From Apilactobacillus timberlakei (GTDB lineage: Bacteria; Bacillota; Bacilli; Lactobacillales; Lactobacillaceae), in contig NZ_POST01000001.1 of assembly GCF_002993965.1 (NCBI RefSeq), positions 106,519 to 170,518 of the forward strand: a stretch of DNA of 64,000 nucleotides, in the 5' to 3' direction. Every line of letters starts with the position of its first letter. The first letter of the stretch is position 1. This document shows positions 1-64,000 of this stretch, piece by piece. A program made the translations under genes and the position numbers. The notes under the pieces are model-generated. The model made no database searches, was not told the DNA's origin, and was given only the letters and a program-made list of their open reading frames with translations.

Positions 1-66
1 CACACTAATTTTATAATCATTTATATAAATAATATTAACATAAGTAATTTTACTTTTGAATTTATA

Positions 67-97
67 TAAAAAACGTCACCCAAAATGGATAACGTTT
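67..97 (-). terminator. Terminator of guaA
   Basis: Read on the minus strand, an 11-bp stem (AAACGTTATCC with GGGTGACGTTT, two G-U pairs) with a short loop is followed by a run of T, about 30 bases past the guaA stop. This is a standard intrinsic terminator. Bases 1-66 hold nothing else I can support. Confidence 0.75.
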
Positions 98-125
98 CTA
101 ATGTAATAGTAATAAAAACTATTTC

Positions 126-1682
126 TTACTCCCATTCAATTGTCGAAGGTGGCTTACTCGTAATGTCATACACTACTCGGTTAATGCCATCAACTTCATT
201 TGCAATCTTAGTTGAAATGTTTGATAAAACATCCCATGGAATTTGTGCAAAGTCAGCAGTCATTCCATCGATTGAGTTCACTGCACGAATTGCGATGGTG
301 TAGTCATAAGTTCTTTCATCACCCATGACCCCCACACTCTTGAATCCAGGCAAGACCGTAAAGTATTGCCAGATTTCCGTATCAAGGCCTGCTTTAGCGA
401 TTTCTTTACGTAAAATAAAGTCACTATCACGCACGATACGTAATTTTTCTTGAGTAATTTCACCAATGACACGAATTCCTAGACCAGGACCTGGGAATGG
501 TTGACGCCATACCAAGTTAGCTGGCATCCCCATTTCTTCACCTAAGTGTCTAGTTTCATCCTTGAATAATGAACGCACTGGTTCAATTAATTCAAAATGC
601 ATGTCTTCTGGAAGTCCACCCACGTTGTGATGAGATTTAATGGTTTGAGCAGTATCAGTACCACTTTCAATCACATCGGTATATAGAGTTCCTTGCGCTA
701 AGAAATCAATGTCTTTTAGCTTACGAGCTTCATCATTGAACACTTCGATAAATTCTTTACCGATAATCTTACGTTTTTGTTCCGGATCAGAAACATCCTT
801 CAACTTACCTAAGAAACGATCACTTGCATCCACTTGGATGATATTCAAGCCGAATTTACCTTTTAGACTATCCATAACTTCTTCAACTTCGTTCTTACGT
901 AGTAAACCATGGTCTACGAAGATACAAGTTAATTGGTCACCAATTGCCTTGTGTAATAAAACTCCAGTTACACTTGAATCGACCCCACCGGATAGACCAA
1001 GGATAACTTTCTTGTCGCCGACTTCTTCTCTGATTTGTTTAATCTTTAAGTCAACAAAATCATTCATTGACCAGTTTGCTTCTGCGCCACAAACGTTAAA
1101 CACGAAGTTCTTTAAGATGTCAGTACCATATTTGGTATTTCTAACTTCAGCATGGAATTGAATTCCATAGAACTTTCTAGCGGTATCTTGCATTGCAGTA
1201 ATGGGACACCCTTTCGCGGAAGCCACATTTTCGAAGCCATCCGGAGCCTTTCTAACAAGGTCTCCATGACTCATCCAAACTGGTTGATTTTTAGGTAAGC
1301 CCTTAAATAAATCAGCATCGTCAGTCGTAATGTCGATATCAGCATGTCCATATTGACCATGATCTTCGCCATCAACTTTTCCACCGCCTAGATCATATGC
1401 CATCAATTGCATTCCATAGCAAATTCCTAGGATTGGAATATTCATTTCAAAAATTTTAGGGTCAACTTTCAAGGCGTCATCAGCATAAACACTGTTAGGT
1501 CCACCAGAGAAGATAATTCCCTTAGGGTTAAAAGCTTTAATCTCTTCGATTGACATATTGTGAGACTTCAATTCGGAATATACACCAAAATCACGAATAC
1601 GACGGGTGATTAATTGGTTGTATTGACTACCAAAGTCAAGTACCAAAATTTTGTCAAATGAAGATAGGTCCATTTCAGCCAA
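126..1682 (-). CDS. guaA: GMP synthase (glutamine-hydrolysing)
   Basis: Converts XMP to GMP using glutamine and ATP in the cytoplasm. The N-terminal class I amidotransferase domain (about residues 8-195) has [15 protein letters not shown], the nucleophile Cys88 in GICYGMQ, and His177/Glu179. The ATP-pyrophosphatase loop SGGVDSS lies at about 231-237, followed by the C-terminal dimerisation domain. The family FHPEV signature reads FHAEV here; the catalytic His and Glu are kept. The open frame extends to a GTG at 1691, but that sits one base from the AAGGAG site. A TTG at 1682, ten bases from that site, gives [12 protein letters not shown], which fits the family N-terminus, so I chose it (518 aa). 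It follows coaA on the same strand after 71 bases. Confidence 0.96.
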
Positions 1683-1753
1683 ACCATCCACGCTCCTTTT
1701 CTAAATTGCTTTTAATCATACCGAGAAGATAAGATTGTGTCAAATTTTACTGA

Positions 1754-2677
1754 TTAGTATTTTCTTAATAAAACGTTGTCAATCCAATGTTCTTCACCCT
1801 TATGAATAATTAAATCAGCTCTTGTTTTAGTGGGTTTAATGTTTTCTTCTAAATTTGGTAAATTAATTGATTGCCAGACGTCTTTTGCCATTTGGACTGC
1901 TTTCTCACGATTAGAATGTGCCAATTCATAATAATGATTCGAAGGATTCTGAAAAGCCGTATCCATTAATTTCTTAAAGCGGTCTAAATACCATTTTTCA
2001 ATTAAATCATCATCAGCATCAATATAAATTGAGAAATCAGTAAAGTCACTCACATAAATTTGTTGATTACTTGGTAATTGAAGAGTATTAATTCCTTCAA
2101 TAATTAAGATATCGGGTTGGTCAATAATATCATAACGATTAGGAATAATATCATAGACTTCATGTGAATAAACTGGTGCTTTCACATTCGGTTGACCGGA
2201 TTTAACTTCATTCATAAAGTTAATTAGAGCTTTCATATCATAACTTTCTGGGAAACCCTTTTGATTCATAATGCCACGACGTTCTAATTCTTTCGTATTA
2301 TATAAAAAGCCATCCGTCGTAATTAATTGCACTTTCTTTTTAGGAAAGAAATGGCTTAGCAACACTTCTAACAAACGAGCAGTGGTGGATTTACCAACAG
2401 CTACACTTCCAGAAATTCCAATAATAAATGGGACTTTACGATTTTCTTTATCTAAAAATTGAGTTTTAGTTTTTTGCCAATCATTAAAATTTTTCGTACA
2501 TAAATCTAATAAATGAACAATTGGAATATAAACATCTTTAACATCTTGCAATGAAATCTGGTCATTAAACGCTTTGATTTGTTTTAAACTTTCTTTAGTT
2601 AGTGGCACTGATTGAGTATGATAAAATTTTTTCCACTCATCTTTTTTAAAAGTGTAATAGTTAATTGGATTTGCCAA
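1754..2677 (-). CDS. coaA: Type I pantothenate kinase
   Basis: Phosphorylates pantothenate, the first and controlling step of coenzyme A synthesis. The P-loop GSVAVGKST is at residues 90-98, followed by a TTDGFLY segment and a SDFTDFSIYIDA segment typical of the prokaryotic CoaA family. The longest frame starts at a TTG at 2713, but a strong GGAGGG site ends seven bases before a TTG at 2677 that gives MANPINYYTFKK, the usual family N-terminus; length 307 aa is normal for lactobacilli. It is probably transcribed with guaA downstream. Confidence 0.95.
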   Translation of the reverse strand: MANPINYYTFKKDEWKKFYHTQSVPLTKESLKQIKAFNDQISLQDVKDVYIPIVHLLDLCTKNFNDWQKTKTQFLDKENRKVPFIIGISGSVAVGKSTTARLLEVLLSHFFPKKKVQLITTDGFLYNTKELERRGIMNQKGFPESYDMKALINFMNEVKSGQPNVKAPVYSHEVYDIIPNRYDIIDQPDILIIEGINTLQLPSNQQIYVSDFTDFSIYIDADDDLIEKWYLDRFKKLMDTAFQNPSNHYYELAHSNREKAVQMAKDVWQSINLPNLEENIKPTKTRADLIIHKGEEHWIDNVLLRKY

Positions 2678-2741
2678 AGCAGTCCCTCCATTAAAATAAA
2701 TAATTGTTTTCAATCATAACATTTCTATATTTAGATGTATT

Positions 2742-2773
2742 AAAAAAGAGCCTAACTTGCTTAGTTAAGCTCT
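2742..2773 (-). terminator. Terminator of helD
   Basis: Inverted repeat AGAGC-C-TAACT / AGTTA-A-GCTCT with a five-base loop; on the minus strand it ends in six T. It lies 20 bases past the helD stop and separates helD from coaA. Confidence 0.75.
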
Positions 2774-2795
2774 CTTTATTTGTTACTAATATTAA

Positions 2796-5096
2796 TTATT
2801 GTAAATCATAATATTTTGCAGGGACAGTATTGAAGATTGGTGATAATTGTTTTTCAGCAATAATGGTTAGTTCATGCATTGCACGCGTACAGATTGTATA
2901 AACTAATTGACGATCAGCTTCATCACCATATTGTTCAGCACTGGCGTCCCACATCACTACAGAATCAAATTCTAGTCCTTTAGCAAGGTATGAAGGAATA
3001 ATTAAGGTTCCAGTAGCCAAACGTTGATTTTCAGTTCTAATAAGTGTATTTTTTACGTTCAATTGATTTAATTGTTCGGATAATGATTCAGCATCCGCTA
3101 AAGTTTTCACAATAATAGCGGTGGTATCATGTTTTTGCTTATCGGAGTTGATTTTATCATTTAATTTATTAAGGGCAGCTTCTCGATCATCCACAACATT
3201 AATCATTGGTTTATCACCTTCACGCGCGAAGGATTCAATTTCGACACCATTCCCTAACAGATGTTTAGTAAAGTCAGTGATTTGTTCAGTTGAACGATAT
3301 GATTTAGTCAATTGCACAACGTTGGTCTTTTCAGGATCAAACATTGTTCCCAACTCTTTTAATAATTTATGACTATTTTCATGGGTAAAGATAGCTTGAT
3401 TCAAATCCCCTAATAATGTGAAACGAGCACGTGGAAATGTGAATTTTAAGAAAGCCATTTGAAAGGCAGTATAGTCTTGAACTTCATCAATGAATAGATA
3501 TCTAATATCAGTCTTAGCACGTTTACCAGAAATCTTATCAAATAGATATAGGTAAGCTGATACATCTGAAATTGAAATATCGCCGGACTTCATTTGTTCG
3601 ATGGAATGATCAACACTCTTTTCCCAATCATCTTTAGTTAAATCATAATCATTCAAATTCACTAAATTAGGAATGTTTCTTAGCATGTGGACAAATTGAT
3701 TATTAATTCTTAAGAAACGAGCATGGACGATTTGTTTACGAATTTTTCTAAAGGCCCCAATGACAATATGTTTAGCTAAGAAATTGAATTCTTTATCCGC
3801 ATTTTCAAATTCATCGGGATGGGTTCTTTGGACAGCTTCAATTTGTTCACGCGTTAAGTCTTGTACTGCTTGTTCTACCCAATCAGTTTTCATTTCAGCT
3901 TTAACGCGACGATTTAACATCTTAATAAGTTTTTCTTTAGTAGCAGAAAGACGATTTCTTAAATTATAATTTTTATTAAAACTATAGTAAATTTCAGCAA
4001 TTTTCTCACGAGAAATAAAAATTTCCCCATTGAATTTCAAATTCTTGAATTTCATATCTTCAGTGTTCAAATGATTAGCATAAGCTGTGACTGCTTTAAA
4101 GTAATCTAAACTGTTCTTTAGATTATTAATTCTACGAACTTGACCATCTGCCGAGTTATCTTCTTCAAAACGTTCGGATAAGGTTTCAACATTCATATGT
4201 GGAACCCGCAAACTACTATATTGATAGTAAGTCATTTGCACCATGTTTTGTTCCCCTAATTCAGGTAACACTTGATTAATGTAATCGTTAAACAATTGGT
4301 TAGGTGAAAATAAGATTACTTGACCAGAATGCAATTTTCCACGGTATTGATATAGTAAGAAAGCAATTCTTTGTAAAACAGCAGCAGTTTTACCTGAACC
4401 AGCAGCTCCTTGTACAAATAATAAGTCTGAATCAGTATCACGGATAATCTTATTTTGTTCAGCTTGAATGGTAGTAACAATACTCTTCATTTTGGTACTA
4501 GACTTACCATTTAAGTTATCTAGTAACATTTGATCGCCAACTACTTGGTCGGTATCAAAAATGGTATCAATTTCTCCATCTTTAATTTGGAATTGACGTT
4601 TTAAAGTCACATTAACTTCTTGGGGTCCCATAGGAGTATTATAAGTTAATTTACCAATCTTACTATCATAGTAAATACTTGAAATTGGGGCACGCCAATC
4701 ATAAATCAAATAATGATCAGGACTATCGGCAAAAGAACCTAATCCAATATAAATAGTTTCAGGTTGATTTTCTCCAGCTTCTTCAAAGTCCAAACGTGCA
4801 AAGTAAGGACGTTCCTCCATTTTATTTAATTTATCATATTCTCTAGTTGCATGTTTCCAACTATTTTCACGCTCTTCAAGCATTTGTTGTTGTTGACGGA
4901 TAGAAACCGAAGTTTCCATCATCCCGCTATAAGTACTTGTTTTTAGACGGACATCATTGTAAAAATTTTTATTGATTGCACTTTCATCTTTTTCAGCACG
5001 ATTAATTTTTTGTGCCGCTTCAGTTTTAGCAACGCCTATTTTCCCTAAGACGTTTTTTAAATGTTTAGTTTCATATTTTCTAATTGAGTCAGCCAT
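2796..5096 (-). CDS. helD: HelD-type UvrD-like helicase (RNA polymerase recycling)
   Basis: A superfamily 1 ATPase of 766 aa, close to the 774 aa of Bacillus HelD, which removes stalled RNA polymerase from nucleic acid. The first 100 residues are strongly charged and helical, like the HelD arm that enters the secondary channel. Walker A GAAGSGKT is at residues 230-237 and Walker B YLFIDEVQD near 535. The C-terminal part has TKSYRST and a GLEFDSVVMWDA-like motif of UvrD helicases. A GGAGG site sits upstream of the ATG. It is monocistronic with its own terminator and is divergent from the phosphatase gene. The motifs firmly place it in the HelD/UvrD group; the HelD name rests on length and N-terminal arm. 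Confidence 0.88.
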   Translation of the reverse strand: MADSIRKYETKHLKNVLGKIGVAKTEAAQKINRAEKDESAINKNFYNDVRLKTSTYSGMMETSVSIRQQQQMLEERENSWKHATREYDKLNKMEERPYFARLDFEEAGENQPETIYIGLGSFADSPDHYLIYDWRAPISSIYYDSKIGKLTYNTPMGPQEVNVTLKRQFQIKDGEIDTIFDTDQVVGDQMLLDNLNGKSSTKMKSIVTTIQAEQNKIIRDTDSDLLFVQGAAGSGKTAAVLQRIAFLLYQYRGKLHSGQVILFSPNQLFNDYINQVLPELGEQNMVQMTYYQYSSLRVPHMNVETLSERFEEDNSADGQVRRINNLKNSLDYFKAVTAYANHLNTEDMKFKNLKFNGEIFISREKIAEIYYSFNKNYNLRNRLSATKEKLIKMLNRRVKAEMKTDWVEQAVQDLTREQIEAVQRTHPDEFENADKEFNFLAKHIVIGAFRKIRKQIVHARFLRINNQFVHMLRNIPNLVNLNDYDLTKDDWEKSVDHSIEQMKSGDISISDVSAYLYLFDKISGKRAKTDIRYLFIDEVQDYTAFQMAFLKFTFPRARFTLLGDLNQAIFTHENSHKLLKELGTMFDPEKTNVVQLTKSYRSTEQITDFTKHLLGNGVEIESFAREGDKPMINVVDDREAALNKLNDKINSDKQKHDTTAIIVKTLADAESLSEQLNQLNVKNTLIRTENQRLATGTLIIPSYLAKGLEFDSVVMWDASAEQYGDEADRQLVYTICTRAMHELTIIAEKQLSPIFNTVPAKYYDLQ

Positions 5097-5251
5097 CTAG
5101 ACATTTCCTCCATTCAAAAGTTGATTAATAATTTTAGCACAAATAATTGGTAAAATAAAATTTTTAACCTGAGGGTCATCTTTTTATTACAAAGAATTTG
5201 TATGATAAAATTAATATTGATAGAGACTTATGAAAAATAGGAGGTTTTTTT

Positions 5252-5914
5252 ATGATTAATATTTATCTAGTACGTCATGGACAAACTTATTTAAACAAAT
5301 ATTTCCGTATTCAAGGATCGGCTAACGCCCCACTAACTGTTAAAGGGGTTGCTGATGCTGTGGATGCTGGTAAAAGATTGAGTAAAATTAAGTTTGACCA
5401 TGCTTACTCAAGTGATATGCCACGTGCATATGATACTGGTAAATATATTTTGCAACAAAATCCTTCATCACTTGAAGAACCTATTATGGATACTGCCTTT
5501 CGTGAAGAAAACTTTGGTTACTTCGAAGGAAACGACAGTGAACAAGCTTGGCACCAAATTGGTGGCCCTAAAGGTATGGGTAGCTACGGTGAAATGATCG
5601 ATAAACTAGGTATGGGAGGCACTGCTGATTTAATTGCTGAAGCCGATCCTTATGGTGATGCTGAAACGGATAGTGATATTCGTGCTCGTTTCATGCCTGG
5701 ATTAAAGAAAGCAATTCAAAATGCTAAAGATGGCGAAAACGTGTTAATTGCTGCTCATGGTACTATTATTAGATGGGCAATCGACCAATTTGCTGATAGT
5801 AGCATTGATGTCTCTGAATCCATCTTAAATGGTAGTGTTTCTAAGTTAACTGCTGAACCAGATGGTACTAATATTAAAGTCCAATACTACAATCGTACTG
5901 ACGAAAACGTATAA
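5252..5914 (+). CDS. Histidine phosphatase (phosphoglycerate mutase) family protein
   Basis: A 220-aa cytoplasmic phosphatase of the phosphoglycerate-mutase superfamily. The catalytic LVRHGQT motif (His9) opens the protein, RIQGSANAPLT follows, and the second catalytic histidine is His169 in AAHGTIIRW. Lactobacilli carry several such paralogues with broad phosphatase activity, so the substrate cannot be read from sequence. An AGGAGG site is eight bases before the ATG. A shared bidirectional terminator separates it from the convergent opp operon. Confidence 0.88.
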   Translation: MINIYLVRHGQTYLNKYFRIQGSANAPLTVKGVADAVDAGKRLSKIKFDHAYSSDMPRAYDTGKYILQQNPSSLEEPIMDTAFREENFGYFEGNDSEQAWHQIGGPKGMGSYGEMIDKLGMGGTADLIAEADPYGDAETDSDIRARFMPGLKKAIQNAKDGENVLIAAHGTIIRWAIDQFADSSIDVSESILNGSVSKLTAEPDGTNIKVQYYNRTDENV

Positions 5915-5927
5915 TAAAAGTAATAAA

Positions 5928-5961
5928 AAGAACCGTTATCCAAATGATAACGGTTCTTTTT
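5928..5961. terminator. Bidirectional terminator between phosphatase gene and opp operon
   Basis: Perfect stem AAAGAACCGTTATC / GATAACGGTTCTTT with loop CAAAT, A-tract before and T-tract after, so it can serve both convergent units. Confidence 0.85.
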
Positions 5962-5969
5962 ATATCTAA

Positions 5970-6911
5970 TTATTTTTTCAAACGTTGTTTATACATATCA
6001 ATTTCATCTTCAGATGCACGAACATAATGACGAGGAGCAATTTCAACTAGCTTGCGATTCTTCCCATCATCTTCTTTACTTGCATCATAATCAAAGGCTT
6101 GACGACTACGTTCGTATTCTGGATCAGGAACTGGAACTGCTGATAATAGACTTCTTGTATAATCGTGTAATGGATTAGCATACAATTCATCAGCATCCGC
6201 AATTTCCAACATCCGACCATAGTGCATAACACCAATTCGATCACTAATGTACTTAACCATTGATAAATCATGGGCAATGAATAAGTAAGTTAACTTACGT
6301 TTCTTTTGTAAATCTTTTAATAAGTTAACAACTTGGGCTTGAATTGAAACATCTAATGCAGAGATTGGTTCATCGGCAATGATAAATTTAGGCTTTACTG
6401 CCAATGCACGAGCAATTCCAATCCGTTGTCTTTGTCCACCTGAAAATTCATGTGGATAACGATTAGCATGTTCTTTATTTAAACCAACAGTTTCAAGTAA
6501 ATCTTCAACTTGATGCTTACGATCTTCTTTATCCTTAGCTAAATGATTAATATCAATTCCTTCAGCTACAATATCTTCAACTTTCATACGAGGGTTTAAA
6601 GAAGCATATGGATCTTGGAAGATAGTTTGAATATCACTTCTAAATTGTTGTTTTTGTGCCTTATGTCTTAGCTTGGAAACATCTTTGCCATCAAAAATAA
6701 TTTTTCCAGCAGTTGGTTCATACAAATGACTAATGGCACGACCAGTAGTGGTTTTACCAGAACCAGATTCACCAACTAAACCAAAAGTTTCACCCTTATA
6801 AACATCGAATGAAATATCATCAACCGCTTTTACTTCATCTGCTTTACCAACATTAAAGTATTGTTTTAATCCTTCAACTTCTAGAATTTTAGGAGCATTT
6901 TCTTCTAACAT
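5970..6911 (-). CDS. oppF: Oligopeptide ABC transporter ATP-binding protein OppF
   Basis: One of the two nucleotide-binding subunits that power oligopeptide import. Walker A GESGSGKT is at residues 47-54, with the signature FSGGQRQR and Walker B IIADEPISALD, followed by the C-terminal extension (oligopeptide/dipeptide type) seen in OppF. Length 313 aa is usual. It is the last gene of the run oppB-oppC-oppD-oppF, 18 bases after oppD, with an AGGTGG site before the ATG. Confidence 0.95.
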   Translation of the reverse strand: MLEENAPKILEVEGLKQYFNVGKADEVKAVDDISFDVYKGETFGLVGESGSGKTTTGRAISHLYEPTAGKIIFDGKDVSKLRHKAQKQQFRSDIQTIFQDPYASLNPRMKVEDIVAEGIDINHLAKDKEDRKHQVEDLLETVGLNKEHANRYPHEFSGGQRQRIGIARALAVKPKFIIADEPISALDVSIQAQVVNLLKDLQKKRKLTYLFIAHDLSMVKYISDRIGVMHYGRMLEIADADELYANPLHDYTRSLLSAVPVPDPEYERSRQAFDYDASKEDDGKNRKLVEIAPRHYVRASEDEIDMYKQRLKK

Positions 6912-6929
6912 GATTTCACCACCTAATTA

Positions 6930-7976
6930 TTAGTTATTATGTGTTGCTTTAAAGTGTTCTTGACGCTTAACAATGTCAGCTGGTGGTGTGACCTTTGGTG
7001 CACGGTCATCTAATAACCAGGTTGCTGCATAGTGAGTATTGGAAACTTTAAAGAATGGTGGTTGTTTTAATGTATCAATCTTAAGTGCATACTTATTTCT
7101 AGCAGCAAAGGCATCCCCAACCGGTGGTTCCAACAAATCAGGAGGTGTTCCTGGAATTGATGGTAATACATCGGCATCAGTATCAAGGGTAGGCATTGAA
7201 CCTAATAGTCCCCAAGTATATGGATGCTTTGCATTATAGAAGATTTCATCAACAGTCCCATATTCAACAATTTTTCCAGCATACATAACTGCAACACGAT
7301 CAGCCATCCCTGCAACTACACCCAAATCATGAGTGATAAAGATAATTGAAGTATTAATCTTAGTTTGTAGCTCCTTCATTAAATGAAGAATCTTAGCTTG
7401 AATAGTAACATCCAAGGCAGTGGTTGGTTCATCGGCAATCAATACTTGTGGATAGTTAACTAAAGCAATTGCGATAACAATTCTTTGTCTCATCCCACCA
7501 GAAAATTGATATGGATAATCATTGATTCTTTCTTTGGCATTTGTAATACCAACCAGTTTCATAATTTCTAAAGCTTTTTCCATGGCTTTTTCTTTACTCA
7601 TTCCTTGATGAATACGTAAAGGTTCAGCAACTTGCTTACCAACTTTCATTGTTGGATCCAATGAAGTCATTGGATCTTGGAAAATTTCAGCAATGCTTTT
7701 ACCACGAAGTTTACTTAATTGTTTTTCGTTTTTATCTAAAATTTCTTCATCTTTAAACTTAATGCTACCGCCAGCAATTTCAGCGTTAGGTGCATTCAAA
7801 CCCATAATGCTACGAGTAGTAACTGATTTACCAGAACCGGATTCACCAACGATTGCTAAGGTTTCACCTTTCTTTAAATCAAAACTAATGTCACGAATGG
7901 CTTGAACTTTACCTGCATAAGTTTTGAAATTAATCGTTAAATTTCTAACCTCTAGGATATCATCTTTGTTTTCCAT
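6930..7976 (-). CDS. oppD: Oligopeptide ABC transporter ATP-binding protein OppD
   Basis: The second ATPase of the oligopeptide importer, 348 aa. Walker A GESGSGKS at residues 44-51, signature FSGGMRQR, Walker [12 protein letters not shown], then the OppD C-terminal region, which in this family can carry an iron-sulfur site; here the tail has no cysteines, so no cluster is expected. It lies 10 bases after oppC in the same transcription unit. Confidence 0.95.
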
Positions 7977-7986
7977 TCTATGTCAC

Positions 7987-9006
7987 CTACTCTCTTGATT
8001 TTGGATCAAATGCATCACGCAATCCATCACCTAAAATGTTAAATGCAATCATTAATACTGATAGCACAACAGCGGGAACCCACATTTGATATGGTAAGAA
8101 TTGGAATGATTTTTGACCATTACTAATTAAAGTACCTAATGAAGCAGCTGGAGCCGGAACCCCAATTCCAATAAATGATAGGAATGCTTCGAAGAAGATA
8201 GCACTTGGAATTGTGAACATAGTATTAATGATAATAACACTAGTTAAGTTAGGTAATAGATGCTTAAAAGCAATCTTAACTGAGCTTTCACCTAATGATC
8301 TAGCAGCTAATACGAATTCTTGATTCTTTAATTCCAATGTTTGAGCACGAACTAAACGGGCCATATTAATCCAACTAGTAAAGGCAATCGCAATAATAAT
8401 AGCAGGAATACCTGGATGCAAGATTAATAATAGTAGAATCATAACAACCAAATTAGGAATCGATAGCATAATTTCAATAATTCTTTGCATTACAGTATCA
8501 ACTTTTCCGCCTTTCCAGCCGGAAATAATTCCGTAAGCAACTCCAATGGTTAAATCAAAGAAAGTTGCTACTACTGCAATGATCAATGAAATTCTAGTAC
8601 CATACAATGTTCTAGCTAATAAGTCACGACCTAAATAGTCACTACCAAACCAGAAGTAATGATTAGCAGCAGCACCTGTATAAGCATTAACTCTTTGCCC
8701 ACCTTGAACTAAAGTTCCGTTAAATCCAGGAATGTCAATTCCAGGGATACGTGGAGGCAAATTATTTAAATTAGGATTAGTAGAAACATTATTCATGGAT
8801 GGAATTAAAGCTGAGCCAAATGCCACCACGAATAATAGAATTAAAATAATTAACGAAATCATTGCCGCTTTGTTTTTCTTTAAACGACGCCAAGAATCTC
8901 TTAAGAAAGTTAACGAAGGAGCAGCAATTTTTTCATTATCTAGATGTGAACCATCTGATAAGGGTTCAAATGCATCTTTTGGTAATTCTTGTTGTTTGTC
9001 TGCCAT
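7987..9006 (-). CDS. oppC: Oligopeptide ABC transporter permease OppC
   Basis: Membrane subunit of the oligopeptide importer. A cytoplasmic N-terminus of about 45 residues leads to a first membrane segment (AAMISLIILILLFVVAFGSA), a long external loop and then five further segments. The EAA-type ATPase-docking loop reads ARSLGESSVKIAFKHLLPN. Length 339 aa is typical. It is three bases from the oppB stop, so translation is probably coupled. Confidence 0.95.
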   Translation of the reverse strand: MADKQQELPKDAFEPLSDGSHLDNEKIAAPSLTFLRDSWRRLKKNKAAMISLIILILLFVVAFGSALIPSMNNVSTNPNLNNLPPRIPGIDIPGFNGTLVQGGQRVNAYTGAAANHYFWFGSDYLGRDLLARTLYGTRISLIIAVVATFFDLTIGVAYGIISGWKGGKVDTVMQRIIEIMLSIPNLVVMILLLLILHPGIPAIIIAIAFTSWINMARLVRAQTLELKNQEFVLAARSLGESSVKIAFKHLLPNLTSVIIINTMFTIPSAIFFEAFLSFIGIGVPAPAASLGTLISNGQKSFQFLPYQMWVPAVVLSVLMIAFNILGDGLRDAFDPKSRE

Positions 9007-9009
9007 GTT

Positions 9010-9939
9010 TTAACCCCTCTTTCCTGTAATTCTGATTCTTGGATCAATTAATCCATAAATAATATCAGTTATTAGTAATACCACACATAACATAAAGCAG
9101 TACATAATAGTTAATCCCATAATAGTTGGATAATCATTAGTTACAACTGAATTAACGAATTGTTCACCAATTCCAGGAATAGCAAAGATATTTTCAACAA
9201 CAAGTGAACCAGTCATAATGTTAACAGCTAGTGGTCCAACAATTGTTACTAATGGAATCAAACTATTTCTTAAAGCGTGATGGTAAATAATACCGAATTT
9301 ACTTAAACCTTTAGCACGAGCTAATTCAATGTAATCGGCACTTAAAACATCAACCATTTCAGTTCTAACAAACCGAGCAGATTCAGCAAATGGCATTGCC
9401 GCTAACGCTAGCGTTGGCAGAATCGTATAAGCAAATCCACTCCAACCGGCAATTGGTAGCCAACCCCATTTCAATGCCACAAAGTATTGTAGTAAGATTG
9501 AAAGCACGAATGAAGGAATTGAAATTCCTAAAATGGAAACAATAGTAGTTGTTGTATCAACCCATGTTCCTTTTTTGATAGCTCCTAATGATCCAACAAC
9601 AATTCCTGCCAAAACTCCTACGATAATTGCTTGTAGACCTAATAACAATGAAGGTCCAACACGACTAGAAATTAAGTAAGAAACCTGTTGATCACTAAAT
9701 TGGAATGATGTTCCAAAATTACCATGGACGGCATTTGCAATATAACTAATATATTGTTGCCAAACTGGTTTGTTTAAACCATATTGTTGTAAAACCATAT
9801 TTCTTTCTGAAGGCGATAACTTCGCTTCATTAGTTAATGGTGTTCCTGGCATTATCTTCATAAGAAAGAATGTAACTGTCGTTACAATAAATAATGTCAA
9901 GATTAAATAAAATATTCGTTTTGCCAGATATCTTACCAT
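9010..9939 (-). CDS. oppB: Oligopeptide ABC transporter permease OppB
   Basis: Membrane subunit paired with OppC, 309 aa, with an N-terminal membrane segment (LILTLFIVTTVTFFLM) and five more. The docking loop reads ARAKGLSKFGIIYHHALRN. It is the first gene of the BCDF part, separated from oppA by 148 bases that contain a stem-loop. Confidence 0.95.
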   Translation of the reverse strand: MVRYLAKRIFYLILTLFIVTTVTFFLMKIMPGTPLTNEAKLSPSERNMVLQQYGLNKPVWQQYISYIANAVHGNFGTSFQFSDQQVSYLISSRVGPSLLLGLQAIIVGVLAGIVVGSLGAIKKGTWVDTTTTIVSILGISIPSFVLSILLQYFVALKWGWLPIAGWSGFAYTILPTLALAAMPFAESARFVRTEMVDVLSADYIELARAKGLSKFGIIYHHALRNSLIPLVTIVGPLAVNIMTGSLVVENIFAIPGIGEQFVNSVVTNDYPTIMGLTIMYCFMLCVVLLITDIIYGLIDPRIRITGKRG

Positions 9940-9995
9940 GATGACTCCTCACAATCTTTTTTAGTTTTTATACTAAACTATGTTTAATATGTACG

Positions 9996-10039
9996 GAAAA
10001 AGTTAAACACTTGCCATAAATACAGTAAGCATTTAACTT
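9996..10039 (-). terminator. Stem-loop between oppA and oppB, likely partial terminator
   Basis: On the minus-strand transcript, AAGTTAAATGCTTAC pairs with GCAAGTGTTTAACTT around a ten-base loop and is followed by five T. Two positions pair only as G-U in the minus transcript and would be C/A mismatches in the plus transcript, so the structure is directional. Such structures often lower expression of the permease genes relative to the binding protein; that role is inferred. Confidence 0.55.
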
Positions 10040-10087
10040 ATCCCTATTATAGTCTATCTATTGATAATATCTCAAATAACTTGTGTA

Positions 10088-11716
10088 CTATTTATTTGAT
10101 AAAGTTATATCTCTAAGATTATATGGCGAACCTGTTGGGAAGAATTGAATTCCTTGAACTCTTGGTTTGATAACTCTTGGGGTTACTTGATGATAGATAG
10201 GAATAATTCCTTGGTCTGACATCAATACCTTTTCAGCTTTTACAAGATCATCCCAACGCTTACCAGCATTATTAGCATCTTTGCCTTCAGCATTTTGTAC
10301 TAAAGCGTCATATTCCTCATTCTTCCATTTACCATTGTTGTATGCATTATCACTAGTAAACAATGATAAGAATGAAATTGGATCTGGAAAATCAGCGCCC
10401 CATGCACTTACTACCATATCAAATTGACCATTTTGTGAACGGCTTAATCTTGATTTAAATGGAATGTTTTGTGCAGTAACCTTTAAATTAGGTAGCTTTT
10501 CTAATGCAGTTTGTAAAAATTCAGTAGTATTTTTACCAGCTGGAGTATCATCAGATAGCATTGAAACATTTACAGATTTTTTACCAGTTTCTTTTAGACC
10601 CTTAGCCCATAATTTCTTAGCTTCTGCTAAGTTGTAACTAACGCCTTCTTTAGTGCCAGCATCATCTGTAAAGTCTTTACCGTCACGCTTAGACATTCCT
10701 GGAGCAACATAGCCAACCGCTGGAGTTGAACCATCACCTAAAACATCTTGGGTAAATTGTTTACGGTCAATAGCCAATGAAATTGCTTTCCTAATATTAG
10801 CATTCTTGAATACTGGATTACTCTTTTCATTCATTTCAATATAGAAAGTAGTTGCACCCTTAGCACTGTGTAATTCTTTACTATTCTTGAATTCATTAAC
10901 TTGTTGTTTCCCAGTAAGTGTATCAACATCTAAACCACCAGTTTGGTATTGATTCAAAGCAGTATTAGGATCTTTTTGAACATTAAATTTAACACCATCA
11001 AATTTAATGTTCTTGGCATTCCAATAATCATTGTTTTTAACTAATTTCCAACTATCATTGGTACCAGTCCAACCAGTTACCTTGAATGGGCCATTGTAAA
11101 TCATGTTGTTACTGTTAGTTCCATATGAACCGCCATATTTATTAACCACTGATTCACTTTGTGGATAAAATGGTGCCATTGCAACTAAGTATTTAAAATA
11201 TGTTTGAGGTTTGGTCAAACTTACAACTAACTTATAATCACCATCAGCTTTAACACCTAAAGAAGAAAGTGGTGCTTTATTTTTACCAATTTCGGTCGCA
11301 TTTTTAACATGATCGAATAAGTATGAATATTGAGAAGCAGTCTTTGGATTTACAGTACGTTGCCAACCATATACAAAGTCTTTAGCAGTAACTGGTTTTC
11401 CATTACTCCATTTAGAATGTCTAAGATTAAATGTATAAGTCTTACCGTCCTTAGAAACTTTATAACTTTCAGCAACTCCTGGCTTAACAGTATTATTTTC
11501 ACCAGACATTAATAACCCTTCATTACTATTATTCAATGTACCAAAAGCAGTATTGTCAGTAGCCTTTGATGCATCTAGAGTAGTTAAATTAGCTGATTGT
11601 TGCCATTGTACCAACTTACTACTTGATTCTTTGCCACTGTTATTACCACAAGCGGCCAATAAGAATGCTGATGCTGCTCCCACAGCACCAACTTCCAACA
11701 TAGATTTTAACTTCAT
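10088..11716 (-). CDS. oppA: Oligopeptide-binding lipoprotein OppA, copy 1
   Basis: Extracellular solute-binding protein (family 5) that hands peptides to OppBC. The lipobox LAAC follows a short signal sequence starting MKLKSMLEVGAVG, so the mature protein is lipid-anchored. I start it at the ATG at 11716, seven bases from GGTAAGGAT, not at the upstream GTG-side extension. It has 542 aa, exactly as in the tandem paralogue upstream, and most blocks are identical (for example KTASQYSYLFDHVKNA). It is the member nearest oppB. Confidence 0.93.
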   Translation of the reverse strand: MKLKSMLEVGAVGAASAFLLAACGNNSGKESSSKLVQWQQSANLTTLDASKATDNTAFGTLNNSNEGLLMSGENNTVKPGVAESYKVSKDGKTYTFNLRHSKWSNGKPVTAKDFVYGWQRTVNPKTASQYSYLFDHVKNATEIGKNKAPLSSLGVKADGDYKLVVSLTKPQTYFKYLVAMAPFYPQSESVVNKYGGSYGTNSNNMIYNGPFKVTGWTGTNDSWKLVKNNDYWNAKNIKFDGVKFNVQKDPNTALNQYQTGGLDVDTLTGKQQVNEFKNSKELHSAKGATTFYIEMNEKSNPVFKNANIRKAISLAIDRKQFTQDVLGDGSTPAVGYVAPGMSKRDGKDFTDDAGTKEGVSYNLAEAKKLWAKGLKETGKKSVNVSMLSDDTPAGKNTTEFLQTALEKLPNLKVTAQNIPFKSRLSRSQNGQFDMVVSAWGADFPDPISFLSLFTSDNAYNNGKWKNEEYDALVQNAEGKDANNAGKRWDDLVKAEKVLMSDQGIIPIYHQVTPRVIKPRVQGIQFFPTGSPYNLRDITLSNK

Positions 11717-11787
11717 AATATCCTTACCCCCAATTACATACATCTATTCGCGAAATAGATTAAACTTCTTTTAAAAGGATTAGTGAA

Positions 11788-11817
11788 ATTTTAACATTAC
11801 TTTATAATTAAAAGCAA
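11788..11817 (-). promoter_or_regulatory. oppA copy 1 promoter with embedded palindrome
   Basis: On the minus strand: -35 TTGCTT (11817-11812), 18 bases, -10 TAAAAT (11793-11788) preceded by TGT. An inverted repeat TTGCTTT-7-AAAGTAA (one mismatch) covers the -35 and the spacer. The same arrangement is found before oppA copy 2, where the palindrome is perfect. Confidence 0.6.
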
Positions 11818-11858
11818 GCTGTTTTCTAATTTGATTTTAATTTTACGGATTTTTTGTA

Positions 11859-11887
11859 TTGATATGTAACTTAAAATTACATATCAA
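11859..11887 (-). other. Stem-loop over the stop codon of oppA copy 2
   Basis: Perfect 11-bp inverted repeat TTGATATGTAA / TTACATATCAA with a seven-base loop; the TGA stop of oppA copy 2 (11884-11886) is inside it. No T-run follows on the minus strand, so it may protect the 3' end of an mRNA or weakly pause transcription rather than terminate it. Confidence 0.5.
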
Positions 11888-13512
11888 TGTTTATCATTAT
11901 CTATATGAGTATTTCTAAGATCATATGGAGAACCTGTTGGAAAGAATTGAATACCACTAATCCTTGGTTTAATTATAGTTGGTTTAACTGGATAATAAAT
12001 AGGGACAATTCCCTGATCATTCATTAAAGTTTTTTCAGCATTAACTAAATCTTCCCAACGTTTATTAGAATTATTAGCATCAGTACCTTCTGCATTGTTA
12101 ACTAATGCATCATATTTAGAATTACTCCACTTTCCATTATTATAGGAACCATTACTTACAAACATTGATAAGAATGAAATTGGATCTGGAAAATCAGCTA
12201 CCCATGAATTAATAACCATATCAAATTGACCACTTTGAGCTCTGCTGATTCTAGACTTCGGTGGTATATTTTGTGATGTAATACTTAAACCTGGTAACTT
12301 TTCTAATGAAGTTTGTAAAAATTCAGTTGTAGATCTACCGTTATCTGTATCATCAGATAGAAGCGTAATATCAACAGAATTTTGACCTGTTTCTTTTAAT
12401 CCTTTGTTCCATAGCTTCTTAGCATCATTTAAATTATAGGAAACCCCTATGTTAGTGCCAGCATCTTGAACAAAAGTTTTGCCATTATGTTTAGGCATTC
12501 CTGGTGAAACATATCCTTGAGCTGGTTTAGAACCATCACCTAAAATATTCTTAGTGAATTGATTCCGATCAATTGCTAACGAAATCGCTTTTCTAATATT
12601 TTGGTTTTTAAAAATCGGATTTTTCTTCTCATTCATTTCAATATAAAATGTTGATGCCATATTTAGATTATGTAATTCCTTTGAATTTTTAAACTCTCCA
12701 ACTTGTTGTTTACCAACAAGATTTGTTAAATCTAAATCACCTGTTGAATATTGATTTAGGGCAGTATTAGAATCTTTTTGTACATTAAATTTAACACCAT
12801 TAAACTTAATATTTTTAGCATTCCAATAATTATTATTTTTAATTAATTTCCAACTATCGTTAGTACCACTCCAACCAGTAACCTTAAATGGACCATTGTA
12901 AAGCATGCTTGAACTACTGGTTCCATATGATTGACCATATTTATCAACGATTGCTTTACTTTGAGGATAAAATGGTGCCATTGCTATTAAGTATTTAAAA
13001 TATGATTGTGGCTTTGTTAAACTAACTACTAATTTATAATCACCATCAGCTCTAACGCCTAATGAAGATATTGGAGCTTTATTTTCTCCGATTTGATTTG
13101 CGTTTTTAACATGATCAAATAAGTATGAATATTGAGAAGCAGTTTTTGGATTAACTGTTCGTTGCCAACCATACACAAAGTCATGTGCTGTCACTGGCTG
13201 CCCATTATTCCATTTAGAATGACGTAAATTAAAAGTATAAGTTTTACCATCTGAAGAAACTCGATAATTTTTAGCTACTCCTAGTTTAATGGTATTATTC
13301 TTTGCCGACATTGTTAGTCCTTCATTACTATTGTTTAACGTTCCAAAAGAAACATTATCAGTAGCTTTAGAAGCATCCAAAGTAGTTAGATTCCCAGGTT
13401 GTTGCCATTGTACTAACTTGCTACTGGATTGTTGCTTATTACCACATGCCACAAGCAGACATAAAGATGAAATGCCCACAGCACCAGCTGTAATAGCTGA
13501 TTTAATCTTCAT
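11884..13512 (-). CDS. oppA: Oligopeptide-binding lipoprotein OppA, copy 2
   Basis: A second family 5 peptide-binding lipoprotein, 542 aa, upstream of copy 1 on the same strand. The signal sequence starts MKIKSAITAGAVG and the lipobox is LVAC. An upstream TTG at 13533 lies before the strong GGAGG site, so the ATG at 13512 is the start. The two copies are a tandem duplication: same length, same block order, with the differences spread along the protein. Different peptide preference is plausible but not shown. Confidence 0.92.
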   Translation of the reverse strand: MKIKSAITAGAVGISSLCLLVACGNKQQSSSKLVQWQQPGNLTTLDASKATDNVSFGTLNNSNEGLTMSAKNNTIKLGVAKNYRVSSDGKTYTFNLRHSKWNNGQPVTAHDFVYGWQRTVNPKTASQYSYLFDHVKNANQIGENKAPISSLGVRADGDYKLVVSLTKPQSYFKYLIAMAPFYPQSKAIVDKYGQSYGTSSSSMLYNGPFKVTGWSGTNDSWKLIKNNNYWNAKNIKFNGVKFNVQKDSNTALNQYSTGDLDLTNLVGKQQVGEFKNSKELHNLNMASTFYIEMNEKKNPIFKNQNIRKAISLAIDRNQFTKNILGDGSKPAQGYVSPGMPKHNGKTFVQDAGTNIGVSYNLNDAKKLWNKGLKETGQNSVDITLLSDDTDNGRSTTEFLQTSLEKLPGLSITSQNIPPKSRISRAQSGQFDMVINSWVADFPDPISFLSMFVSNGSYNNGKWSNSKYDALVNNAEGTDANNSNKRWEDLVNAEKTLMNDQGIVPIYYPVKPTIIKPRISGIQFFPTGSPYDLRNTHIDNDKH

Positions 13513-13578
13513 ATGTAATCCCTCCAAATACAAATATATCTATAAATATAAATTAATTTTTATAGATACATTAATAAA

Positions 13579-13608
13579 ATGTTAACATTGCTTTATAATT
13601 CAAAGCAA
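13579..13608 (-). promoter_or_regulatory. oppA copy 2 promoter with perfect palindrome
   Basis: On the minus strand: -35 TTGCTT (13608-13603), 18 bases, -10 TAACAT (13584-13579) with TGT before it. The palindrome TTGCTTT-7-AAAGCAA (13588-13608) overlaps the -35 and spacer. It is the duplicate of the element before copy 1, so a common regulator is likely. The rest of the 321-base gap to hflX is AT-rich; apart from the hflX promoter I see nothing else in it. Confidence 0.6.
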
Positions 13609-13799
13609 TGGATTTTATAATATTATTTTAATTTTATACAAAAAGTAGCAATTATATGTAACATTTCATTACAAAAGGCCTATTTCTCGTTAAATGCCTT
13701 GATTATAAATTATTAGCACTACAAATTAAGATTATTATTTAAAAATAAATTCTCATATTTTTATAATTTGTCATAAGTAAATTAATTCATAAATAAAAA

Positions 13800-13825
13800 T
13801 GTTATAATATATCAAATCAAGGAGG
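13800..13825 (+). promoter_or_regulatory. hflX extended -10 promoter and ribosome site
   Basis: TGTTATAAT at 13800-13808 is an extended -10 element with no good -35. AGGAGG at 13820-13825 is eight bases before the GTG start, which leaves a very short 5' leader. Confidence 0.5.
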
Positions 13826-13833
13826 ATGATCGA

Positions 13834-15102
13834 GTGGATAACAAGCAAACAACTGCAATTACAATCGGATTAAATTTAGATAATGAAGAATTCGATTATT
13901 CGATGGATGAACTGACTGCCTTAGCAAATGCTAATAATATTGAGGTACTTTCTACATTAGTACAAAAATTAGACCATCCCGATTCAGCAACCTATTTTGG
14001 TAAAGGAAAAGTTGAAGAATTGGCAACTGATATTATTGATTACGATGCTGATATGATCATCGTTAACGATGAACTTTCCCCCAGTCAATTAAGAAATTTA
14101 GAAAAGAAAACTAATACTAAAGTTATTGATCGTACTGGATTAATTTTAGAAATATTTGGTAATCGTGCTCAAACCCATGAAGCTAAACTACAAGTTCAAT
14201 TAGCTAAATTGGAATACCAATTACCTAGATTGCACACTAGCGCCAGCCAACGCCTAGATCAACAAGGTGGCGGTGGTTTTGCCAATCGTGGTTCTGGTGA
14301 ATCACAAATTGAATTGAACCGTCGTGCAATTGAAAGAGACGTTACTCATATTAAAAATGAGTTAAAAGCAATTCAAAAATCAGACAAAACACAACGTAAA
14401 CAACGTGATTCAACTAACATTCCAACTGTTGCTTTAGTCGGATATACTAATGCTGGTAAATCAACTATTATGAATCAATTAGTTGGTCGTTATGGTGAAA
14501 ATGTTGATAAACAAGTAATGGTTAAAAATATGCTATTTGCTACTTTAAATACAAGCGTAAGAAAAATAACCTTCTCAGATAATAAGGATATGTTGCTTTC
14601 CGATACTGTTGGTTTTGTTAGTAAGTTACCCCATCAATTAGTGCAAGCTTTTCGTTCTACTTTATCAGAAGCTGCTAACGCTGATTTATTGATACAAGTA
14701 GTTGATGAGTCTGATGAAAATAAAGAATTAATGATGGATACTACTATGAAGACCTTAAAAGAAATTGGTGTTAAAAATATTCCAATGATTACAGTCTTCA
14801 ATAAAGCTGATTTAGCTAATGAAAAACGTCCTGAACATGTGGGTGAAGATTTAACCATCTCAGCTAATGAAGATGATTCTATCGATGAATTAGTCAAAGT
14901 AATTAAAAAGAATAGTTATTCTAATTATGCTGTTGCTGAATTCATGATTCCATTTGATAAGGGTGAAATTATTAATTACTTAAATAATAATGCGAATGTG
15001 TTAGCAACTCACTATCTTGCTGAAGGAACTAAAATAAAAGCCGAACTACCAGTTTCACAAATGGACAGATTTAAAGATTATATTATTAAAAATGAAGATT
15101 AA
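13834..15102 (+). CDS. hflX: GTPase HflX
   Basis: Ribosome-associated GTPase that splits stalled 70S ribosomes under stress. The N-terminal HflX domain includes the glycine-rich linker (RLDQQGGGGFANRGSGESQIE). The G domain has G1 GYTNAGKST from residue 203, SDTVGFVSKLPHQL (G3) and FNKAD (G4). Translation starts at GTG, supported by AGGAGG eight bases upstream. Length 422 aa is normal. A terminator shared with the convergent yeiH-like gene follows. Confidence 0.95.
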   Translation: MDNKQTTAITIGLNLDNEEFDYSMDELTALANANNIEVLSTLVQKLDHPDSATYFGKGKVEELATDIIDYDADMIIVNDELSPSQLRNLEKKTNTKVIDRTGLILEIFGNRAQTHEAKLQVQLAKLEYQLPRLHTSASQRLDQQGGGGFANRGSGESQIELNRRAIERDVTHIKNELKAIQKSDKTQRKQRDSTNIPTVALVGYTNAGKSTIMNQLVGRYGENVDKQVMVKNMLFATLNTSVRKITFSDNKDMLLSDTVGFVSKLPHQLVQAFRSTLSEAANADLLIQVVDESDENKELMMDTTMKTLKEIGVKNIPMITVFNKADLANEKRPEHVGEDLTISANEDDSIDELVKVIKKNSYSNYAVAEFMIPFDKGEIINYLNNNANVLATHYLAEGTKIKAELPVSQMDRFKDYIIKNED

Positions 15103-15135
15103 AAAAATGCCGCTAAATAGTTAGCGGCATTTTTA
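15103..15135. terminator. Bidirectional terminator hflX / yeiH-like gene
   Basis: Stem ATGCCGCTAA / TTAGCGGCAT with loop ATAG between an A-tract and a T-tract. Confidence 0.85.
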
Positions 15136-15144
15136 TTTATTATT

Positions 15145-16164
15145 TTAAAAGAATAATTTACTAACAATAATGACAAATACTAATAAAATAACTGAACTTG
15201 TAAATGAAGCAACTAATGGTTTAACTCCACGGTTAAGTAAAACCTTAAAGTTAACTGTCATCCCTAATGCTGCCATAGCAATTCCTAAGAAAATATAAGC
15301 TGCATTTACTAAAATTGACAATAAACCCACACTAAAATGAGCATATGTCCCAATAATACTAGTTAGAATAAAACCAGCCATAAACCATGGTATTGGTAGT
15401 TTACTTTTACTATTAACTTCACCATTAGCAGTAGTTTTTTGATACCAGATCCCAATAATTAATGCAGCTGGTGCTAACATTAGTACTCGCGATAGCTTAG
15501 TAATAATTGCAATATTTAAAGCAATTGGACCGTCAGAACTACCTGTTGCTACAGCATGAGCAATTTCATGTAAAGAGCCACCAGCCATCACACCAAATTG
15601 GTCTGGTGCCATGTGTAATAATGGTTTAATAGCAATTTCAATTAAAGTAAAGGCTGTTCCCATAATAGCAACAATAGCGACTGCAAGGACTTGATCTTCT
15701 TCTTTTTGTGCTTGCTTGTCTGAACTAACTTTAATTTGTGGTGAAATCCCCATAACCGCAGCAGCTCCACAAATACCTGTCCCACTAGCAGTTAAAATGG
15801 ATAGCTCCTTATTAACCCCTAATTTACGATTAAGTAAATAAGTACCTGTAATTGTTCCTAAGACCACTAAGATTGCTAATAAAATGGTTTTAATTCCTGA
15901 AGACATTAAAGTATTAAGGTTTAATTTAAAACCTAACAATATAATTCCTAAACGTAGAAATTTATTAGAAATAAATCCAGCTTCAGCTTTTAATCCTCTA
16001 GTAATTTTAGGTTGAACTTGTAATAACATTCCAAAAATAAGTGCTAAAACCAATGAACCAATAATATTTAAATATGGCATACCAGCTAAATATGTACCAA
16101 TCATTGTACAAATAAATGTAACAATGATGGTTAACCAGAATTTAGGTGTAAATATAATTTTCAA
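15145..16164 (-). CDS. YeiH-family putative exporter (UPF0324)
   Basis: A hydrophobic 339-aa protein with about ten membrane segments and the family signatures GTGICGAAAVMGISP and GGSLHEIAHAVA. Members are predicted sulfate or small-anion exporters; function is not proven. It begins at TTG, with GGGGG eight bases upstream. It is divergent from a LysR regulator, the same pairing as yeiH/yeiE in enterobacteria, so control by that regulator is likely. Confidence 0.85.
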   Translation of the reverse strand: MKIIFTPKFWLTIIVTFICTMIGTYLAGMPYLNIIGSLVLALIFGMLLQVQPKITRGLKAEAGFISNKFLRLGIILLGFKLNLNTLMSSGIKTILLAILVVLGTITGTYLLNRKLGVNKELSILTASGTGICGAAAVMGISPQIKVSSDKQAQKEEDQVLAVAIVAIMGTAFTLIEIAIKPLLHMAPDQFGVMAGGSLHEIAHAVATGSSDGPIALNIAIITKLSRVLMLAPAALIIGIWYQKTTANGEVNSKSKLPIPWFMAGFILTSIIGTYAHFSVGLLSILVNAAYIFLGIAMAALGMTVNFKVLLNRGVKPLVASFTSSVILLVFVIIVSKLFF

Positions 16165-16225
16165 TCTAATTTCCCCCTATTAACTTATGTCTTAAGTATA
16201 TCTATGTGTTACTATAATATAAAAT

Positions 16226-16245
16226 TATCATTTTTAATTATGATA
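16226..16245. promoter_or_regulatory. Candidate LysR operator in the divergent gap
   Basis: Inverted repeat TATCAT-8-ATGATA between the yeiH-like gene and the LysR gene. The size fits a LysR-type recognition box, but the region is AT-rich and the arms are short. Confidence 0.35.
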
Positions 16246-16270
16246 TTAATAAAACTTATAAGGAAATATT

Positions 16271-17128
16271 ATGTTAGATCAACGGTATATTACTTTTCAA
16301 ATTTTATCTAAAACTAAATCTTATACAAAGACTGCCAAACAGCTGTTCATCACTCAACCAGCAGTCACTCAACAAATTAAAAGTTTGGAAAATGAATTAA
16401 AGTTAAAATTAGTTAATTATAAACAACCATCGTTGCAAATTACTGAAGATGGACAAAAATTAGCCGAATTTATTAATAATATTAATGTACAGAGTAATAA
16501 ATTCATTCACCAACTAAAAGAAACACCTAAAAAACGTAAATTAATTTTTGGATCAACTAGATCTGTAGCAATTTTTATGACGCCCAATATAATTAATAAA
16601 TTGGAAAATCAATTTTACAATATTGAATGTGTTGTTACTAACACCAACGAAATATTAAAAATGATTGATAATGGTAAATTAGATTTTGCAATTTTAGAAG
16701 GCAATTTTAATAAACAAAAATATAGTTATCATGTTGTTAAAGATGAAAAATTTATTTGTGTTGCTGGGGTTGATAATCCGCTAACCAGTAATAAAATATT
16801 TAAAATTCAAGAGCTATTAAAACAAAACTTATTGTTAAGAGAAATGGGGTCTGGTACTCGTTTCATCTTTGCCAATTGGTTGGAATCTTTAAACATTACC
16901 GAAAATGATTTTAATAAAGTAATTAATGTAAACGAGCCAACTGTCATTAATAACCTATTACAATATAATTTAGGCATTTCATTTATGTACAAATCATTAG
17001 CTGAAAAAGAAATTAATGCTGGTCATTTAAAAGAAATTAAAATTAAAGGTTTAGACATTGTTAGACCCATTAACTTAGTTGCCTTAAAAAATAACTACTT
17101 TAATGAGCTAATTAATTTAATAGAATAA
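16271..17128 (+). CDS. LysR-family transcriptional regulator
   Basis: A 285-aa regulator. The N-terminal winged helix-turn-helix covers about residues 5-60 (TKTAKQLFITQPAVTQQIKSL); the rest is a LysR substrate domain with FGSTRSVAIF and the MGSGTRF segment. It resembles YeiE/CysL types. It lies divergently from the yeiH-like exporter gene, 106 bases away, which suggests it controls that gene. An AAGGAA ribosome site precedes the ATG. Confidence 0.88.
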   Translation: MLDQRYITFQILSKTKSYTKTAKQLFITQPAVTQQIKSLENELKLKLVNYKQPSLQITEDGQKLAEFINNINVQSNKFIHQLKETPKKRKLIFGSTRSVAIFMTPNIINKLENQFYNIECVVTNTNEILKMIDNGKLDFAILEGNFNKQKYSYHVVKDEKFICVAGVDNPLTSNKIFKIQELLKQNLLLREMGSGTRFIFANWLESLNITENDFNKVINVNEPTVINNLLQYNLGISFMYKSLAEKEINAGHLKEIKIKGLDIVRPINLVALKNNYFNELINLIE

Positions 17129-17160
17129 AAAGGAGTTATGTTTAAAACATAACTCCTTTT
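17127..17160. terminator. Bidirectional terminator LysR gene / kinase-like gene
   Basis: AAAAGGAGTTATGTTT / AAACATAACTCCTTTT stem between the convergent stops; it runs into the stop codon of the kinase-like gene. Confidence 0.8.
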
Positions 17161-17713
17161 AAAATAGCTCATGCATTAATTTATCGACAGTATGCTTGGC
17201 ATTTTGCCAATTACTATTATCGATAATATATGCTGATGAACGTAATTCAATTGGAATCTTTAAATCACGTTCATACTCAACGCTACATAACCTTTGTTTG
17301 ATTTTTTCTTTACTATCACCACGTTCAATCATCCGTTTTTTCAAACTATTATGATTATTAACTTGAATAAAGAAAACAATTGCTTGATTTCCTAATTTAT
17401 TCAGATAAGTAATCGCACCTTGGGTATCCAAAACAATGGAAGCGATTGGATTATTATGCCAAGCATTTTTTAATCCCTCATATGAAGAACCGTATTTAGC
17501 ATTGGAATATTCAACATGTTCTAAAAAGTGTTTTTTTGCAAAACTTGAATCAGTTTCAAAATAATAATCAATATTGTTTTTTTCATTTTTACGTGGAGAT
17601 CTGGTAGTATGCGTAATTACTTTGCCCACATGATATTGATTAACTAAATAGTTACGAACCGTGGTTTTACCACTACCGGTTGCTCCGGTAATTACAATTA
17701 ATTTTTCTTCCAT
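17159..17713 (-). CDS. Guanylate-kinase-like protein
   Basis: A 184-aa P-loop protein of the guanylate kinase family: GATGSGKT at residues 10-17, the HTTRSPRKNE segment matching the GMP-binding THTTRxPRxxE motif, and IDYYF. Its other parts differ from housekeeping Gmk, and it lies in a two-gene unit one base after a Nudix gene, so it is probably a second, divergent copy and not the essential gmk. Substrate is uncertain. Confidence 0.8.
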   Translation of the reverse strand: MEEKLIVITGATGSGKTTVRNYLVNQYHVGKVITHTTRSPRKNEKNNIDYYFETDSSFAKKHFLEHVEYSNAKYGSSYEGLKNAWHNNPIASIVLDTQGAITYLNKLGNQAIVFFIQVNNHNSLKKRMIERGDSKEKIKQRLCSVEYERDLKIPIELRSSAYIIDNSNWQNAKHTVDKLMHELF

Positions 17714-17714
17714 A

Positions 17715-18131
17715 TTAAGACCACTTACTTACTACATAATCATTTGTTTTATCTAAAATTTTTTTCAAATTATCATAAGTTAAAGTATTACGAGCATCTG
17801 CGTAATTTTGCCAAACATAATCACTAATTTCTTCTTTTTGTAAAGTTACTTTAGGGTCTCCTACTTTAGATGTATAAAAAGTAACTATTTTATGATGCCC
17901 ATTCTTCATATCGTACTCAGCATCAACACTAAAATCAGTATCAATCGTTGCATCAATATTTGTTTCTTCTTTGATTTCTCTAACTGCAGCTTGTTCCAGT
18001 GTTTCTTTTCCTTCGATATGACCTTTAGGGAAACCCCAAAAATCACTAGTTGCACTTTTTTCCAATAAATATTGTGGTTTGTTATCTACCATTTTATAAA
18101 CAATTGCGCCACCATCAACTTCAGTAACCAT
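17715..18131 (-). CDS. Nudix hydrolase (Ap4A-hydrolase-like)
   Basis: A 138-aa Nudix protein. The Nudix box runs from Gly37 (GHIEGKETLEQAAVREIKEE) with catalytic glutamates 52, 55 and 56; the last glycine of the consensus is Asn58. The short size and WGFPKGH motif resemble bacterial dinucleoside-tetraphosphatases, so clearing of Ap4A or damaged nucleotides is a fair guess. GGAGG is seven bases before the ATG. It is followed by the guanylate-kinase-like gene after one base. Confidence 0.86.
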   Translation of the reverse strand: MVTEVDGGAIVYKMVDNKPQYLLEKSATSDFWGFPKGHIEGKETLEQAAVREIKEETNIDATIDTDFSVDAEYDMKNGHHKIVTFYTSKVGDPKVTLQKEEISDYVWQNYADARNTLTYDNLKKILDKTNDYVVSKWS

Positions 18132-18277
18132 AATTATGCCTCCATTAGTATTTGTTATTTAGTAATATTATATCATTTTAAAAATTAAGTCTTAAATAAT
18201 TAACTATTGATTTTCTCCTCATTTTCTTCTAATTTACGATATAATGTAAAATATATATAAATTTTAGGAGGGCTTTC

Positions 18278-20698
18278 ATGAAAAATCACCAATACGCAAT
18301 TGCCGACTACAATTTAAAAATTGTAAAGAAAGAACTAAGAGATCTTCACTTCTTAGATGATTCAACTGATGAAATTGATAATCCAGCTGAACTATTAAAA
18401 ACATTCTTGTTAAAATCATTTTTAGATCAACAAAGTTTGGCAATTAGAGGGCAAAAAATTGCAGGAATGATGGCTAGCTTTGAAGAAAATGCGTTAACTT
18501 TTCTCGATAAAAATGCCCCTATTTCAAAAATTGGTTTTTATAATATCGCGCTACAACTATTACATTTTGAAGTTGGCGAAGATTTTTTAATTGATAATCC
18601 AATCACTAAAATGAAGACTCTTAATTTACCTGTCGCTAACGTTCATGACAATATGAATTTATATGATACCATGACAGCATGGTATTTACTATTAAATACC
18701 CATAACAAGTATGGTACTACTTTTATCGATGACTTAGCATCTAAAGGGTATTTTGCACAAAATCTAAGCAGTTTTAAAAAGCCGTTAATTTTTAATGGTA
18801 AAACCATGCCTGTTTATGATACCAATAACTTAATTCGTGAAGTGGTCTATGTAGAAGCAGCTCAAGATAATGACCACGATGGTAAATTAGACTTATTAAA
18901 AACAGAAATTATTAGACCGAAGGAAAGTAATAAAAATAAAGTTCCTGTTATCTTTACTGCTAGTCCTTACAATCAAGGTACTAATGATAAAGATGGTGAA
19001 CAATTAACACATAACGTTAATTTAAGTTTAAACCACAAAGAACCTAATAATTACTCATATTCAGATGTTGAATATCGTTCTAAAAAAGAAAAACTACCTG
19101 AACCTCGTCCAATTGAAGGTAAAACTAGAAAATCAGAACAAACACTTGATCGTGAACAATCTTATACATTAAATGATTACTTTTTAGCACGTGGTTTTGC
19201 TGTCGTTTATTCTGCTGGAATTGGAACTTATGAATCAGATGGATTTAGAACTACCGGTGATAATGATGAAACCTTATCGGCCACTGCTGTCATTGAATGG
19301 CTAAATGGGAAACGGAATGCTTTTACTAATAAAACCGATAACAATCAAATTGAAGCTTATTGGTCAAACGGTAATATTGCGATGTCCGGTCGCTCATATC
19401 TGGGAACTCTTCAAATTGCTGCTGCTACCACTGGTGTTGATGGCTTAAAAACTTGTATCGCTGAGGCTGCTATTTCTAATTGGTATGACTACTACCGTGA
19501 AAATGGATTGGTATTAGCTCCTGGTGGCTTTCAAGGTGAAGATGCTGATGTCTTAGCAGCTGAGACCTATAGTCGTAAACAACAAGCAACTGAATTTTAC
19601 AAAAATAAAAATGCTTGGGAAAAGCAATTGAATTCAATTACAGATGGTCAAGATCGTGACACCGGTAACTATAATGAATTTTGGGATGCTCGAAACTACT
19701 TAAAGAATGCTAAAAACATTAAAGCCGATATGTTCTTAATCCATGGTTTAAATGATGATAATGTTAAGCCTAAAAATGTGGAAAAAATTTGGAACGCAAT
19801 TAAACCATTAAATATCAATAAAAAATTAATTTTACATCAAGGAAAACATATTTACATTAATGCATTTCAATCAATTGATTTTACCGACATGATTAACTTA
19901 TGGTTAACTTATAAATTATTAGATGTTGATAACAACGCCAATGAACTTATTCCAAACGTGCTAATCCAAGATAATGTTAAGGCTGAAACTTGGAATATAT
20001 TTGACGAATGGGAAAATCCTGATGATGTAAAAACTCTTCACCCTTCCAATAATAATGAACTAACTGATGAATTCGATCATGGACGTAAAGAATTTAAAGA
20101 TCAATTATCAGTTAACGACTTTGAAAAATATTGTCTAGATTACAAACAATGGCGTGATGATTTAGTATTAGACTATGAAAATAATCCTCTAACAAATAAT
20201 CGGGTTATTTTTAAAACTACTCCTGCTAAAGAGGATTTCACAATTGATGGTAAAGTTAAAATATCATTAAATGCATCATCAACGAAGAACTATGGAATGC
20301 TTAGCTGTATGTTAGTTGATTATGGTGAAGCATACCGCTTAACTGAATCACCAAAGAATCTTGGTCATCGTATTAATGAAGGATATCTATGGCGTGAAGA
20401 TTCATTAAGAGAATTTAAAATGCAAAATAAGAAAACTCCTTATAAAGAAATTGCAGAAGGCCACATTAATATGCAAAATCGTAAGAATAGCTATCATGTT
20501 GATGATATGAAAGCCAATGAATTTTATGATATGGAATTAGAACTACAACCTACTTTCTATCACGTTCCTGCTGATCATCAATTAGGCTTAATTATTTTTG
20601 CAACTGACTTTGAAAATACTATTCGTGGTAATCAAGATCTTAAATACAGAATTAGCTTGGCTGAAACAGATATTAAATTGCCTATCCTTAAACAATAG
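18278..20698 (+). CDS. pepX: Xaa-Pro dipeptidyl-peptidase PepX
   Basis: Releases Xaa-Pro dipeptides from peptides brought in by Opp; a cytoplasmic serine peptidase of family S15. The nucleophile is Ser373 in MSGRSYLGT; the acid and histidine of the triad are likely in LIHGLNDDNV and HQGKHIY. The helical N-terminal domain and C-terminal beta-sandwich are both present, and 806 aa is normal. TATAAT at 18240-18245 probably drives it and AGGAGG precedes the ATG. pip follows after 36 bases and completes proline-peptide use. Confidence 0.96.
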   Translation: MKNHQYAIADYNLKIVKKELRDLHFLDDSTDEIDNPAELLKTFLLKSFLDQQSLAIRGQKIAGMMASFEENALTFLDKNAPISKIGFYNIALQLLHFEVGEDFLIDNPITKMKTLNLPVANVHDNMNLYDTMTAWYLLLNTHNKYGTTFIDDLASKGYFAQNLSSFKKPLIFNGKTMPVYDTNNLIREVVYVEAAQDNDHDGKLDLLKTEIIRPKESNKNKVPVIFTASPYNQGTNDKDGEQLTHNVNLSLNHKEPNNYSYSDVEYRSKKEKLPEPRPIEGKTRKSEQTLDREQSYTLNDYFLARGFAVVYSAGIGTYESDGFRTTGDNDETLSATAVIEWLNGKRNAFTNKTDNNQIEAYWSNGNIAMSGRSYLGTLQIAAATTGVDGLKTCIAEAAISNWYDYYRENGLVLAPGGFQGEDADVLAAETYSRKQQATEFYKNKNAWEKQLNSITDGQDRDTGNYNEFWDARNYLKNAKNIKADMFLIHGLNDDNVKPKNVEKIWNAIKPLNINKKLILHQGKHIYINAFQSIDFTDMINLWLTYKLLDVDNNANELIPNVLIQDNVKAETWNIFDEWENPDDVKTLHPSNNNELTDEFDHGRKEFKDQLSVNDFEKYCLDYKQWRDDLVLDYENNPLTNNRVIFKTTPAKEDFTIDGKVKISLNASSTKNYGMLSCMLVDYGEAYRLTESPKNLGHRINEGYLWREDSLREFKMQNKKTPYKEIAEGHINMQNRKNSYHVDDMKANEFYDMELELQPTFYHVPADHQLGLIIFATDFENTIRGNQDLKYRISLAETDIKLPILKQ

Positions 20699-20734
20699 TG
20701 TTAGGATATTAATTAAAAGAAATGAGGGATTGTC

Positions 20735-21646
20735 ATGAAACAAAAGACTAAAATTATTACTTTAGATAGCGGATATCATTTATGGACTCACACCTCAGGT
20801 GAAGGTAAAATTAATTTACTTGCTCTCCATGGTGGGCCTGGTGGTACCCATGAATATTGGGAAAATACTGCTGATGAACTAAAGAAACAAGGATTAGATG
20901 TTTCAGTAACTTATTATGATCAATTAGGATCATGGTATTCAGATACTCCTGACTTTTCCGATCCTGAAGTTGCCAAAAAAGTTTTAACATATGATTACTT
21001 TTTAGATGAAATTGAAGAAGTTAGACAAAAACTCGGTTTAGATAATTTTTATCTAATTGGTCAATCTTGGGGTGGCCTATTAGTTCAACTATATGCACAA
21101 AAATATGGTAAGCACCTAAAAGGTGCGATTATTTCATCAATGGTTGATGAAATTGATGATTATACTGCTCATTTAAATGAAATTCGTGAAAAAGAATTTG
21201 CCCCTGATGAACTAGCATTCATGAAAAAATGTGAAGCCAATAATGATTATGACAATGACCGTTACCAACAAGATGTTGATAAATTAAATAAGGACTACAT
21301 TGATCGTAAACAACCTTCAAAATTAGATCATTTAATTGGTCTTTCTAACACTGACATTTACAATGCATTCCAAGGTGACAATGAATTTGTTATTACTGGT
21401 AAGTTGGGTGAATGGCATAATACTAAAAATCTGAAAGATAATCATGTTCCTACACTAGTTACTTTTGGTGAACATGAATCAATGCCCGTTGAAACTGGTA
21501 AAAGAATGGCTAAGATGATTCCAAATGCTCAATTTGTTTCTACTCCAAATGCTGGACATCATCATATGATTGATAATGCACCTGTTTATTATGATCATTT
21601 GGCAACTTTCATTAGTGAAGTTGAAAATAATACTTTTAATAAATAA
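20735..21646 (+). CDS. pip: Proline iminopeptidase
   Basis: Alpha/beta-hydrolase of peptidase family S33, 303 aa, that removes N-terminal proline or other residues from short peptides. The oxyanion motif HGGPGG, the nucleophile Ser111 in GQSWGG, and the C-terminal AGHHHM histidine are visible. Lactobacillus relatives are annotated PepIP or PepR. It probably shares a transcript with pepX. Confidence 0.92.
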   Translation: MKQKTKIITLDSGYHLWTHTSGEGKINLLALHGGPGGTHEYWENTADELKKQGLDVSVTYYDQLGSWYSDTPDFSDPEVAKKVLTYDYFLDEIEEVRQKLGLDNFYLIGQSWGGLLVQLYAQKYGKHLKGAIISSMVDEIDDYTAHLNEIREKEFAPDELAFMKKCEANNDYDNDRYQQDVDKLNKDYIDRKQPSKLDHLIGLSNTDIYNAFQGDNEFVITGKLGEWHNTKNLKDNHVPTLVTFGEHESMPVETGKRMAKMIPNAQFVSTPNAGHHHMIDNAPVYYDHLATFISEVENNTFNK

Positions 21647-21655
21647 AAATTAAAG

Positions 21656-21687
21656 CATAGCTACTTAAATTGTAGTTATGTTTTTTT
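21656..21687 (+). terminator. Terminator of pepX-pip
   Basis: CATAGCTAC pairs with GTAGTTATG (one G-U) around a seven-base loop, followed by seven T. Confidence 0.8.
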
Positions 21688-21755
21688 ATTTTTTATGTTT
21701 ATTTTAATAATTTAGTGGTATAACTAGATTTAGATATTTTAAGGAGTTTATGCTT

Positions 21756-22568
21756 ATGAATAATCTTTATAATTTAGTTATTAATCGGACTAACAGTAAT
21801 AGTTCTGAAAAATTCATCAATTTAATTCGGGAAGGTGCTATTTTACTAGTTGTGTTAGAAATATTAGGATATCGAATTCCGACATTTTTATCCACATCTA
21901 TGAACACTTTTTTATTAAATATTTTCTATTTATTAACAGACTATAAAGTTCCTTTTCTTTTAGTTATTGTTTGGATTTGTTCAATTGTGATTTCAAAAGT
22001 TTCTACCAAACATCATTATTTTGAAAATCTACATTATAATTTTTTACATCAAATTACCAAAGTTTATAAATTTTATTGGATTATCATCTTCATTATTTGT
22101 CTGTTAGCTACTAACCTACAAAGTATAATTGATTTTAGATTTTTATTAACGCTAACTAAAAATACTAATCTAATAACGCAATTTTTTCCAATCTTATTCA
22201 GGAACTTATTTTCTTTATTTTTATTAATTGCAAATATATATTGGTGCTTAATGTACTTCTGTAAAACAGATAATATAATTTCAGAAAAACATCCCCGTGA
22301 AAGTCATTTAAATTCAAAGGAATACATTAATTTAGCAAAGCGTGAATTTACAATTAAAGATAAAAAAATATTTTTACAAATATTCGTTAAAAACAATGAA
22401 TTAAAACCACTAGATGATATTAAAGAATACTTCCTAATTAAAAAAGTAACTAATTTAAAATTAAAAAGACATCATTCTAAGATTACAATCATTAGTCAAT
22501 TTCCTTCTTATAGTGATGCTAAAGCTTTTATGAATGATTATGCAGATGAACCTAAAAACTTCAAATAA
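21756..22568 (+). CDS. Membrane protein of unknown function
   Basis: Not recognised. The 270-aa product has about four membrane segments in the first 170 residues (for example FLLVIVWICSIVIS and FYWIIIFIICLLAT) and a basic, soluble C-terminal domain of about 90 residues ending in a beta-rich stretch (KITIISQFPSYSDAKAFM). Two ATGs are possible; the second, at 21756, is nine bases from AAGGAG and is preferred. It stands alone between terminators. Confidence 0.75.
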   Translation: MNNLYNLVINRTNSNSSEKFINLIREGAILLVVLEILGYRIPTFLSTSMNTFLLNIFYLLTDYKVPFLLVIVWICSIVISKVSTKHHYFENLHYNFLHQITKVYKFYWIIIFIICLLATNLQSIIDFRFLLTLTKNTNLITQFFPILFRNLFSLFLLIANIYWCLMYFCKTDNIISEKHPRESHLNSKEYINLAKREFTIKDKKIFLQIFVKNNELKPLDDIKEYFLIKKVTNLKLKRHHSKITIISQFPSYSDAKAFMNDYADEPKNFK

Positions 22569-22601
22569 AAAGGTGCACTTCTGAATGAAGTACACCTTTT
22601 T
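22567..22601. terminator. Bidirectional terminator membrane protein gene / ABC-F gene
   Basis: AAAAAGGTGCACTTC / GAAGTACACCTTTTT with loop TGAAT, one internal mismatch. Confidence 0.82.
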
Positions 22602-22606
22602 ATTAT

Positions 22607-24187
22607 TTAATTACTTTGACCATTTGCTTTTTCAATTTCATCTTTATCACGTAAACTAAGTTTTTCAACATCTAATACCTTATCAACTAAACCGTTATAA
22701 AAACTAGTTTCATGAGATACAATAATTGCATTACCAGGAAAATTATTAATTGCTTGTTTTAATGATTCCTTAGTTTCATCATCCAAATGATTAGTAGGTT
22801 CATCCATAATTAAGAAATTACTTGGTGTAAATTCTAACATGGCTAATTTAACCTTAGTTTGTTCCCCACCAGATAATTCGCCAATTGGTTTCATTGCATT
22901 TGCAGCATCTAATCCACATTTAGCTAATTTAGTGCGAATTGGTTTTTGTTCTAATTTAGGGAACTTATTTTGAATAATTTGTAATGGAGTTTCTTTATCA
23001 TTGGACCAGATTAAATCTTGACTAAAATAGCTAACTTTAGCAGATGGTGAAAAGTCCGCTTTACCACCCATTGGTTTTAATAACCCTAAGATTGATTTAA
23101 TTAAAGTTGATTTACCAACCCCATTAAATCCTTCAAAACCAACTTTTTCATCAGTATTAACTGAGAAGCTAACTGGTTTTAATAATGGTTTATCGTATCC
23201 AACTGATAGTTCATCAACCACTAAAGCATTTTGTGAGCCAGTGTCTTCATATGGAAAGTTGAATGAAGCATGAATATTAGTTGATGGTGGATCAACAACT
23301 TCCATATGCGATAGCATTTTTTCACGTGATTTAGCCATTGTTGATCTAGAACCAGCTTTATTTTTACGAATGAAAGCTTTAGCTTTTTCAATTTCAACTT
23401 GTTGTTTGTCATATTCTCTTTGTTGAACTTTTTCACGTTCATCACGTTGACGCATGGCTGATTTAAAGTCACCACGATATTTAGTAATTTTACCAAAAGC
23501 AATATTTACGATACAGTTAGTAACTTTTTCCAGGAATTCATAATCATGAGAAATTACCATAACTGCACCATCAAAATTATTTAGATAATCTTCCAACCAT
23601 GAAATGTGAGCAGTATCCAAATAATTGGTTGGTTCATCAAGTAAAATAACATCTGGATTTTCTAAAATTAATTTAGCTAAAATAATCTTAGAACGTTGTC
23701 CTCCTGACATATGAGCGATTTGTTGATCACGCTTAACATCATCTAAACCTAAACCAGTAATTACTTGTTCGATTTCAGTTTCAATATCATAGAAGTTATT
23801 AGCTTCTAGATTTTCTTGAATGCGACCTGCTTGTTCTAATAATTTATCATCAAAATTTTCAGCATACTTTTCATATAATTTTTGCATGTGATTTGATTGT
23901 TCATATAAATCTTTATAAGCAGTGTGTAAGAAATCAATTAATGTCATACCATCTTCAATATCAGCATATTGGTCTAAGTATCCTACACTAACGTTGTTTT
24001 GCCATTTAATTGATCCAGATACTGGTAATTCGACTCCAGTAATAATTTTAATAAGTGTACTTTTACCAACACCATTTTGCCCAACAATTCCCATATGTTC
24101 ACCTTTGTTTAAGGTAAAACTTGCTTCATCATATAGTTTCTTATCGGCAAAGCCCATACTTATATCTTTAACATCAAGTAAAGCCAA
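22607..24187 (-). CDS. ABC-F family ATPase
   Basis: Soluble protein with two ABC domains and no membrane part, the ABC-F plan of ribosome-binding translation factors and target-protection proteins. Domain 1 has GQNGVGKST, MSGGQRSK and LLDEPTNYLD; domain 2 has GFNGVGKST, LSGGEQTK and IMDEPTNHLD; the charged linker between them is short. It resembles the YfmM/YbiT types more than antibiotic-resistance subfamilies, so a housekeeping role is likelier. A TTG at 24187, six bases from GGGAGTG, gives MALLDVKDISMGF; the longer frame from 24202 would start inside the ribosome site. 526 aa. Confidence 0.9.
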   Translation of the reverse strand: MALLDVKDISMGFADKKLYDEASFTLNKGEHMGIVGQNGVGKSTLIKIITGVELPVSGSIKWQNNVSVGYLDQYADIEDGMTLIDFLHTAYKDLYEQSNHMQKLYEKYAENFDDKLLEQAGRIQENLEANNFYDIETEIEQVITGLGLDDVKRDQQIAHMSGGQRSKIILAKLILENPDVILLDEPTNYLDTAHISWLEDYLNNFDGAVMVISHDYEFLEKVTNCIVNIAFGKITKYRGDFKSAMRQRDEREKVQQREYDKQQVEIEKAKAFIRKNKAGSRSTMAKSREKMLSHMEVVDPPSTNIHASFNFPYEDTGSQNALVVDELSVGYDKPLLKPVSFSVNTDEKVGFEGFNGVGKSTLIKSILGLLKPMGGKADFSPSAKVSYFSQDLIWSNDKETPLQIIQNKFPKLEQKPIRTKLAKCGLDAANAMKPIGELSGGEQTKVKLAMLEFTPSNFLIMDEPTNHLDDETKESLKQAINNFPGNAIIVSHETSFYNGLVDKVLDVEKLSLRDKDEIEKANGQSN

Positions 24188-24337
24188 TATTTTCACTCCC
24201 AATCATTTTTCTAATCGTACTTATACATACTCTTAAAAGTACCACACTAAAAAACCTTTAGTCAATTTCATTTTAAGATAAACTTGTTTATAATATTATA
24301 GTTAGGTTTAATATTAATTTTAGAAAGGAACTTAAAA

Positions 24338-24721
24338 ATGAAAGTTAAAGATATTGATAATATCACTATTTTTGTGGATGATTTAGAAAAATGCATGCGT
24401 TTTTATCATGAAGTATTTGATTTACCTATCCTAAAATTTGACGATAAGCAATTGGAATTTCAATTAGGTAAACAAAAATTAATTTTCTTACCTATTATTT
24501 CTGATGAAAAAAACAACCCCAAAAATCCAACCGCTGGTTCAGGTAAATTTTGTATTATTACAAAAGATTCATTATCAGATATTACATCGCACCTGGCAAA
24601 TTATGGTGTAGATATTATTGATGGTCCTAAAAAAGTACGTGGCGCTAATGGAGAAATGAATTCCATTTATGTTAATGATCCTGAAAATAATATCATTGAA
24701 ATATGTGAATATAAAGATTAA
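24338..24721 (+). CDS. VOC (glyoxalase/bleomycin-resistance fold) protein
   Basis: A 127-aa single-domain protein of the vicinal oxygen chelate fold. It has two beta-alpha-beta modules: IDNITIFVDDLEKCMRFYHEVFDLP at the start and the typical ending SIYVNDPENNIIEICEY, where the glutamate is a usual metal ligand. The substrate is unknown. A GAAAGGA site precedes the ATG. It is divergent from the ABC-F gene. Confidence 0.82.
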   Translation: MKVKDIDNITIFVDDLEKCMRFYHEVFDLPILKFDDKQLEFQLGKQKLIFLPIISDEKNNPKNPTAGSGKFCIITKDSLSDITSHLANYGVDIIDGPKKVRGANGEMNSIYVNDPENNIIEICEYKD

Positions 24722-24765
24722 TAATATTATATTTTTTTAATAGTTTTTATTATTAATTTAATTAT

Positions 24766-24794
24766 TTGTAAATGCTTGTAAATGCTATTATTAT
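24766..24794 (+). promoter_or_regulatory. APC permease promoter with tandem 10-bp repeat
   Basis: TTGTAAATGC is repeated directly (24766-24775 and 24776-24785). The first TTGTAA is a -35 element 17 bases from TATTAT (24789-24794). The repeat could be a coincidence of the AT-rich region. Confidence 0.45.
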
Positions 24795-24825
24795 AGTAAA
24801 TGGGAGCTTAAAAGCTTATCATGCT

Positions 24826-24878
24826 GGTCTTTTATCAGTTTACACTGATAATTATTTTTGATAATATACTTAAAGACC
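24826..24878 (+). other. Structured 5' leader of APC permease gene
   Basis: GGTCTTT (24826-24832) pairs with AAAGACC (24872-24878) and encloses a hairpin ATCAGT-4-ACTGAT. The closing arm ends two bases before the AAAGGAG ribosome site, so the structure may affect translation. It does not match a riboswitch class that I know. Confidence 0.4.
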
Positions 24879-24892
24879 ATGAAAGGAGTATT

Positions 24893-26518
24893 ATGAAAAA
24901 AAATAATAATTCAGGAAAGATAGGTTTATTTCAGATTGTAATGTTGGGACTCAGTTCCATTATTGGTTCAGGTTGGTTATTCGGATCTTGGGAGGCTTCC
25001 AAGGTTGCTGGGCCAGCTGCTATTCTATCTTGGATCGTTGGTGCCATCGTTATTGGTGCCATTGCATTCAACTATATTGAACTTGGTTCTATGTTCCCAG
25101 AAAGTGGTGGAATGAGTAAATATGCTCAATACACCCACGGTTCTTTACTAGGATTTATAGCTGCTTGGGCTAACTGGGTATCATTGGTTACTTTGATTCC
25201 AATTGAAGCTGTTGCAGCTGTGCAATACATGGGTTCTTGGCCTTGGAAATGGGCACATTGGACACATGGTTTCTTGGTAAATGGTGAAATATCCAATACC
25301 GGTTTATTTGTCGTTTTTCTTTTCATATTAGTCTTTACATTATTAAACTATTGGTCTGTTAATTTATTAGCTCGATTCACTAGTTTTATTTCAATTTTCA
25401 AACTAGGAATTCCATTATTAACAATAATTATGTTATTAATGTCTGGTTTCCATTCAGGAAACTTTGCTTCTCAAGGATTTATGCCTTATGGTAGTGCTGC
25501 TATTTTCTCAGCTACAACCGCTTCTGGTATTATTTTCTCATATAATGCATTTCAAGTTGTTATCAATATGGGTAAGGAAATTAAAAATCCTAAGAGAAAT
25601 ATTGCATTGGGAATTACAATTTCACTTGCAATTAGTATTGTAATTTATGTTCTATTACAATTCACATTTATCGGTACTATAGTACCTCAAGACTTAGCTA
25701 ATGGTTGGCATGGAGTGGATTTCCAATCACCATTTGCTGACTTAGCTATCTTGTTAGGTATTCATTGGTTAGCCGTACTATTGTATTTTGATGCATTTGT
25801 ATCACCATTTGGTACCGGAGTTTCCTTCGTTGCTCAAACTGGTCGTACATTAGCAGCTATGGTGCAAAATGAACATATGCCTAAGTTTATTGGTAAAATC
25901 AATAAACGTTGGGGTGTCCCAAGAATGGCTATGGTTGTTAACCTTGTTATTAGTGTATTATTAGTAGCAATATTCAGAAGTTGGGGTACACTTGCTAGTG
26001 TTATTTCTACTTCTACTTTAATTGCTTACTTAACTGGTCCTGTTACTGTTACTGCACTAAGACAAATGGCACCAAACTTTAAACGTCCTATTCGTTTGAA
26101 GTTATTAAAAATTATGGCCCCGTTAGCCTTCGTACTTGCAAGTTTAGCAACTTACTGGGCAATGTGGCCAACAACTGTTAAAGTAATTCTTGTTATCTTA
26201 TTAGGTTTACCGTTCTACTTCTATTTCGAATGGAAGACTGGTTGGAAGAAAACTAGAAATCAATTTACTGGAAGTTTCTGGATGATTGGTTACTTAATTT
26301 TTATTTCAATTATTTCTTACATGGGATCAACACCATTTGGTGGTCAAAACTGGATTCCATATCCATTAGACTTTGTCGTTATCATTATTTCATCACTCGT
26401 ATTCTACAAATGGGGAATTTCAAGTGCTATGGTAACTAAAGATCTTCACAATGCCAAAGAAGTAAATGATGAAATCAACTTAGAAGATTTCGAAGATGAA
26501 GACAACAAAGATAAATAA
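24893..26518 (+). CDS. APC-superfamily amino acid permease
   Basis: Integral membrane amino acid transporter of 541 aa with about 12-14 membrane segments. The opening SSIIGSGWLFGSWEASKVAGPAA matches the first-helix substrate site of the APC family and is close to the YveA-type aspartate/proton symporters; the substrate is inferred only. The start is the ATG at 24893 directly after AAAGGAG, not the upstream in-frame ATG at 24821, which lies in the structured leader. A terminator follows. Confidence 0.85.
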   Translation: MKKNNNSGKIGLFQIVMLGLSSIIGSGWLFGSWEASKVAGPAAILSWIVGAIVIGAIAFNYIELGSMFPESGGMSKYAQYTHGSLLGFIAAWANWVSLVTLIPIEAVAAVQYMGSWPWKWAHWTHGFLVNGEISNTGLFVVFLFILVFTLLNYWSVNLLARFTSFISIFKLGIPLLTIIMLLMSGFHSGNFASQGFMPYGSAAIFSATTASGIIFSYNAFQVVINMGKEIKNPKRNIALGITISLAISIVIYVLLQFTFIGTIVPQDLANGWHGVDFQSPFADLAILLGIHWLAVLLYFDAFVSPFGTGVSFVAQTGRTLAAMVQNEHMPKFIGKINKRWGVPRMAMVVNLVISVLLVAIFRSWGTLASVISTSTLIAYLTGPVTVTALRQMAPNFKRPIRLKLLKIMAPLAFVLASLATYWAMWPTTVKVILVILLGLPFYFYFEWKTGWKKTRNQFTGSFWMIGYLIFISIISYMGSTPFGGQNWIPYPLDFVVIIISSLVFYKWGISSAMVTKDLHNAKEVNDEINLEDFEDEDNKDK

Positions 26519-26538
26519 GACAAATAAAATAAATCTGC

Positions 26539-26569
26539 AAAAGAGTAAGCTATAAGGCTTACTCTTTTT
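26539..26569 (+). terminator. Terminator of APC permease gene
   Basis: AAAAGAGTAAGC / GCTTACTCTTTT stem with a six-base loop and a following T-run. Confidence 0.85.
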
Positions 26570-26636
26570 ATTATGCTTGACTTTTATAAGTCTTAATTTT
26601 AGAATTAATGTTAATAAATGAAAGGAGAAAGAAACC

Positions 26637-26696
26637 ATGAGAAATATTTTACAAAATTTATTATTAGTTTCTACTTGGCAAAGCTGGTGTTATTAA
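26637..26696 (+). CDS. Leader peptide with two Trp codons
   Basis: A 19-codon open frame, MRNILQNLLLVSTWQSWCY, with an AAAGGAG site nine bases upstream. Trp codons are at 26676-26678 and 26685-26687, close to the stop. Trp is rare, so two in 19 codons directly before a Trp-type transporter operon points to a translation-sensing leader. The stop codon lies in the first arm of the hairpin chain described next. The peptide is not in any family I recognise. Confidence 0.72.
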   Translation: MRNILQNLLLVSTWQSWCY

Positions 26697-26876
26697 ATCG
26701 CATTAATTTATACAGATGCGATTTAATTAGATGTCTATATAATTAAGCGCATCTGTACCGGCTTCTTTCTCACGAATAATAAAAAGCCTGTGCGGAATGA
26801 ATTCAAAACACCACAGGTATTGCTAAACCTTTTAATTAAGCGGATAACCTGTAGTGTTTGGGTTATCCGCTTTTTT
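26692..26876 (+). promoter_or_regulatory. Trp-responsive attenuator leader with chained hairpins
   Basis: Arms and partners: 1 (26692-26703) with 2 (26716-26727), 12 bp perfect; 2 (26711-26728) with 3 (26741-26757), 16 bp; 3 (CGCA 26748, GGCTT 26760) with 4 (AAGCC 26784, TGCG 26791); 4 (CCTGTG 26787-26792) with 5 (CACAGG 26812-26817); 5 (26806-26818) with 6 (26847-26859), 12 of 13 pairs; 6 (26838-26849) with 7 (26861-26872) is the terminator, followed by six T. Each pairing excludes the next, so ribosome position at the Trp codons could be relayed to the terminator. There is no T-box TGGN bulge here. Confidence 0.65.
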
Positions 26877-26921
26877 ATTGGAATAATTTATTAATAACAT
26901 CAAATAAAGGAGTTTACATAA

Positions 26922-27917
26922 ATGAAACGTTTATATTCAGCAATTATATTACTATGCTTAATACTGGCATTTGGTTATTACAAAGAACAACAACCAATGA
27001 AAATTAGTCGAGATCATATTCCAGAAGTTGGGATTCTTCAATTAACTGAACACCCTGCTTTAGATGCCATTCATCATGGAATTATTCAAGGATTAAAGGA
27101 GTCTGGTTTTCAACCTGGTAAGAATATAAAAATTGATTTTCAAAATGCCGAAAATGACCAAAGCAATTTAAAAACTATGAGCACTAAGTTTGCTAACGAA
27201 AATGTTGATTTATCCATTGGAATTGCTACTCCTTCAGCACAAGTTTTAGCAAATACTGTTAAAAATAGACCATTAGTTTTAGGTGCTATCACTGATCCTA
27301 AATCAGCTGGATTAGTTGATTCTAATCAAAAGCCTGGTAGAAATACCACTGGGGTATCTGACTTACCACCTATGAAGCAACAAATAGATTTAATCAAACA
27401 AATCATGCCTCATATGAAAACCCTTGGTATTATTTATACTTCTAGTGATGATTCAGCAACTAGTCAATATCAAAGATTTACTCAATTATGTAAACAAGAA
27501 GGAATTAGAGTTAAAGGATATTCTATTGCGAACACTAATGATTTAAATCAAGTGGCCACACAAATGGTACAAAATGTGAATGCTGTTTATGTTCCAAACG
27601 ATAATACTGTTGCTTCAGCCATTCAAACTTTAGTAGCCGTCGCAAATAAGCGTAACGTTCCAATCTTCCCTACTGCATCTAATGTTGTTAAGAATGGTGG
27701 TTTAGCAACATATGGACTAAATCAATTTAAATTAGGTGTTGAAACTGGAAAAGTTACTGCACAAATTTTAAAAGGTAAAAATGCTTCTAATATGCCTATT
27801 CAAACATTAAATCGTGGTGATTTAGCCATTAATCTAAACCAAGCTAAAAAGCTAGGTATAAATATTCCACAATCATTAATTCAAAAAGCTGAAAGACAAG
27901 GAGTGATCTACAAATGA
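26922..27917 (+). CDS. trpX: TrpX-type ABC transporter substrate-binding protein
   Basis: Substrate-binding protein of the ABC_sub_bind family (COG2984-like), 331 aa, with EVGILQLTEHPALDAIHHGI, AITDPKSAGLV and the YVPNDNTV region typical of the family. Together with the next two genes it forms the predicted tryptophan importer TrpXYZ. The N-terminus is a hydrophobic helix (LYSAIILLCLILAFGYY) without a proper lipobox, so it is probably membrane-anchored by an uncleaved helix. The Trp leader upstream supports the substrate assignment. AAAGGAG precedes the ATG. Confidence 0.85.
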   Translation: MKRLYSAIILLCLILAFGYYKEQQPMKISRDHIPEVGILQLTEHPALDAIHHGIIQGLKESGFQPGKNIKIDFQNAENDQSNLKTMSTKFANENVDLSIGIATPSAQVLANTVKNRPLVLGAITDPKSAGLVDSNQKPGRNTTGVSDLPPMKQQIDLIKQIMPHMKTLGIIYTSSDDSATSQYQRFTQLCKQEGIRVKGYSIANTNDLNQVATQMVQNVNAVYVPNDNTVASAIQTLVAVANKRNVPIFPTASNVVKNGGLATYGLNQFKLGVETGKVTAQILKGKNASNMPIQTLNRGDLAINLNQAKKLGINIPQSLIQKAERQGVIYK

Positions 27918-28810
27918 GTTTAATAATTTCTGCAGTTGGGCAAGGTCTATTATGGGCAGTCATTGGTGTCGGCCTTTACTTAACATTTAGAATTTTAGAC
28001 TTCCCTGATATGACTGTCGAAGGAACGTTTCCAATGGGAGCAGCTACTGCTGTTACAGCTATTTCACATGGTGTTTCACCTATTATCGCAACGATTCTTG
28101 CCTTCTTAGTGGGTTGTATTGCTGGACTAGTAACCGGCCTCTTATACACAAAAGCAAGAATTCCTGTACTATTAGCTGGTATTTTAGTAATGACTGCTTC
28201 TTATTCAATTGATTTAAGAATCATGGGTAAACCTAATCAATCATTACTTGGTATGCCTACATTATTAAGCGGTAAATTTTTCCAATCTTTACCACCATAC
28301 TTTGATAGTGTTGCTCTAGGATTCATTGTCATTGTAATTGTTACAACGATTCTAGTTTACTTTTTACAAACAGACTTAGGACAAGCTTTTATCGCTACTG
28401 GTGATAATGAAAACATGGCCGAATCATTAGGTATCAATACCGATAATATGAAGATCATGGGTGTAAGTGTTTCAAATGGTCTAATTGCACTAGGTGGTGC
28501 ATTAGTAGCCCAAAATAATGGTTACTCAGATGTAAATATGGGAATTGGAATCATTGTAGTTGCCCTTGCATCGATTATCATTGGTGAAGTTATTTTTGGT
28601 GATTTAACCATGATTCAAAGATTAATTGCCGTCACTATTGGTAGTATTATTTATCGTTTAGTCTTATTACTGGTTCTACAATTAGGCTTCAACGCTACCG
28701 ATTTAAACTTAATTTCATCAATCTTATTAGCAATTTTCATGGGATTACCAGCATTAGAAAGTAAATTCCATTTAAAACATGTCTTGAAACGGGGGTTAAA
28801 GAATGACTAA
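27914..28810 (+). CDS. trpY: TrpY-type ABC transporter permease
   Basis: A 298-aa membrane subunit with about eight or nine hydrophobic segments, of the COG4120 type related to branched-chain amino acid permeases; FPDMTVEGTFPMGAA at the start is characteristic. Its ATG overlaps the trpX stop (ATGA), and its end overlaps trpZ by eight bases, so the three genes are translationally coupled. Confidence 0.86.
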   Translation: MSLIISAVGQGLLWAVIGVGLYLTFRILDFPDMTVEGTFPMGAATAVTAISHGVSPIIATILAFLVGCIAGLVTGLLYTKARIPVLLAGILVMTASYSIDLRIMGKPNQSLLGMPTLLSGKFFQSLPPYFDSVALGFIVIVIVTTILVYFLQTDLGQAFIATGDNENMAESLGINTDNMKIMGVSVSNGLIALGGALVAQNNGYSDVNMGIGIIVVALASIIIGEVIFGDLTMIQRLIAVTIGSIIYRLVLLLVLQLGFNATDLNLISSILLAIFMGLPALESKFHLKHVLKRGLKND

Positions 28811-29573
28811 ACCAATCTTTCAATTAAAAAATATTGTTAAAACTGTCAATGAAGATACACCAGAACAATTAAATATTTTAGATAATATCAATTTAGATAT
28901 TTATCCAGGAGATTTTATTACCATTTTAGGTTCTAATGGAGCCGGTAAATCTACCCTTTTTAATACAATTGGTGGTAATTTAAAACCTAATTCTGGAAAA
29001 GTAATTTATAATGGTAAAGATATAACAAGGATGTCGGTTGTAAGAAGAACTGAATTTTTAAGTCGTGTTTTCCAAGATCCTAAATTAGGTACCGCTCCTC
29101 GAATGACCGTTGCTGAAAATTTATTATTAGCAGAAAAACGTGGTAAAAATCATTCATTAGTTCCTCGTAATCTTAAAAGTCAGATGCGTAAATTCAAAGA
29201 AATAACTGCTAAAATGAATAATAATTTAGACGATCGACTAGAAACTGCAACTGGTAACCTATCTGGTGGTCAAAGACAAACTTTAAGTTTCTTAATGGCT
29301 ACGATTAATAGACCTGGCATTTTATTATTAGATGAACATACGGCCGCATTAGATCCTAAAACTTCAGAACAATTAATGAATATTACTGATAATACTATTA
29401 ATAAAGAAAAATTAACTTGTTTAATGATTACTCACCATCTAGATGATGCTATCAAATATGGAAATCGTTTATTAGTTCTACATCAAGGTAAAATATCATA
29501 TGATATTTCTGGAGAAGAAAAGAAAAATTTAACTAAAGAAAAATTATTAACCTTCTTTAATGATATTCAATAA
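28803..29573 (+). CDS. trpZ: TrpZ-type ABC transporter ATP-binding protein
   Basis: ATPase of the same importer, 256 aa, COG1101 type: Walker A GSNGAGKST, Q-loop VFQDPKLGT, signature LSGGQRQT and Walker B LLLDEHTAALD, where the family usually has DEHTAALDP. The H-loop is in ITHHLDDA. It completes the three-gene unit and a strong terminator follows. Confidence 0.88.
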   Translation: MTKPIFQLKNIVKTVNEDTPEQLNILDNINLDIYPGDFITILGSNGAGKSTLFNTIGGNLKPNSGKVIYNGKDITRMSVVRRTEFLSRVFQDPKLGTAPRMTVAENLLLAEKRGKNHSLVPRNLKSQMRKFKEITAKMNNNLDDRLETATGNLSGGQRQTLSFLMATINRPGILLLDEHTAALDPKTSEQLMNITDNTINKEKLTCLMITHHLDDAIKYGNRLLVLHQGKISYDISGEEKKNLTKEKLLTFFNDIQ

Positions 29574-29574
29574 A

Positions 29575-29614
29575 AAATAGCTATATTGACTAATAAGTCA
29601 GTATAGCTATTTTT
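29575..29614 (+). terminator. Terminator of trpXYZ
   Basis: AAATAGCTATA-T-TGACT / AGTCA-G-TATAGCTATTT with loop AATA and a T-run; symmetrical enough to serve the convergent pseudogene. Confidence 0.85.
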
Positions 29615-29615
29615 A

Positions 29616-30443
29616 TTATTTATATAATTTGATTAATCCTTGGGTACCATCACTACCTAAATCAATCTGGTCAACCATTTTTTCATATAATTGTTTAGCC
29701 AATTTAGTAGCTGGTAAATCTATATGCATTTCATTTGCACCTTATAAAGCAATTCGTAACTCCTTAAGAAAATGTTTTGCTGCAAAACCAGGCTTAAAAT
29801 CATCATGTAATACACGAGGACCATAATTATCAAGACTCCAGTTATCACCACTACCTTGGCCAACAATTTTAACTAATGATGATAAATCAAGAACTGCATG
29901 CTTACCATAATCAAGAATTTCAGTTAATCCTGTCATGTTACCCGCAATCATGATTTGATTAGCCATTTTTGTATGTTGACCTTTGCCAGCAGAACCAAAT
30001 ATTTGAATATTACTACCCATAGAATTTAATACAGGTTTAACTTTATTAAAAATGTCTTGATCTCCACCAACCATAAAAGTTAAATTACCATTTTGAGCAC
30101 CAACATCCCCTCCAGATACAGATGCATCTAATGCTTCAACATCAATTTTAGGTTTACTAGTAGTAGAATCAATTAAGATTTCACCTTTACTAGAGCCTGC
30201 TAATAATCCTTTATCGCCAAAATAAACTTGCTTAACATCATTTGGAAATCCGACAATCGTAATTACAACATCAGACTTTTCAGCAACCGATTTAGGACTA
30301 TCGTTCCATTTTGCACCATTGTTAATTACGGTATCAGCATGAGCCTTAGTTCGATTAAAAACATTAACTTCATAATTATTTTTAAGTAGATTATTAATCA
30401 TTCCAGTGCCCATAACAACAGTTCCTATAAAATAAATTTTCAT
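29616..30443 (-). pseudogene. NAD(P)-dependent 3-hydroxyisobutyrate-dehydrogenase-like pseudogene
   Basis: Family of beta-hydroxyacid dehydrogenases. Three lesions are visible. First, an in-frame TAA at 29742-29744 cuts the frame to 233 aa, while the 42 codons after it still read as the family C-terminus (LPATKLAKQLYEKMV and GTQGLIKLY). Second, the dinucleotide-binding motif reads GTVVMG instead of GTGVMG. Third, the segment between DSTTSKP and EALDASVSGGDVG is about 12 residues short. The catalytic-lysine helix QHTKMANQ remains. This is a recently decayed gene, or a read-through product of doubtful activity. Confidence 0.8.
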
Positions 30444-30599
30444 ACGATATGCCTTCTTTCTTTTTTCATAAGAAAATTATGATTTTAATATTTCGAATAA
30501 TATGTTTAAATTTCAATAATTATACGAAGGTGGATAAACTTTGTTATAATATAAAATGTTGTAATTTATTTTACTTGAAATGGAGTGGAATATTCATAT

Positions 30600-31130
30600 A
30601 TGAATAATGACGAAAATAATCGCATTAAGAAATATGACTTTAACGAAGAAGAATATGGAAATAAAAAATCAACTTCTTCAAATGTCAGTATTTGGCCAAT
30701 TATTATTTTTATCGTTGTAATCGCTGCCTTAATTATCGGTGGAGTAAAAGCAATAACCCATTTTACTTCCAGCAATAATAATCCAAAAACAGAAATAACA
30801 TCTAACAAAAGGAAGACTCATAACACTACTAACCAAGAAAAAAATAATAAAGGTTACAAAAAAGGAAGTAGTAAGCAAAGTTCTGTTCCCGAGGCAAAAA
30901 ATAATAAAGTTAATGACAGTAACGAAAATAATGCCGATAAACAAAATGACAATAACCAAAATAATGATAGTAATGAAGATATGTTTACACAACCACATAC
31001 CTTTAGTTCAGTAACAGATGCACAAAATTATGCTAAAGCTACACAAAGTAAGTGGTTAAACGATGGATATAAGACTTACACTGTCAGTTCTGATAGTCAA
31101 GGCTACTATACTTTAAAGTTCGTTAAATAA
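30600..31130 (+). CDS. Single-pass membrane protein with Asn/Lys/Ser-rich linker
   Basis: Not recognised. The 176-aa product has a charged cytoplasmic N-terminus, one membrane segment (VSIWPIIIFIVVIAALIIGGV), an extended linker rich in Asn, Lys and Ser, and a small C-terminal domain (SSVTDAQNYAKATQSKWL to YYTLKFVK) presumably outside the cell. A GTG at 30585 would add five residues; the ATG at 30600 has GGAGTG 12 bases upstream and is preferred with some doubt. Gene context gives no function. Confidence 0.7.
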   Translation: MNNDENNRIKKYDFNEEEYGNKKSTSSNVSIWPIIIFIVVIAALIIGGVKAITHFTSSNNNPKTEITSNKRKTHNTTNQEKNNKGYKKGSSKQSSVPEAKNNKVNDSNENNADKQNDNNQNNDSNEDMFTQPHTFSSVTDAQNYAKATQSKWLNDGYKTYTVSSDSQGYYTLKFVK

Positions 31131-31140
31131 TTGAAACAAA

Positions 31141-31187
31141 AAATAACCTTAAGTATTAGATTAATTTCTAATACTTAAGGTTATTTT
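31141..31187. terminator. Bidirectional terminator
   Basis: A 19-bp perfect stem AAATAACCTTAAGTATTAG / CTAATACTTAAGGTTATTT with flanking A- and T-tracts, between the membrane-protein gene and the convergent MFS gene. Confidence 0.9.
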
Positions 31188-31193
31188 TATTTA

Positions 31194-32576
31194 TTATTTT
31201 GCTCTTCTTACGACTTTATTTAAAATAATTGCGGCTAATAACAATAATATAATTAATAAAATAAAACCATGTTCTGATCCAATCGCAGTTCCCAATTGTT
31301 TACTGTAGTTAGGATTCATTTGGCTAATCGCAACCACTGCAGAAATAATTGAAGTACTAATAGCACCAGATATTTGTTGGATTGTATTAAATATAGCATT
31401 ACCATCTGAACTATCATTAGCATTTAACATGCTTAGTCCACTGGTCATAATATTACCAAATGAAAGACCTAGACATAGCATATAAACTAGGTAGAATACT
31501 AAAATCATAGTATTTGATAAATGAGTTCCAAAAATAGTGAATAATAATAATCCAATTAATCCAGCAAACATTCCAAAGAAGATAGGTTTATAAGCACCCA
31601 CTTTGTCCATAATTTTACCAGCTAATGGTGCAAACACAGCACCTAAAGCAGCACCGGGTAACACAATTAATCCGGCAACAAATGCAGATTGTTTGTTTAC
31701 TATCTGAACATAATTAGGAAGGATGAATGACATCCCTAAAGTAATAAATTGTAAGATAAAGAAAGCTACGACGTGACCAGAAAATTTTGTATTTTTTAAT
31801 ATTGATAAGTTAACAATTGGGTTATCAATATTAACTGAACGTTTATATAAAGCGATAATTGCAATCAAACCAATAATAATTGGTATTAAAACTTTAATGC
31901 TAATAATACTTCCACTACCCATACTGCTAAATCCATAAACTAAACCTGCAAAGGTTATAACAATTAATAGCAAACTAAGAAAATCTAACTTATTATGTTG
32001 AATATTGCTCTTTTGCTCAATCGAAAAACTACCCATTAATAAAGAAATAATTAGTATTGGTAGTAAAATTAGAAAAATATAGCGCCAGCCAATCGAAGAA
32101 ACAACAATTCCACCGAAAGTAGGTCCAACTGCTGGAGCAATCGCTGTGATAAGGTTACCAACTCCCATCATTAAACCAATTTTCTTACTGGGAACTTGTT
32201 CCAATATAATATTAAACATCAATGGCAAAGCAATTCCTGTCCCTAATCCTTGCACTATTCTACCAATAAGTAACAAAGTAAAACTTGGTGCAAATAAATC
32301 AATCAAAATACCTAAAATAAATAATACATTGGCAGTTATAAACAATGGCTTCGTCTTAAAATTTTGTTTTAAAATAGCAGATAGGGGAACTACAACAGAA
32401 ACAATTAATAAATAAATAGTAGTCATCCATTGAACAGTACTAGTATCAATATTAAAGTCTTTCATTAAAGTTGGAAAGGTTATGTTCATCGAAGTTTCAA
32501 TAACTACACCACTAAAAGACATAATACCAGCAGCAATAACTGACATTAAAACCTTTAAAGAAATTTTCTCATTCAT
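31194..32576 (-). CDS. MFS multidrug efflux transporter (EmrB/QacA type)
   Basis: A 460-aa drug/proton antiporter of the 14-helix DHA2 family: ITFPTLMKDFNIDTSTVQWM, the motif-C-like GPTFGGIVVSSIGWRYIF, and RIVQGLGTGIALPLMF are typical. Its start overlaps the end of the marR-like gene by eight bases, so it is the target of that regulator. Substrates cannot be read from the sequence. Confidence 0.9.
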   Translation of the reverse strand: MNEKISLKVLMSVIAAGIMSFSGVVIETSMNITFPTLMKDFNIDTSTVQWMTTIYLLIVSVVVPLSAILKQNFKTKPLFITANVLFILGILIDLFAPSFTLLLIGRIVQGLGTGIALPLMFNIILEQVPSKKIGLMMGVGNLITAIAPAVGPTFGGIVVSSIGWRYIFLILLPILIISLLMGSFSIEQKSNIQHNKLDFLSLLLIVITFAGLVYGFSSMGSGSIISIKVLIPIIIGLIAIIALYKRSVNIDNPIVNLSILKNTKFSGHVVAFFILQFITLGMSFILPNYVQIVNKQSAFVAGLIVLPGAALGAVFAPLAGKIMDKVGAYKPIFFGMFAGLIGLLLFTIFGTHLSNTMILVFYLVYMLCLGLSFGNIMTSGLSMLNANDSSDGNAIFNTIQQISGAISTSIISAVVAISQMNPNYSKQLGTAIGSEHGFILLIILLLLAAIILNKVVRRAK

Positions 32577-33003
32577 ATTTTTTATCCTCCATAATATAAA
32601 TTAATTTTTTTAATCCTTTAGTTAACTCAGTTAAATCATTATCAGAAAAATTATCATTAATTAACTTTTGATTTTGATTCATAAAATCATTAATTTTAGA
32701 TTGTAATTTTAATGATTTATTAGTAAGAATAACTTGTTTTTTTCTTGCATCCATAGAAGAAGGAATTCGCTTAATTAATTGCTTATTTTCCATTCTTTTT
32801 AATAAAACTGAAGCAGTAGAACGTTGAATATAAAATTCTTCTTCAATATCTTTTTGGAATATTTCCTTCTGCTTGTTTATATTAATAAAATCAATAATTG
32901 ACATTTGAGTGCTAGTTAAACCGTATTTTCTCGACATATTATCGAAATGCCTAACGAATTGAATAGATGCTATTTTTACTAAACGACCTAAATTTTCTTT
33001 CAA
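32569..33003 (-). CDS. MarR-family transcriptional regulator
   Basis: A 144-aa winged-helix repressor type: LTSTQMSIIDFI, then the wing region RSTASVLLKRMENKQLIKRIPSSMDARKKQVILT. It starts at TTG with AGGTGA eight bases upstream. It is first in an operon with the MFS gene and probably represses its own promoter through the palindrome just upstream, released by a drug-like ligand. Confidence 0.9.
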   Translation of the reverse strand: MKENLGRLVKIASIQFVRHFDNMSRKYGLTSTQMSIIDFININKQKEIFQKDIEEEFYIQRSTASVLLKRMENKQLIKRIPSSMDARKKQVILTNKSLKLQSKINDFMNQNQKLINDNFSDNDLTELTKGLKKLIYIMEDKKYE

Positions 33004-33021
33004 CTTAATTTCACCTCACAT

Positions 33022-33037
33022 TTAGTTAGCTAACTAA
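33022..33037. promoter_or_regulatory. MarR operator palindrome
   Basis: TTAGTTAGCTAACTAA is a perfect 16-bp palindrome starting about six bases downstream of the -10 (TATAAT, minus strand, 33049-33044; -35 TTGAAA 33071-33066; spacer 16) and before the marR start. Its position over the transcription start is that of a MarR autorepression site. Confidence 0.7.
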
Positions 33038-33112
33038 CTATTTATTATAAACGATTTGTTTTTATTTTCAAGATAAATTGGTTAAAATCAAATTAAATGG
33101 AGGTTTTTATTT

Positions 33113-33622
33113 ATGAATATTAAAATTCCAATGAAAAATGGTAATTTATTAAATAAATATACTAAACATACAGATAACCAGTACAAAGAAAATGGAAGAC
33201 CTTCAATATCATTTCCCGTTGATATTGATAATATTCCTGCTGATACTAAATCATTAGCATTTTCCTTAACTGACTTAGATTCAATTCCAGTATGTGGATT
33301 TGAGTGGATTCACTGGATTGGTGCTAACATTGATCCTGAAATCAGACACATCCCAGAAAATGCAGCTAAAAATCATTCAATTGAATATGATCATGGATAC
33401 AATAGCTTAGCTGGTAGTCTATTAAATATGAAAAGTGATCCTATGAGTTTAGGCTATGTTGGTCCTACTCCACCTAATAAAAAACACAATTATACTTTTA
33501 CAGTATATGCATTGGATAAAAAAATAGATTTAAATAATGGTTTTTGGTATAACGAAATGATTCATAAAATGAATGGACATATTATTGAACAAGAAGTTTT
33601 AAATCTGCCAGTTGAAAAATAA
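33113..33622 (+). CDS. YbhB/YbcL-type PEBP family protein
   Basis: A 169-aa phosphatidylethanolamine-binding-protein-like product. The signature SLAFSLTDLDSIPVCGFEWIHWIGANI matches the DPDAP/HW core of the family, and GPTPPNKKHNYTFTVYALD the second conserved block (GPCPPxGxHRY). The bacterial function is unknown. It is divergent from marR and only 109 bases away, so it may respond to the same regulator. A GGAGG site is present. Confidence 0.85.
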   Translation: MNIKIPMKNGNLLNKYTKHTDNQYKENGRPSISFPVDIDNIPADTKSLAFSLTDLDSIPVCGFEWIHWIGANIDPEIRHIPENAAKNHSIEYDHGYNSLAGSLLNMKSDPMSLGYVGPTPPNKKHNYTFTVYALDKKIDLNNGFWYNEMIHKMNGHIIEQEVLNLPVEK

Positions 33623-33628
33623 ACAAAT

Positions 33629-33661
33629 AAAAAACGGCTAGTTCATAACTAGTCGTTTTTT
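33629..33661. terminator. Bidirectional terminator
   Basis: AAAAAACGGCTAGTT / AACTAGTCGTTTTTT, one G-U, three-base loop, between the PEBP gene and the convergent small gene. Confidence 0.82.
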
Positions 33662-33986
33662 ACATTTTAGCAATTTTAATTGCTTCATCTTCTAATCTAA
33701 AACAAAGTGCCATGGCATCTTTTTTAAAATCTGAGATAAAATCTTTTTCTTTGGATTTAAATTCAGTAATCTTCTCACCCGTTACACCAACAACGCTGAT
33801 TGTATCAACATCCAAGCTTCCAGTATCATAGTGACCCTCTTCAGCTTCGTCCAAATAGTCTTGAAATAGATCACTAACTGCTTTAGTGATAATAGCATCT
33901 TCGTTTATATTTTCATGACCATCTATTTTTAAACGTGCCATTTTTAATTTTACTTCATCCATATTTTCTGGAATTGATTCACTCAT
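33660..33986 (-). CDS. Small acidic protein of unknown function
   Basis: Not recognised. A 108-aa, mostly helical, acidic cytoplasmic protein with no signal or membrane segment; the middle (DVDTISVVGVTGEKI) looks like a short beta element. AAGGATGG lies upstream of the ATG. It stands alone between the PEBP gene and the flavoprotein gene. Confidence 0.65.
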   Translation of the reverse strand: MSESIPENMDEVKLKMARLKIDGHENINEDAIITKAVSDLFQDYLDEAEEGHYDTGSLDVDTISVVGVTGEKITEFKSKEKDFISDFKKDAMALCFRLEDEAIKIAKM

Positions 33987-34107
33987 TTATAACACCATCC
34001 TTATTTATAATTTTATCATATTGATAATAATTATTTTAAAATCAAAAATGCAAATTTTAAATCATTTCATGTTAACATTATTAATATAATAAAGGAGTGC
34101 TAAATAT

Positions 34108-35952
34108 ATGGATATAGCAATTATTGGAGCTGGTCCAAGAGGACTACTCTTATTAAATAATTTAATACAAAACAATAATCAACAATTAAATATTCATTTG
34201 TTTGATCGAAAAAATATTGGTGGTCGTGTTTGGAAAATAAATCAACCAATTGACTTAATTATGAATACCCCTGCTAATGAACTAACATTGTTCAATGATG
34301 ATCAAAATAATAGTTATTCAATTGCTGATTGGATAAAATCAGATAAATCTAGCAAATTTATTCAATCATTAGATGAAAATAAATATCCAAATAAAAAAGA
34401 ATTGCTTAATGCAATTAATAATCTTCAAGAAAATAGTTATGTTCCTAGAGCAATTTGTGGAGTTTACTGCACTTGGTTCTTTGAGTTGTTAAAAAATAAG
34501 ATTAGCAAGGATAACAATATTAATCTTTCATTGCATCTCAATCAAACAGTTAATGATATTCAAAAAGATAGTAAGCAATTCATTGTAAAATCACAGAAAG
34601 ATTATACTGTTGATAAAGTTGTATTTAGTTTAGGACAACAAGAAAATCAGTTATCTAACACTGAAAAGTCTTTTAAAAAATATGCTAGTGAGAACAATCT
34701 AACTTACATTCTCCCTGAATATGCAGATGAAGTTGATCTATCAAGCATTAATAATCAAAGTACTGTAATCATTCGCGGATTAGGGCTTAGCTTCAATGAT
34801 TATGTAAGTCGTTTAACTAAAGAACGTGGTGGTAAATTTATCAAGGATGAAAATGGTAAATTAAGTTACCATAGATCTGGAAATGAACCAAAAATTTTTG
34901 CTGGATCAAGACGTGGCATCCCATACTATCCCAAAGCAATTAGTCAAAAGCAATTTGATGAGAACTACCCAGCTTATTTCTTAACTAAAGATAATATTAA
35001 TAAATATCTTAAAGATGGTAAATTGCCGTTTGAAGATTTTCAAAAGCTATTAAGATTAGATGTTGAATATCACTATTATACATTTTTAATCCAAAAAGAT
35101 TATCCTAAAATTAACTTAGAATCATTTCAAAATGAATTTTTAAATAGTGATAATCCAATTGAGGTGGTTAAAAAATCAGGATTATCGAGTGAAGCTATGT
35201 TCAATTGGAATTTAATTTTAAATCCTGCTGCTGGCATCAAAATTACTAACATGGAAGATTACCAAGAACATGTCAAAACATGGTTATCAACAGTAATCAA
35301 TGATGCCAGATTAGGATCTAAGACAGGCCCTATTATTGGTGCACTGGAAATGTTAAGAGATTTAAGAAACAATATTAGATACGTTTTAGCTAATAATTTA
35401 TTATCAAATGAAGATTATGTAAGTAAATATAAAGGACAATTTTCATCAAACATTAAATTCTTATCAATGGGTGCCCCAGTAATTAGAAGTGAAGAACTTT
35501 TAGCATTAATTAACGCTGGTATTGTTGAAATTTTACCTCCTCAAATGCAAGTTATTGGTGCTAACCATAAATTTATAACTCGTTCTGCATTCTATGGACA
35601 CCAAATTATTCAAGGTGATGCCTTAATTGAGGCCAGAACAAATGCACCAAACCTCAATATTACAGATAATCCATTATTAAATAATTTAAAGAAAAATAAT
35701 ATTATCAAACCACAAGTCATTAAATTAGCAGATGATGATGTTAATAATTCATCTATCGATATTAATGTTGAAAATGATCAAGTAAAAGGTGAACCTAATA
35801 TGTTTACTTGGGGATTAAATACTGAAGGTTTGTATTTCGTTACAAGTGCTATTCCTAGACCTGGAGTTAAAGATGATATTTTAACTGCAGCTGACAATAT
35901 CAGTAAAAATATTTTAAACATTCCTGTTAAAAATCCAACTAAATATATGTAA
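34108..35952 (+). CDS. FAD/NAD(P)-binding protein
   Basis: A 614-aa flavoprotein-like protein: the N-terminal Rossmann motif IIGAGPRGLLLL binds FAD, FDRKNIGGRVWKI follows, and NTPANELTLF is typical of the NAD_binding_9 family that is common in lactic acid bacteria and not characterised. The long middle and C-terminal parts have no second clear domain that I recognise. AAAGGAG precedes the ATG and a terminator follows. Confidence 0.82.
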   Translation: MDIAIIGAGPRGLLLLNNLIQNNNQQLNIHLFDRKNIGGRVWKINQPIDLIMNTPANELTLFNDDQNNSYSIADWIKSDKSSKFIQSLDENKYPNKKELLNAINNLQENSYVPRAICGVYCTWFFELLKNKISKDNNINLSLHLNQTVNDIQKDSKQFIVKSQKDYTVDKVVFSLGQQENQLSNTEKSFKKYASENNLTYILPEYADEVDLSSINNQSTVIIRGLGLSFNDYVSRLTKERGGKFIKDENGKLSYHRSGNEPKIFAGSRRGIPYYPKAISQKQFDENYPAYFLTKDNINKYLKDGKLPFEDFQKLLRLDVEYHYYTFLIQKDYPKINLESFQNEFLNSDNPIEVVKKSGLSSEAMFNWNLILNPAAGIKITNMEDYQEHVKTWLSTVINDARLGSKTGPIIGALEMLRDLRNNIRYVLANNLLSNEDYVSKYKGQFSSNIKFLSMGAPVIRSEELLALINAGIVEILPPQMQVIGANHKFITRSAFYGHQIIQGDALIEARTNAPNLNITDNPLLNNLKKNNIIKPQVIKLADDDVNNSSIDINVENDQVKGEPNMFTWGLNTEGLYFVTSAIPRPGVKDDILTAADNISKNILNIPVKNPTKYM

Positions 35953-35989
35953 AAATAGTCCAACAATCATTAGATTGTTGGACTATTTT
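35952..35989. terminator. Bidirectional terminator
   Basis: Perfect 17-bp stem AAAATAGTCCAACAATC / GATTGTTGGACTATTTT with loop ATTA. Confidence 0.88.
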
Positions 35990-35991
35990 AA

Positions 35992-36609
35992 TTAATTTTT
36001 ATAAATGAATGAGCTATCGGGCACTCTGATTAAAGTATATTCATGTGCTTGTCTACCTGCATGCATCCCTATACCATTCAAAAAGTTGTTTTTATAAGTA
36101 GCTTTAACTTTAATTACCCAAGCCTTTTGATAACGATCATCTAATTTTTTAATGCTTTGTTTTTTCCAATCAAAAGCAAAATTAGGAATATTAATTGCAT
36201 TATTATCCCCCATTAAAACATTGGATGAATTACTAGAAACTTGATTTATTTTATTTTTAATTAAATATGAATAAGACTGATTCAAATTAGGAGTTTTTTG
36301 CGTTAATACTTTAACATAGTAAGAATTTTTACCATTGGTATCCAATACTAATGGATTATATTCTCTTTTAATTGAAACATCTTTAGCTCTAATATTTGAA
36401 TTAAAAGTTTCAAATATCATGAAACCTAATCCCAAAAACAAAATAATAAGCTGTGCTAAAGTTTTGTACAAATGTTTCCATGAAAAGGAATAATTGTTGT
36501 TTAAAATGATTCTACTTCTTCTTACACCAATATTATGTACTACAAATGCAGCATAAATAATTAGAGCAATCCAAAAAATCAAACCAATTAAGTTCCAGCT
36601 CGATTTCAT
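35992..36609 (-). CDS. Membrane-anchored protein of unknown function
   Basis: A 205-aa protein with two N-terminal membrane segments (LIGLIFWIALIIYAAFVV and LAQLIILFLGLGFMIFE) and an extracytoplasmic domain of about 130 residues. The arrangement resembles an uncharacterised protein family restricted to lactobacilli, but I cannot name a function. It is upstream of nothing on its strand, with a terminator behind it. Confidence 0.7.
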   Translation of the reverse strand: MKSSWNLIGLIFWIALIIYAAFVVHNIGVRRSRIILNNNYSFSWKHLYKTLAQLIILFLGLGFMIFETFNSNIRAKDVSIKREYNPLVLDTNGKNSYYVKVLTQKTPNLNQSYSYLIKNKINQVSSNSSNVLMGDNNAINIPNFAFDWKKQSIKKLDDRYQKAWVIKVKATYKNNFLNGIGMHAGRQAHEYTLIRVPDSSFIYKN

Positions 36610-36728
36610 AAATCTTCTCCTTCTATAAAGTGAAATAAATAAAAACGTAAAATTACATAATAAGTATTCTACACTATATCAGTAAAATTACCAAATTATT
36701 ATTATAGAAATTAGAAGTATTATCTTAT

Positions 36729-37715
36729 TTATTTGTACAACGCAGAATTCTTGTATACAAATTTCATTAATTTAATAGTATTACTAAATTCATCATCATC
36801 ATTCAAAGTAACTGTTACTAAGCGATCTTTGCCTTTTACTTTACCTGTGCCAACAAAACATAACCCCGCAGAATCAGTATAACCAGTCTTTAGTCCGTCC
36901 ACACCTAAACTAGGATCATAAAATTCTTTTCCAGGTAATAAACCATTCTCATTATAAATAGTTTGGTCACCATCATAAGTGACAGCTTGGCTTGAATCAT
37001 CAACAATTGATGGATATGCTTTTAAAATATAAACTGCAATTTTACCAATATCTTTTGCAGAGACCTCATTACCATCATTATCATTGCCAACTTGATTATA
37101 TCCATAATGCTTAAGGTCACTATTCTCCAAACCAGATGATGATACAAAATGTGCTTTCAATCCCCAGATTTTAGCTTGTTGATTCATCATATTAATAAAC
37201 TTTTTATTACTACCTGCTACCCATTCACCCAGAGCAATTGCAGCATTATTAGATGAGCGAATTAAAGCTGCCTTATAAAGTTCCTTAACTGTATACTTAT
37301 GATTTTTCTTAAAATCAAAGCCACCTAAATCATAACTATGACTCATTCTGACTAAATTAGGATTAGTGGTATTAACAATTTGATTCCAGCCATGATTTTT
37401 TTGTGCTTTTTGAATTACCAAATATAAAGTCATTAATTTAGATAATGATGCGATTTTTTCTGGTTTGTTTTCATTATGTGCGTAAACTATTTGACCATTT
37501 TTGGCATCAATGGCTATCATAGCTTCTGCTTCACCTAAAAATTTGGGTTTTATTTTATGCGAAATTAAATTGTATTTAAAATCAATATTATGATCTTGAT
37601 TTTCAATCTTATTAAAAGATTTTGTAAAAATTGAACCTTTACTAATAAATCCGAGACCTATTATAAAGGTAATTATTATAGCAACAAAAAAGACTAATTT
37701 TTTTCTATTCATCAT
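36729..37715 (-). CDS. D-alanyl-D-alanine carboxypeptidase (serine-type, S11)
   Basis: Trims the terminal D-Ala of peptidoglycan stem peptides outside the cell. An N-terminal membrane anchor (LVFFVAIIITFIIGLGF) precedes the penicillin-binding domain with SLSK (Ser90, Lys93), SSN (154-156) and KTG in DGLKTGYTD. At 328 aa it ends right after the catalytic domain and lacks the C-terminal beta domain and amphipathic anchor of DacA/PBP5, so it is held by the N-terminal helix instead. The ribosome site before the double ATG is weak. Confidence 0.9.
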   Translation of the reverse strand: MMNRKKLVFFVAIIITFIIGLGFISKGSIFTKSFNKIENQDHNIDFKYNLISHKIKPKFLGEAEAMIAIDAKNGQIVYAHNENKPEKIASLSKLMTLYLVIQKAQKNHGWNQIVNTTNPNLVRMSHSYDLGGFDFKKNHKYTVKELYKAALIRSSNNAAIALGEWVAGSNKKFINMMNQQAKIWGLKAHFVSSSGLENSDLKHYGYNQVGNDNDGNEVSAKDIGKIAVYILKAYPSIVDDSSQAVTYDGDQTIYNENGLLPGKEFYDPSLGVDGLKTGYTDSAGLCFVGTGKVKGKDRLVTVTLNDDDEFSNTIKLMKFVYKNSALYK

Positions 37716-37790
37716 TGATTCTACTTTCTGTATATAAATATAGGTTGATTTTAGTTTAATTTAATTGTATAGTACTTATGAAATAAATAT

Positions 37791-37942
37791 TATTAATGTT
37801 TGGGGTGCCGTTTAGGCTGAGATAAACCCATTGTACCTGATTCAGGATAATCCCTGCGAAGGAAAACAATACCTTTTACCTTATATCGTTGTGCATTCAA
37901 CAATAATTTAAAGGGCTCCAAACTTTTTGGGGCTCTTTTTTT
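37791..37942 (+). promoter_or_regulatory. TPP riboswitch (THI element) with terminator
   Basis: The aptamer (about 37791-37872) has GGGGTGCC, GGCTGAGAT, ACCTGATTCAGGATAAT and CTGCGAAGGAA, the conserved blocks of the thiamine-pyrophosphate riboswitch. The expression platform ends in a 13-bp terminator AAAGGGCTCCAAA / TTTGGGGCTCTTT (37910-37938) with a T-run. It controls the ykoE-ykoD-ykoC-type genes; TPP binding should stop transcription. Confidence 0.93.
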
Positions 37943-37965
37943 ATGCCCCCGGAAGGAGAAACAAT

Positions 37966-38520
37966 ATGCAAAAAACTTGGAATTTAAGAAATATTATATT
38001 ACTAACCTTAATTTCTATTATATGCGGAATTATTTTCTTTGCTACTGGTTTTATATATAATTCTTTATCATTAATGTTAACCCCATTTGGTTTAGCACCA
38101 TTTGCCAACGATATATTAATTGGTTTGTGGATTATGGCAGCCCCATTAGCTAGTTTTATTTTTAAGGCTCCTGGAGCATCCATATTATCAGAAGTTTTGG
38201 GATCAATTGTAGAAATGTTTCTAGGTGGACAATGGGGTGCCGCCACTATGATTGGTGGATTTATTCAAGGTATAGCCTCTGAATTGGGTTTTACTCTAAC
38301 GAAATATAAACATTACGATTGGATTGGAATCATTAGCACCACTTTAACTACAACCATTATCACATTTATATGGGACTGCTTCAAAAATGGTTATAGTGCT
38401 TATAGTATTCATATGTTAATTTTATTATTCATCACTAGAATGATATCAATATTTATATTTGGTGGCATTTTAACCAAATTAGTTACTAACATGTTAACTA
38501 GAAGCAATGTAATTAAATAA
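37966..38520 (+). CDS. YkoE-type ECF transporter S component (thiamine/HMP)
   Basis: Membrane substrate-capture protein of an energy-coupling-factor transporter, 184 aa, about five or six hydrophobic segments. The region EVLGSIVEMFLGGQWGAATMIGGFIQGIASELGF matches the YkoE family, predicted to take up hydroxymethylpyrimidine or thiamine. The TPP riboswitch upstream supports this. The start is the ATG at 37966 after AAGGAG; the longer frame begins inside the terminator. Confidence 0.9.
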   Translation: MQKTWNLRNIILLTLISIICGIIFFATGFIYNSLSLMLTPFGLAPFANDILIGLWIMAAPLASFIFKAPGASILSEVLGSIVEMFLGGQWGAATMIGGFIQGIASELGFTLTKYKHYDWIGIISTTLTTTIITFIWDCFKNGYSAYSIHMLILLFITRMISIFIFGGILTKLVTNMLTRSNVIK

Positions 38521-38535
38521 TAGGAGTAAAATAAC

Positions 38536-39942
38536 TTGGCTACATTAACTATTAAAAATTTAAAATTTAACTATGCAAACAATAAGATGCCAATATTTAA
38601 TGATGTAAATTTAAATTTTGCACCTAAAACACTTTCAATAATTCATGGGCCTTCTGGTTGTGGTAAATCCACCTTGTTAAAGATCATTGCGAGACTGTAT
38701 CCAAAATATAATGAAGGTATTTCTTCTGGTAAAATATTTTTAAATCAAAAAGATATTAATTTAATTAATGAACTTTCATTTAGAAAACAAATTGCTATGA
38801 TGTTTCAAAATCCCAATCAACAGTTTTGCATGCAAAACGGATATGACGAACTAATATTTACCATGGAAAATTTGCAATTACCAAAGGATAAAATCAGCAA
38901 AAAAATTAATGAAGCCATTCAATTTGGTAATACAAGTAATATTATATATCATCCTTTTGATACTTTATCAGGTGGTGAAAAGCAAAGAGTAGCATTATCC
39001 ATAATATATGCAATAAATCCCAATATTATTTTATTGGATGAACCTTTTGCTAGCGTTGATTATGAAACTAGACAAATATTGATTGGAAAATTAAATCAAT
39101 TAAAAAATATGGGAAAAACGATCATCGTCGTTGACCATGATTTGTCTTTGTACGAAAAAATATTTGATAATTTAATTATATATAATAATAATACTTTTAA
39201 GTCTATTTCATATAAAGCATCTATTAGAAAGTTTGAAGAGTTTCAAATATCTCCTGCGATAAAATGTTCCATACCAAATAAGCAGCCTATTACCCTAGAG
39301 CTTAAAAATATATCTATAAATAATGGTGATAAAAAATTAATTCAGAACAATAGCATTAATTTCTATCAAGGATATACAACGCTAATTACTGGTAAGAATG
39401 GTTCTGGTAAAACATCATTATTTAACACTCTAATCAAAATGCACCCCTTTAATGGTGAAATTAGACTTAATCAAAAAAATATCAGAAAAATAAGAATTGC
39501 TAAATATTACAAAAACATTGGTATTGTCTTTCAAGATTCAAACAAACAATTTATTAAATTAACCGTCAAAGAAGAAATTCAATTATCAATAAAAAAACAT
39601 AATTATAAACTATTTTCCACGATAGAAATCGACAATTTCATCAAAAATTTGGGCTTAGAATCCTTATTAGATCAAGTAGTATACTCGCTAAGTGAAGGTC
39701 AACAAAAAAAGTTGCAAATTCTATCAATGCTGATTATGGGTCATTCAGTTTTACTACTAGACGAACCCTTTAAGGGTGTGGATTTAAAATCAATTGAAGT
39801 TATAAACGACATGATAAAGTTGGCTAAAACAAGAGGTCAAACTCAAATAATTATTAGCCATCAAAGATATGAACTAAAAGAATTAGTAGACTTTCATGTA
39901 ACCTTAAGCAATAGAAAATTGGAGTATAAGGAGTCTTTTTAA
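38536..39942 (+). CDS. Duplicated ABC ATPase of ECF transporter (YkoD type)
   Basis: A 468-aa fusion of two ECF ATPase domains. Domain 1: GPSGCGKST, LSGGEKQR, LLDEPFASVD. Domain 2: GKNGSGKTS, LSEGQQKK (a degenerate signature), LLDEPFKGVD. This fused arrangement is that of YkoD. It starts at TTG with AGGAG nine bases upstream, 15 bases after the S component. Confidence 0.92.
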   Translation: MATLTIKNLKFNYANNKMPIFNDVNLNFAPKTLSIIHGPSGCGKSTLLKIIARLYPKYNEGISSGKIFLNQKDINLINELSFRKQIAMMFQNPNQQFCMQNGYDELIFTMENLQLPKDKISKKINEAIQFGNTSNIIYHPFDTLSGGEKQRVALSIIYAINPNIILLDEPFASVDYETRQILIGKLNQLKNMGKTIIVVDHDLSLYEKIFDNLIIYNNNTFKSISYKASIRKFEEFQISPAIKCSIPNKQPITLELKNISINNGDKKLIQNNSINFYQGYTTLITGKNGSGKTSLFNTLIKMHPFNGEIRLNQKNIRKIRIAKYYKNIGIVFQDSNKQFIKLTVKEEIQLSIKKHNYKLFSTIEIDNFIKNLGLESLLDQVVYSLSEGQQKKLQILSMLIMGHSVLLLDEPFKGVDLKSIEVINDMIKLAKTRGQTQIIISHQRYELKELVDFHVTLSNRKLEYKESF

Positions 39943-40584
39943 ATGGATCCAGCGCTTAAATTAATCACTATATTAATAATTGCAATTGAGATATCATTTA
40001 CGCAAAACTTGATATTAAATTTTATCATTATAATTGTTAGTTTATTAATACTAATCTTAAACAAGATCAGTTTAAAAAGTTTACTGTACATTTTTTTAGT
40101 ACCTATAATTCCAGCAATTGGAATTTATGCTGCTCAACTAATAAATGGTAGTACAAATTATGGTATCATCCTTGCAACAAGGGTTTATGCATATGTCTTT
40201 TTAGGCACCACTTTTACTAAAACTGCATCGATTAAAAATTTAATATTTACACTTGAACAAAATTGTAAACTACCTGCTAAATTTGCATATGGAGTACTAG
40301 GAGCATTTAATTTAACTGAAACTATCCGAAAAGAAATCAAACAAATTAAATTAGCCGCCGCAATGCGAAATGTTCATTTAACTTTCTTTTCCCCTACTTT
40401 ATACTTTAAGAGTATTATGTCGGCATTGAACTGGTCTAATTTATTGGCTGAAGGCATGACATCTCATTTATTTGTTGAAGATAGTCCTAGAACTCACTTT
40501 AAAAATATCAATATCAATAAATTGGATTACGTTAAAATGATTATTATAATTTTTCTTGTTCAAATAGTGTTAATCAAATTTTGA
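39943..40584 (+). CDS. ECF transporter T component (YkoC/CbiQ type)
   Basis: Transmembrane coupling subunit, 213 aa, that joins the S component to the ATPase. About five membrane segments, and the coupling motifs in LAAAMRNVHL (an ARG-like A-x-R motif). It begins directly after the ATPase stop, completing the thiamine-precursor ECF operon ykoE-ykoD-ykoC. Confidence 0.88.
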   Translation: MDPALKLITILIIAIEISFTQNLILNFIIIIVSLLILILNKISLKSLLYIFLVPIIPAIGIYAAQLINGSTNYGIILATRVYAYVFLGTTFTKTASIKNLIFTLEQNCKLPAKFAYGVLGAFNLTETIRKEIKQIKLAAAMRNVHLTFFSPTLYFKSIMSALNWSNLLAEGMTSHLFVEDSPRTHFKNININKLDYVKMIIIIFLVQIVLIKF

Positions 40585-40657
40585 AACTAAATTAATGTGT
40601 AAATTCATAATTACGTTATAATGAAATTAGATGCTAATTACATAGGGGGCATTTCAG

Positions 40658-40840
40658 ATGGAACGTAAAATGAACAATATTTCTGAAGAAATCATTAATT
40701 ATCAAAAGGATCATGATATCCCAGATACTTTATTAGCTTTTAAATTACATTTTAGTGTTGAAGAATTACACGATATTAAAAGTATGGAAAAATCACCAAA
40801 TCAAGACGAAGTTAATATAATCAAACAAACTTTAGCTTAA
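40658..40840 (+). CDS. Small protein of unknown function, 60 aa
   Basis: A short acidic helical protein (MERKMNNISEEIINYQ onward) that looks like a small lactobacillus-specific family with a helix-turn-helix-like middle (DTLLAFKLHFSVEELHDI). A GGGGG site is upstream of the ATG, TATAAT at 40616-40621 could be its -10, and a strong terminator follows. Function not known. Confidence 0.65.
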   Translation: MERKMNNISEEIINYQKDHDIPDTLLAFKLHFSVEELHDIKSMEKSPNQDEVNIIKQTLA

Positions 40841-40854
40841 TCTGAAATTCATGA

Positions 40855-40890
40855 AAAAAAGGTACTACGCATATGCGTAGTACCTTTTTT
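40855..40890. terminator. Bidirectional terminator, perfect palindrome
   Basis: AAAAAAGGTACTACGCAT / ATGCGTAGTACCTTTTTT, 18 bp per arm with no fixed loop bases; serves the small gene and the convergent repeat-protein gene. Confidence 0.88.
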
Positions 40891-42053
40891 TACAAATCAC
40901 CATTTAATTTTAATCGTCGTTCATCTAAATAAGCTTGAATATAATCAAATCCAATTTCAGCAATATCATTTACCGGAATCTCCTTATCATTAATAAAGAA
41001 AGTTCTAGTTTCATCTAACAAATTAAATTTAATATATTCATTCGTAATTAAAGAAGGATATCCTAAAAATACATTTCCATTTTTTAACTGTAGTCTAATT
41101 AAATGTTTCATCCTTAATGATTGATTTAACAGTAATAATAAATTATTTTCAGTTATATCAAATTGACGATCGGCATTTAAAACCGGTTGTCTCTCAATTT
41201 TTTGCTTAATATTATTTTGAACCATCAATTGCATAATTTTTAAATAGTCAGTATTAATGGTGACACTATCAATAGCTAACATCCGCATCAATACGTATCC
41301 ACCAAACTGTCCTGCCATGTCAACAACTTTTAGGATGATGCTATCCTCATTAATCATAATAACTTTTCCAACATAAAAGTAATTGTGGTTATACCTAGCA
41401 TTAACTTCGATAAAGCTTTGTTGATCAAAAGAATGAGTTAACATTTCAATAATGTGATTAATAGATTTAGCTGTATGAGCAATGGAATCACTAGGGCTAA
41501 CCTTATCAATGACTTTACTCATTGTTTCAAGTTCGCGACCTTGAAATTCTATTAATCTAATATTACTAAATGCAAAATTCTTTAAATAATTTTCAGACAA
41601 TTTAAACTTATTGATGACTAAAAATTCAATGCTATCATTGTTAACTTTTTTGATAATCCCCGTATAAAATTTTTCTGAATCATTTTCTTGAATCAACATC
41701 ATTTGTTTATCTAAATAGCTTTGAATTAAAATTTGTTGAAATAAGTTAATCTTACTAGCAAAATTCACTGGTTTTGGAGAAAATTGTAGTAAGTTATCGT
41801 TTTCGACCACTACCATTTTTTCTTCTATGCGATCTAAATCTTCACTTTTACGCTCAATACTTTCAATTGAAAATAACTTAATTGCAACAAAGCCATCAGC
41901 CATTGCAGTTGATTCATAAGTTTTAACCAAAACTTCATGTTCGTTATATCGGTCAATATAACCAGTATAAAAAATATCACCTGATACTAAATAAATATTA
42001 ACTAACAAGTGATTTAGGTATGCTTTCCTTATTTCTTCTAGTACATACTCCAT
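40890..42053 (-). CDS. Four-repeat LSm-like protein of unknown function
   Basis: Not a family I can name. The 387-aa product is made of four diverged copies of a roughly 65-residue unit, at about residues 5-67, 103-169, 200-265 and 304-369. Each has a helix (xxxILxxSYLDKx), a strand with a polar turn (SGDIFYTGYI, DSEKFYTGII, NHNYFYVGKV, NGNVFLGYPS), a second strand (EHEVLVKTY, NDSIEFLVI, EDSIILKVV, NEYIKFNLL) and a final strand ending IxSIE. The pattern suggests Sm/Hfq-like beta barrels. The ATG at 42053, nine bases from GAGG, is the likely start. It follows the asparaginase gene by 18 bases. Confidence 0.7.
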   Translation of the reverse strand: MEYVLEEIRKAYLNHLLVNIYLVSGDIFYTGYIDRYNEHEVLVKTYESTAMADGFVAIKLFSIESIERKSEDLDRIEEKMVVVENDNLLQFSPKPVNFASKINLFQQILIQSYLDKQMMLIQENDSEKFYTGIIKKVNNDSIEFLVINKFKLSENYLKNFAFSNIRLIEFQGRELETMSKVIDKVSPSDSIAHTAKSINHIIEMLTHSFDQQSFIEVNARYNHNYFYVGKVIMINEDSIILKVVDMAGQFGGYVLMRMLAIDSVTINTDYLKIMQLMVQNNIKQKIERQPVLNADRQFDITENNLLLLLNQSLRMKHLIRLQLKNGNVFLGYPSLITNEYIKFNLLDETRTFFINDKEIPVNDIAEIGFDYIQAYLDERRLKLNGDL

Positions 42054-42071
42054 ATTTAAAAACCTCAAATT

Positions 42072-43046
42072 TTAAGAAATTGCGTTGCCCATAAAACGAG
42101 CTAATTCTTGGCCTGATTTACCAGCACTAAGACCTACTATTAATTTAATTCTAGCCTTTTGGCCGTTTAATCCATGACAAATAGTTAGTCCCATATCTTG
42201 CAGTTCAATACCACCACCATGATAAGCATAGATATCTTGAGCAACTCCATTGATACATCTTGATACTAAGATAATTGGAATATTACGATCTAATAATTTT
42301 TGTAGTGATGGTAATGTTTCAGGTGGTAAATTACCTGCTCCAAGGCCTTCAATGACTAATCCTTTAGTTTTACCGTTATCTAAAGCATCAAATAATGTTC
42401 CATCCATGCCGGCAAAACCTTTAATTAAATAAACACCATCAACAACATTATTAATATCCACTACTTCACTTTGAATTAATTCTTGGAAAAATGATGGATG
42501 ATGTTTACTAATAATTCCAATTGGCCCAAAAGTTGGGGTCCTAAAAGTTGCTACATTCGTAGTATGTGTCTTAGTTACATATCTAGCAGTATGAATTTCA
42601 TCATTCATTACTACTAAGACACCCTTGCCTTTTGCATCTTCACTTGCTGCAGTAGCTGCGGCATTCAATAAGTTATAAAGTCCATCAGATCCAATTTCGT
42701 TAGAAGAACGCATTGCACCCGTGACAACTACTGGCATATCATTTTTTAATGTTAAGTCTAAAAAGTATGCAGTTTCTTCCAAGGTATCAGTACCATGCGT
42801 AACAACTACACCATAGTATCCTTCATGTTCTGCTTCTTTAATACGTTTAACAATTTTCAACATTACTTTTGGCGTAATGTGTGGTGAAGGTAAGTTAAAC
42901 AATTCTTCATTTACAATTTTAATATTACGACCTAATAAATTATCTTGATTTGCAATAGGATTTTTTTCATTTTGAACTACTTCTCCACTATCATCTTGAG
43001 ACATAGAAATAGTTCCACCTGTATGGATTGCTAATATTTTCTTCAA
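42072..43046 (-). CDS. L-asparaginase (type I-like)
   Basis: Hydrolyses asparagine to aspartate and ammonia. The first catalytic threonine is Thr12 in AIHTGGTISM and the second motif is VTHGTDTLEETAYFLD; MRSSNEIGSDG and the GGG-rich C-terminal domain follow. There is no signal peptide, so it is cytoplasmic. It starts at TTG with GGGAGG nine bases upstream. Aspartate produced here could feed lysC. It is co-transcribed with the four-repeat protein gene. Confidence 0.93.
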   Translation of the reverse strand: MKKILAIHTGGTISMSQDDSGEVVQNEKNPIANQDNLLGRNIKIVNEELFNLPSPHITPKVMLKIVKRIKEAEHEGYYGVVVTHGTDTLEETAYFLDLTLKNDMPVVVTGAMRSSNEIGSDGLYNLLNAAATAASEDAKGKGVLVVMNDEIHTARYVTKTHTTNVATFRTPTFGPIGIISKHHPSFFQELIQSEVVDINNVVDGVYLIKGFAGMDGTLFDALDNGKTKGLVIEGLGAGNLPPETLPSLQKLLDRNIPIILVSRCINGVAQDIYAYHGGGIELQDMGLTICHGLNGQKARIKLIVGLSAGKSGQELARFMGNAIS

Positions 43047-43187
43047 GACTAAATGCCTCCCAATAATATAGAAACTAATACTCTATATTGTACATTTAAT
43101 TAATTACTATCACAATTATATAATATGGTAAGGTTGCTTTTTTTAATATTTTAATATATTATCTATTTTAATAATATATATTTTGTT

Positions 43188-43297
43188 GCCTATATAATTA
43201 CTAAAATATGGTTAGTAAGTTTCTACCTGGAACCTTAAATTTCAGACTATAAGCGAAATGATCTAAGTCCTTTTGCTTATGCATAGGGATTTTTTTA
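43188..43297 (+). promoter_or_regulatory. Guanine-class purine riboswitch with terminator
   Basis: P1 GCCTAT / ATAAGC (43188-43193, 43249-43254), P2 TTACTAA / TTAGTAA with the L2 ATATGG, the core TTTCTACC, P3 CTGGAA / TTTCAG with CCTTAAA in L3, and GACTAT in which the specificity base is C (43247), so guanine, hypoxanthine or xanthine is expected, not adenine. A terminator (AAGTCC / GGGATT, T7, 43265-43297) can be prevented when ATAAGC pairs with GCTTAT (43275-43280). Ligand should switch the permease off. The rest of the gap to the asparaginase gene is AT-rich with nothing else clear. Confidence 0.93.
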
Positions 43298-43344
43298 TTT
43301 GCATATTTACATATAGGTCAATAGTAAAATTTAGGAGGATTATT

Positions 43345-44655
43345 TTGAATAATAGTGAAAAAGGCTTAAAGCAAGTTTCACATTTAAAGGCTGCTGTTTT
43401 AGGTCTACAACATTTATTAGCTATGTATTCCGGTGATATCATAGTACCGTTATTAATTGGAGCATTTCTACATTTTAATGCTGCTCAAATGACTTATTTA
43501 GTTTCTGCAGATATTTTTATGTGTGGGATCGCCACCTTGCTTCAACTTAAACGTACCCCTATTACAGGAATTGGATTACCAGTTGTCTTAGGATGTGCAG
43601 TCCAAGTTATTACGCCACTTGAAACAATTGGCGGTACTCTAGGCGTTACCTATATTTACGGTGCAATTATTTGCTCTGGATTGTTTGTATTCTTAATTTC
43701 TGGACTATTTTCAAAATTAAGAAGATTTTTCCCACCAGTTGTAACTGGATCATTGATTACAATTATTGGATTTTCATTAGTTCCAGTTGCCGTGCAAGAT
43801 TTAGGTGGTGGTGATGCTAGTGCTAAAACATTTGCAAATGCTCAAAATCTAACTGTTGGTTTAGTTACAATGGTAGTTGTGTTAATAATTAACATTTTTG
43901 GTAAAGGCTTTTTAAGATCAATCTCAGTCTTAGTTGGAATGATTGTTGGAACTGGATTAGCTGGTGCTATGGGGATGATCTCATTAAGCTCAGTTTCAAG
44001 TGCTAGCTGGTTTAAATTACCACAGCCATTTTACTTTGGTACCCCTCACTTTAGTTGGTCAGCTATTTTAACAATGATTTTGGTCTCATTAACTACAATG
44101 GTTGAATCTACTGGAGTATTTTTAGCTTTAGGTGATTTAACTAATCGTAAATTAAGTAGTAAAGAATTAGCCAAAGGATATCGTGCAGAGGGAATTGCAG
44201 CTATGCTTGGTGGAATTTTTAATACTTTTCCATACTCAACATTCTCTGAAAATGTTGGAGTTGTACAATTATCAGGAATCAAAACTAAGCGCCCTATTTA
44301 CTATGCTGGTTTGTTCTTATTAATTTTAGGATTATTACCTAAGGTTGGTGCTTTTGCTACAGTAGTGCCAAGCTCAGTTCTTGGTGGTGCAATGATTGTA
44401 ATGTTTGGAATGGTTGGAGTTCAGGGTATTAGAATTCTTCAACAAGTTGATTTCAATAAAAATGCTAACTTATTAATTGTTGCAATTGCTGTAGGATCAG
44501 GTATTGGTGTTACCGTTTACCCTCAAATCTTTAGTTCATTCCCTAAATCAGCACAAATTATCTTAGATAATGGAATTGTTGTTGGTGGATTTATGGCTGT
44601 ACTATTAACTATATTGTTCAGCATCAGTGGACAAATTAAATTAGATAAAGAATAA
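43345..44655 (+). CDS. pbuX: Xanthine/uracil-family purine permease (PbuX-like)
   Basis: NCS2-family nucleobase/proton symporter, 436 aa (Bacillus PbuX has 438). The start GLQHLLAMYSGDIIVPLLIG and the substrate-site segment MVESTGVFLALGDL, TFPYSTFSENVGVVQLSG are typical of xanthine permeases. The start is TTG at 43345, six bases from AGGAGG; the longer open frame would begin in the riboswitch terminator. The guanine-class riboswitch supports a purine substrate. Confidence 0.93.
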   Translation: MNNSEKGLKQVSHLKAAVLGLQHLLAMYSGDIIVPLLIGAFLHFNAAQMTYLVSADIFMCGIATLLQLKRTPITGIGLPVVLGCAVQVITPLETIGGTLGVTYIYGAIICSGLFVFLISGLFSKLRRFFPPVVTGSLITIIGFSLVPVAVQDLGGGDASAKTFANAQNLTVGLVTMVVVLIINIFGKGFLRSISVLVGMIVGTGLAGAMGMISLSSVSSASWFKLPQPFYFGTPHFSWSAILTMILVSLTTMVESTGVFLALGDLTNRKLSSKELAKGYRAEGIAAMLGGIFNTFPYSTFSENVGVVQLSGIKTKRPIYYAGLFLLILGLLPKVGAFATVVPSSVLGGAMIVMFGMVGVQGIRILQQVDFNKNANLLIVAIAVGSGIGVTVYPQIFSSFPKSAQIILDNGIVVGGFMAVLLTILFSISGQIKLDKE

Positions 44656-44659
44656 TCAA

Positions 44660-44697
44660 AATAATCACTATACAAAATGTATAGTGATTATTTTTTT
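44660..44697 (+). terminator. Terminator of pbuX
   Basis: AATAATCACTATACA / TGTATAGTGATTATT stem with AAA loop and a T-run. Confidence 0.87.
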
Positions 44698-44759
44698 AAA
44701 AGCAACCTACTTGATAATAAATGAAAGCTAGAACTAGAATTAAGTATGAGGTGATTAAA

Positions 44760-45095
44760 ATGACCAAAAAGAAAATACTTAATATGGAAGAAAAAATCAT
44801 TCATGATATGGATGACTTTTTGGTAGAATATGGAGCTAAAAGATTAGGCAACGATGTCGATGTTGCTAATAAAATTTATGAAACTGGTAAAGGTAACATT
44901 AAAAACTTAGATAACTTATTCAATGATCAAGGATTTGGCAGAACTGAAAAGTTTTACAATATTGGTGTTGGATACTTAAACGATGTTTACGATCACAATA
45001 GTGAAATTGTAAATCAAAAGGCACCTGAAATTGCTAAAAAAGCTTTCAATTATTTAGGTAAAAATGAGCAAGCATTAGATGCTTGGGAAGCATAA
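44760..45095 (+). CDS. Small helical protein of unknown function
   Basis: A 111-aa lysine-rich, apparently all-helical cytoplasmic protein (MTKKKILNMEEKIIHDMDDF onward) without a recognised domain. The ATG at 44760 has GAGGTG upstream and is preferred over the ATG at 44721. Flanked by terminators on both sides. Confidence 0.65.
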   Translation: MTKKKILNMEEKIIHDMDDFLVEYGAKRLGNDVDVANKIYETGKGNIKNLDNLFNDQGFGRTEKFYNIGVGYLNDVYDHNSEIVNQKAPEIAKKAFNYLGKNEQALDAWEA

Positions 45096-45128
45096 AAAAG
45101 CAAGCCTATATTTATGGCTTGCTTTTTT
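45095..45128 (+). terminator. Terminator
   Basis: AAAAAGCAAGCC / GGCTTGCTTTTT with a nine-base loop. Confidence 0.85.
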
Positions 45129-45184
45129 ATGATAAATATTATTTAATTTTAATATAAAATATTTAGCAAAGGAGGAATCAATCA

Positions 45185-45874
45185 ATGAAATCATTATTAG
45201 GAGAGTTTATCGGTACATATATTATGTTATCGCTTGGACTAGTAAGCAGTGTTGTGGTTAATTACTTCTTATTTCCAAAGCATCAGAACCGTTTCCTAAC
45301 GGGATTTTATTGGGGGCTTAGTATCCTAATTCCTTCATTCATAACAACTATTTTCTTTGGCACTGCTGGATTTAATCCTGTAGTTTCATTAACATTAGCT
45401 GTCAGCGGAAAAATAAGTTTCTGGATATTTGTTGGTGAAGTCATTACACAAATTCTTGGAGCTTGGTTAGCATCATTAACAGTTAAACTAGTTTGGTCTA
45501 AATGGCTTAGAAGCTTACCATTAAATCTTAACTTTTATGCAACTGTTCCAAGAAACATTAATAATTGGCGTGCTAATTTTGGATGGGAAATATTTGGTAC
45601 ATTTTTAATTGTGGTAAATACTCAAACATCCTCTAATGTACAAAGTCCTTGGTGGATTAAGACTATTTGGTCATCCATCTTGATGACTATTATCATTTCG
45701 GTTATCGCACCAATTACTGGTGCTGCCTTTAACCCTACTCGTGATATTATCCCTCGCTTCTTCTTCTCAAGAACTTACGATAAAAGATTATCACAATGGA
45801 AATATTCTATTGTGCCATTACTAGGACCAATTATCGGTGGTATTTTAGGGATAATATTTAGCTTTTTCCTTTAA
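45185..45874 (+). CDS. Aquaporin-family (MIP) channel with atypical NPA motifs
   Basis: A 229-aa channel with six membrane segments. The two pore motifs, normally NPA, read NPV (64-66 in AGFNPVVSLT) and NPT (183-185 in GAAFNPTRD); the arginine of the selectivity filter (Arg186) is kept. GEFIGTYIM at the start and GPIIGG near the end fit glycerol-facilitator types. The substrate is unclear; glycerol, water or another small neutral solute is possible. Its end overlaps the convergent degV-like gene by four bases. Confidence 0.85.
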   Translation: MKSLLGEFIGTYIMLSLGLVSSVVVNYFLFPKHQNRFLTGFYWGLSILIPSFITTIFFGTAGFNPVVSLTLAVSGKISFWIFVGEVITQILGAWLASLTVKLVWSKWLRSLPLNLNFYATVPRNINNWRANFGWEIFGTFLIVVNTQTSSNVQSPWWIKTIWSSILMTIIISVIAPITGAAFNPTRDIIPRFFFSRTYDKRLSQWKYSIVPLLGPIIGGILGIIFSFFL

Positions 45875-46719
45875 GACCATTTTTTGCAGGTCATAACAGC
45901 AAAGGCATCGTTACCAGTATGTGTGGCAACAATTGCAGAAGTATATAACATTGAAATATCAGCGTCTGGGAGCATTTCTTCTAGACGTTTTTTTATTATT
46001 AATGGAAAAGTATCATCACCTGTATAACTAATGCCAATAAATTCAAGTTGTTCATCTTTTATACTTTCACAATATTTATCCAACCATTTAGTAAATGTTT
46101 TCTTCCCACGACCTTTAACTTTTAAATCCATGTCTTTAGGTAAAACTTCAAAAATAACATGAAGATTAATTAACTTTGAAATAATACCCTTGGCTTTACT
46201 AATTCTACCGCCTCTAACCAGGTTTTCTAAAGTACTAGCACCAATATACAAATTACTATTTTCAATCATTTTATCTACTGCTGCTGAAATTTCATCAAGA
46301 TTATATTCATTTGAATTAGCTAACTTAGCAGCACTAGTTACAATATGACCTAAACTTTGATCAATAAAGTGTGTATTAATAACTTTAACTGTACCATCAG
46401 CAATTTGTGCTGCTTGTTGGGCAGCATGTACAGTTCCACTTAATAAATCTGTCATATGAATTGATAATACAGTATCCCCATTAGCAGTAATACTGTTATA
46501 TAATTCAACAAAATCACCAATTGATGGTTGACTAGTAATTGGAAAATCACCTTTGGGATTATCTTCAAGATAGTTAATTAATTTTTTACCATTGATATCA
46601 ATATTATCTTTAAATGATTGATCACCAATACTTACATTTAGAGGAATAATCTTAATTCCTAATTCTTCAACTATTTTATCTGGAACTAATGCCGTTGAAT
46701 CAGTTACAATTTTAATCAT
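45871..46719 (-). CDS. DegV family fatty-acid-binding protein
   Basis: A 282-aa DegV-fold protein: IVTDSTALVPDKIVEELGIKIIPLNV, the phosphate/fatty-acid contact region TSQPSIGDF, and ASTLENLVRGGRISKAKG are characteristic. Members such as FakB bind a fatty acid for phosphorylation by FakA. Which acid it binds is not visible. It is transcribed alone toward the aquaporin gene. Confidence 0.9.
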   Translation of the reverse strand: MIKIVTDSTALVPDKIVEELGIKIIPLNVSIGDQSFKDNIDINGKKLINYLEDNPKGDFPITSQPSIGDFVELYNSITANGDTVLSIHMTDLLSGTVHAAQQAAQIADGTVKVINTHFIDQSLGHIVTSAAKLANSNEYNLDEISAAVDKMIENSNLYIGASTLENLVRGGRISKAKGIISKLINLHVIFEVLPKDMDLKVKGRGKKTFTKWLDKYCESIKDEQLEFIGISYTGDDTFPLIIKKRLEEMLPDADISMLYTSAIVATHTGNDAFAVMTCKKWS

Positions 46720-46855
46720 TTTAATTCTCCTTTAGCTTACGTATTCATATATCACTATGATAAAGGTATTTGCATATTTTTTCACTATCTTTTTATAAGT
46801 ATCAATCTAAAATTCAATTATATGGTATATTTAAAAAATTTATTTTATATATAAT

Positions 46856-46891
46856 AAAAAGATAGACAGCTAAATATAGCCATCTATCTTT
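46856..46891 (-). terminator. Terminator of DUF2798 gene
   Basis: On the minus strand AAAGATAGATGGCTA pairs with TAGCTGTCTATCTTT; two positions pair as G-U only in the minus transcript. A T-run follows. Confidence 0.75.
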
Positions 46892-46893
46892 GT

Positions 46894-47376
46894 TTAAACT
46901 TCATTAGAATTACTACCTGATGATTGAATTTTATTTAGTCCCATACGACTAATAGGACCAACAATAATTAATTGTAATGGTAGAGCAACGATTAAATTAA
47001 AAATCCATGCATGTACATAAATTCCAAAAGAAATATTTTCTAAACCAAATGTTACAATAATCCCAAATAGTGACATTAATGTTACCATTCCTAAGACCAT
47101 TAGACATGAAATCCATAAAGCAATCTTAATTGGTGTTTCTTCCCATTCAGGTTTAAAAATAAATTTAAAAAAGACTCCTTTAACGATTGGTCCTACTAAT
47201 GCTAAATCCAAAATAGCAGCAACAATTAAAGCTAATGGGTAACCTTTTAAAACATCTAAAACAAAACCTGAATTAACACCACTTGCAATAGCAATATTAT
47301 ATGCTTCCATAACAATAACCATCATTCCAGCCATCATTCCAGTAAACATTAATTCTTCTTTAAAATTTCTTGGCAT
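46894..47376 (-). CDS. DUF2798 membrane protein
   Basis: A 160-aa integral membrane protein with four hydrophobic segments in two similar halves (MFTGMMAGMMVIVMEAYN and ISCLMVLGMVTLMSLFG), a pattern of the DUF2798 family. Function unknown. AAGGAG lies seven bases before the ATG, as the complement of CTCCTT at 47387-47392 shows. It has its own terminator. Confidence 0.78.
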   Translation of the reverse strand: MPRNFKEELMFTGMMAGMMVIVMEAYNIAIASGVNSGFVLDVLKGYPLALIVAAILDLALVGPIVKGVFFKFIFKPEWEETPIKIALWISCLMVLGMVTLMSLFGIIVTFGLENISFGIYVHAWIFNLIVALPLQLIIVGPISRMGLNKIQSSGSNSNEV

Positions 47377-47462
47377 TAATACAATCTCCTTATTAAAATA
47401 GTACTGTTATCAACAATTTCAACCATACCATGCTAAAAAATTCTTCGTAAGTTACAATTATG

Positions 47463-47681
47463 TTACAAATTCCATATATCTTTAATAATTTGGGTTTTCA
47501 TAAATTTACATATTAATTCCACCATTTGATCTGGCATGTAAGTACCAGCATCTAACGTTGCTGGTTGCTCATTAATTTGAGTAATCATTAAATCACTATG
47601 CTTAATTTTTATATTATATTTTGCAAATACCAAAACTAATTTTTTTAATTCATTTTCATTCATACATAAAACTACTTTCAT
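47463..47681 (-). CDS. Hypothetical 72-aa protein
   Basis: A small alpha/beta-looking protein (MKVVLCMNENELKKLVLVF onward). No clear ribosome site precedes the ATG, and the gene is divergent from the nuclease-helicase gene with only 26 bases between start codons. It could be a real small gene or a chance frame. Confidence 0.45.
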   Translation of the reverse strand: MKVVLCMNENELKKLVLVFAKYNIKIKHSDLMITQINEQPATLDAGTYMPDQMVELICKFMKTQIIKDIWNL

Positions 47682-47707
47682 AATTTATTTTTCAGAGGTG
47701 ATTTATC

Positions 47708-50065
47708 ATTAATAAAATTGGCGTCCGTGAATTAGTAGAATTCACTCTTAGAAGTGGTGATTTAAATAGTAAGTTAAACAGTAATAATACTGCTCAACAA
47801 GGGGCTAAAATTCATCGTAAGCTACAGAAAAAACACGGCAAAGGATATCAAGCTGAAGTGCCCCTTTCCAAAAATATCAAAATGAATAATATTAATTTTA
47901 AAATTGATGGTCGCATTGACGGTCTTATTTTAAAAAAACATCAGGCAGAAATTGAAGAAATAAAAACTTCAGATATTATATTTGAAGATTTACCTAATAG
48001 TATTTTGCAACTTTATTGGGGACAAGTACAAGCTTATGCTTATTTATTAATGGATGCGAATCCTGAGATTAAAAAAGCTAAACTTAAATTAACATATGTA
48101 CAGACACCTAATGAACAAATAACAGTGAAATTTAAAGAAATTAGTCAAGCCGAAGCTAAGCACTTCTTTCAATCATTAATTAATGAATATGAAGAATGGC
48201 TAAAATTACGTAGTGATATTATCGACAAACGTAATAAGTCAGCTCAATTAATGAAATTTCCATTTACAAAGTTTCGTAAAGGTCAACGTGAACTATCTGT
48301 GGCTGTTTATAAAACCATTGCATTCAATAAACATTTATTTGCCCAAGCTCCTACCGGAACTGGTAAGACCATTTCCACATTATTTCCAGCCATTAAAGGC
48401 ATGGGGGAAAAATTATGTAATCGTATTTTTTATTTAACCGCTAAACAAAGTACCCAAAATATCGCTGAAAATACAATGAATTTGATGGCAAATAAAGACT
48501 TATATATCAAAAGTATTACCATAACATCAAAAGAAAAGATCACTTTTGATGAAGAAAAAGATTTAAAACCTGAGGATAATCCTTATATGGTTGGATATTA
48601 TGACCGTTTAAAACCAGCTATCAAAGAAGTATTGGGAAATGAAAATCAAATAACCAGAGATGTTGTGCAAAAGTATGCCAAAAAATACATGCTAGATCCA
48701 TTTGAATTTTCATTAGATTTAAGTCTTTTTTGTGACGTCATTATTTGCGACTATAATTACTTATTTGATCCACAAGTATATCTACAAAGATTTTTTGCAG
48801 TAGAAGATTCAAATAACGTGTTTTTAATTGATGAAGCTCATAATTTAGTAGATCGTTCTCGTGATATGTATTCTGCTGAATTGAGTGATAGTAAATTAAA
48901 TAAATTAATAAAAATAAGCAAAAATAATCCTGATATCAACGATAAGTTGCACCGGGCTCTAAAGTCATTTAACCAATCTTTTCATATTAATACTAAAGTA
49001 CTAAAAGATAATAACGTTGATCAAATAAATGTCACAGAACCACTAGATGCATTTAATAAACAAGTAAACAAATTAGTGGATAAAATGCATGATTGGCTAA
49101 AGAAAGATCATCCAGAAGACAAGTTAAATGATGAGATTTTGGAATATTATTTTAAGTTACTGCACTATCAAAAAATCAATGAATATTATGATGATACTTA
49201 TACAACTAGAATTTATCATGATTACAATAACAATATTACAATCAAACTTTTCTGTATGGATCCCAGCCCTCATTTAAGTGAATCATTACAATTAGGTGGC
49301 AGTGCAATTTTATTTTCTGCAACTCTATCACCTATGAATTATTACCAAAGAGTATTAGGTCATGAAGATAATAGTTTAGCCTTTGAAATTGAATCTCCAT
49401 TTCCGATTAATAATCAGCAATTAATTAGCACCAATTATATCGAAACTACTTATAAACAAAGAAATAATAGTATCAATTTAATTATTGAAAGTATATACGA
49501 TATGATTAATAGTAAAAATGGACATTATATTATTTTTGCTCCATCAAACAAATATTTATCAATGATAGTTAAAGCTTTTACAACAAGATATCCTAATATA
49601 AAAATAATTATGCAACAATCATCGATGGAAGATAAGGAGCGACAAGCATTTATCAATCAATTTAAAAATAATCAAACTGAAACTTTAGTTGGTTTTGCAT
49701 TATTAGGTGGAATTTTTAGTGAAGGCATTGATTTAAAATATGATGACTTAATTGGGGTTGGAATTGTTTCTGTCGGACTGCCCAGATTAAGTGCCGAAAA
49801 TAATTTAATTAGAGATTATTTCGATAAAGAAAATGGTCAAGGCTTTGAATATGCTTATCAACTTCCTGGATTAAATAATGTGATGCAGGCAGCCGGTAGA
49901 TTAATTAGAACTAACCATGATTTAGGAAATATTATACTTATGGACCGTAGATTCAGTAAGCAAAGATATCAAAAATTTTTCCCTAACAATTGGAATGTAA
50001 AAATTTCTTATAATAAAAATAATACTAAAACCTTAATAGATAATTTTTGGAATAATAAAAAATAA
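47708..50065 (+). CDS. RecB-like nuclease / Rad3-DinG-type helicase fusion, apparent AUU start
   Basis: A predicted 785-aa DNA repair protein. An N-terminal PD-(D/E)XK region (IDGRIDGL ... IEEIKTS) is followed by an XPD/Rad3-like SF2 helicase: APTGTGKT at 214-221, DEAH at 375-378, FSATLSP and QAAGRLIRT. The coding match begins INKIGVRELVEF, but between the in-frame TGA at 47699 and that point there is no ATG, GTG or TTG. ATT at 47708 is six bases after AGAGGTGA and is the likely start; the first ordinary start (GTG, 47858) would remove 50 conserved residues. Three of the four cysteines usual for the Fe-S cluster are replaced. Confidence 0.85.
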   Translation: MNKIGVRELVEFTLRSGDLNSKLNSNNTAQQGAKIHRKLQKKHGKGYQAEVPLSKNIKMNNINFKIDGRIDGLILKKHQAEIEEIKTSDIIFEDLPNSILQLYWGQVQAYAYLLMDANPEIKKAKLKLTYVQTPNEQITVKFKEISQAEAKHFFQSLINEYEEWLKLRSDIIDKRNKSAQLMKFPFTKFRKGQRELSVAVYKTIAFNKHLFAQAPTGTGKTISTLFPAIKGMGEKLCNRIFYLTAKQSTQNIAENTMNLMANKDLYIKSITITSKEKITFDEEKDLKPEDNPYMVGYYDRLKPAIKEVLGNENQITRDVVQKYAKKYMLDPFEFSLDLSLFCDVIICDYNYLFDPQVYLQRFFAVEDSNNVFLIDEAHNLVDRSRDMYSAELSDSKLNKLIKISKNNPDINDKLHRALKSFNQSFHINTKVLKDNNVDQINVTEPLDAFNKQVNKLVDKMHDWLKKDHPEDKLNDEILEYYFKLLHYQKINEYYDDTYTTRIYHDYNNNITIKLFCMDPSPHLSESLQLGGSAILFSATLSPMNYYQRVLGHEDNSLAFEIESPFPINNQQLISTNYIETTYKQRNNSINLIIESIYDMINSKNGHYIIFAPSNKYLSMIVKAFTTRYPNIKIIMQQSSMEDKERQAFINQFKNNQTETLVGFALLGGIFSEGIDLKYDDLIGVGIVSVGLPRLSAENNLIRDYFDKENGQGFEYAYQLPGLNNVMQAAGRLIRTNHDLGNIILMDRRFSKQRYQKFFPNNWNVKISYNKNNTKTLIDNFWNNKK

Positions 50066-50089
50066 CGCACAGTAAAGTGCGTTATTTTT
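50057..50089. terminator. Bidirectional terminator
   Basis: AAAATAACGCAC / GTGCGTTATTTT with a six-base loop between the helicase gene and the convergent lactonase gene. Confidence 0.85.
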
Positions 50090-50091
50090 CA

Positions 50092-51129
50092 TTAATATTC
50101 TTGAGCTACACAAACGCCTTCTGGAACCATAAAGTCTTTTTGAATAACTGATAATTTACCAGATTCCTTGTCACGAGCATATAATGTAGCATTATCACTA
50201 TTTTGATTAACAACAATTATGAAACTTTCATTTGAATTGAAGTTAAAGTCACGTGGAAAATCACCTTCAGTTGGTATTAATTGAATACGTGCAACTTTGT
50301 CGTTATCTTTCGCTTCAAAGACAGCTAAACTATTATTTCCACGGTTTGAAACATAAATAAAGCGGCCATCTTCAGACATTCTAATAGCAGCAGATCCATT
50401 ATGATCCGCCCAATCATGAGGAATCGTATCTACAATATGTTTAACTTCAAATGAGCCATTTTCAGCATTATATCTTAGAACCGCTAACTTACTACTTAAT
50501 TCTCCTACCAAGTAAGCAAGATGTTTCTTTGGATCAAATACAATATGTCTTGGTCCAAATCCAGGTTCCATGTGTAAACATGAAACTTCAGTTAAACTAC
50601 CATCTTCATCATTAATATCATAAACATAAACACGATCTTGTCCTAAGTCAACAACAACTAAACGATTATCTGGAGTTAAATCTGCATAATGAGGATGTGC
50701 CCCATTTTGTTGCTCAGGTCTTGGACCAACATGTCCTTCATGAACAACTTTATTTTGGAAATCAATTGAACCATCTGATTCAATTTTATATACCATTACT
50801 TCACCTGTATGATAATTAGCGGTATATACAAATTGACGTTGTTCATCAACAGTAATGTAAGCCGGATTAGTGGCTTCATTAATACAACGATTAATTTCTG
50901 TAGTTGGACGAGTAGAAGCATCTAAAGCCATTGCTCCACCAGCACCGTTTTCAGCTTTATCAACTGAATAAATTTTATTATCCTTTGACATAGCTACATA
51001 TGTAGGATTTCTACCTTTAGCAACGAATTGTAAATTCTTTAATTCTTTTTTGTCAGTGTCTAAATCAATTTCATAAACACCTTTACTAAGTTTCGTAGTA
51101 TACGTTCCAATTAAGAACTTTTCAATCAT
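50092..51129 (-). CDS. Lactonase family protein (6-phosphogluconolactonase-like)
   Basis: A 345-aa seven-bladed beta-propeller protein of the YbhE/Pgl type: FLIGTYTTKLSKGVYEIDLD, GAHPHYADLTPDNRLVVVDLG, GFGPRHIVFDP and FPRDFNFNSNESF mark successive blades. The family includes 6-phosphogluconolactonase of the pentose-phosphate route, which heterofermentative lactobacilli need. The enzyme activity is inferred from the family. No signal peptide. Confidence 0.87.
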   Translation of the reverse strand: MIEKFLIGTYTTKLSKGVYEIDLDTDKKELKNLQFVAKGRNPTYVAMSKDNKIYSVDKAENGAGGAMALDASTRPTTEINRCINEATNPAYITVDEQRQFVYTANYHTGEVMVYKIESDGSIDFQNKVVHEGHVGPRPEQQNGAHPHYADLTPDNRLVVVDLGQDRVYVYDINDEDGSLTEVSCLHMEPGFGPRHIVFDPKKHLAYLVGELSSKLAVLRYNAENGSFEVKHIVDTIPHDWADHNGSAAIRMSEDGRFIYVSNRGNNSLAVFEAKDNDKVARIQLIPTEGDFPRDFNFNSNESFIIVVNQNSDNATLYARDKESGKLSVIQKDFMVPEGVCVAQEY

Positions 51130-51324
51130 GTTAAAATCTCACTTTCAACTAGAATTATATTAATAATGTATATCTCTATTATACATATTTTTATATCAAT
51201 CAGAAATGGTTTGATAATCTTATTATCTATTTTATGTTGACTATTCATAAATTACAATTATAATTATTAATAATTAATTAAAAAATTAGGTTTTGATGAG
51301 AAAAGTATTTAATTAATAATTTTT

Positions 51325-51541
51325 CAGAAAGTTCATGGTTGATGAAAATGAGCAAATTGTTATTAATGAAAATGGTCTCTGAACTTTTATGGGTGATATT
51401 TAACTCATAGCGGTAAGTGCCCGATATAGCACAAAGGAATATGAAAGAAGTTCTGGATAAGGTAGTCTTGAAATAAGGCTATAAATTAAGGTGGTACAGC
51501 GAAGCATTCGCCCTTTTAAATAAGGGACGGATGCTTTTTTA
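51325..51541 (+). promoter_or_regulatory. T-box leader, methionine specific
   Basis: Stem I is closed by AAAGTTC (51329-51335) with GAACTTT (51381-51387). The triplet before the conserved GTCTCTGAA block is ATG (51372-51374), the Met specifier. The antiterminator is AAGG-TGGTACA-GCG ... CGC-CCTT (51488-51515), whose TGGT can pair with ACCA of uncharged tRNA-Met (discriminator A). The terminator AGCAT / ATGCT plus CCCTT / AAGGG ends in a T-run at 51541. Uncharged Met-tRNA should permit mmuP expression. The rest of the 430-base gap is an AT-rich promoter region. Confidence 0.88.
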
Positions 51542-51560
51542 TTTCAAAGGAGTGATGAAA

Positions 51561-52928
51561 ATGAGCAAACAAAGGTTATCTAAAGATTTGCAAAGTCGAC
51601 ATTTAATTACTATGTCATTGGGTGGAGTTATTGGTACTGGTATTTTTATGAGTACAGGATATTCAATACATTTTGCTGGCCCCATTGGAACCATTATTGC
51701 TTACATTATTGGATCATTATTAGTATGTATGGTAATGGCATGTTTGGGCGAACTATCGGTGCATGACCCTAGTACGGGAGCATTTCATACTTATGCTAGT
51801 AAATATATTAGTCCAGCAATGGGGTTTGTTGTCGCTTGGATGTATTGGCTAACTTGGACAGTTGCCTTAGGTTCTGAATTTATTGCTCTTTCAACCATTG
51901 CTAAACAATATATTAGCTTTATTCCCGTTTGGGGATATAGTTTAATTTTTGCCATTATTATTTTATTATTAAACATTATTAATATGAATTTATTTGCTAA
52001 AAGTGAACTTTACATGTCATTAATCAAAGTAATTTTATTAGTCCTATTTTTAATTATTAGTATTTTAATAATTTTCAAGATGATACCTTTTCACCACCAA
52101 AACTTTACTCCATTTTTTGGCCAATTATCCAAAAATGGAATTTTCCCAAATGGTATCTCACCAGTGATTTCAATTATCCTATCGGCTAATTTTGCTTTCT
52201 CAGGAACTGAAATGATTGCTGTAGGTGCTGGTGAAAGTAAAAACCCTAAAAAATCAGTACCTAAAGCTATTCGTAGAACACTAGTTACTCTAATTGTATT
52301 ATTTATCGGTACTATTATTGCACTAGGATCAATTTTATCTCAGAATTCTTCTTCGTTATCACAAAGTCCATTCGTGACTATTTTACAATCAATAAATATT
52401 CCTTATGCGTCAGATATTATGAATATTATTTTATTTATTACTATTTTTTCAGGTGCAAATTCAGGTGTTTATGCTGCTTCTAGAATGATTTGGTCATTAT
52501 CTGAAAAGAACACTTTACCTAAAAAATTATCAAAATTAAGTAAAAATGGCATTCCAATATATGGACTTGGTTTAACTATTTTAGGTGGATTCTTAGCATT
52601 ATTTTCCAGTATTTATGCACCTAATACCGTTTACTTAGCATTAACTGCTATTTCAGCATTTGCAGTTGTCGTAGTTTGGCTAATTATCGGTTGGGCCCAA
52701 TTAAATTTTCGTAAACAATTTATTAAGAATGGGCATTCAACAACTGAACTATCTTATAGAGCCCCATTTTATCCAATTATGCCATGGTTAGTAATTGTCA
52801 CCTGTTTATTATCACTCATTGGAATCACTTTTGATCCTAATCAAAGAATTGCAATCATAATTGGGATTCCTTTCTCAATTATTTGCTATGTATCTTATAA
52901 AATATTTTACTCAAGAAAGGATGTTTAA
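51561..52928 (+). CDS. mmuP: APC permease, probable S-methylmethionine transporter
   Basis: A 455-aa amino acid permease with 12 membrane segments; GGVIGTGIFMSTGYSIHFAGPIG is the first-helix substrate signature and GELSVHDPSTGAFHTYASKYI is typical of the AAT/GABA-permease branch. The Met T-box upstream and the homocysteine methyltransferase gene six bases downstream make S-methylmethionine the likely substrate. The start is the ATG at 51561 after GGAGTG; the longer frame begins in the T-box terminator. Confidence 0.85.
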   Translation: MSKQRLSKDLQSRHLITMSLGGVIGTGIFMSTGYSIHFAGPIGTIIAYIIGSLLVCMVMACLGELSVHDPSTGAFHTYASKYISPAMGFVVAWMYWLTWTVALGSEFIALSTIAKQYISFIPVWGYSLIFAIIILLLNIINMNLFAKSELYMSLIKVILLVLFLIISILIIFKMIPFHHQNFTPFFGQLSKNGIFPNGISPVISIILSANFAFSGTEMIAVGAGESKNPKKSVPKAIRRTLVTLIVLFIGTIIALGSILSQNSSSLSQSPFVTILQSINIPYASDIMNIILFITIFSGANSGVYAASRMIWSLSEKNTLPKKLSKLSKNGIPIYGLGLTILGGFLALFSSIYAPNTVYLALTAISAFAVVVVWLIIGWAQLNFRKQFIKNGHSTTELSYRAPFYPIMPWLVIVTCLLSLIGITFDPNQRIAIIIGIPFSIICYVSYKIFYSRKDV

Positions 52929-52933
52929 TAAAA

Positions 52934-53850
52934 ATGAATAACTTTACAGAATGGGCAACTAAACAAAAAAAATTTTAATTGATAGTTCAATGTCAACTGG
53001 ACTAGAAGAACGTGGATTAAATCTCAATGGAAAATTATGGACAGCTAAAGCATTAAAAGATCATAGTGATTTGATTAAAGATGTTCATAAATCATATTTT
53101 AATGCTGGTTCTTCAATGACTACGATTGATACCTACCAAGCAAGTGTTAGTGGATTAATGAAAAATGCTGGCTACAGTCATAGGGAAGCTCGTAAATTGA
53201 TTCAAAAAGCTTTTAATGTTGCTAAAGATGCTCAAAAACTTTCAAGAAATTATCCAACTTGGTTAGCAGCTGGAATTGGTCCATATGGAGCATATTTAGC
53301 TAATGGCTCAGAATATACTGGTAACTATAATTTAACTGAAAATGAATATATACAATTTCATAAAGAAAGAATTGAAATATTGGTAAAAGCTGGAATTGAT
53401 GTTTTATTGTTAGAAACTTTACCTAATTTTCAAGAAATAAAAGCACTAGTTAAATTTACTAATCAATTTAATATTCCATCAATAGTCGCTTGTTCTATGA
53501 AAGATACTACACATTTAGCAGATGGAACTAATTTTAAATTTGTACAATCATTCTTAGAAAAACAAGCAAATGTGATTGCCTATGGATTAAATTGTACTGA
53601 CCCTCGAATCGTAACAAATGCATTAAAAGCAATCATTAATAATGAACCAGAACACAAAGATCTAATTGCTTTTCCCAATTCTGGCGCTAACTATAATCCC
53701 AAAATTAAAGAATGGGATAATCAAGGAATTAGTATTGAAGAATTTAATAAATTGGTTCAAGAATGGCTAAACATAGGATTAAAATATATTGGTGGATGTT
53801 GTTGTATGTCTGAACAACAGACTGCTTCTATCAATGAACATTTCTTTTAA
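52934..53850 (+). pseudogene. mmuM: Homocysteine S-methyltransferase, frameshifted near the start
   Basis: Transfers a methyl group from S-methylmethionine to homocysteine, giving two methionines. The first 13 codons (MNNFTEWATKQKK) and the rest of the protein are in different frames: the run of eight A at 52965-52972 is one short for KQKKILIDSSMSTGLEERG. With nine A the whole protein reads through. The remainder (ATG at 52990, 286 aa) is intact, including GIGPYGAYLANGSEY and the zinc-binding Cys pair GGCCC. It may be a phase-variable or slippage-expressed gene, a recent lesion, or a base error. Confidence 0.8.
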
Positions 53851-53907
53851 AAATAATTTTTATGGAATATAATTAAGCTATGAACTTAATAAAGGAGTTT
53901 AATTAAT

Positions 53908-54336
53908 ATGAAAAGTTTTGAAGGCATACACCCAATTTTAACTAACCATTTAAGGTTAGATTGGTTAACAGAATTTAAACTACAGGATGTTATTGATTTT
54001 CAAAAAAAATTTGATAAAGATGCTAACATTAAATCAACCGGCGATTTCATCAATGAAGCAATGAAGGATGTTATGAGACAAAAAGCCCTTTTATGGGGAA
54101 TTGAAGATAAAGAAACTCATAAATTCATGGGTATGGGTGGTATTGCTAATATTAGCGACGATGATACTGCCCCTACTATTTATATTCAAGCTATTGATAG
54201 CATGGACACTGGTTTAGAATTAGAATTAATCAATCGTATTCATATATTAGCTAAAAACTACTGGCCTACTGCCAAATTCAGTTATAATGTTTATCCATCT
54301 AATGCAGAAATTGAACGTCATCTAAAACTTTACTAA
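53908..54336 (+). CDS. GNAT-like acetyltransferase, short
   Basis: A 142-aa protein with the RLDWLTEFKLQDV opening and LWGIEDKETHKFMGMGGI, which resemble the first strands of RimJ/RimL-like GNAT acetyltransferases. The acetyl-CoA loop (R/Q-x-x-G-x-G/A) is not visible, and it is about 30 residues shorter than usual, so it may be an inactive or specialised member. AAAGGAG precedes the ATG. Confidence 0.5.
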   Translation: MKSFEGIHPILTNHLRLDWLTEFKLQDVIDFQKKFDKDANIKSTGDFINEAMKDVMRQKALLWGIEDKETHKFMGMGGIANISDDDTAPTIYIQAIDSMDTGLELELINRIHILAKNYWPTAKFSYNVYPSNAEIERHLKLY

Positions 54337-54363
54337 TTTCAGCTTTATTTAATAGCTATTTGT

Positions 54364-54403
54364 TTGATTTATTATATAATTAATTTTATTATTAAGATAA
54401 TAA
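54364..54403 (+). promoter_or_regulatory. Fur-family gene promoter and candidate autoregulatory box
   Basis: -35 TTGATT (54364-54369), 17 bases, -10 TATTAT (54387-54392). An inverted repeat TTATTAT-TAAG-ATAATAA (54386-54403) covers the -10 and resembles a loose Fur/PerR box. The AT-rich context weakens this. Confidence 0.45.
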
Positions 54404-54442
54404 TAATTCTAAACTAGCTTATTATTTAAGGAGGGATATTAT

Positions 54443-54892
54443 ATGCACAATGAAACATATCAAAAAGCTTTAGATACTTTGCGTGAAAGTAAAATTAGAA
54501 TTACTCCTCAACGACAAATTATTCTTAAGTATTTGATTAATAATGATAATCATCCTTCTGTAGATACTATTTATGAAGCATTAAAAAAGGAATTCTCTAA
54601 TCTGAGTGTTGCCACTATTTATAATAGTTTACAATTATTCGAAAAATTAGGAATTATTATTGAATTACCTGCTGAAGACGGCGGTATTCGTTATGATTTC
54701 TTTGGCACTCCACATTTTCATGCAATTTGTGAAAACTGCGGTAAAATTATTGATGTAGAATATCCAGATTATAAGAGTTTAGAACAATCATTAAGTAAAA
54801 CTACAGAAGAACAAACTGGATTCAAGGTTAAACAAAGTCATATTGAAGTATATGGCTTATGCAAAGAATGTCAAGCAAAACTAAGCAAATAA
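54443..54892 (+). CDS. Fur/PerR-family metal-dependent regulator
   Basis: A 149-aa repressor. The winged helix is in RITPQRQIILKYLI to LSVATIYNSLQLFEKLGII, the regulatory metal site in HFHAICENCGKI, and the structural zinc site is CxxC twice (CENC, CKEC). PerR and Fur cannot be separated from the sequence, but the length and the single TPHFHA motif fit PerR-like members of lactobacilli. GGAGGG is upstream of the ATG. It faces the lysine operon across a shared terminator. Confidence 0.9.
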   Translation: MHNETYQKALDTLRESKIRITPQRQIILKYLINNDNHPSVDTIYEALKKEFSNLSVATIYNSLQLFEKLGIIIELPAEDGGIRYDFFGTPHFHAICENCGKIIDVEYPDYKSLEQSLSKTTEEQTGFKVKQSHIEVYGLCKECQAKLSK

Positions 54893-54929
54893 AAAAATGG
54901 TCATCAGATATATTCTGGTGACCATTTTT
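54893..54929. terminator. Bidirectional terminator fur-like gene / asd
   Basis: AAAAATGGTCATCAG / CTGGTGACCATTTTT with a seven-base loop and one G-U. Confidence 0.85.
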
Positions 54930-54939
54930 CACTTGTTAT

Positions 54940-56019
54940 TTAACCTTGATAATGATCCTTAGGTACACTAACTAGATCTTCATCAACTAAGCGTTCCGCA
55001 TTTTCAACCGTATTCCAAGCAGCTCCTTTTAGTAGGTTATCTGCAACAACCCACATATTAAAACATCCCTTATTTTCTTGATCGGGACGAATTCTTCCAG
55101 CAAAAGTTTCACGCTTGCCTTCAGCATTTAATGGTTGAGGATATACTTGATGCTCTGGATCATCTTGCAAAGTTACTCCTGCAGCATCACTAATAGTCTT
55201 TTTAATATCAGCTGCACTAGCATTCTTATCCTTAACTTCGAAGTACACAGATTCACCATGTGAAATAGGCACTGGAACACGAACACAAGTAGCAGTAACT
55301 TTTAAATCAGAAGCGTTCATGTCATTAAGCATAATTTTCTTAGTTTCATGAATCATTTTCCATTCTTCATGAGTGTATCCTTCGTCCTCAAAAACATCAA
55401 TTTGAGGAAGTAAGTTGAATGCTAATGGATAATGTTTCTTATCACCCGCTGTTGGCAAAATATCAGCAGACATTTGCTTACCATCTAAGTAGTCTTTTGC
55501 TTGTTGATAAAATTCATTTAAAGCAGATTGTCCAGCTCCTGATGCAGCTTGATATGTAGAAACAATAACTTGCTTTAATCCATACTTCTTAAACACTGGA
55601 GCTAAAGCAACTACCATTTGAATAGTAGAACAATTTGGATTAGCAATAATCCCCTTATGATTCTTTAATTGTTCTGGATTTACTTCAGGAACAACTAATG
55701 GAACTTCTGGATCCATTCTAAATGCGCTTGTATTATCAACACAAACAGCGCCACGCTTAACGGCTTCTGGTAGGAACTTCTTGGAAGCAGCTCCGCCAGC
55801 TGAAGCTAATACTAGATCAACATTATCAAATGAATCATTTGTAGTTTCTTCAACCGTTATTTTTTCGCCCTTAAATTCCATTTTCTTCCCAGCAGAACGA
55901 GCTGAAGCTAATAGTTTCAAGGATTTAACTGGAACCGTTGAATTAGCTAATTGATCAACCATTCTCATCCCAACAGCACCAGTTGCACCTAAAATTGCTA
56001 CATTGTATTCCTTCATCAT
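54940..56019 (-). CDS. asd: Aspartate-semialdehyde dehydrogenase
   Basis: Reduces aspartyl phosphate to aspartate semialdehyde, the branch point to DAP/lysine and homoserine. NADP site GATGAVG, the catalytic cysteine in [11 protein letters not shown], and [10 protein letters not shown] near the active-site His are visible. Length 359 aa is normal. Two successive ATGs are both suitable, with AGAAGG five or eight bases upstream. It is the last gene of the lysA-dapD-deacetylase-dapA-dapB-aminotransferase-asd operon. Confidence 0.95.
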
Positions 56020-56030
56020 AATTACCTTCT

Positions 56031-57209
56031 TTAATTATTTAAAAATTGTTCGATTCTATTCATTGCTTCTTTAATGTTTTCATCTGAAGCAGCGTAAGAT
56101 AAGCGAATGTATCCTTGACCACCCTTACCAAAACAACTTCCTGGAATTACTCCTACTTTAGCCTTTTCAGCTAGAGATAAAGCAAATTTGGTATCGTCTT
56201 TACCAAAACGGTCAGGGATTTTAACAAATACATAGAATGCTCCACTAGGCATTGCCATTTCAAAACCAAAACTAGTTAATTTTTCACTAATAAAATCACG
56301 ACGACGTTTATAAATATCACGCATTTTTTTAGGATCTTTCAAACCATTTTTAAGCGCTTCATAAGCAGCCATTTGAGTTACGTCTGGTGGACATGTAACC
56401 ATAAATGCATGTACCATTAATAACTTCTTAATAAATGAATAGGGTCCACAAACATAACCAACTCGCCAACCAGTCATAGCATGTGATTTAGATAAACCAT
56501 TAATGTAAATAGTTTGTTCCGGAAGAAAGCTAGCTAAGGACTTATGCTTAACATCATATGTTAGTTCGCAATAAATCTCATCAGTAATTGCAAAAATATT
56601 ATATTGTTGAATAACATCTGCCAGTGACTTAACTTCATCCGGTGAGTATTCAATACCAGTCGGATTTCCTGGATAATTAAGTAATACTGCTTTAACTTGA
56701 TCACCATATTTATCCAATACTGCTTTTAATTGATCTGGTTGCAATTTAAAACCATTATTTGAAGTATCTAAGTCAATGGCTTTACCACCTAATAAAGTAA
56801 TAATGGGTTCATATAATGAAAATAATGGAGTTGGTAAGATAACCACATCACCAGGGTTAAGCAATGTTTCAAAGGTGGCATAAATAGCTTCGGTGGCTCC
56901 AATAGTAACTACAATTTCATCTTCTGCATTATAATTTAATTCATAATTTTGAAACAAATATTTATGAATAGCTTTACGCAATTGTAATTTACCTGCCTGA
57001 TTTGAATAATGAGAATCATCAGCATCAATGCTATTTTTCGCAGCATCCTTAATGTGATCAGGAGTATTTAAGTCCGGTTCACCAATTGTTAGTTTAATAA
57101 TATCTTTTATTTTAGAAATTTGGGTATCAAATCCTCTAATGTTAGAAGGTTGAATTGAATTTAAACGTTGATTATAAGTTTGCGTTAATCCCAAAGATAA
57201 TTCTGGCAT
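56031..57209 (-). CDS. N-acetyl-diaminopimelate aminotransferase (class I, PatA-like)
   Basis: PLP-dependent aminotransferase, 392 aa. The PLP lysine is in [17 protein letters not shown], with NYPGNPTG and [10 protein letters not shown] as other fold-type I motifs. Its place between dapB and asd, with dapD and the deacetylase present, makes it the transaminase of N-acetyl-2-amino-6-oxopimelate in the acetylase variant of lysine synthesis. Confidence 0.88.
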
Positions 57210-57224
57210 TTTATATCATCTTTT

Positions 57225-58001
57225 CTATAGAATATTTTCTAGTCCAATTAATAAGTGGTCTAAGTTACTAACTTTTTGAATTGCAACTTTAACCCCTTTC
57301 ATAAATGAACCACGATCAAATGAATCTTGACGAAGGGTTAAGGCTTCGCCAGCCCCACCAAATAAGACTTGTTCATGGGCAACATATCCTGGCAAACGCA
57401 CTGCATGAACATGCACACCATCATATGTACCACCACGTGAACCAGATAAATTATCTTTAATTTCGTCATCACTAACTGCGCTATCGTCACGATTTTGACC
57501 AATAATTTTAGCCGTATTTAAGGCCGTTCCCGATGGTGCATCTTTTTTATCTTGGTGATGCATTTCAATTACTTCAGCATCAGGAAAGTATTTAGCAGCT
57601 TCACCAGCAAATTTCATTAAAAGAACCGCTGATAAGCCAAAATTAGGTGCAATAATACCCCCCATCTGTTTATCCTTGGATAAACTAATTAGTTCTTTTT
57701 GGTGTTCATCACTCATTCCACTAGTACCAATTACTGGATGGATATTATGTTCAATAGCAAATTTTGTATTTTCATAAACTGCATCTGGTTGAGTAAAGTC
57801 CACCCAGACATCAAAATTATCAGTAATTTGATTTAATGAATTATAGATATTAACTTCACTAGATAAATTATATTTAGAATGATCATCAGTACAATGTGGT
57901 GAATAAACGCCACTCAATTGCATATCATCATTACTATTTATTAAATTAATTGCTTTTTGTCCCATTGAGCCAGTAAAACCGGCTAATAAAATTTTAATCA
58001 T
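57225..58001 (-). CDS. dapB: 4-Hydroxy-tetrahydrodipicolinate reductase
   Basis: Second DAP-pathway reductase, 258 aa. NAD(P) site [11 protein letters not shown], the cap region [15 protein letters not shown] with the catalytic His/Lys, and the substrate motif [18 protein letters not shown]. Its ATG overlaps the dapA stop (ATGA), so they are coupled. AAAGGAG is upstream. Confidence 0.95.
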
Positions 58002-58912
58002 AGTTTTAACTCCTTTGGTAAAGAATTTAATAATGCATCATGACTTAAACCTAAATTATCGGCTAAACGTTGTTTTTCTTTATTGTTTAATGAAAGAATT
58101 GGTAAACGACAAGCACCAACTTGATATCCTTGCGCACTCATAACTGCTTTTACAGGTGATGGTGATGGATACATAAACAATGCTGACATCTTTGGCGTTA
58201 GTTTTCTTTGCATCGCACCAGCAGCTTTATAATTACCGGACTCTAAATCATCATACATTTCACGCATTGCATTGCCATAAATATGAGATGCAACTGAAAT
58301 AACTCCATTTGCGCCAATTGACTTAGCAAATAATGCTTGCGCATCCTCACCGGTATAGATATTGAAATTATCATCAGTATTTTCAACTAGATATTCCAAA
58401 TCTCCCATTGAAGTACATTGTTTTACTCCCAAAATATTTTCATTGTGAGACAATTCAATCACTGTTTCATTACTCATAGTGATGCCAGTTCTACCAGGAA
58501 TATTATAAATAATTAATGGTACATTAGATTGCTTAGCGACCGCTTCAAAATGAGCCTTCATGCAACGCTGATTAGGCTTATTATAATAAGGCACCACTAC
58601 TAAAGCTGCATCAATCCCATTAATCATACTAACTTCCTTAGTAAAATTGATGGTTTCTTGAGTATTATTACTACCAGTTCCCGCAATAATTGAACCGCGA
58701 CCGTCAACAATGTCAACAAAGCGACGATATAGTTCAATTTTCTCATCGTGAGTTAATGTAGGAGTTTCTCCAGTAGTACCACCAATAACAAATCCTCGAC
58801 TACCTGTGTTTAAGCAATGATCAGTAATCGCTTTTAATGCATCAAAATCAATTTTGCCGTCATTATCAAAAGGCGTAATAATTGCCGTCATTAAATCTAC
58901 ATTTTCAAACAT
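57998..58912 (-). CDS. dapA: 4-Hydroxy-tetrahydrodipicolinate synthase
   Basis: Condenses pyruvate with aspartate semialdehyde. The (beta/alpha)8 barrel shows [13 protein letters not shown], the catalytic tyrosine in [10 protein letters not shown] and the Schiff-base lysine in GVKQC. A GTG at 58921 lies inside the AGGTGA ribosome site, so the ATG at 58912 is the start (304 aa). Confidence 0.95.
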
Positions 58913-58921
58913 AATTATCAC

Positions 58922-60064
58922 CTATTCTTTCATTCGATTTTCTAAGAAACTAGTAATTGCATTAACCCCTTTACCAATAGAACTTTCATCTGGTGTTAAA
59001 GTTGCTGTGTGCAACGATGAATCATCGCCAACCCCTAGCCAAAACATGGTTCCTGGAATCTTAGATAATAAGTAACCAAAATCTTCTCCAGTCATCGCTG
59101 GCTGGGTTTCAATAAAATCAACGTCTGAATTATTTTTCATAAAATTAATAAAGCCTTTAGTTAATGCTGAATTATTTTTCACTGGATAATAACCACCTTG
59201 ATTTAACTCTAAATCAATTTTACAGTTATAGCTCAATTCAATGCCATGACAAATGTCTTTTAATCTTTGATCAATTAGTTCAATCATTGATTGCGTTAAT
59301 CCACGAATTGTTCCTTCAATTCTGGCATGACCAGCAATTACATTCCGAATTGTTCCAGCTTCAATTTTACCTAAAGTAATAACACCACTTTGAATTGGAT
59401 CAATACTTCTAGAAATAATTGTTTGAATTTGACTAATTAGTTGTGCAGCTGCAACAACCATATCATTAGCATTTTGTGGATAAGCAGCATGTCCACCTTT
59501 ACCAGTTAAATCAATATTAATTTCAGTAGTGCCAGCAAATAACGTTCCCATTCGACATCCAATTGAACCAGCAGGTAGACTAGGATTATCATGCAATCCA
59601 TAAAATTCATTGATCCTAAACTGGTCGCTAAATGCATTAGCTTCGTATGCTAACCGTCCACCACTTTCGCTCTCTTCAGCTGGTTGAAAGAAAAATACTA
59701 AATTATCTTTAGGCTGATGCTCAGTAAAATAATGTAAAATACCTAAAGCAACTGTCATATGTACATCATGTCCACAAGCATGCATAACCCCTGGATGAAT
59801 TGATGAAAATGGCAAATTAGTTTTTTCTTCAATCGGCAGTGCATCAATGTCAGTTCGATAACCAATTGTGCGATTAGGGTTACTTCCTTTAATTCTTACC
59901 AAAATAGCAGTAGGTAAAGATTCAATACTCCCTAAAGTTAAATATTTTTGTTTAAAACTTCCTATTATATGCAATAAATAATCATGAGTTTGATTTTCAT
60001 GTAATGCTAATTCAGGAATCTGATGCAAATGACGCCTAATATCAATTAAATTCATTTCAGACAT
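58922..60064 (-). CDS. N-acetyldiaminopimelate deacetylase (M20 family)
   Basis: Zinc amidohydrolase, 380 aa: MHACGHDVHMTVALG, FFQPAEESESGG and the ITLGKIEAG dimer-interface motif are those of M20/M40 peptidases related to hippurate hydrolases. In this operon it should remove acetate from N-acetyl-LL-DAP. It lies five bases after dapD. Confidence 0.9.
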   Translation of the reverse strand: MSEMNLIDIRRHLHQIPELALHENQTHDYLLHIIGSFKQKYLTLGSIESLPTAILVRIKGSNPNRTIGYRTDIDALPIEEKTNLPFSSIHPGVMHACGHDVHMTVALGILHYFTEHQPKDNLVFFFQPAEESESGGRLAYEANAFSDQFRINEFYGLHDNPSLPAGSIGCRMGTLFAGTTEINIDLTGKGGHAAYPQNANDMVVAAAQLISQIQTIISRSIDPIQSGVITLGKIEAGTIRNVIAGHARIEGTIRGLTQSMIELIDQRLKDICHGIELSYNCKIDLELNQGGYYPVKNNSALTKGFINFMKNNSDVDFIETQPAMTGEDFGYLLSKIPGTMFWLGVGDDSSLHTATLTPDESSIGKGVNAITSFLENRMKE

Positions 60065-60069
60065 TTAAA

Positions 60070-60774
60070 TCACAACTTTCTTAAATCATCTTCAAGACTA
60101 GTCTTAGATTGTGTTTTAGCATCAACGTCCTTAATTTTACGAGCTGGAGTGCCAGCAACCATTGTATATGGAGCAACGTCTGAAGTAACAATTGCACCAG
60201 CTGCTACAACTGCACCCTTGCCAACATGGACTCCTTCAATGACTACTGCATTGGCACCAATTAAAACATCATCATCAATTTGTACTGGCTTAGCTGATGC
60301 TGGTTCAATTACACCAGCCAAGACAGCACCAGCACCAATATGAGAATGACTTCCAACAAAGGCTCGTCCGCCCATTACAACTCCCATATCAATCATGGAG
60401 CCTTCACCAATTTCACAACCAATATTTATAATGGCACCCATCATAACTACAGCATTGTCAGCAATCTTTACTTGATCACGAATAACTGCTCCTGGTTCAA
60501 TACGCGCATTTACATTCTTTAAATTTAATAAAGGAACCGCTGAATTACGCGCATTATTTTCAATTTCGTAATCGTCAATCAAATCAGATTTAAGTAAAGG
60601 TTCTACATCTTTCCAATCACCAAAAATGGTAGCTGTATGAGCTTCTTTAAAGACCTTAATTGAATTTGGGAAATCAATTTTATCCATTTGACCACTAATA
60701 TAAACCTTAACTGGAGTTTTCTTTTCTGCATTTCCAATATAATTAATAATTTCGTGTGCATCTAAATTTGCCAT
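60070..60774 (-). CDS. dapD: Tetrahydrodipicolinate N-acetyltransferase
   Basis: Left-handed beta-helix acetyltransferase (DapH type), 234 aa. The hexapeptide repeats run from about residue 90 ([65 protein letters not shown]) with the DapH domain at the N-terminus. It marks the acetylase variant of the pathway, distinct from the succinylase and dehydrogenase variants. GGGAG is upstream. Confidence 0.95.
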
Positions 60775-60788
60775 TTTTATATCTCCCT

Positions 60789-62096
60789 TTATTTCAATTT
60801 ATTATCTAATTCATATAAATCTGTATAATTTTGACGACGAGTGACTAATTGCTCTTTACCGTTTTCAACAAAAACAATTGCTGGTTTAGGATTCAAATTA
60901 TAGTTAGATGCCATTGAATACCCATAAGCACCAGTATCTAACATTACAATTACATCCCCTGGTTTTGTTTCAGGTAATGGTTGATTCTTAATCAAAACAT
61001 CTCCTGATTCACAATATTTACCAACCAAATGAACATTCTCAACTGCACTACGTAATGGATGATCAGCCATTACTGCTTCATATTTGGCGTCATACAACAT
61101 TGGTCTAATATTGTCACCCATACCACCGTCCACTGAAACATAAGATTTAATACCAGGAACGTCTTTTCTAGAACCAATACGATATAAGTTATATCCAGCA
61201 TTTCCCACAATTGAACGCCCCGGTTCAATCCAAATAGCTGGCATCTTTAAACCTTCAACTTTAGTTCTAGCTTTAACTGTATCAACAATTTTTTGTACGA
61301 ATGCTTCTGGCCTTAATGGATCATCCTCATCTGTATATTGAATACCAAATCCACCGCCAACATTGATCACTTGAGCTTCATATCCATATTCTTGTTTCCA
61401 TTCAGATGCTAAATCAACTAGCTTACTAGCAGCCATCTCAAAACCCTTTAATTCAAAAACTTGTGAACCAATATGTGCGTGAATACCTAATAAATGAATT
61501 GATTTATTGGCATGCACAATTTCAAAAGCTTTTTTAGCTTCACCAGATTCTAAGTCAAAGCCAAATTTACTATCAGTTTGACCAGTTTGAATAAATTCAT
61601 GTGTATGTGCTGAAATTCCAGGTGTAATCCTTAACATGACATCACAATGAGTATTCATATCAGTCAACAATTGATTTAATAAATCAATTTCGTGAAAATT
61701 ATCTAACATAATTACACCGACATGATTTTCCAAAGCCATTCTTAATTCATCTTCAGATTTATTATTACCGTGAAAGCTAATTCTGCTTACTGGAAAACCC
61801 GCATGTAATGCCATTGATAATTCTCCACCAGAAACTACATCAATATGACCTTGTTCTTGATTGACTAATTGATACATTGCAGTGTTCGCAAAAGCTTTGC
61901 TAGCATAACAAACAGCATAATCAATATTACTTTTTTCAAAAACTGCTTTGAATTTTCTAATTTGTGATCTAATTTTGCCAGTATCATATACAACGAGTGG
62001 TGTTCCAAATTGATTTGCTAAATCAATGGCATCACACCCACCAATTTCTAGATGACCTGCTTCATTAATATTTTGCTTTGTTATTTGTTTCGTCAT
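60789..62096 (-). CDS. lysA: Diaminopimelate decarboxylase
   Basis: Last step of lysine synthesis: decarboxylates meso-DAP. A PLP fold-type III barrel ([16 protein letters not shown] contains the PLP lysine), [18 protein letters not shown], and the C-terminal CESGDVL and [12 protein letters not shown] motifs are complete, 435 aa. The second in-frame ATG at 62096, ten bases from AGAAGGG, is preferred over 62105. It is first in the operon, directly after the lysine riboswitch. Confidence 0.95.
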
Positions 62097-62149
62097 AATA
62101 AACATGCCCTTCTATCGAATTTATTCGTTCGATTTCGGCCAATTGAAAA

Positions 62150-62410
62150 CAAAAAGGATTCCTTTGCATGAATGTGGTTACACTCGTACAAAAGAATCCA
62201 AATTTAATGTTCTTCTCATTTTCGGTTTCAATTGTCGAAAGCGCTCCACAAGAAATATTTTCTTGTGACAGTCCATGATCTATTAAACCATGTCCCAGCA
62301 AATAACTACCCACAAGTAATTTTTGCTTCGGCAACCTCGCCTTTCAACAAACTTTAAAAATCATTGTAGTGACTGAGTTTATCTAATATTCTTGGTTGCG
62401 ACCTCTTCGA
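62150..62410 (-). promoter_or_regulatory. Lysine riboswitch (L-box) with terminator
   Basis: The minus strand carries P1 TCGAAG / CTTTCGA, then GAGGTCGCAACC, GAAAGGCGAGGTTGCCGAAGC, GCTGGGACATGG, GACTGTCACAAG and CTTGTGGAGCGC, the conserved L-box blocks (aptamer about 62235-62410). The terminator GGATTC ... GAATCC with T5 (62150-62199) follows. Lysine binding should stop transcription of the whole operon. A promoter upstream has TTGACT (62448-62443), 18 bases, TATTAT (62424-62419). Confidence 0.93.
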
Positions 62411-62530
62411 TTAATTACATAATAAAACTATTTGCCTACTTAAGTCAACTACTTTTTATAACATATTTTTTATATTTTTTATTTACTATATATACATTTT
62501 AAAAATGCATCCATCAAATAAATATGCTGC

Positions 62531-62558
62531 TTGTCTAATTTTATTTTAATGTTAGAAT
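62531..62558 (+). promoter_or_regulatory. lysC promoter
   Basis: -35 TTGTCT (62531-62536), 16 bases, -10 TAGAAT (62553-62558) with TGT before it. The gap between the riboswitch and lysC is AT-rich and I see no RNA leader on the plus strand, so lysC seems not to have its own L-box. Confidence 0.55.
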
Positions 62559-62598
62559 GCAAATTAATTAGAAAGATTAAATTGTGAGATGATATTAG

Positions 62599-63957
62599 AT
62601 GACAAAGTTAATAAAATTTGGTGGCAGTTCACTAGCTAATGGTGATCAATACAAAAAAGTAATTAATATAATCAAAAAAGATAAAACACGACAAATCATC
62701 GTCTTATCAGCTCCTGGTAAAAGATTTGATGATGATATTAAAGTAACCGATTTATTAATTCAATATGCAAAAGCTGTGATTAATAAACAAGATTATAAAG
62801 ATATCTTAAATAATATTATTGGGCGATATAAAGATATTGCTGATACATATGATATTAGTGATGATGAATTTGCTCCAATTGTAAGTATTTTTAATAATCT
62901 ACCTAAGCAAAAATATTCTAATAATGAATATTTATTGGCGGCTTTTAAAGCACACGGTGAAAGAATGAACGCTAAATTAATGTCAATTGTGCTAAATCAC
63001 TTAAACATTAAAGCTAAGTTCGTAGATCCTAAAGAATTGGGAATTGTTGTTTCTAAAGAGGATCCTAATGCTGCTGATGTGCTCAAAGAAACATATGAAA
63101 ATTTGGGTCACTTTGGTTACGGTAATGAAAAACTAGTTATTCCTGGCTTCTTTGGATATACAAAAGATGGCAACATGGCAACTTTTGCACGCGGTGGTTC
63201 AGATATCACTGGATCAATTATTGCAAATGGACTAAATATTCCAATGTATGAGAATTTCACTGATGTTAGTTCAATTTATTCTGCTAATCCAAAAATTATC
63301 AATCACCCTGTTCCAATTAAGAAAATGACCTATCGTGAAATGCGTGAACTTGCATATGCTGGCTTTTCCGTTTTTAACGATGAAGCTATTATCCCTGCAA
63401 TTAAGGGGAATGTAACCATTAATGTTAAAAATACTAATATGCCAGATAAACCTGGAACATTAATTGTGCCAGAAGGTTCATTTCAACCTGAACATCCTAT
63501 TACTGGAGTGTCATCATCGAAACATTTTTCAGCACTTTATTTACATAAATACTTGCTAAATAAAGAGGTTGGAATAACTTTAAAATTACTGCAAATTTTT
63601 CAAAAATATAATATTTCATACGAACATATGCCATCCGGAATTGATGATTTAACCGTTATTTTTAATAAAGAAAGTTTAGATAAAATTACGATTAAAAGTT
63701 TATGTAAAGAAATTCAAGAAAGTATCAAACCTGATAAATTAAATTGGATTGACGATTATGCTATTATCATGGTGGTTGGTGAAGGTATGCGTGATGCTGC
63801 AACTACTATTAGTGACATTATTGATCCCATAACCAATGAAAACATCCCTATCCACATGATTAACCAAGGTGCTTCCCAAATTTCTATCATGATTGGGACT
63901 AGAGAAGCTAATGCTAATCAAGCTGTTAAAAGTATCTACAATGAATTCTTTGAATAA
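62599..63957 (+). CDS. lysC: Aspartate kinase
   Basis: First step from aspartate toward lysine, threonine and methionine. The N-terminal IKFGGSSLAN motif, FARGGSDITGS, and a C-terminal pair of ACT domains that usually bind lysine or threonine for feedback inhibition. At 452 aa it is a monofunctional enzyme of the longer ThrA-like kind, without homoserine dehydrogenase. It is divergent from the lysine operon and appears to be transcribed with dapF. Confidence 0.93.
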   Translation: MTKLIKFGGSSLANGDQYKKVINIIKKDKTRQIIVLSAPGKRFDDDIKVTDLLIQYAKAVINKQDYKDILNNIIGRYKDIADTYDISDDEFAPIVSIFNNLPKQKYSNNEYLLAAFKAHGERMNAKLMSIVLNHLNIKAKFVDPKELGIVVSKEDPNAADVLKETYENLGHFGYGNEKLVIPGFFGYTKDGNMATFARGGSDITGSIIANGLNIPMYENFTDVSSIYSANPKIINHPVPIKKMTYREMRELAYAGFSVFNDEAIIPAIKGNVTINVKNTNMPDKPGTLIVPEGSFQPEHPITGVSSSKHFSALYLHKYLLNKEVGITLKLLQIFQKYNISYEHMPSGIDDLTVIFNKESLDKITIKSLCKEIQESIKPDKLNWIDDYAIIMVVGEGMRDAATTISDIIDPITNENIPIHMINQGASQISIMIGTREANANQAVKSIYNEFFE

Positions 63958-63969
63958 GGAGTAATTAAT

Positions 63970-64000
63970 ATGATTAATTTGTTTTATGTACATGGTTCTG
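63970..64000 (+). CDS. dapF: Diaminopimelate epimerase, 5' end only
   Basis: The window ends 31 bases into the frame. The ten residues MINLFYVHGS look like lactobacillus DapF N-termini (L-x-VHGS), and GGAG is seven bases from the ATG. DapF is the one DAP-pathway enzyme missing from the operon on the other strand, and the gene lies 12 bases after lysC, so the assignment is likely though based on little sequence. Confidence 0.6.
   Translation, partial: MINLFYVHGS

Follow-up and report, generated by a model that had tools for sequence, protein, structure and literature searches.

The closest described relative of the RNA studied here is the trpB motif (RF04312, SRC-39-1), which was published in Nucleic Acids Res. 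2024 as a strong riboswitch candidate with covarying hairpins and, by its authors' count, more than 900 representatives in Firmicutes and Fusobacteria (PMC11109978). Its authors speculated that the ligand might be amino-acid-related and left a protein-bound or classic attenuator possible; the words "leader peptide" have 0 occurrences in the main text of that paper.

Two studies of Firmicutes (Naville and Gautheret 2010, PMC2965389; Ashniev et al. 2022, PMC9413887) reported leader-peptide attenuators in which a His-codon run precedes hisS, hisZ or a his operon; the groups named are bacilli, the B. cereus group, some Eubacteriales (Peptostreptococcaceae, Lutispora) and Erysipelotrichales, and the relevant passages of these two reports state no tie to RF04312 or to other amino acids. 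The Leu-rich attenuator peptide of S. aureus ilv (PMC5794164) is a further case of leader-peptide attenuation in a Firmicute, at different genes, and PMC2864571 lists a Leu/phe leader motif of Lactococcus lactis. The ilvB-II motif of Corynebacterium (PMC10272879, 2023) was likewise a computational RNA motif that came to be attributed to a uORF attenuator, although its genes, its phylum and its signal (branched-chain amino acids) differ from those described here. The trpXYZ operon of S. suis shares both operon and signal with our locus but has a T-box, in which the tRNA is bound directly by RNA and no peptide takes part (PMC9382623), and a T-box survey (PMC2494555) gives Trp T-boxes at some ABC transporters of other Firmicutes. 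Among the papers listed in searches of the open-access literature there was no report of a Trp leader attenuator or of an RF04312 attenuator in these bacteria, and for the names of the RF04312 motif only PMC11109978 was found from 2023 onward.

Here we analyse a leader within a 64,000-nucleotide stretch of Apilactobacillus timberlakei DNA (contig NZ_POST01000001.1; hereafter the window). We consider it likely, at a probability of roughly 80%, that this leader controls trpXYZ as a ribosome-mediated transcription attenuator responding to charged tRNA-Trp, and that it is ON when a ribosome stalls at Trp.

The trpXYZ locus

The genes and expression signals of the locus are as follows.

26577-26605, + strand: promoter-like site TTGACT-17-TAGAAT, from a pattern search; similar TTGAC elements lie upstream in relatives (by eye)
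26637-26696, + strand: leader peptide ORF, 19 codons MRNILQNLLLVSTWQSWCY plus stop; a WQSW or WQGW ORF is present in 16/16 genus genomes
26838-26872, + strand: intrinsic terminator stem-loop followed by a U tract, from a pattern search; pairing kept in the genus
26922-27917, + strand: trpX, tryptophan ABC transporter binding protein (NF041285, 447.9 bits against a cut-off of 390)
27914-28810, + strand: trpY-like permease (BPD_transp_2 match)
28803-29573, + strand: trpZ-like ATPase (ABC_tran match)

The TrpX of the window is 98% identical to that of A. micheneri, and a search of Apilactobacillus found TrpX in 16/16 genomes. The trpA gene was absent from the window's own genome and, counting that one, from 14/16 genus genomes; the cell is thus probably reliant on Trp import, which makes induction of the importer at Trp shortage a sensible sign of regulation. 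The two genomes in which trpA was found (G006 and G008) suggest gain or patchy loss of Trp synthesis within the genus. A terminator-like hairpin at 26539-26568 lies 3' of the upstream amino-acid permease gene (ORF 24821-26518), so a separate promoter for trpXYZ is likely. The RNA from 26600 to 26890 folded better than 200/200 dinucleotide shuffles (z -5.3).

Rfam scans found neither a T-box (RF00230) nor any other class above cut-off at the leader. RF00513, the E. coli trp leader model, was not among the leader's Rfam matches at E up to 10. Elsewhere in the window there were matches above cut-off to a T-box (51284-51518, + strand), a lysine riboswitch (62230-62415, - strand), a purine riboswitch (43170-43269, + strand) and a TPP riboswitch (37791-37881, + strand).

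The leader ORF and its alternative pairings

The leader ORF runs from an ATG at 26637 to a TAA at 26694-26696, with Trp codons at 26676-26678 and 26685-26687 and a Shine-Dalgarno sequence around 26624-26627 that rates as a good ribosome site. The earlier note on this DNA had proposed a 19-codon WQSW leader peptide before trpXYZ, to be doubted if close relatives had lost the Trp codons; the ORF with both Trp codons (WQSW/WQGW) is kept in 16/16 genus genomes, while the first half of the peptide is variable. Around and within this ORF lie the following RNA segments.

26625-26632, + strand: leader Shine-Dalgarno segment GAGAAAGA, pairing with b' (26764-26771); paired in 94% of cells, with a double-sided change at one pair
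26681-26690, + strand: arm a, the last base of the Gln codon and the Ser-Trp-Cys codons, pairing with b (26757-26764 and neighbours)
26693-26726, + strand: P1 hairpin (1:2 of the earlier note), arms 26693-26703 and 26716-26726
26712-26756, + strand: P2 hairpin (2:3 of the earlier note), arms 26712-26720 and 26748-26756, matching the first hairpin of RF04312
26752-26764, + strand: arm b, the right shoulder of P2 plus ACCGGCUU, with a or c as partner
26764-26771, + strand: arm b' UCUUUCUC, complementary to the leader Shine-Dalgarno
26784-26796, + strand: arm c AAGCCUGUGCGGA, with b or d as partner
26807-26818, + strand: arm d, forming the anti-antiterminator with c and the antiterminator with e
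26847-26858, + strand: arm e, within the terminator; three pairs of d:e changed on both sides and 87% of its cells paired in the ON set

The c:d hairpin of the window has no U tract and is followed by a second terminator. In the E. coli trp leader, as in the leader proposed here, a peptide with Trp codons is used and starvation leads to antitermination, and our a, b, c and d match its regions 1-4 in order; the window leader differs in that a P1/P2 module of about 58 nt is inserted between the stop and b, the Shine-Dalgarno is paired with b', and a second relay (c:d, d:e) precedes the terminator.

Pairings were followed in an alignment of 12 of the 16 genus leaders, four near copies being left out. 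By eye, the rows for L013 (ribosome site) and for L015 and L016 (P1) look misaligned in this alignment (A2), which lowers the pairing counts there. Paired cells numbered 91/96 for SD:b', 114/120 for a:b, 108/108 for P2, 72/72 for c:d, 113/120 for the terminator and 106/111 for P1, where 21 further cells were gapped; d:e was the least well kept helix (116/140 cells). In b:c, 12/13 positions pair in 10/12 leaders and 10/13 in L015 and L016, and a double change in L004 (G-C to A-U) preserves both b:c and a:b. Taken as a set, the OFF pairings were paired in 97.1% of 480 cells against 36-43% in slid controls, with double-sided changes at 5 pairs and in 12 cells (reached by 6 and 0 of 500 shuffles, respectively). 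For the ON pairings (1:2, 3:4, 5:6) the figure was 93.2% of 368 cells against 25-48%, and double-sided changes were seen at 5 pairs and in 10 cells (19 and 1 of 500 shuffles). The count of further pair types in these 12 leaders was not above shuffles (500/500 for OFF and 497/500 for ON reached it). Because the sequences are related the shuffles are lenient, and the slid controls are the firmer contrast. Antiterminator and terminator, which are mutually exclusive, are both conserved.

The earlier note had drawn a chain of six mutually exclusive pairings that ends in the terminator. We place its arms at 26693-26703 (1), 26712-26726 (2), 26748-26764 (3), 26784-26796 (4), 26807-26818 (5) and 26847-26858 (6), and the terminator at 26838-26872. 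All six pairings are kept in the 12-leader alignment, and the covariation that the note had called for is present in both the ON and OFF sets. As a full account of the pairing the chain falls short by two conserved pairings, a:b and SD:b'.

Predicted folding with a ribosome on Apilactobacillus leaders

We folded the nascent chain up to the 3' arm of the terminator after removing everything up to the 3' edge of the ribosome. This edge was set 14 nt from the first base of the codon in the A site, and edges of 12 and 16 nt were also tried with the 12 genus leaders. With the chain ending after arm c, the outer part of b:c (3:4) was predicted at 0.70-0.80 for a first-Trp stall, 0.04-0.20 for a stall at the second Trp, 0.12-0.30 at the stop and 0.00 with no ribosome. 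In ribosome-free folding 3:4 was at 0.00-0.11, and a:b and SD:b' stood at 0.74-0.86, near 0.86 and 0.8, respectively, for this chain length. A stall at the second Trp codon is thus predicted not to give the long b:c. Further downstream, d:e was at 0.50-0.63 for the first-Trp stall against 0.43-0.53 at the stop, which does not separate the two states, and in full-length genus leaders the terminator had a mean probability of 0.75 without a ribosome, falling to 0.43 for a first-Trp stall, 0.42 for a second-Trp stall and 0.30 for a ribosome at the stop. In the window's own sequence, 5:6 hardly varied among the four states when the chain was cut after arm 6 (0.86-0.87), and in the full leader the terminator was at 0.93 free and at 0.00-0.01 with a ribosome at either Trp codon or the stop. 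In this model, then, equilibrium folding splits translated from untranslated leaders, and splits the first Trp from the stop at b:c only.

These predictions divide the earlier note's reasoning, by which the parity of the chain would send a first-Trp stall to read-through and a ribosome at the stop to termination. Its reasoning holds at 3:4 and breaks down at 5:6 and the terminator: in full leaders a stop ribosome gives the terminator less often (0.30) than a first-Trp ribosome does (0.43), the reverse of a stop-state OFF, and this has slightly lowered our confidence in the overall reading. Its implication that a leader with no ribosome would be read through runs against the free folding, where a:b and SD:b' prevail over 3:4. 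Since a ribosome parked at the stop is not OFF in equilibrium folding, we propose that OFF is decided when the ribosome is released, so that in the window's genus its departure, and not its stay at the stop, would set OFF.

Relatives across Lactobacillales

Against RF04312 the window leader scored 31.3 bits (E 0.015) in a permissive Rfam scan, below the gathering cut-off of 59 bits, with the match covering the part from P2 to the terminator; in 3/11 genus loci scanned the score was 37-39 bits. Leader and motif have in common the first hairpin and its right shoulder (P2 and b), the latter usable as an antiterminator strand, then a terminator, and a position before amino-acid ABC transporter or trpB genes; the window leader lies, as expected for RF04312, before an amino-acid transporter gene. 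We propose that it is a divergent relative of this motif.

A search of 395 Lactobacillales genomes with RF04312 gave matches in 236 at E <= 0.01, 59 of them above cut-off, and the window's own genome was not among the matches at that E-value. In 30/30 best-match loci an SD-preceded ORF (one with GTG) carries Trp near its end, typically as WQ(N/S)WRR or WQSR, and stops 9-27 nt before the motif. With 40 further loci, hand-picked from the listed matches for spread over genera, a fixed rule found a Trp leader ORF in 69/70 RF04312 matches against 65/3500 dinucleotide shuffles; the 70th (L166) ends in ...GWQSR by eye, with a ribosome site that the rule does not accept. The gene 3' of these 70 matches was TrpX in 62, TrpB in 4 and unassigned in 4. 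The Rfam model begins after the leader's stop codon, so the ORF and its pairing with the shoulder are left out of it. Two further RF04312 matches (L096 and L097, 41.5 and 38.1 bits) were set aside as chance: no fitting leader was seen in the frames printed and the neighbouring genes were unrelated.

Starting from the gene instead, named trpX loci (77 contigs) show a like peptide end across many genera, and the rule found a leader in 71/80 trpX loci scanned (16 genus loci and L030-L093). Among the nine leaderless loci, L030 has the same peptide end without ATG (by eye), L072 has 24 nt upstream of the match, and L089, from Streptococcus, gives a T-box-like match whose 89.9 bits lie below the cut-off of 93; the six others had neither a leader nor a replacing Rfam match. 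The earlier note's remark that T-boxes govern this transporter in related bacteria is borne out for Streptococcus, by L089 and by the reported S. suis trpX T-box (PMC9382623). The leader is no oddity of this locus, as relatives exist across Lactobacillales. Upstream of trpX in Lentilactobacillus rapi (L044), two copies of a unit exceeding 100 nt, which starts AGGACAGCTACTCCAAGCAGA, were seen by eye after the leader terminator.

The median distance from stop to terminator, with the terminator chosen automatically, was 85 nt in RF04312 matches, 107 in the lactobacilli of the trpX scan and 112.5 in Apilactobacillus, and some other lactobacilli (e.g., L033 and L034) resemble by eye the window's layout of c:d and a second terminator. 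We read the second relay as a later addition to a simpler attenuator, the number of steps being such that the sign is kept.

Codon arm and predicted effect of ribosome position in 97 leaders

For 97 non-redundant leaders the codon arm was taken to start with the first Trp codon and end at the stop (18 nt + 2 at most). Its pairing energy averaged -15.1 kcal/mol with the downstream strand of its own leader and -12.8 kcal/mol with strands swapped in from the others, and 82/97 leaders beat the median swap (p 4e-13). Examples of codon-arm exchange are AAGCCGGTAA with GTGCCGGCTT (L078), AAGCCGATAA with GTGTCGGCTT (L165) and AAACTGGCGTAGATA with GTATCTATGCTGGTT (L103). The corresponding swap test for the ribosome site was weak (55/97 beat the median swap, p 0.013; 100-nt search window, all genera), so that SD:b' is well supported within the genus and only partly outside it. 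TIR:b' energies were discarded as a count, the automatic choice of b having picked a later region in, e.g., L033, L051 and L068.

The codon after the first Trp is CAA in 89/97 leaders and CAG in 1/97, giving Gln in 90/97; CAA is more constant here than the pairing with b seems to require. The first paired base freed at a first-Trp stall lies upstream of the edge of a stop ribosome in 97/97 leaders, at a median of 16 nt after the first Trp codon, a distance whose lower bound is built in since the folded stretch starts at 13 nt.

In 94/97 leaders (three without a terminator by the rule were excluded) the predicted probability that the 5' arm of the terminator is paired upstream was 0.67 for a first-Trp stall, 0.44 for a stop ribosome and 0.38 with none, the value rising from stop to first Trp in 71 leaders and falling in 5. 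Scanning the ribosome over positions counted in codons before the stop, we found the favourable range to be -6 to -4 where the Trp is at -6 (30 leaders), -6 to -3 where it is at -4 (30 leaders; shallow, 0.59-0.63 against about 0.5) and -10 to -8 where it is elsewhere (21 leaders), while the -5 class (5 leaders) peaks at -7/-6, off its regulatory codon. For most classes the best position thus moves with the regulatory codon; several of the classes show a second rise when the ribosome is past the stop. For 8 Apilactobacillus leaders this generic test showed no effect (0.46 first Trp, 0.49 stop, 0.52 free), possibly from a poor automatic choice of terminator.

Clostridial relatives with other codons

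A phylum-wide RF04312 search matched 4/398 genomes, one of which (L095) has a Phe-codon leader before a sodium symporter. In the clostridial order around L095, 45/225 genomes match at E <= 0.001, and in these 225 genomes no match was above the RF04312 cut-off. We fetched 66/67 matches, leaving out one 146 nt from a contig end (G874:C129), and dropped L223, an overlapping copy of L231, before counting, which left 65.

A leader ORF was found in 64/65 matches, L227, where none was found, being counted as a miss. With one fixed pattern, codon sets of His, Phe/Tyr, Leu, Val-Val-Phe or spaced Trp occurred in 62/65 against 54/3250 in shuffles, and HHH in 12/65 against 0/3250. The 12 HHH leaders are exactly the 12 members of the hisS/hisZ gene cluster, a coincidence of probability 1/C(64,12) = 3e-13, and His runs before hisS and hisZ are likewise what the reported Firmicutes attenuators have (PMC2965389, PMC9413887). 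The other leaders precede SNF-type symporters (36; Phe, Tyr or Leu), BPD_transp_2 permeases (8; FFF, VVF or similar), Branch_AA_trans carriers (6; Phe/Tyr) and a TrpX-like binding protein (1; FFF), with one more leader whose gene is unassigned. Family names were assigned by models for 9 representatives and by BLAST clustering for the others; in the hisS/hisZ cluster models named two of the 12 genes, and the hisZ-like L167 is below the NCBIfam hisZ cut-off.

All six carriers of the Branch_AA_trans cluster (L171, L179, L185, L189, L190, L225), a family name given by model for L171 only, have leader ends rich in Phe/Tyr, a hint that their substrates are aromatic and not branched-chain amino acids. 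TrpXYZ-like clostridial ABC genes have leader ends such as FFFNSQFR and VVFNSQFR (L173, L191, L199, L207, L208, L214, L221, L228, L229), so their signal may be Phe (or Val/Phe) instead of Trp.

Here too the codon arm pairs with its own shoulder, in up to 19 pairs: 54/56 non-redundant leaders favoured their own strand (-17.3 against -12.6, p 1e-9). The terminator 5' arm was predicted to be paired upstream at 0.81 with a ribosome at the codon stall, 0.48 at the stop and 0.53 free (56 leaders; 46 up and 3 down from stop to codon stall). Favourable positions were -5 to -3 for His (12 leaders), -9 to -4 for Phe/Tyr (39) and -8 to -4 for Leu (5), the last being already at 0.77 at -11.

Proposed mechanism and alternatives

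Our reading of the window leader builds on the conservation of the ORF and its codons, on base pairs that are conserved and covary, on the agreement of codons with genes and, in the wider class, on the agreement of folding with codon position. From these we infer that the leader is translated, that ribosomes stall on it, that transcription terminates in it and that it responds to Trp. When Trp is scarce, the first ribosome would stall at the first Trp codon, hiding arm a and leaving the 5' arm of P1 free; P1 would then form and take up the 5' arm of P2, b would pair over its full length with c, and d, thereby freed, would block the terminator by pairing with e (ON). When Trp is plentiful, the ribosome would move fast to the stop, covering the 5' arm of P1 so that P2 forms and b:c is weakened, and then leave; upon its release a:b and SD:b' would pair, c:d would form and the terminator would stand (OFF). 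The lock made by a:b and SD:b' would also keep untranslated leaders OFF.

One alternative is that ribosome occupancy alone matters, any ribosome on the leader breaking SD:b' and a:b to give read-through, so that leader translation is sensed more than Trp. Within the genus, the presence or absence of a ribosome does make the largest predicted difference, and a ribosome at the stop is predicted to leave the leader no less open than the Trp stall. We nevertheless think this unlikely, as the Trp codons are kept in 16/16 genus genomes, the long b:c is predicted mainly at the first-Trp stall, and class-wide folding separates codon stall from stop. Another possibility starts from TnaC, in which the ribosome is arrested through binding of free Trp: WQxW might be an arrest motif of that kind, as the nearly constant Gln after the first Trp (90/97; 89 CAA, 1 CAG) would suit. 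The codon itself is almost fixed, beyond the residue, which indicates a constraint on the RNA, the relatives carry plain runs of His, Phe, Tyr or Leu codons, and arrest by plentiful Trp would have the opposite sign for an importer; we regard Trp-induced arrest as very unlikely.

That RF04312-type RNAs bind an amino acid or related ligand directly, with the ORF incidental, is the published view of a strong candidate with covarying hairpins (PMC11109978). Its authors themselves left an attenuator possible, and an SD-preceded ORF stands before 69/70 RF04312 matches, the codon runs vary among matches with all 12 His runs preceding hisS/hisZ-type genes, and the ORF's own codons pair with the right shoulder of the motif; the chance that these are riboswitches seems to us slim. 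A T-box or protein-bound attenuator at the window leader has the streptococcal trpX T-box (PMC9382623) and the sub-threshold L089 match as precedents, but no T-box match is found at the leader although the same scan finds the T-box at 51284, and we give it next to no credence.

With ORFs before the RF04312 matches and codon sets that change among them, the riboswitch candidate looks like a recodable leader-peptide attenuator. We therefore propose that RF04312 is a leader-peptide attenuator family that uses Trp codons in Lactobacillales, its clostridial look-alikes having His, Phe/Tyr or Leu codons instead. On balance we favour the further view that RF04312 and its sub-threshold relatives form one homologous, recodable attenuator family of Bacillota, in which a P1/P2 frame carries a shoulder that pairs with the leader codons, with P2 or with the terminator side; specificity would change by a codon swap with a matching shoulder, and Apilactobacillus and some other lactobacilli would have gained a second relay to a new terminator.

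Implications

If our reading is correct, an orphan riboswitch candidate, with its more than 900 representatives, would move to the leader-peptide class and no futile hunt for its ligand would be needed, and leader-peptide attenuation in Firmicutes would reach far past the scattered His and branched-chain cases. It would also add an architecture in which a pair of hairpins relays the position of the ribosome to a distant arm. Leader codons would then predict the signals or substrates of poorly annotated transporters, such as the BrnQ-type carriers and TrpXYZ-like ABC genes with Phe/Tyr leaders, and, if the family is recodable as proposed, it would be a leader-peptide counterpart of the T-box for Trp, His, Phe, Tyr and Leu genes.
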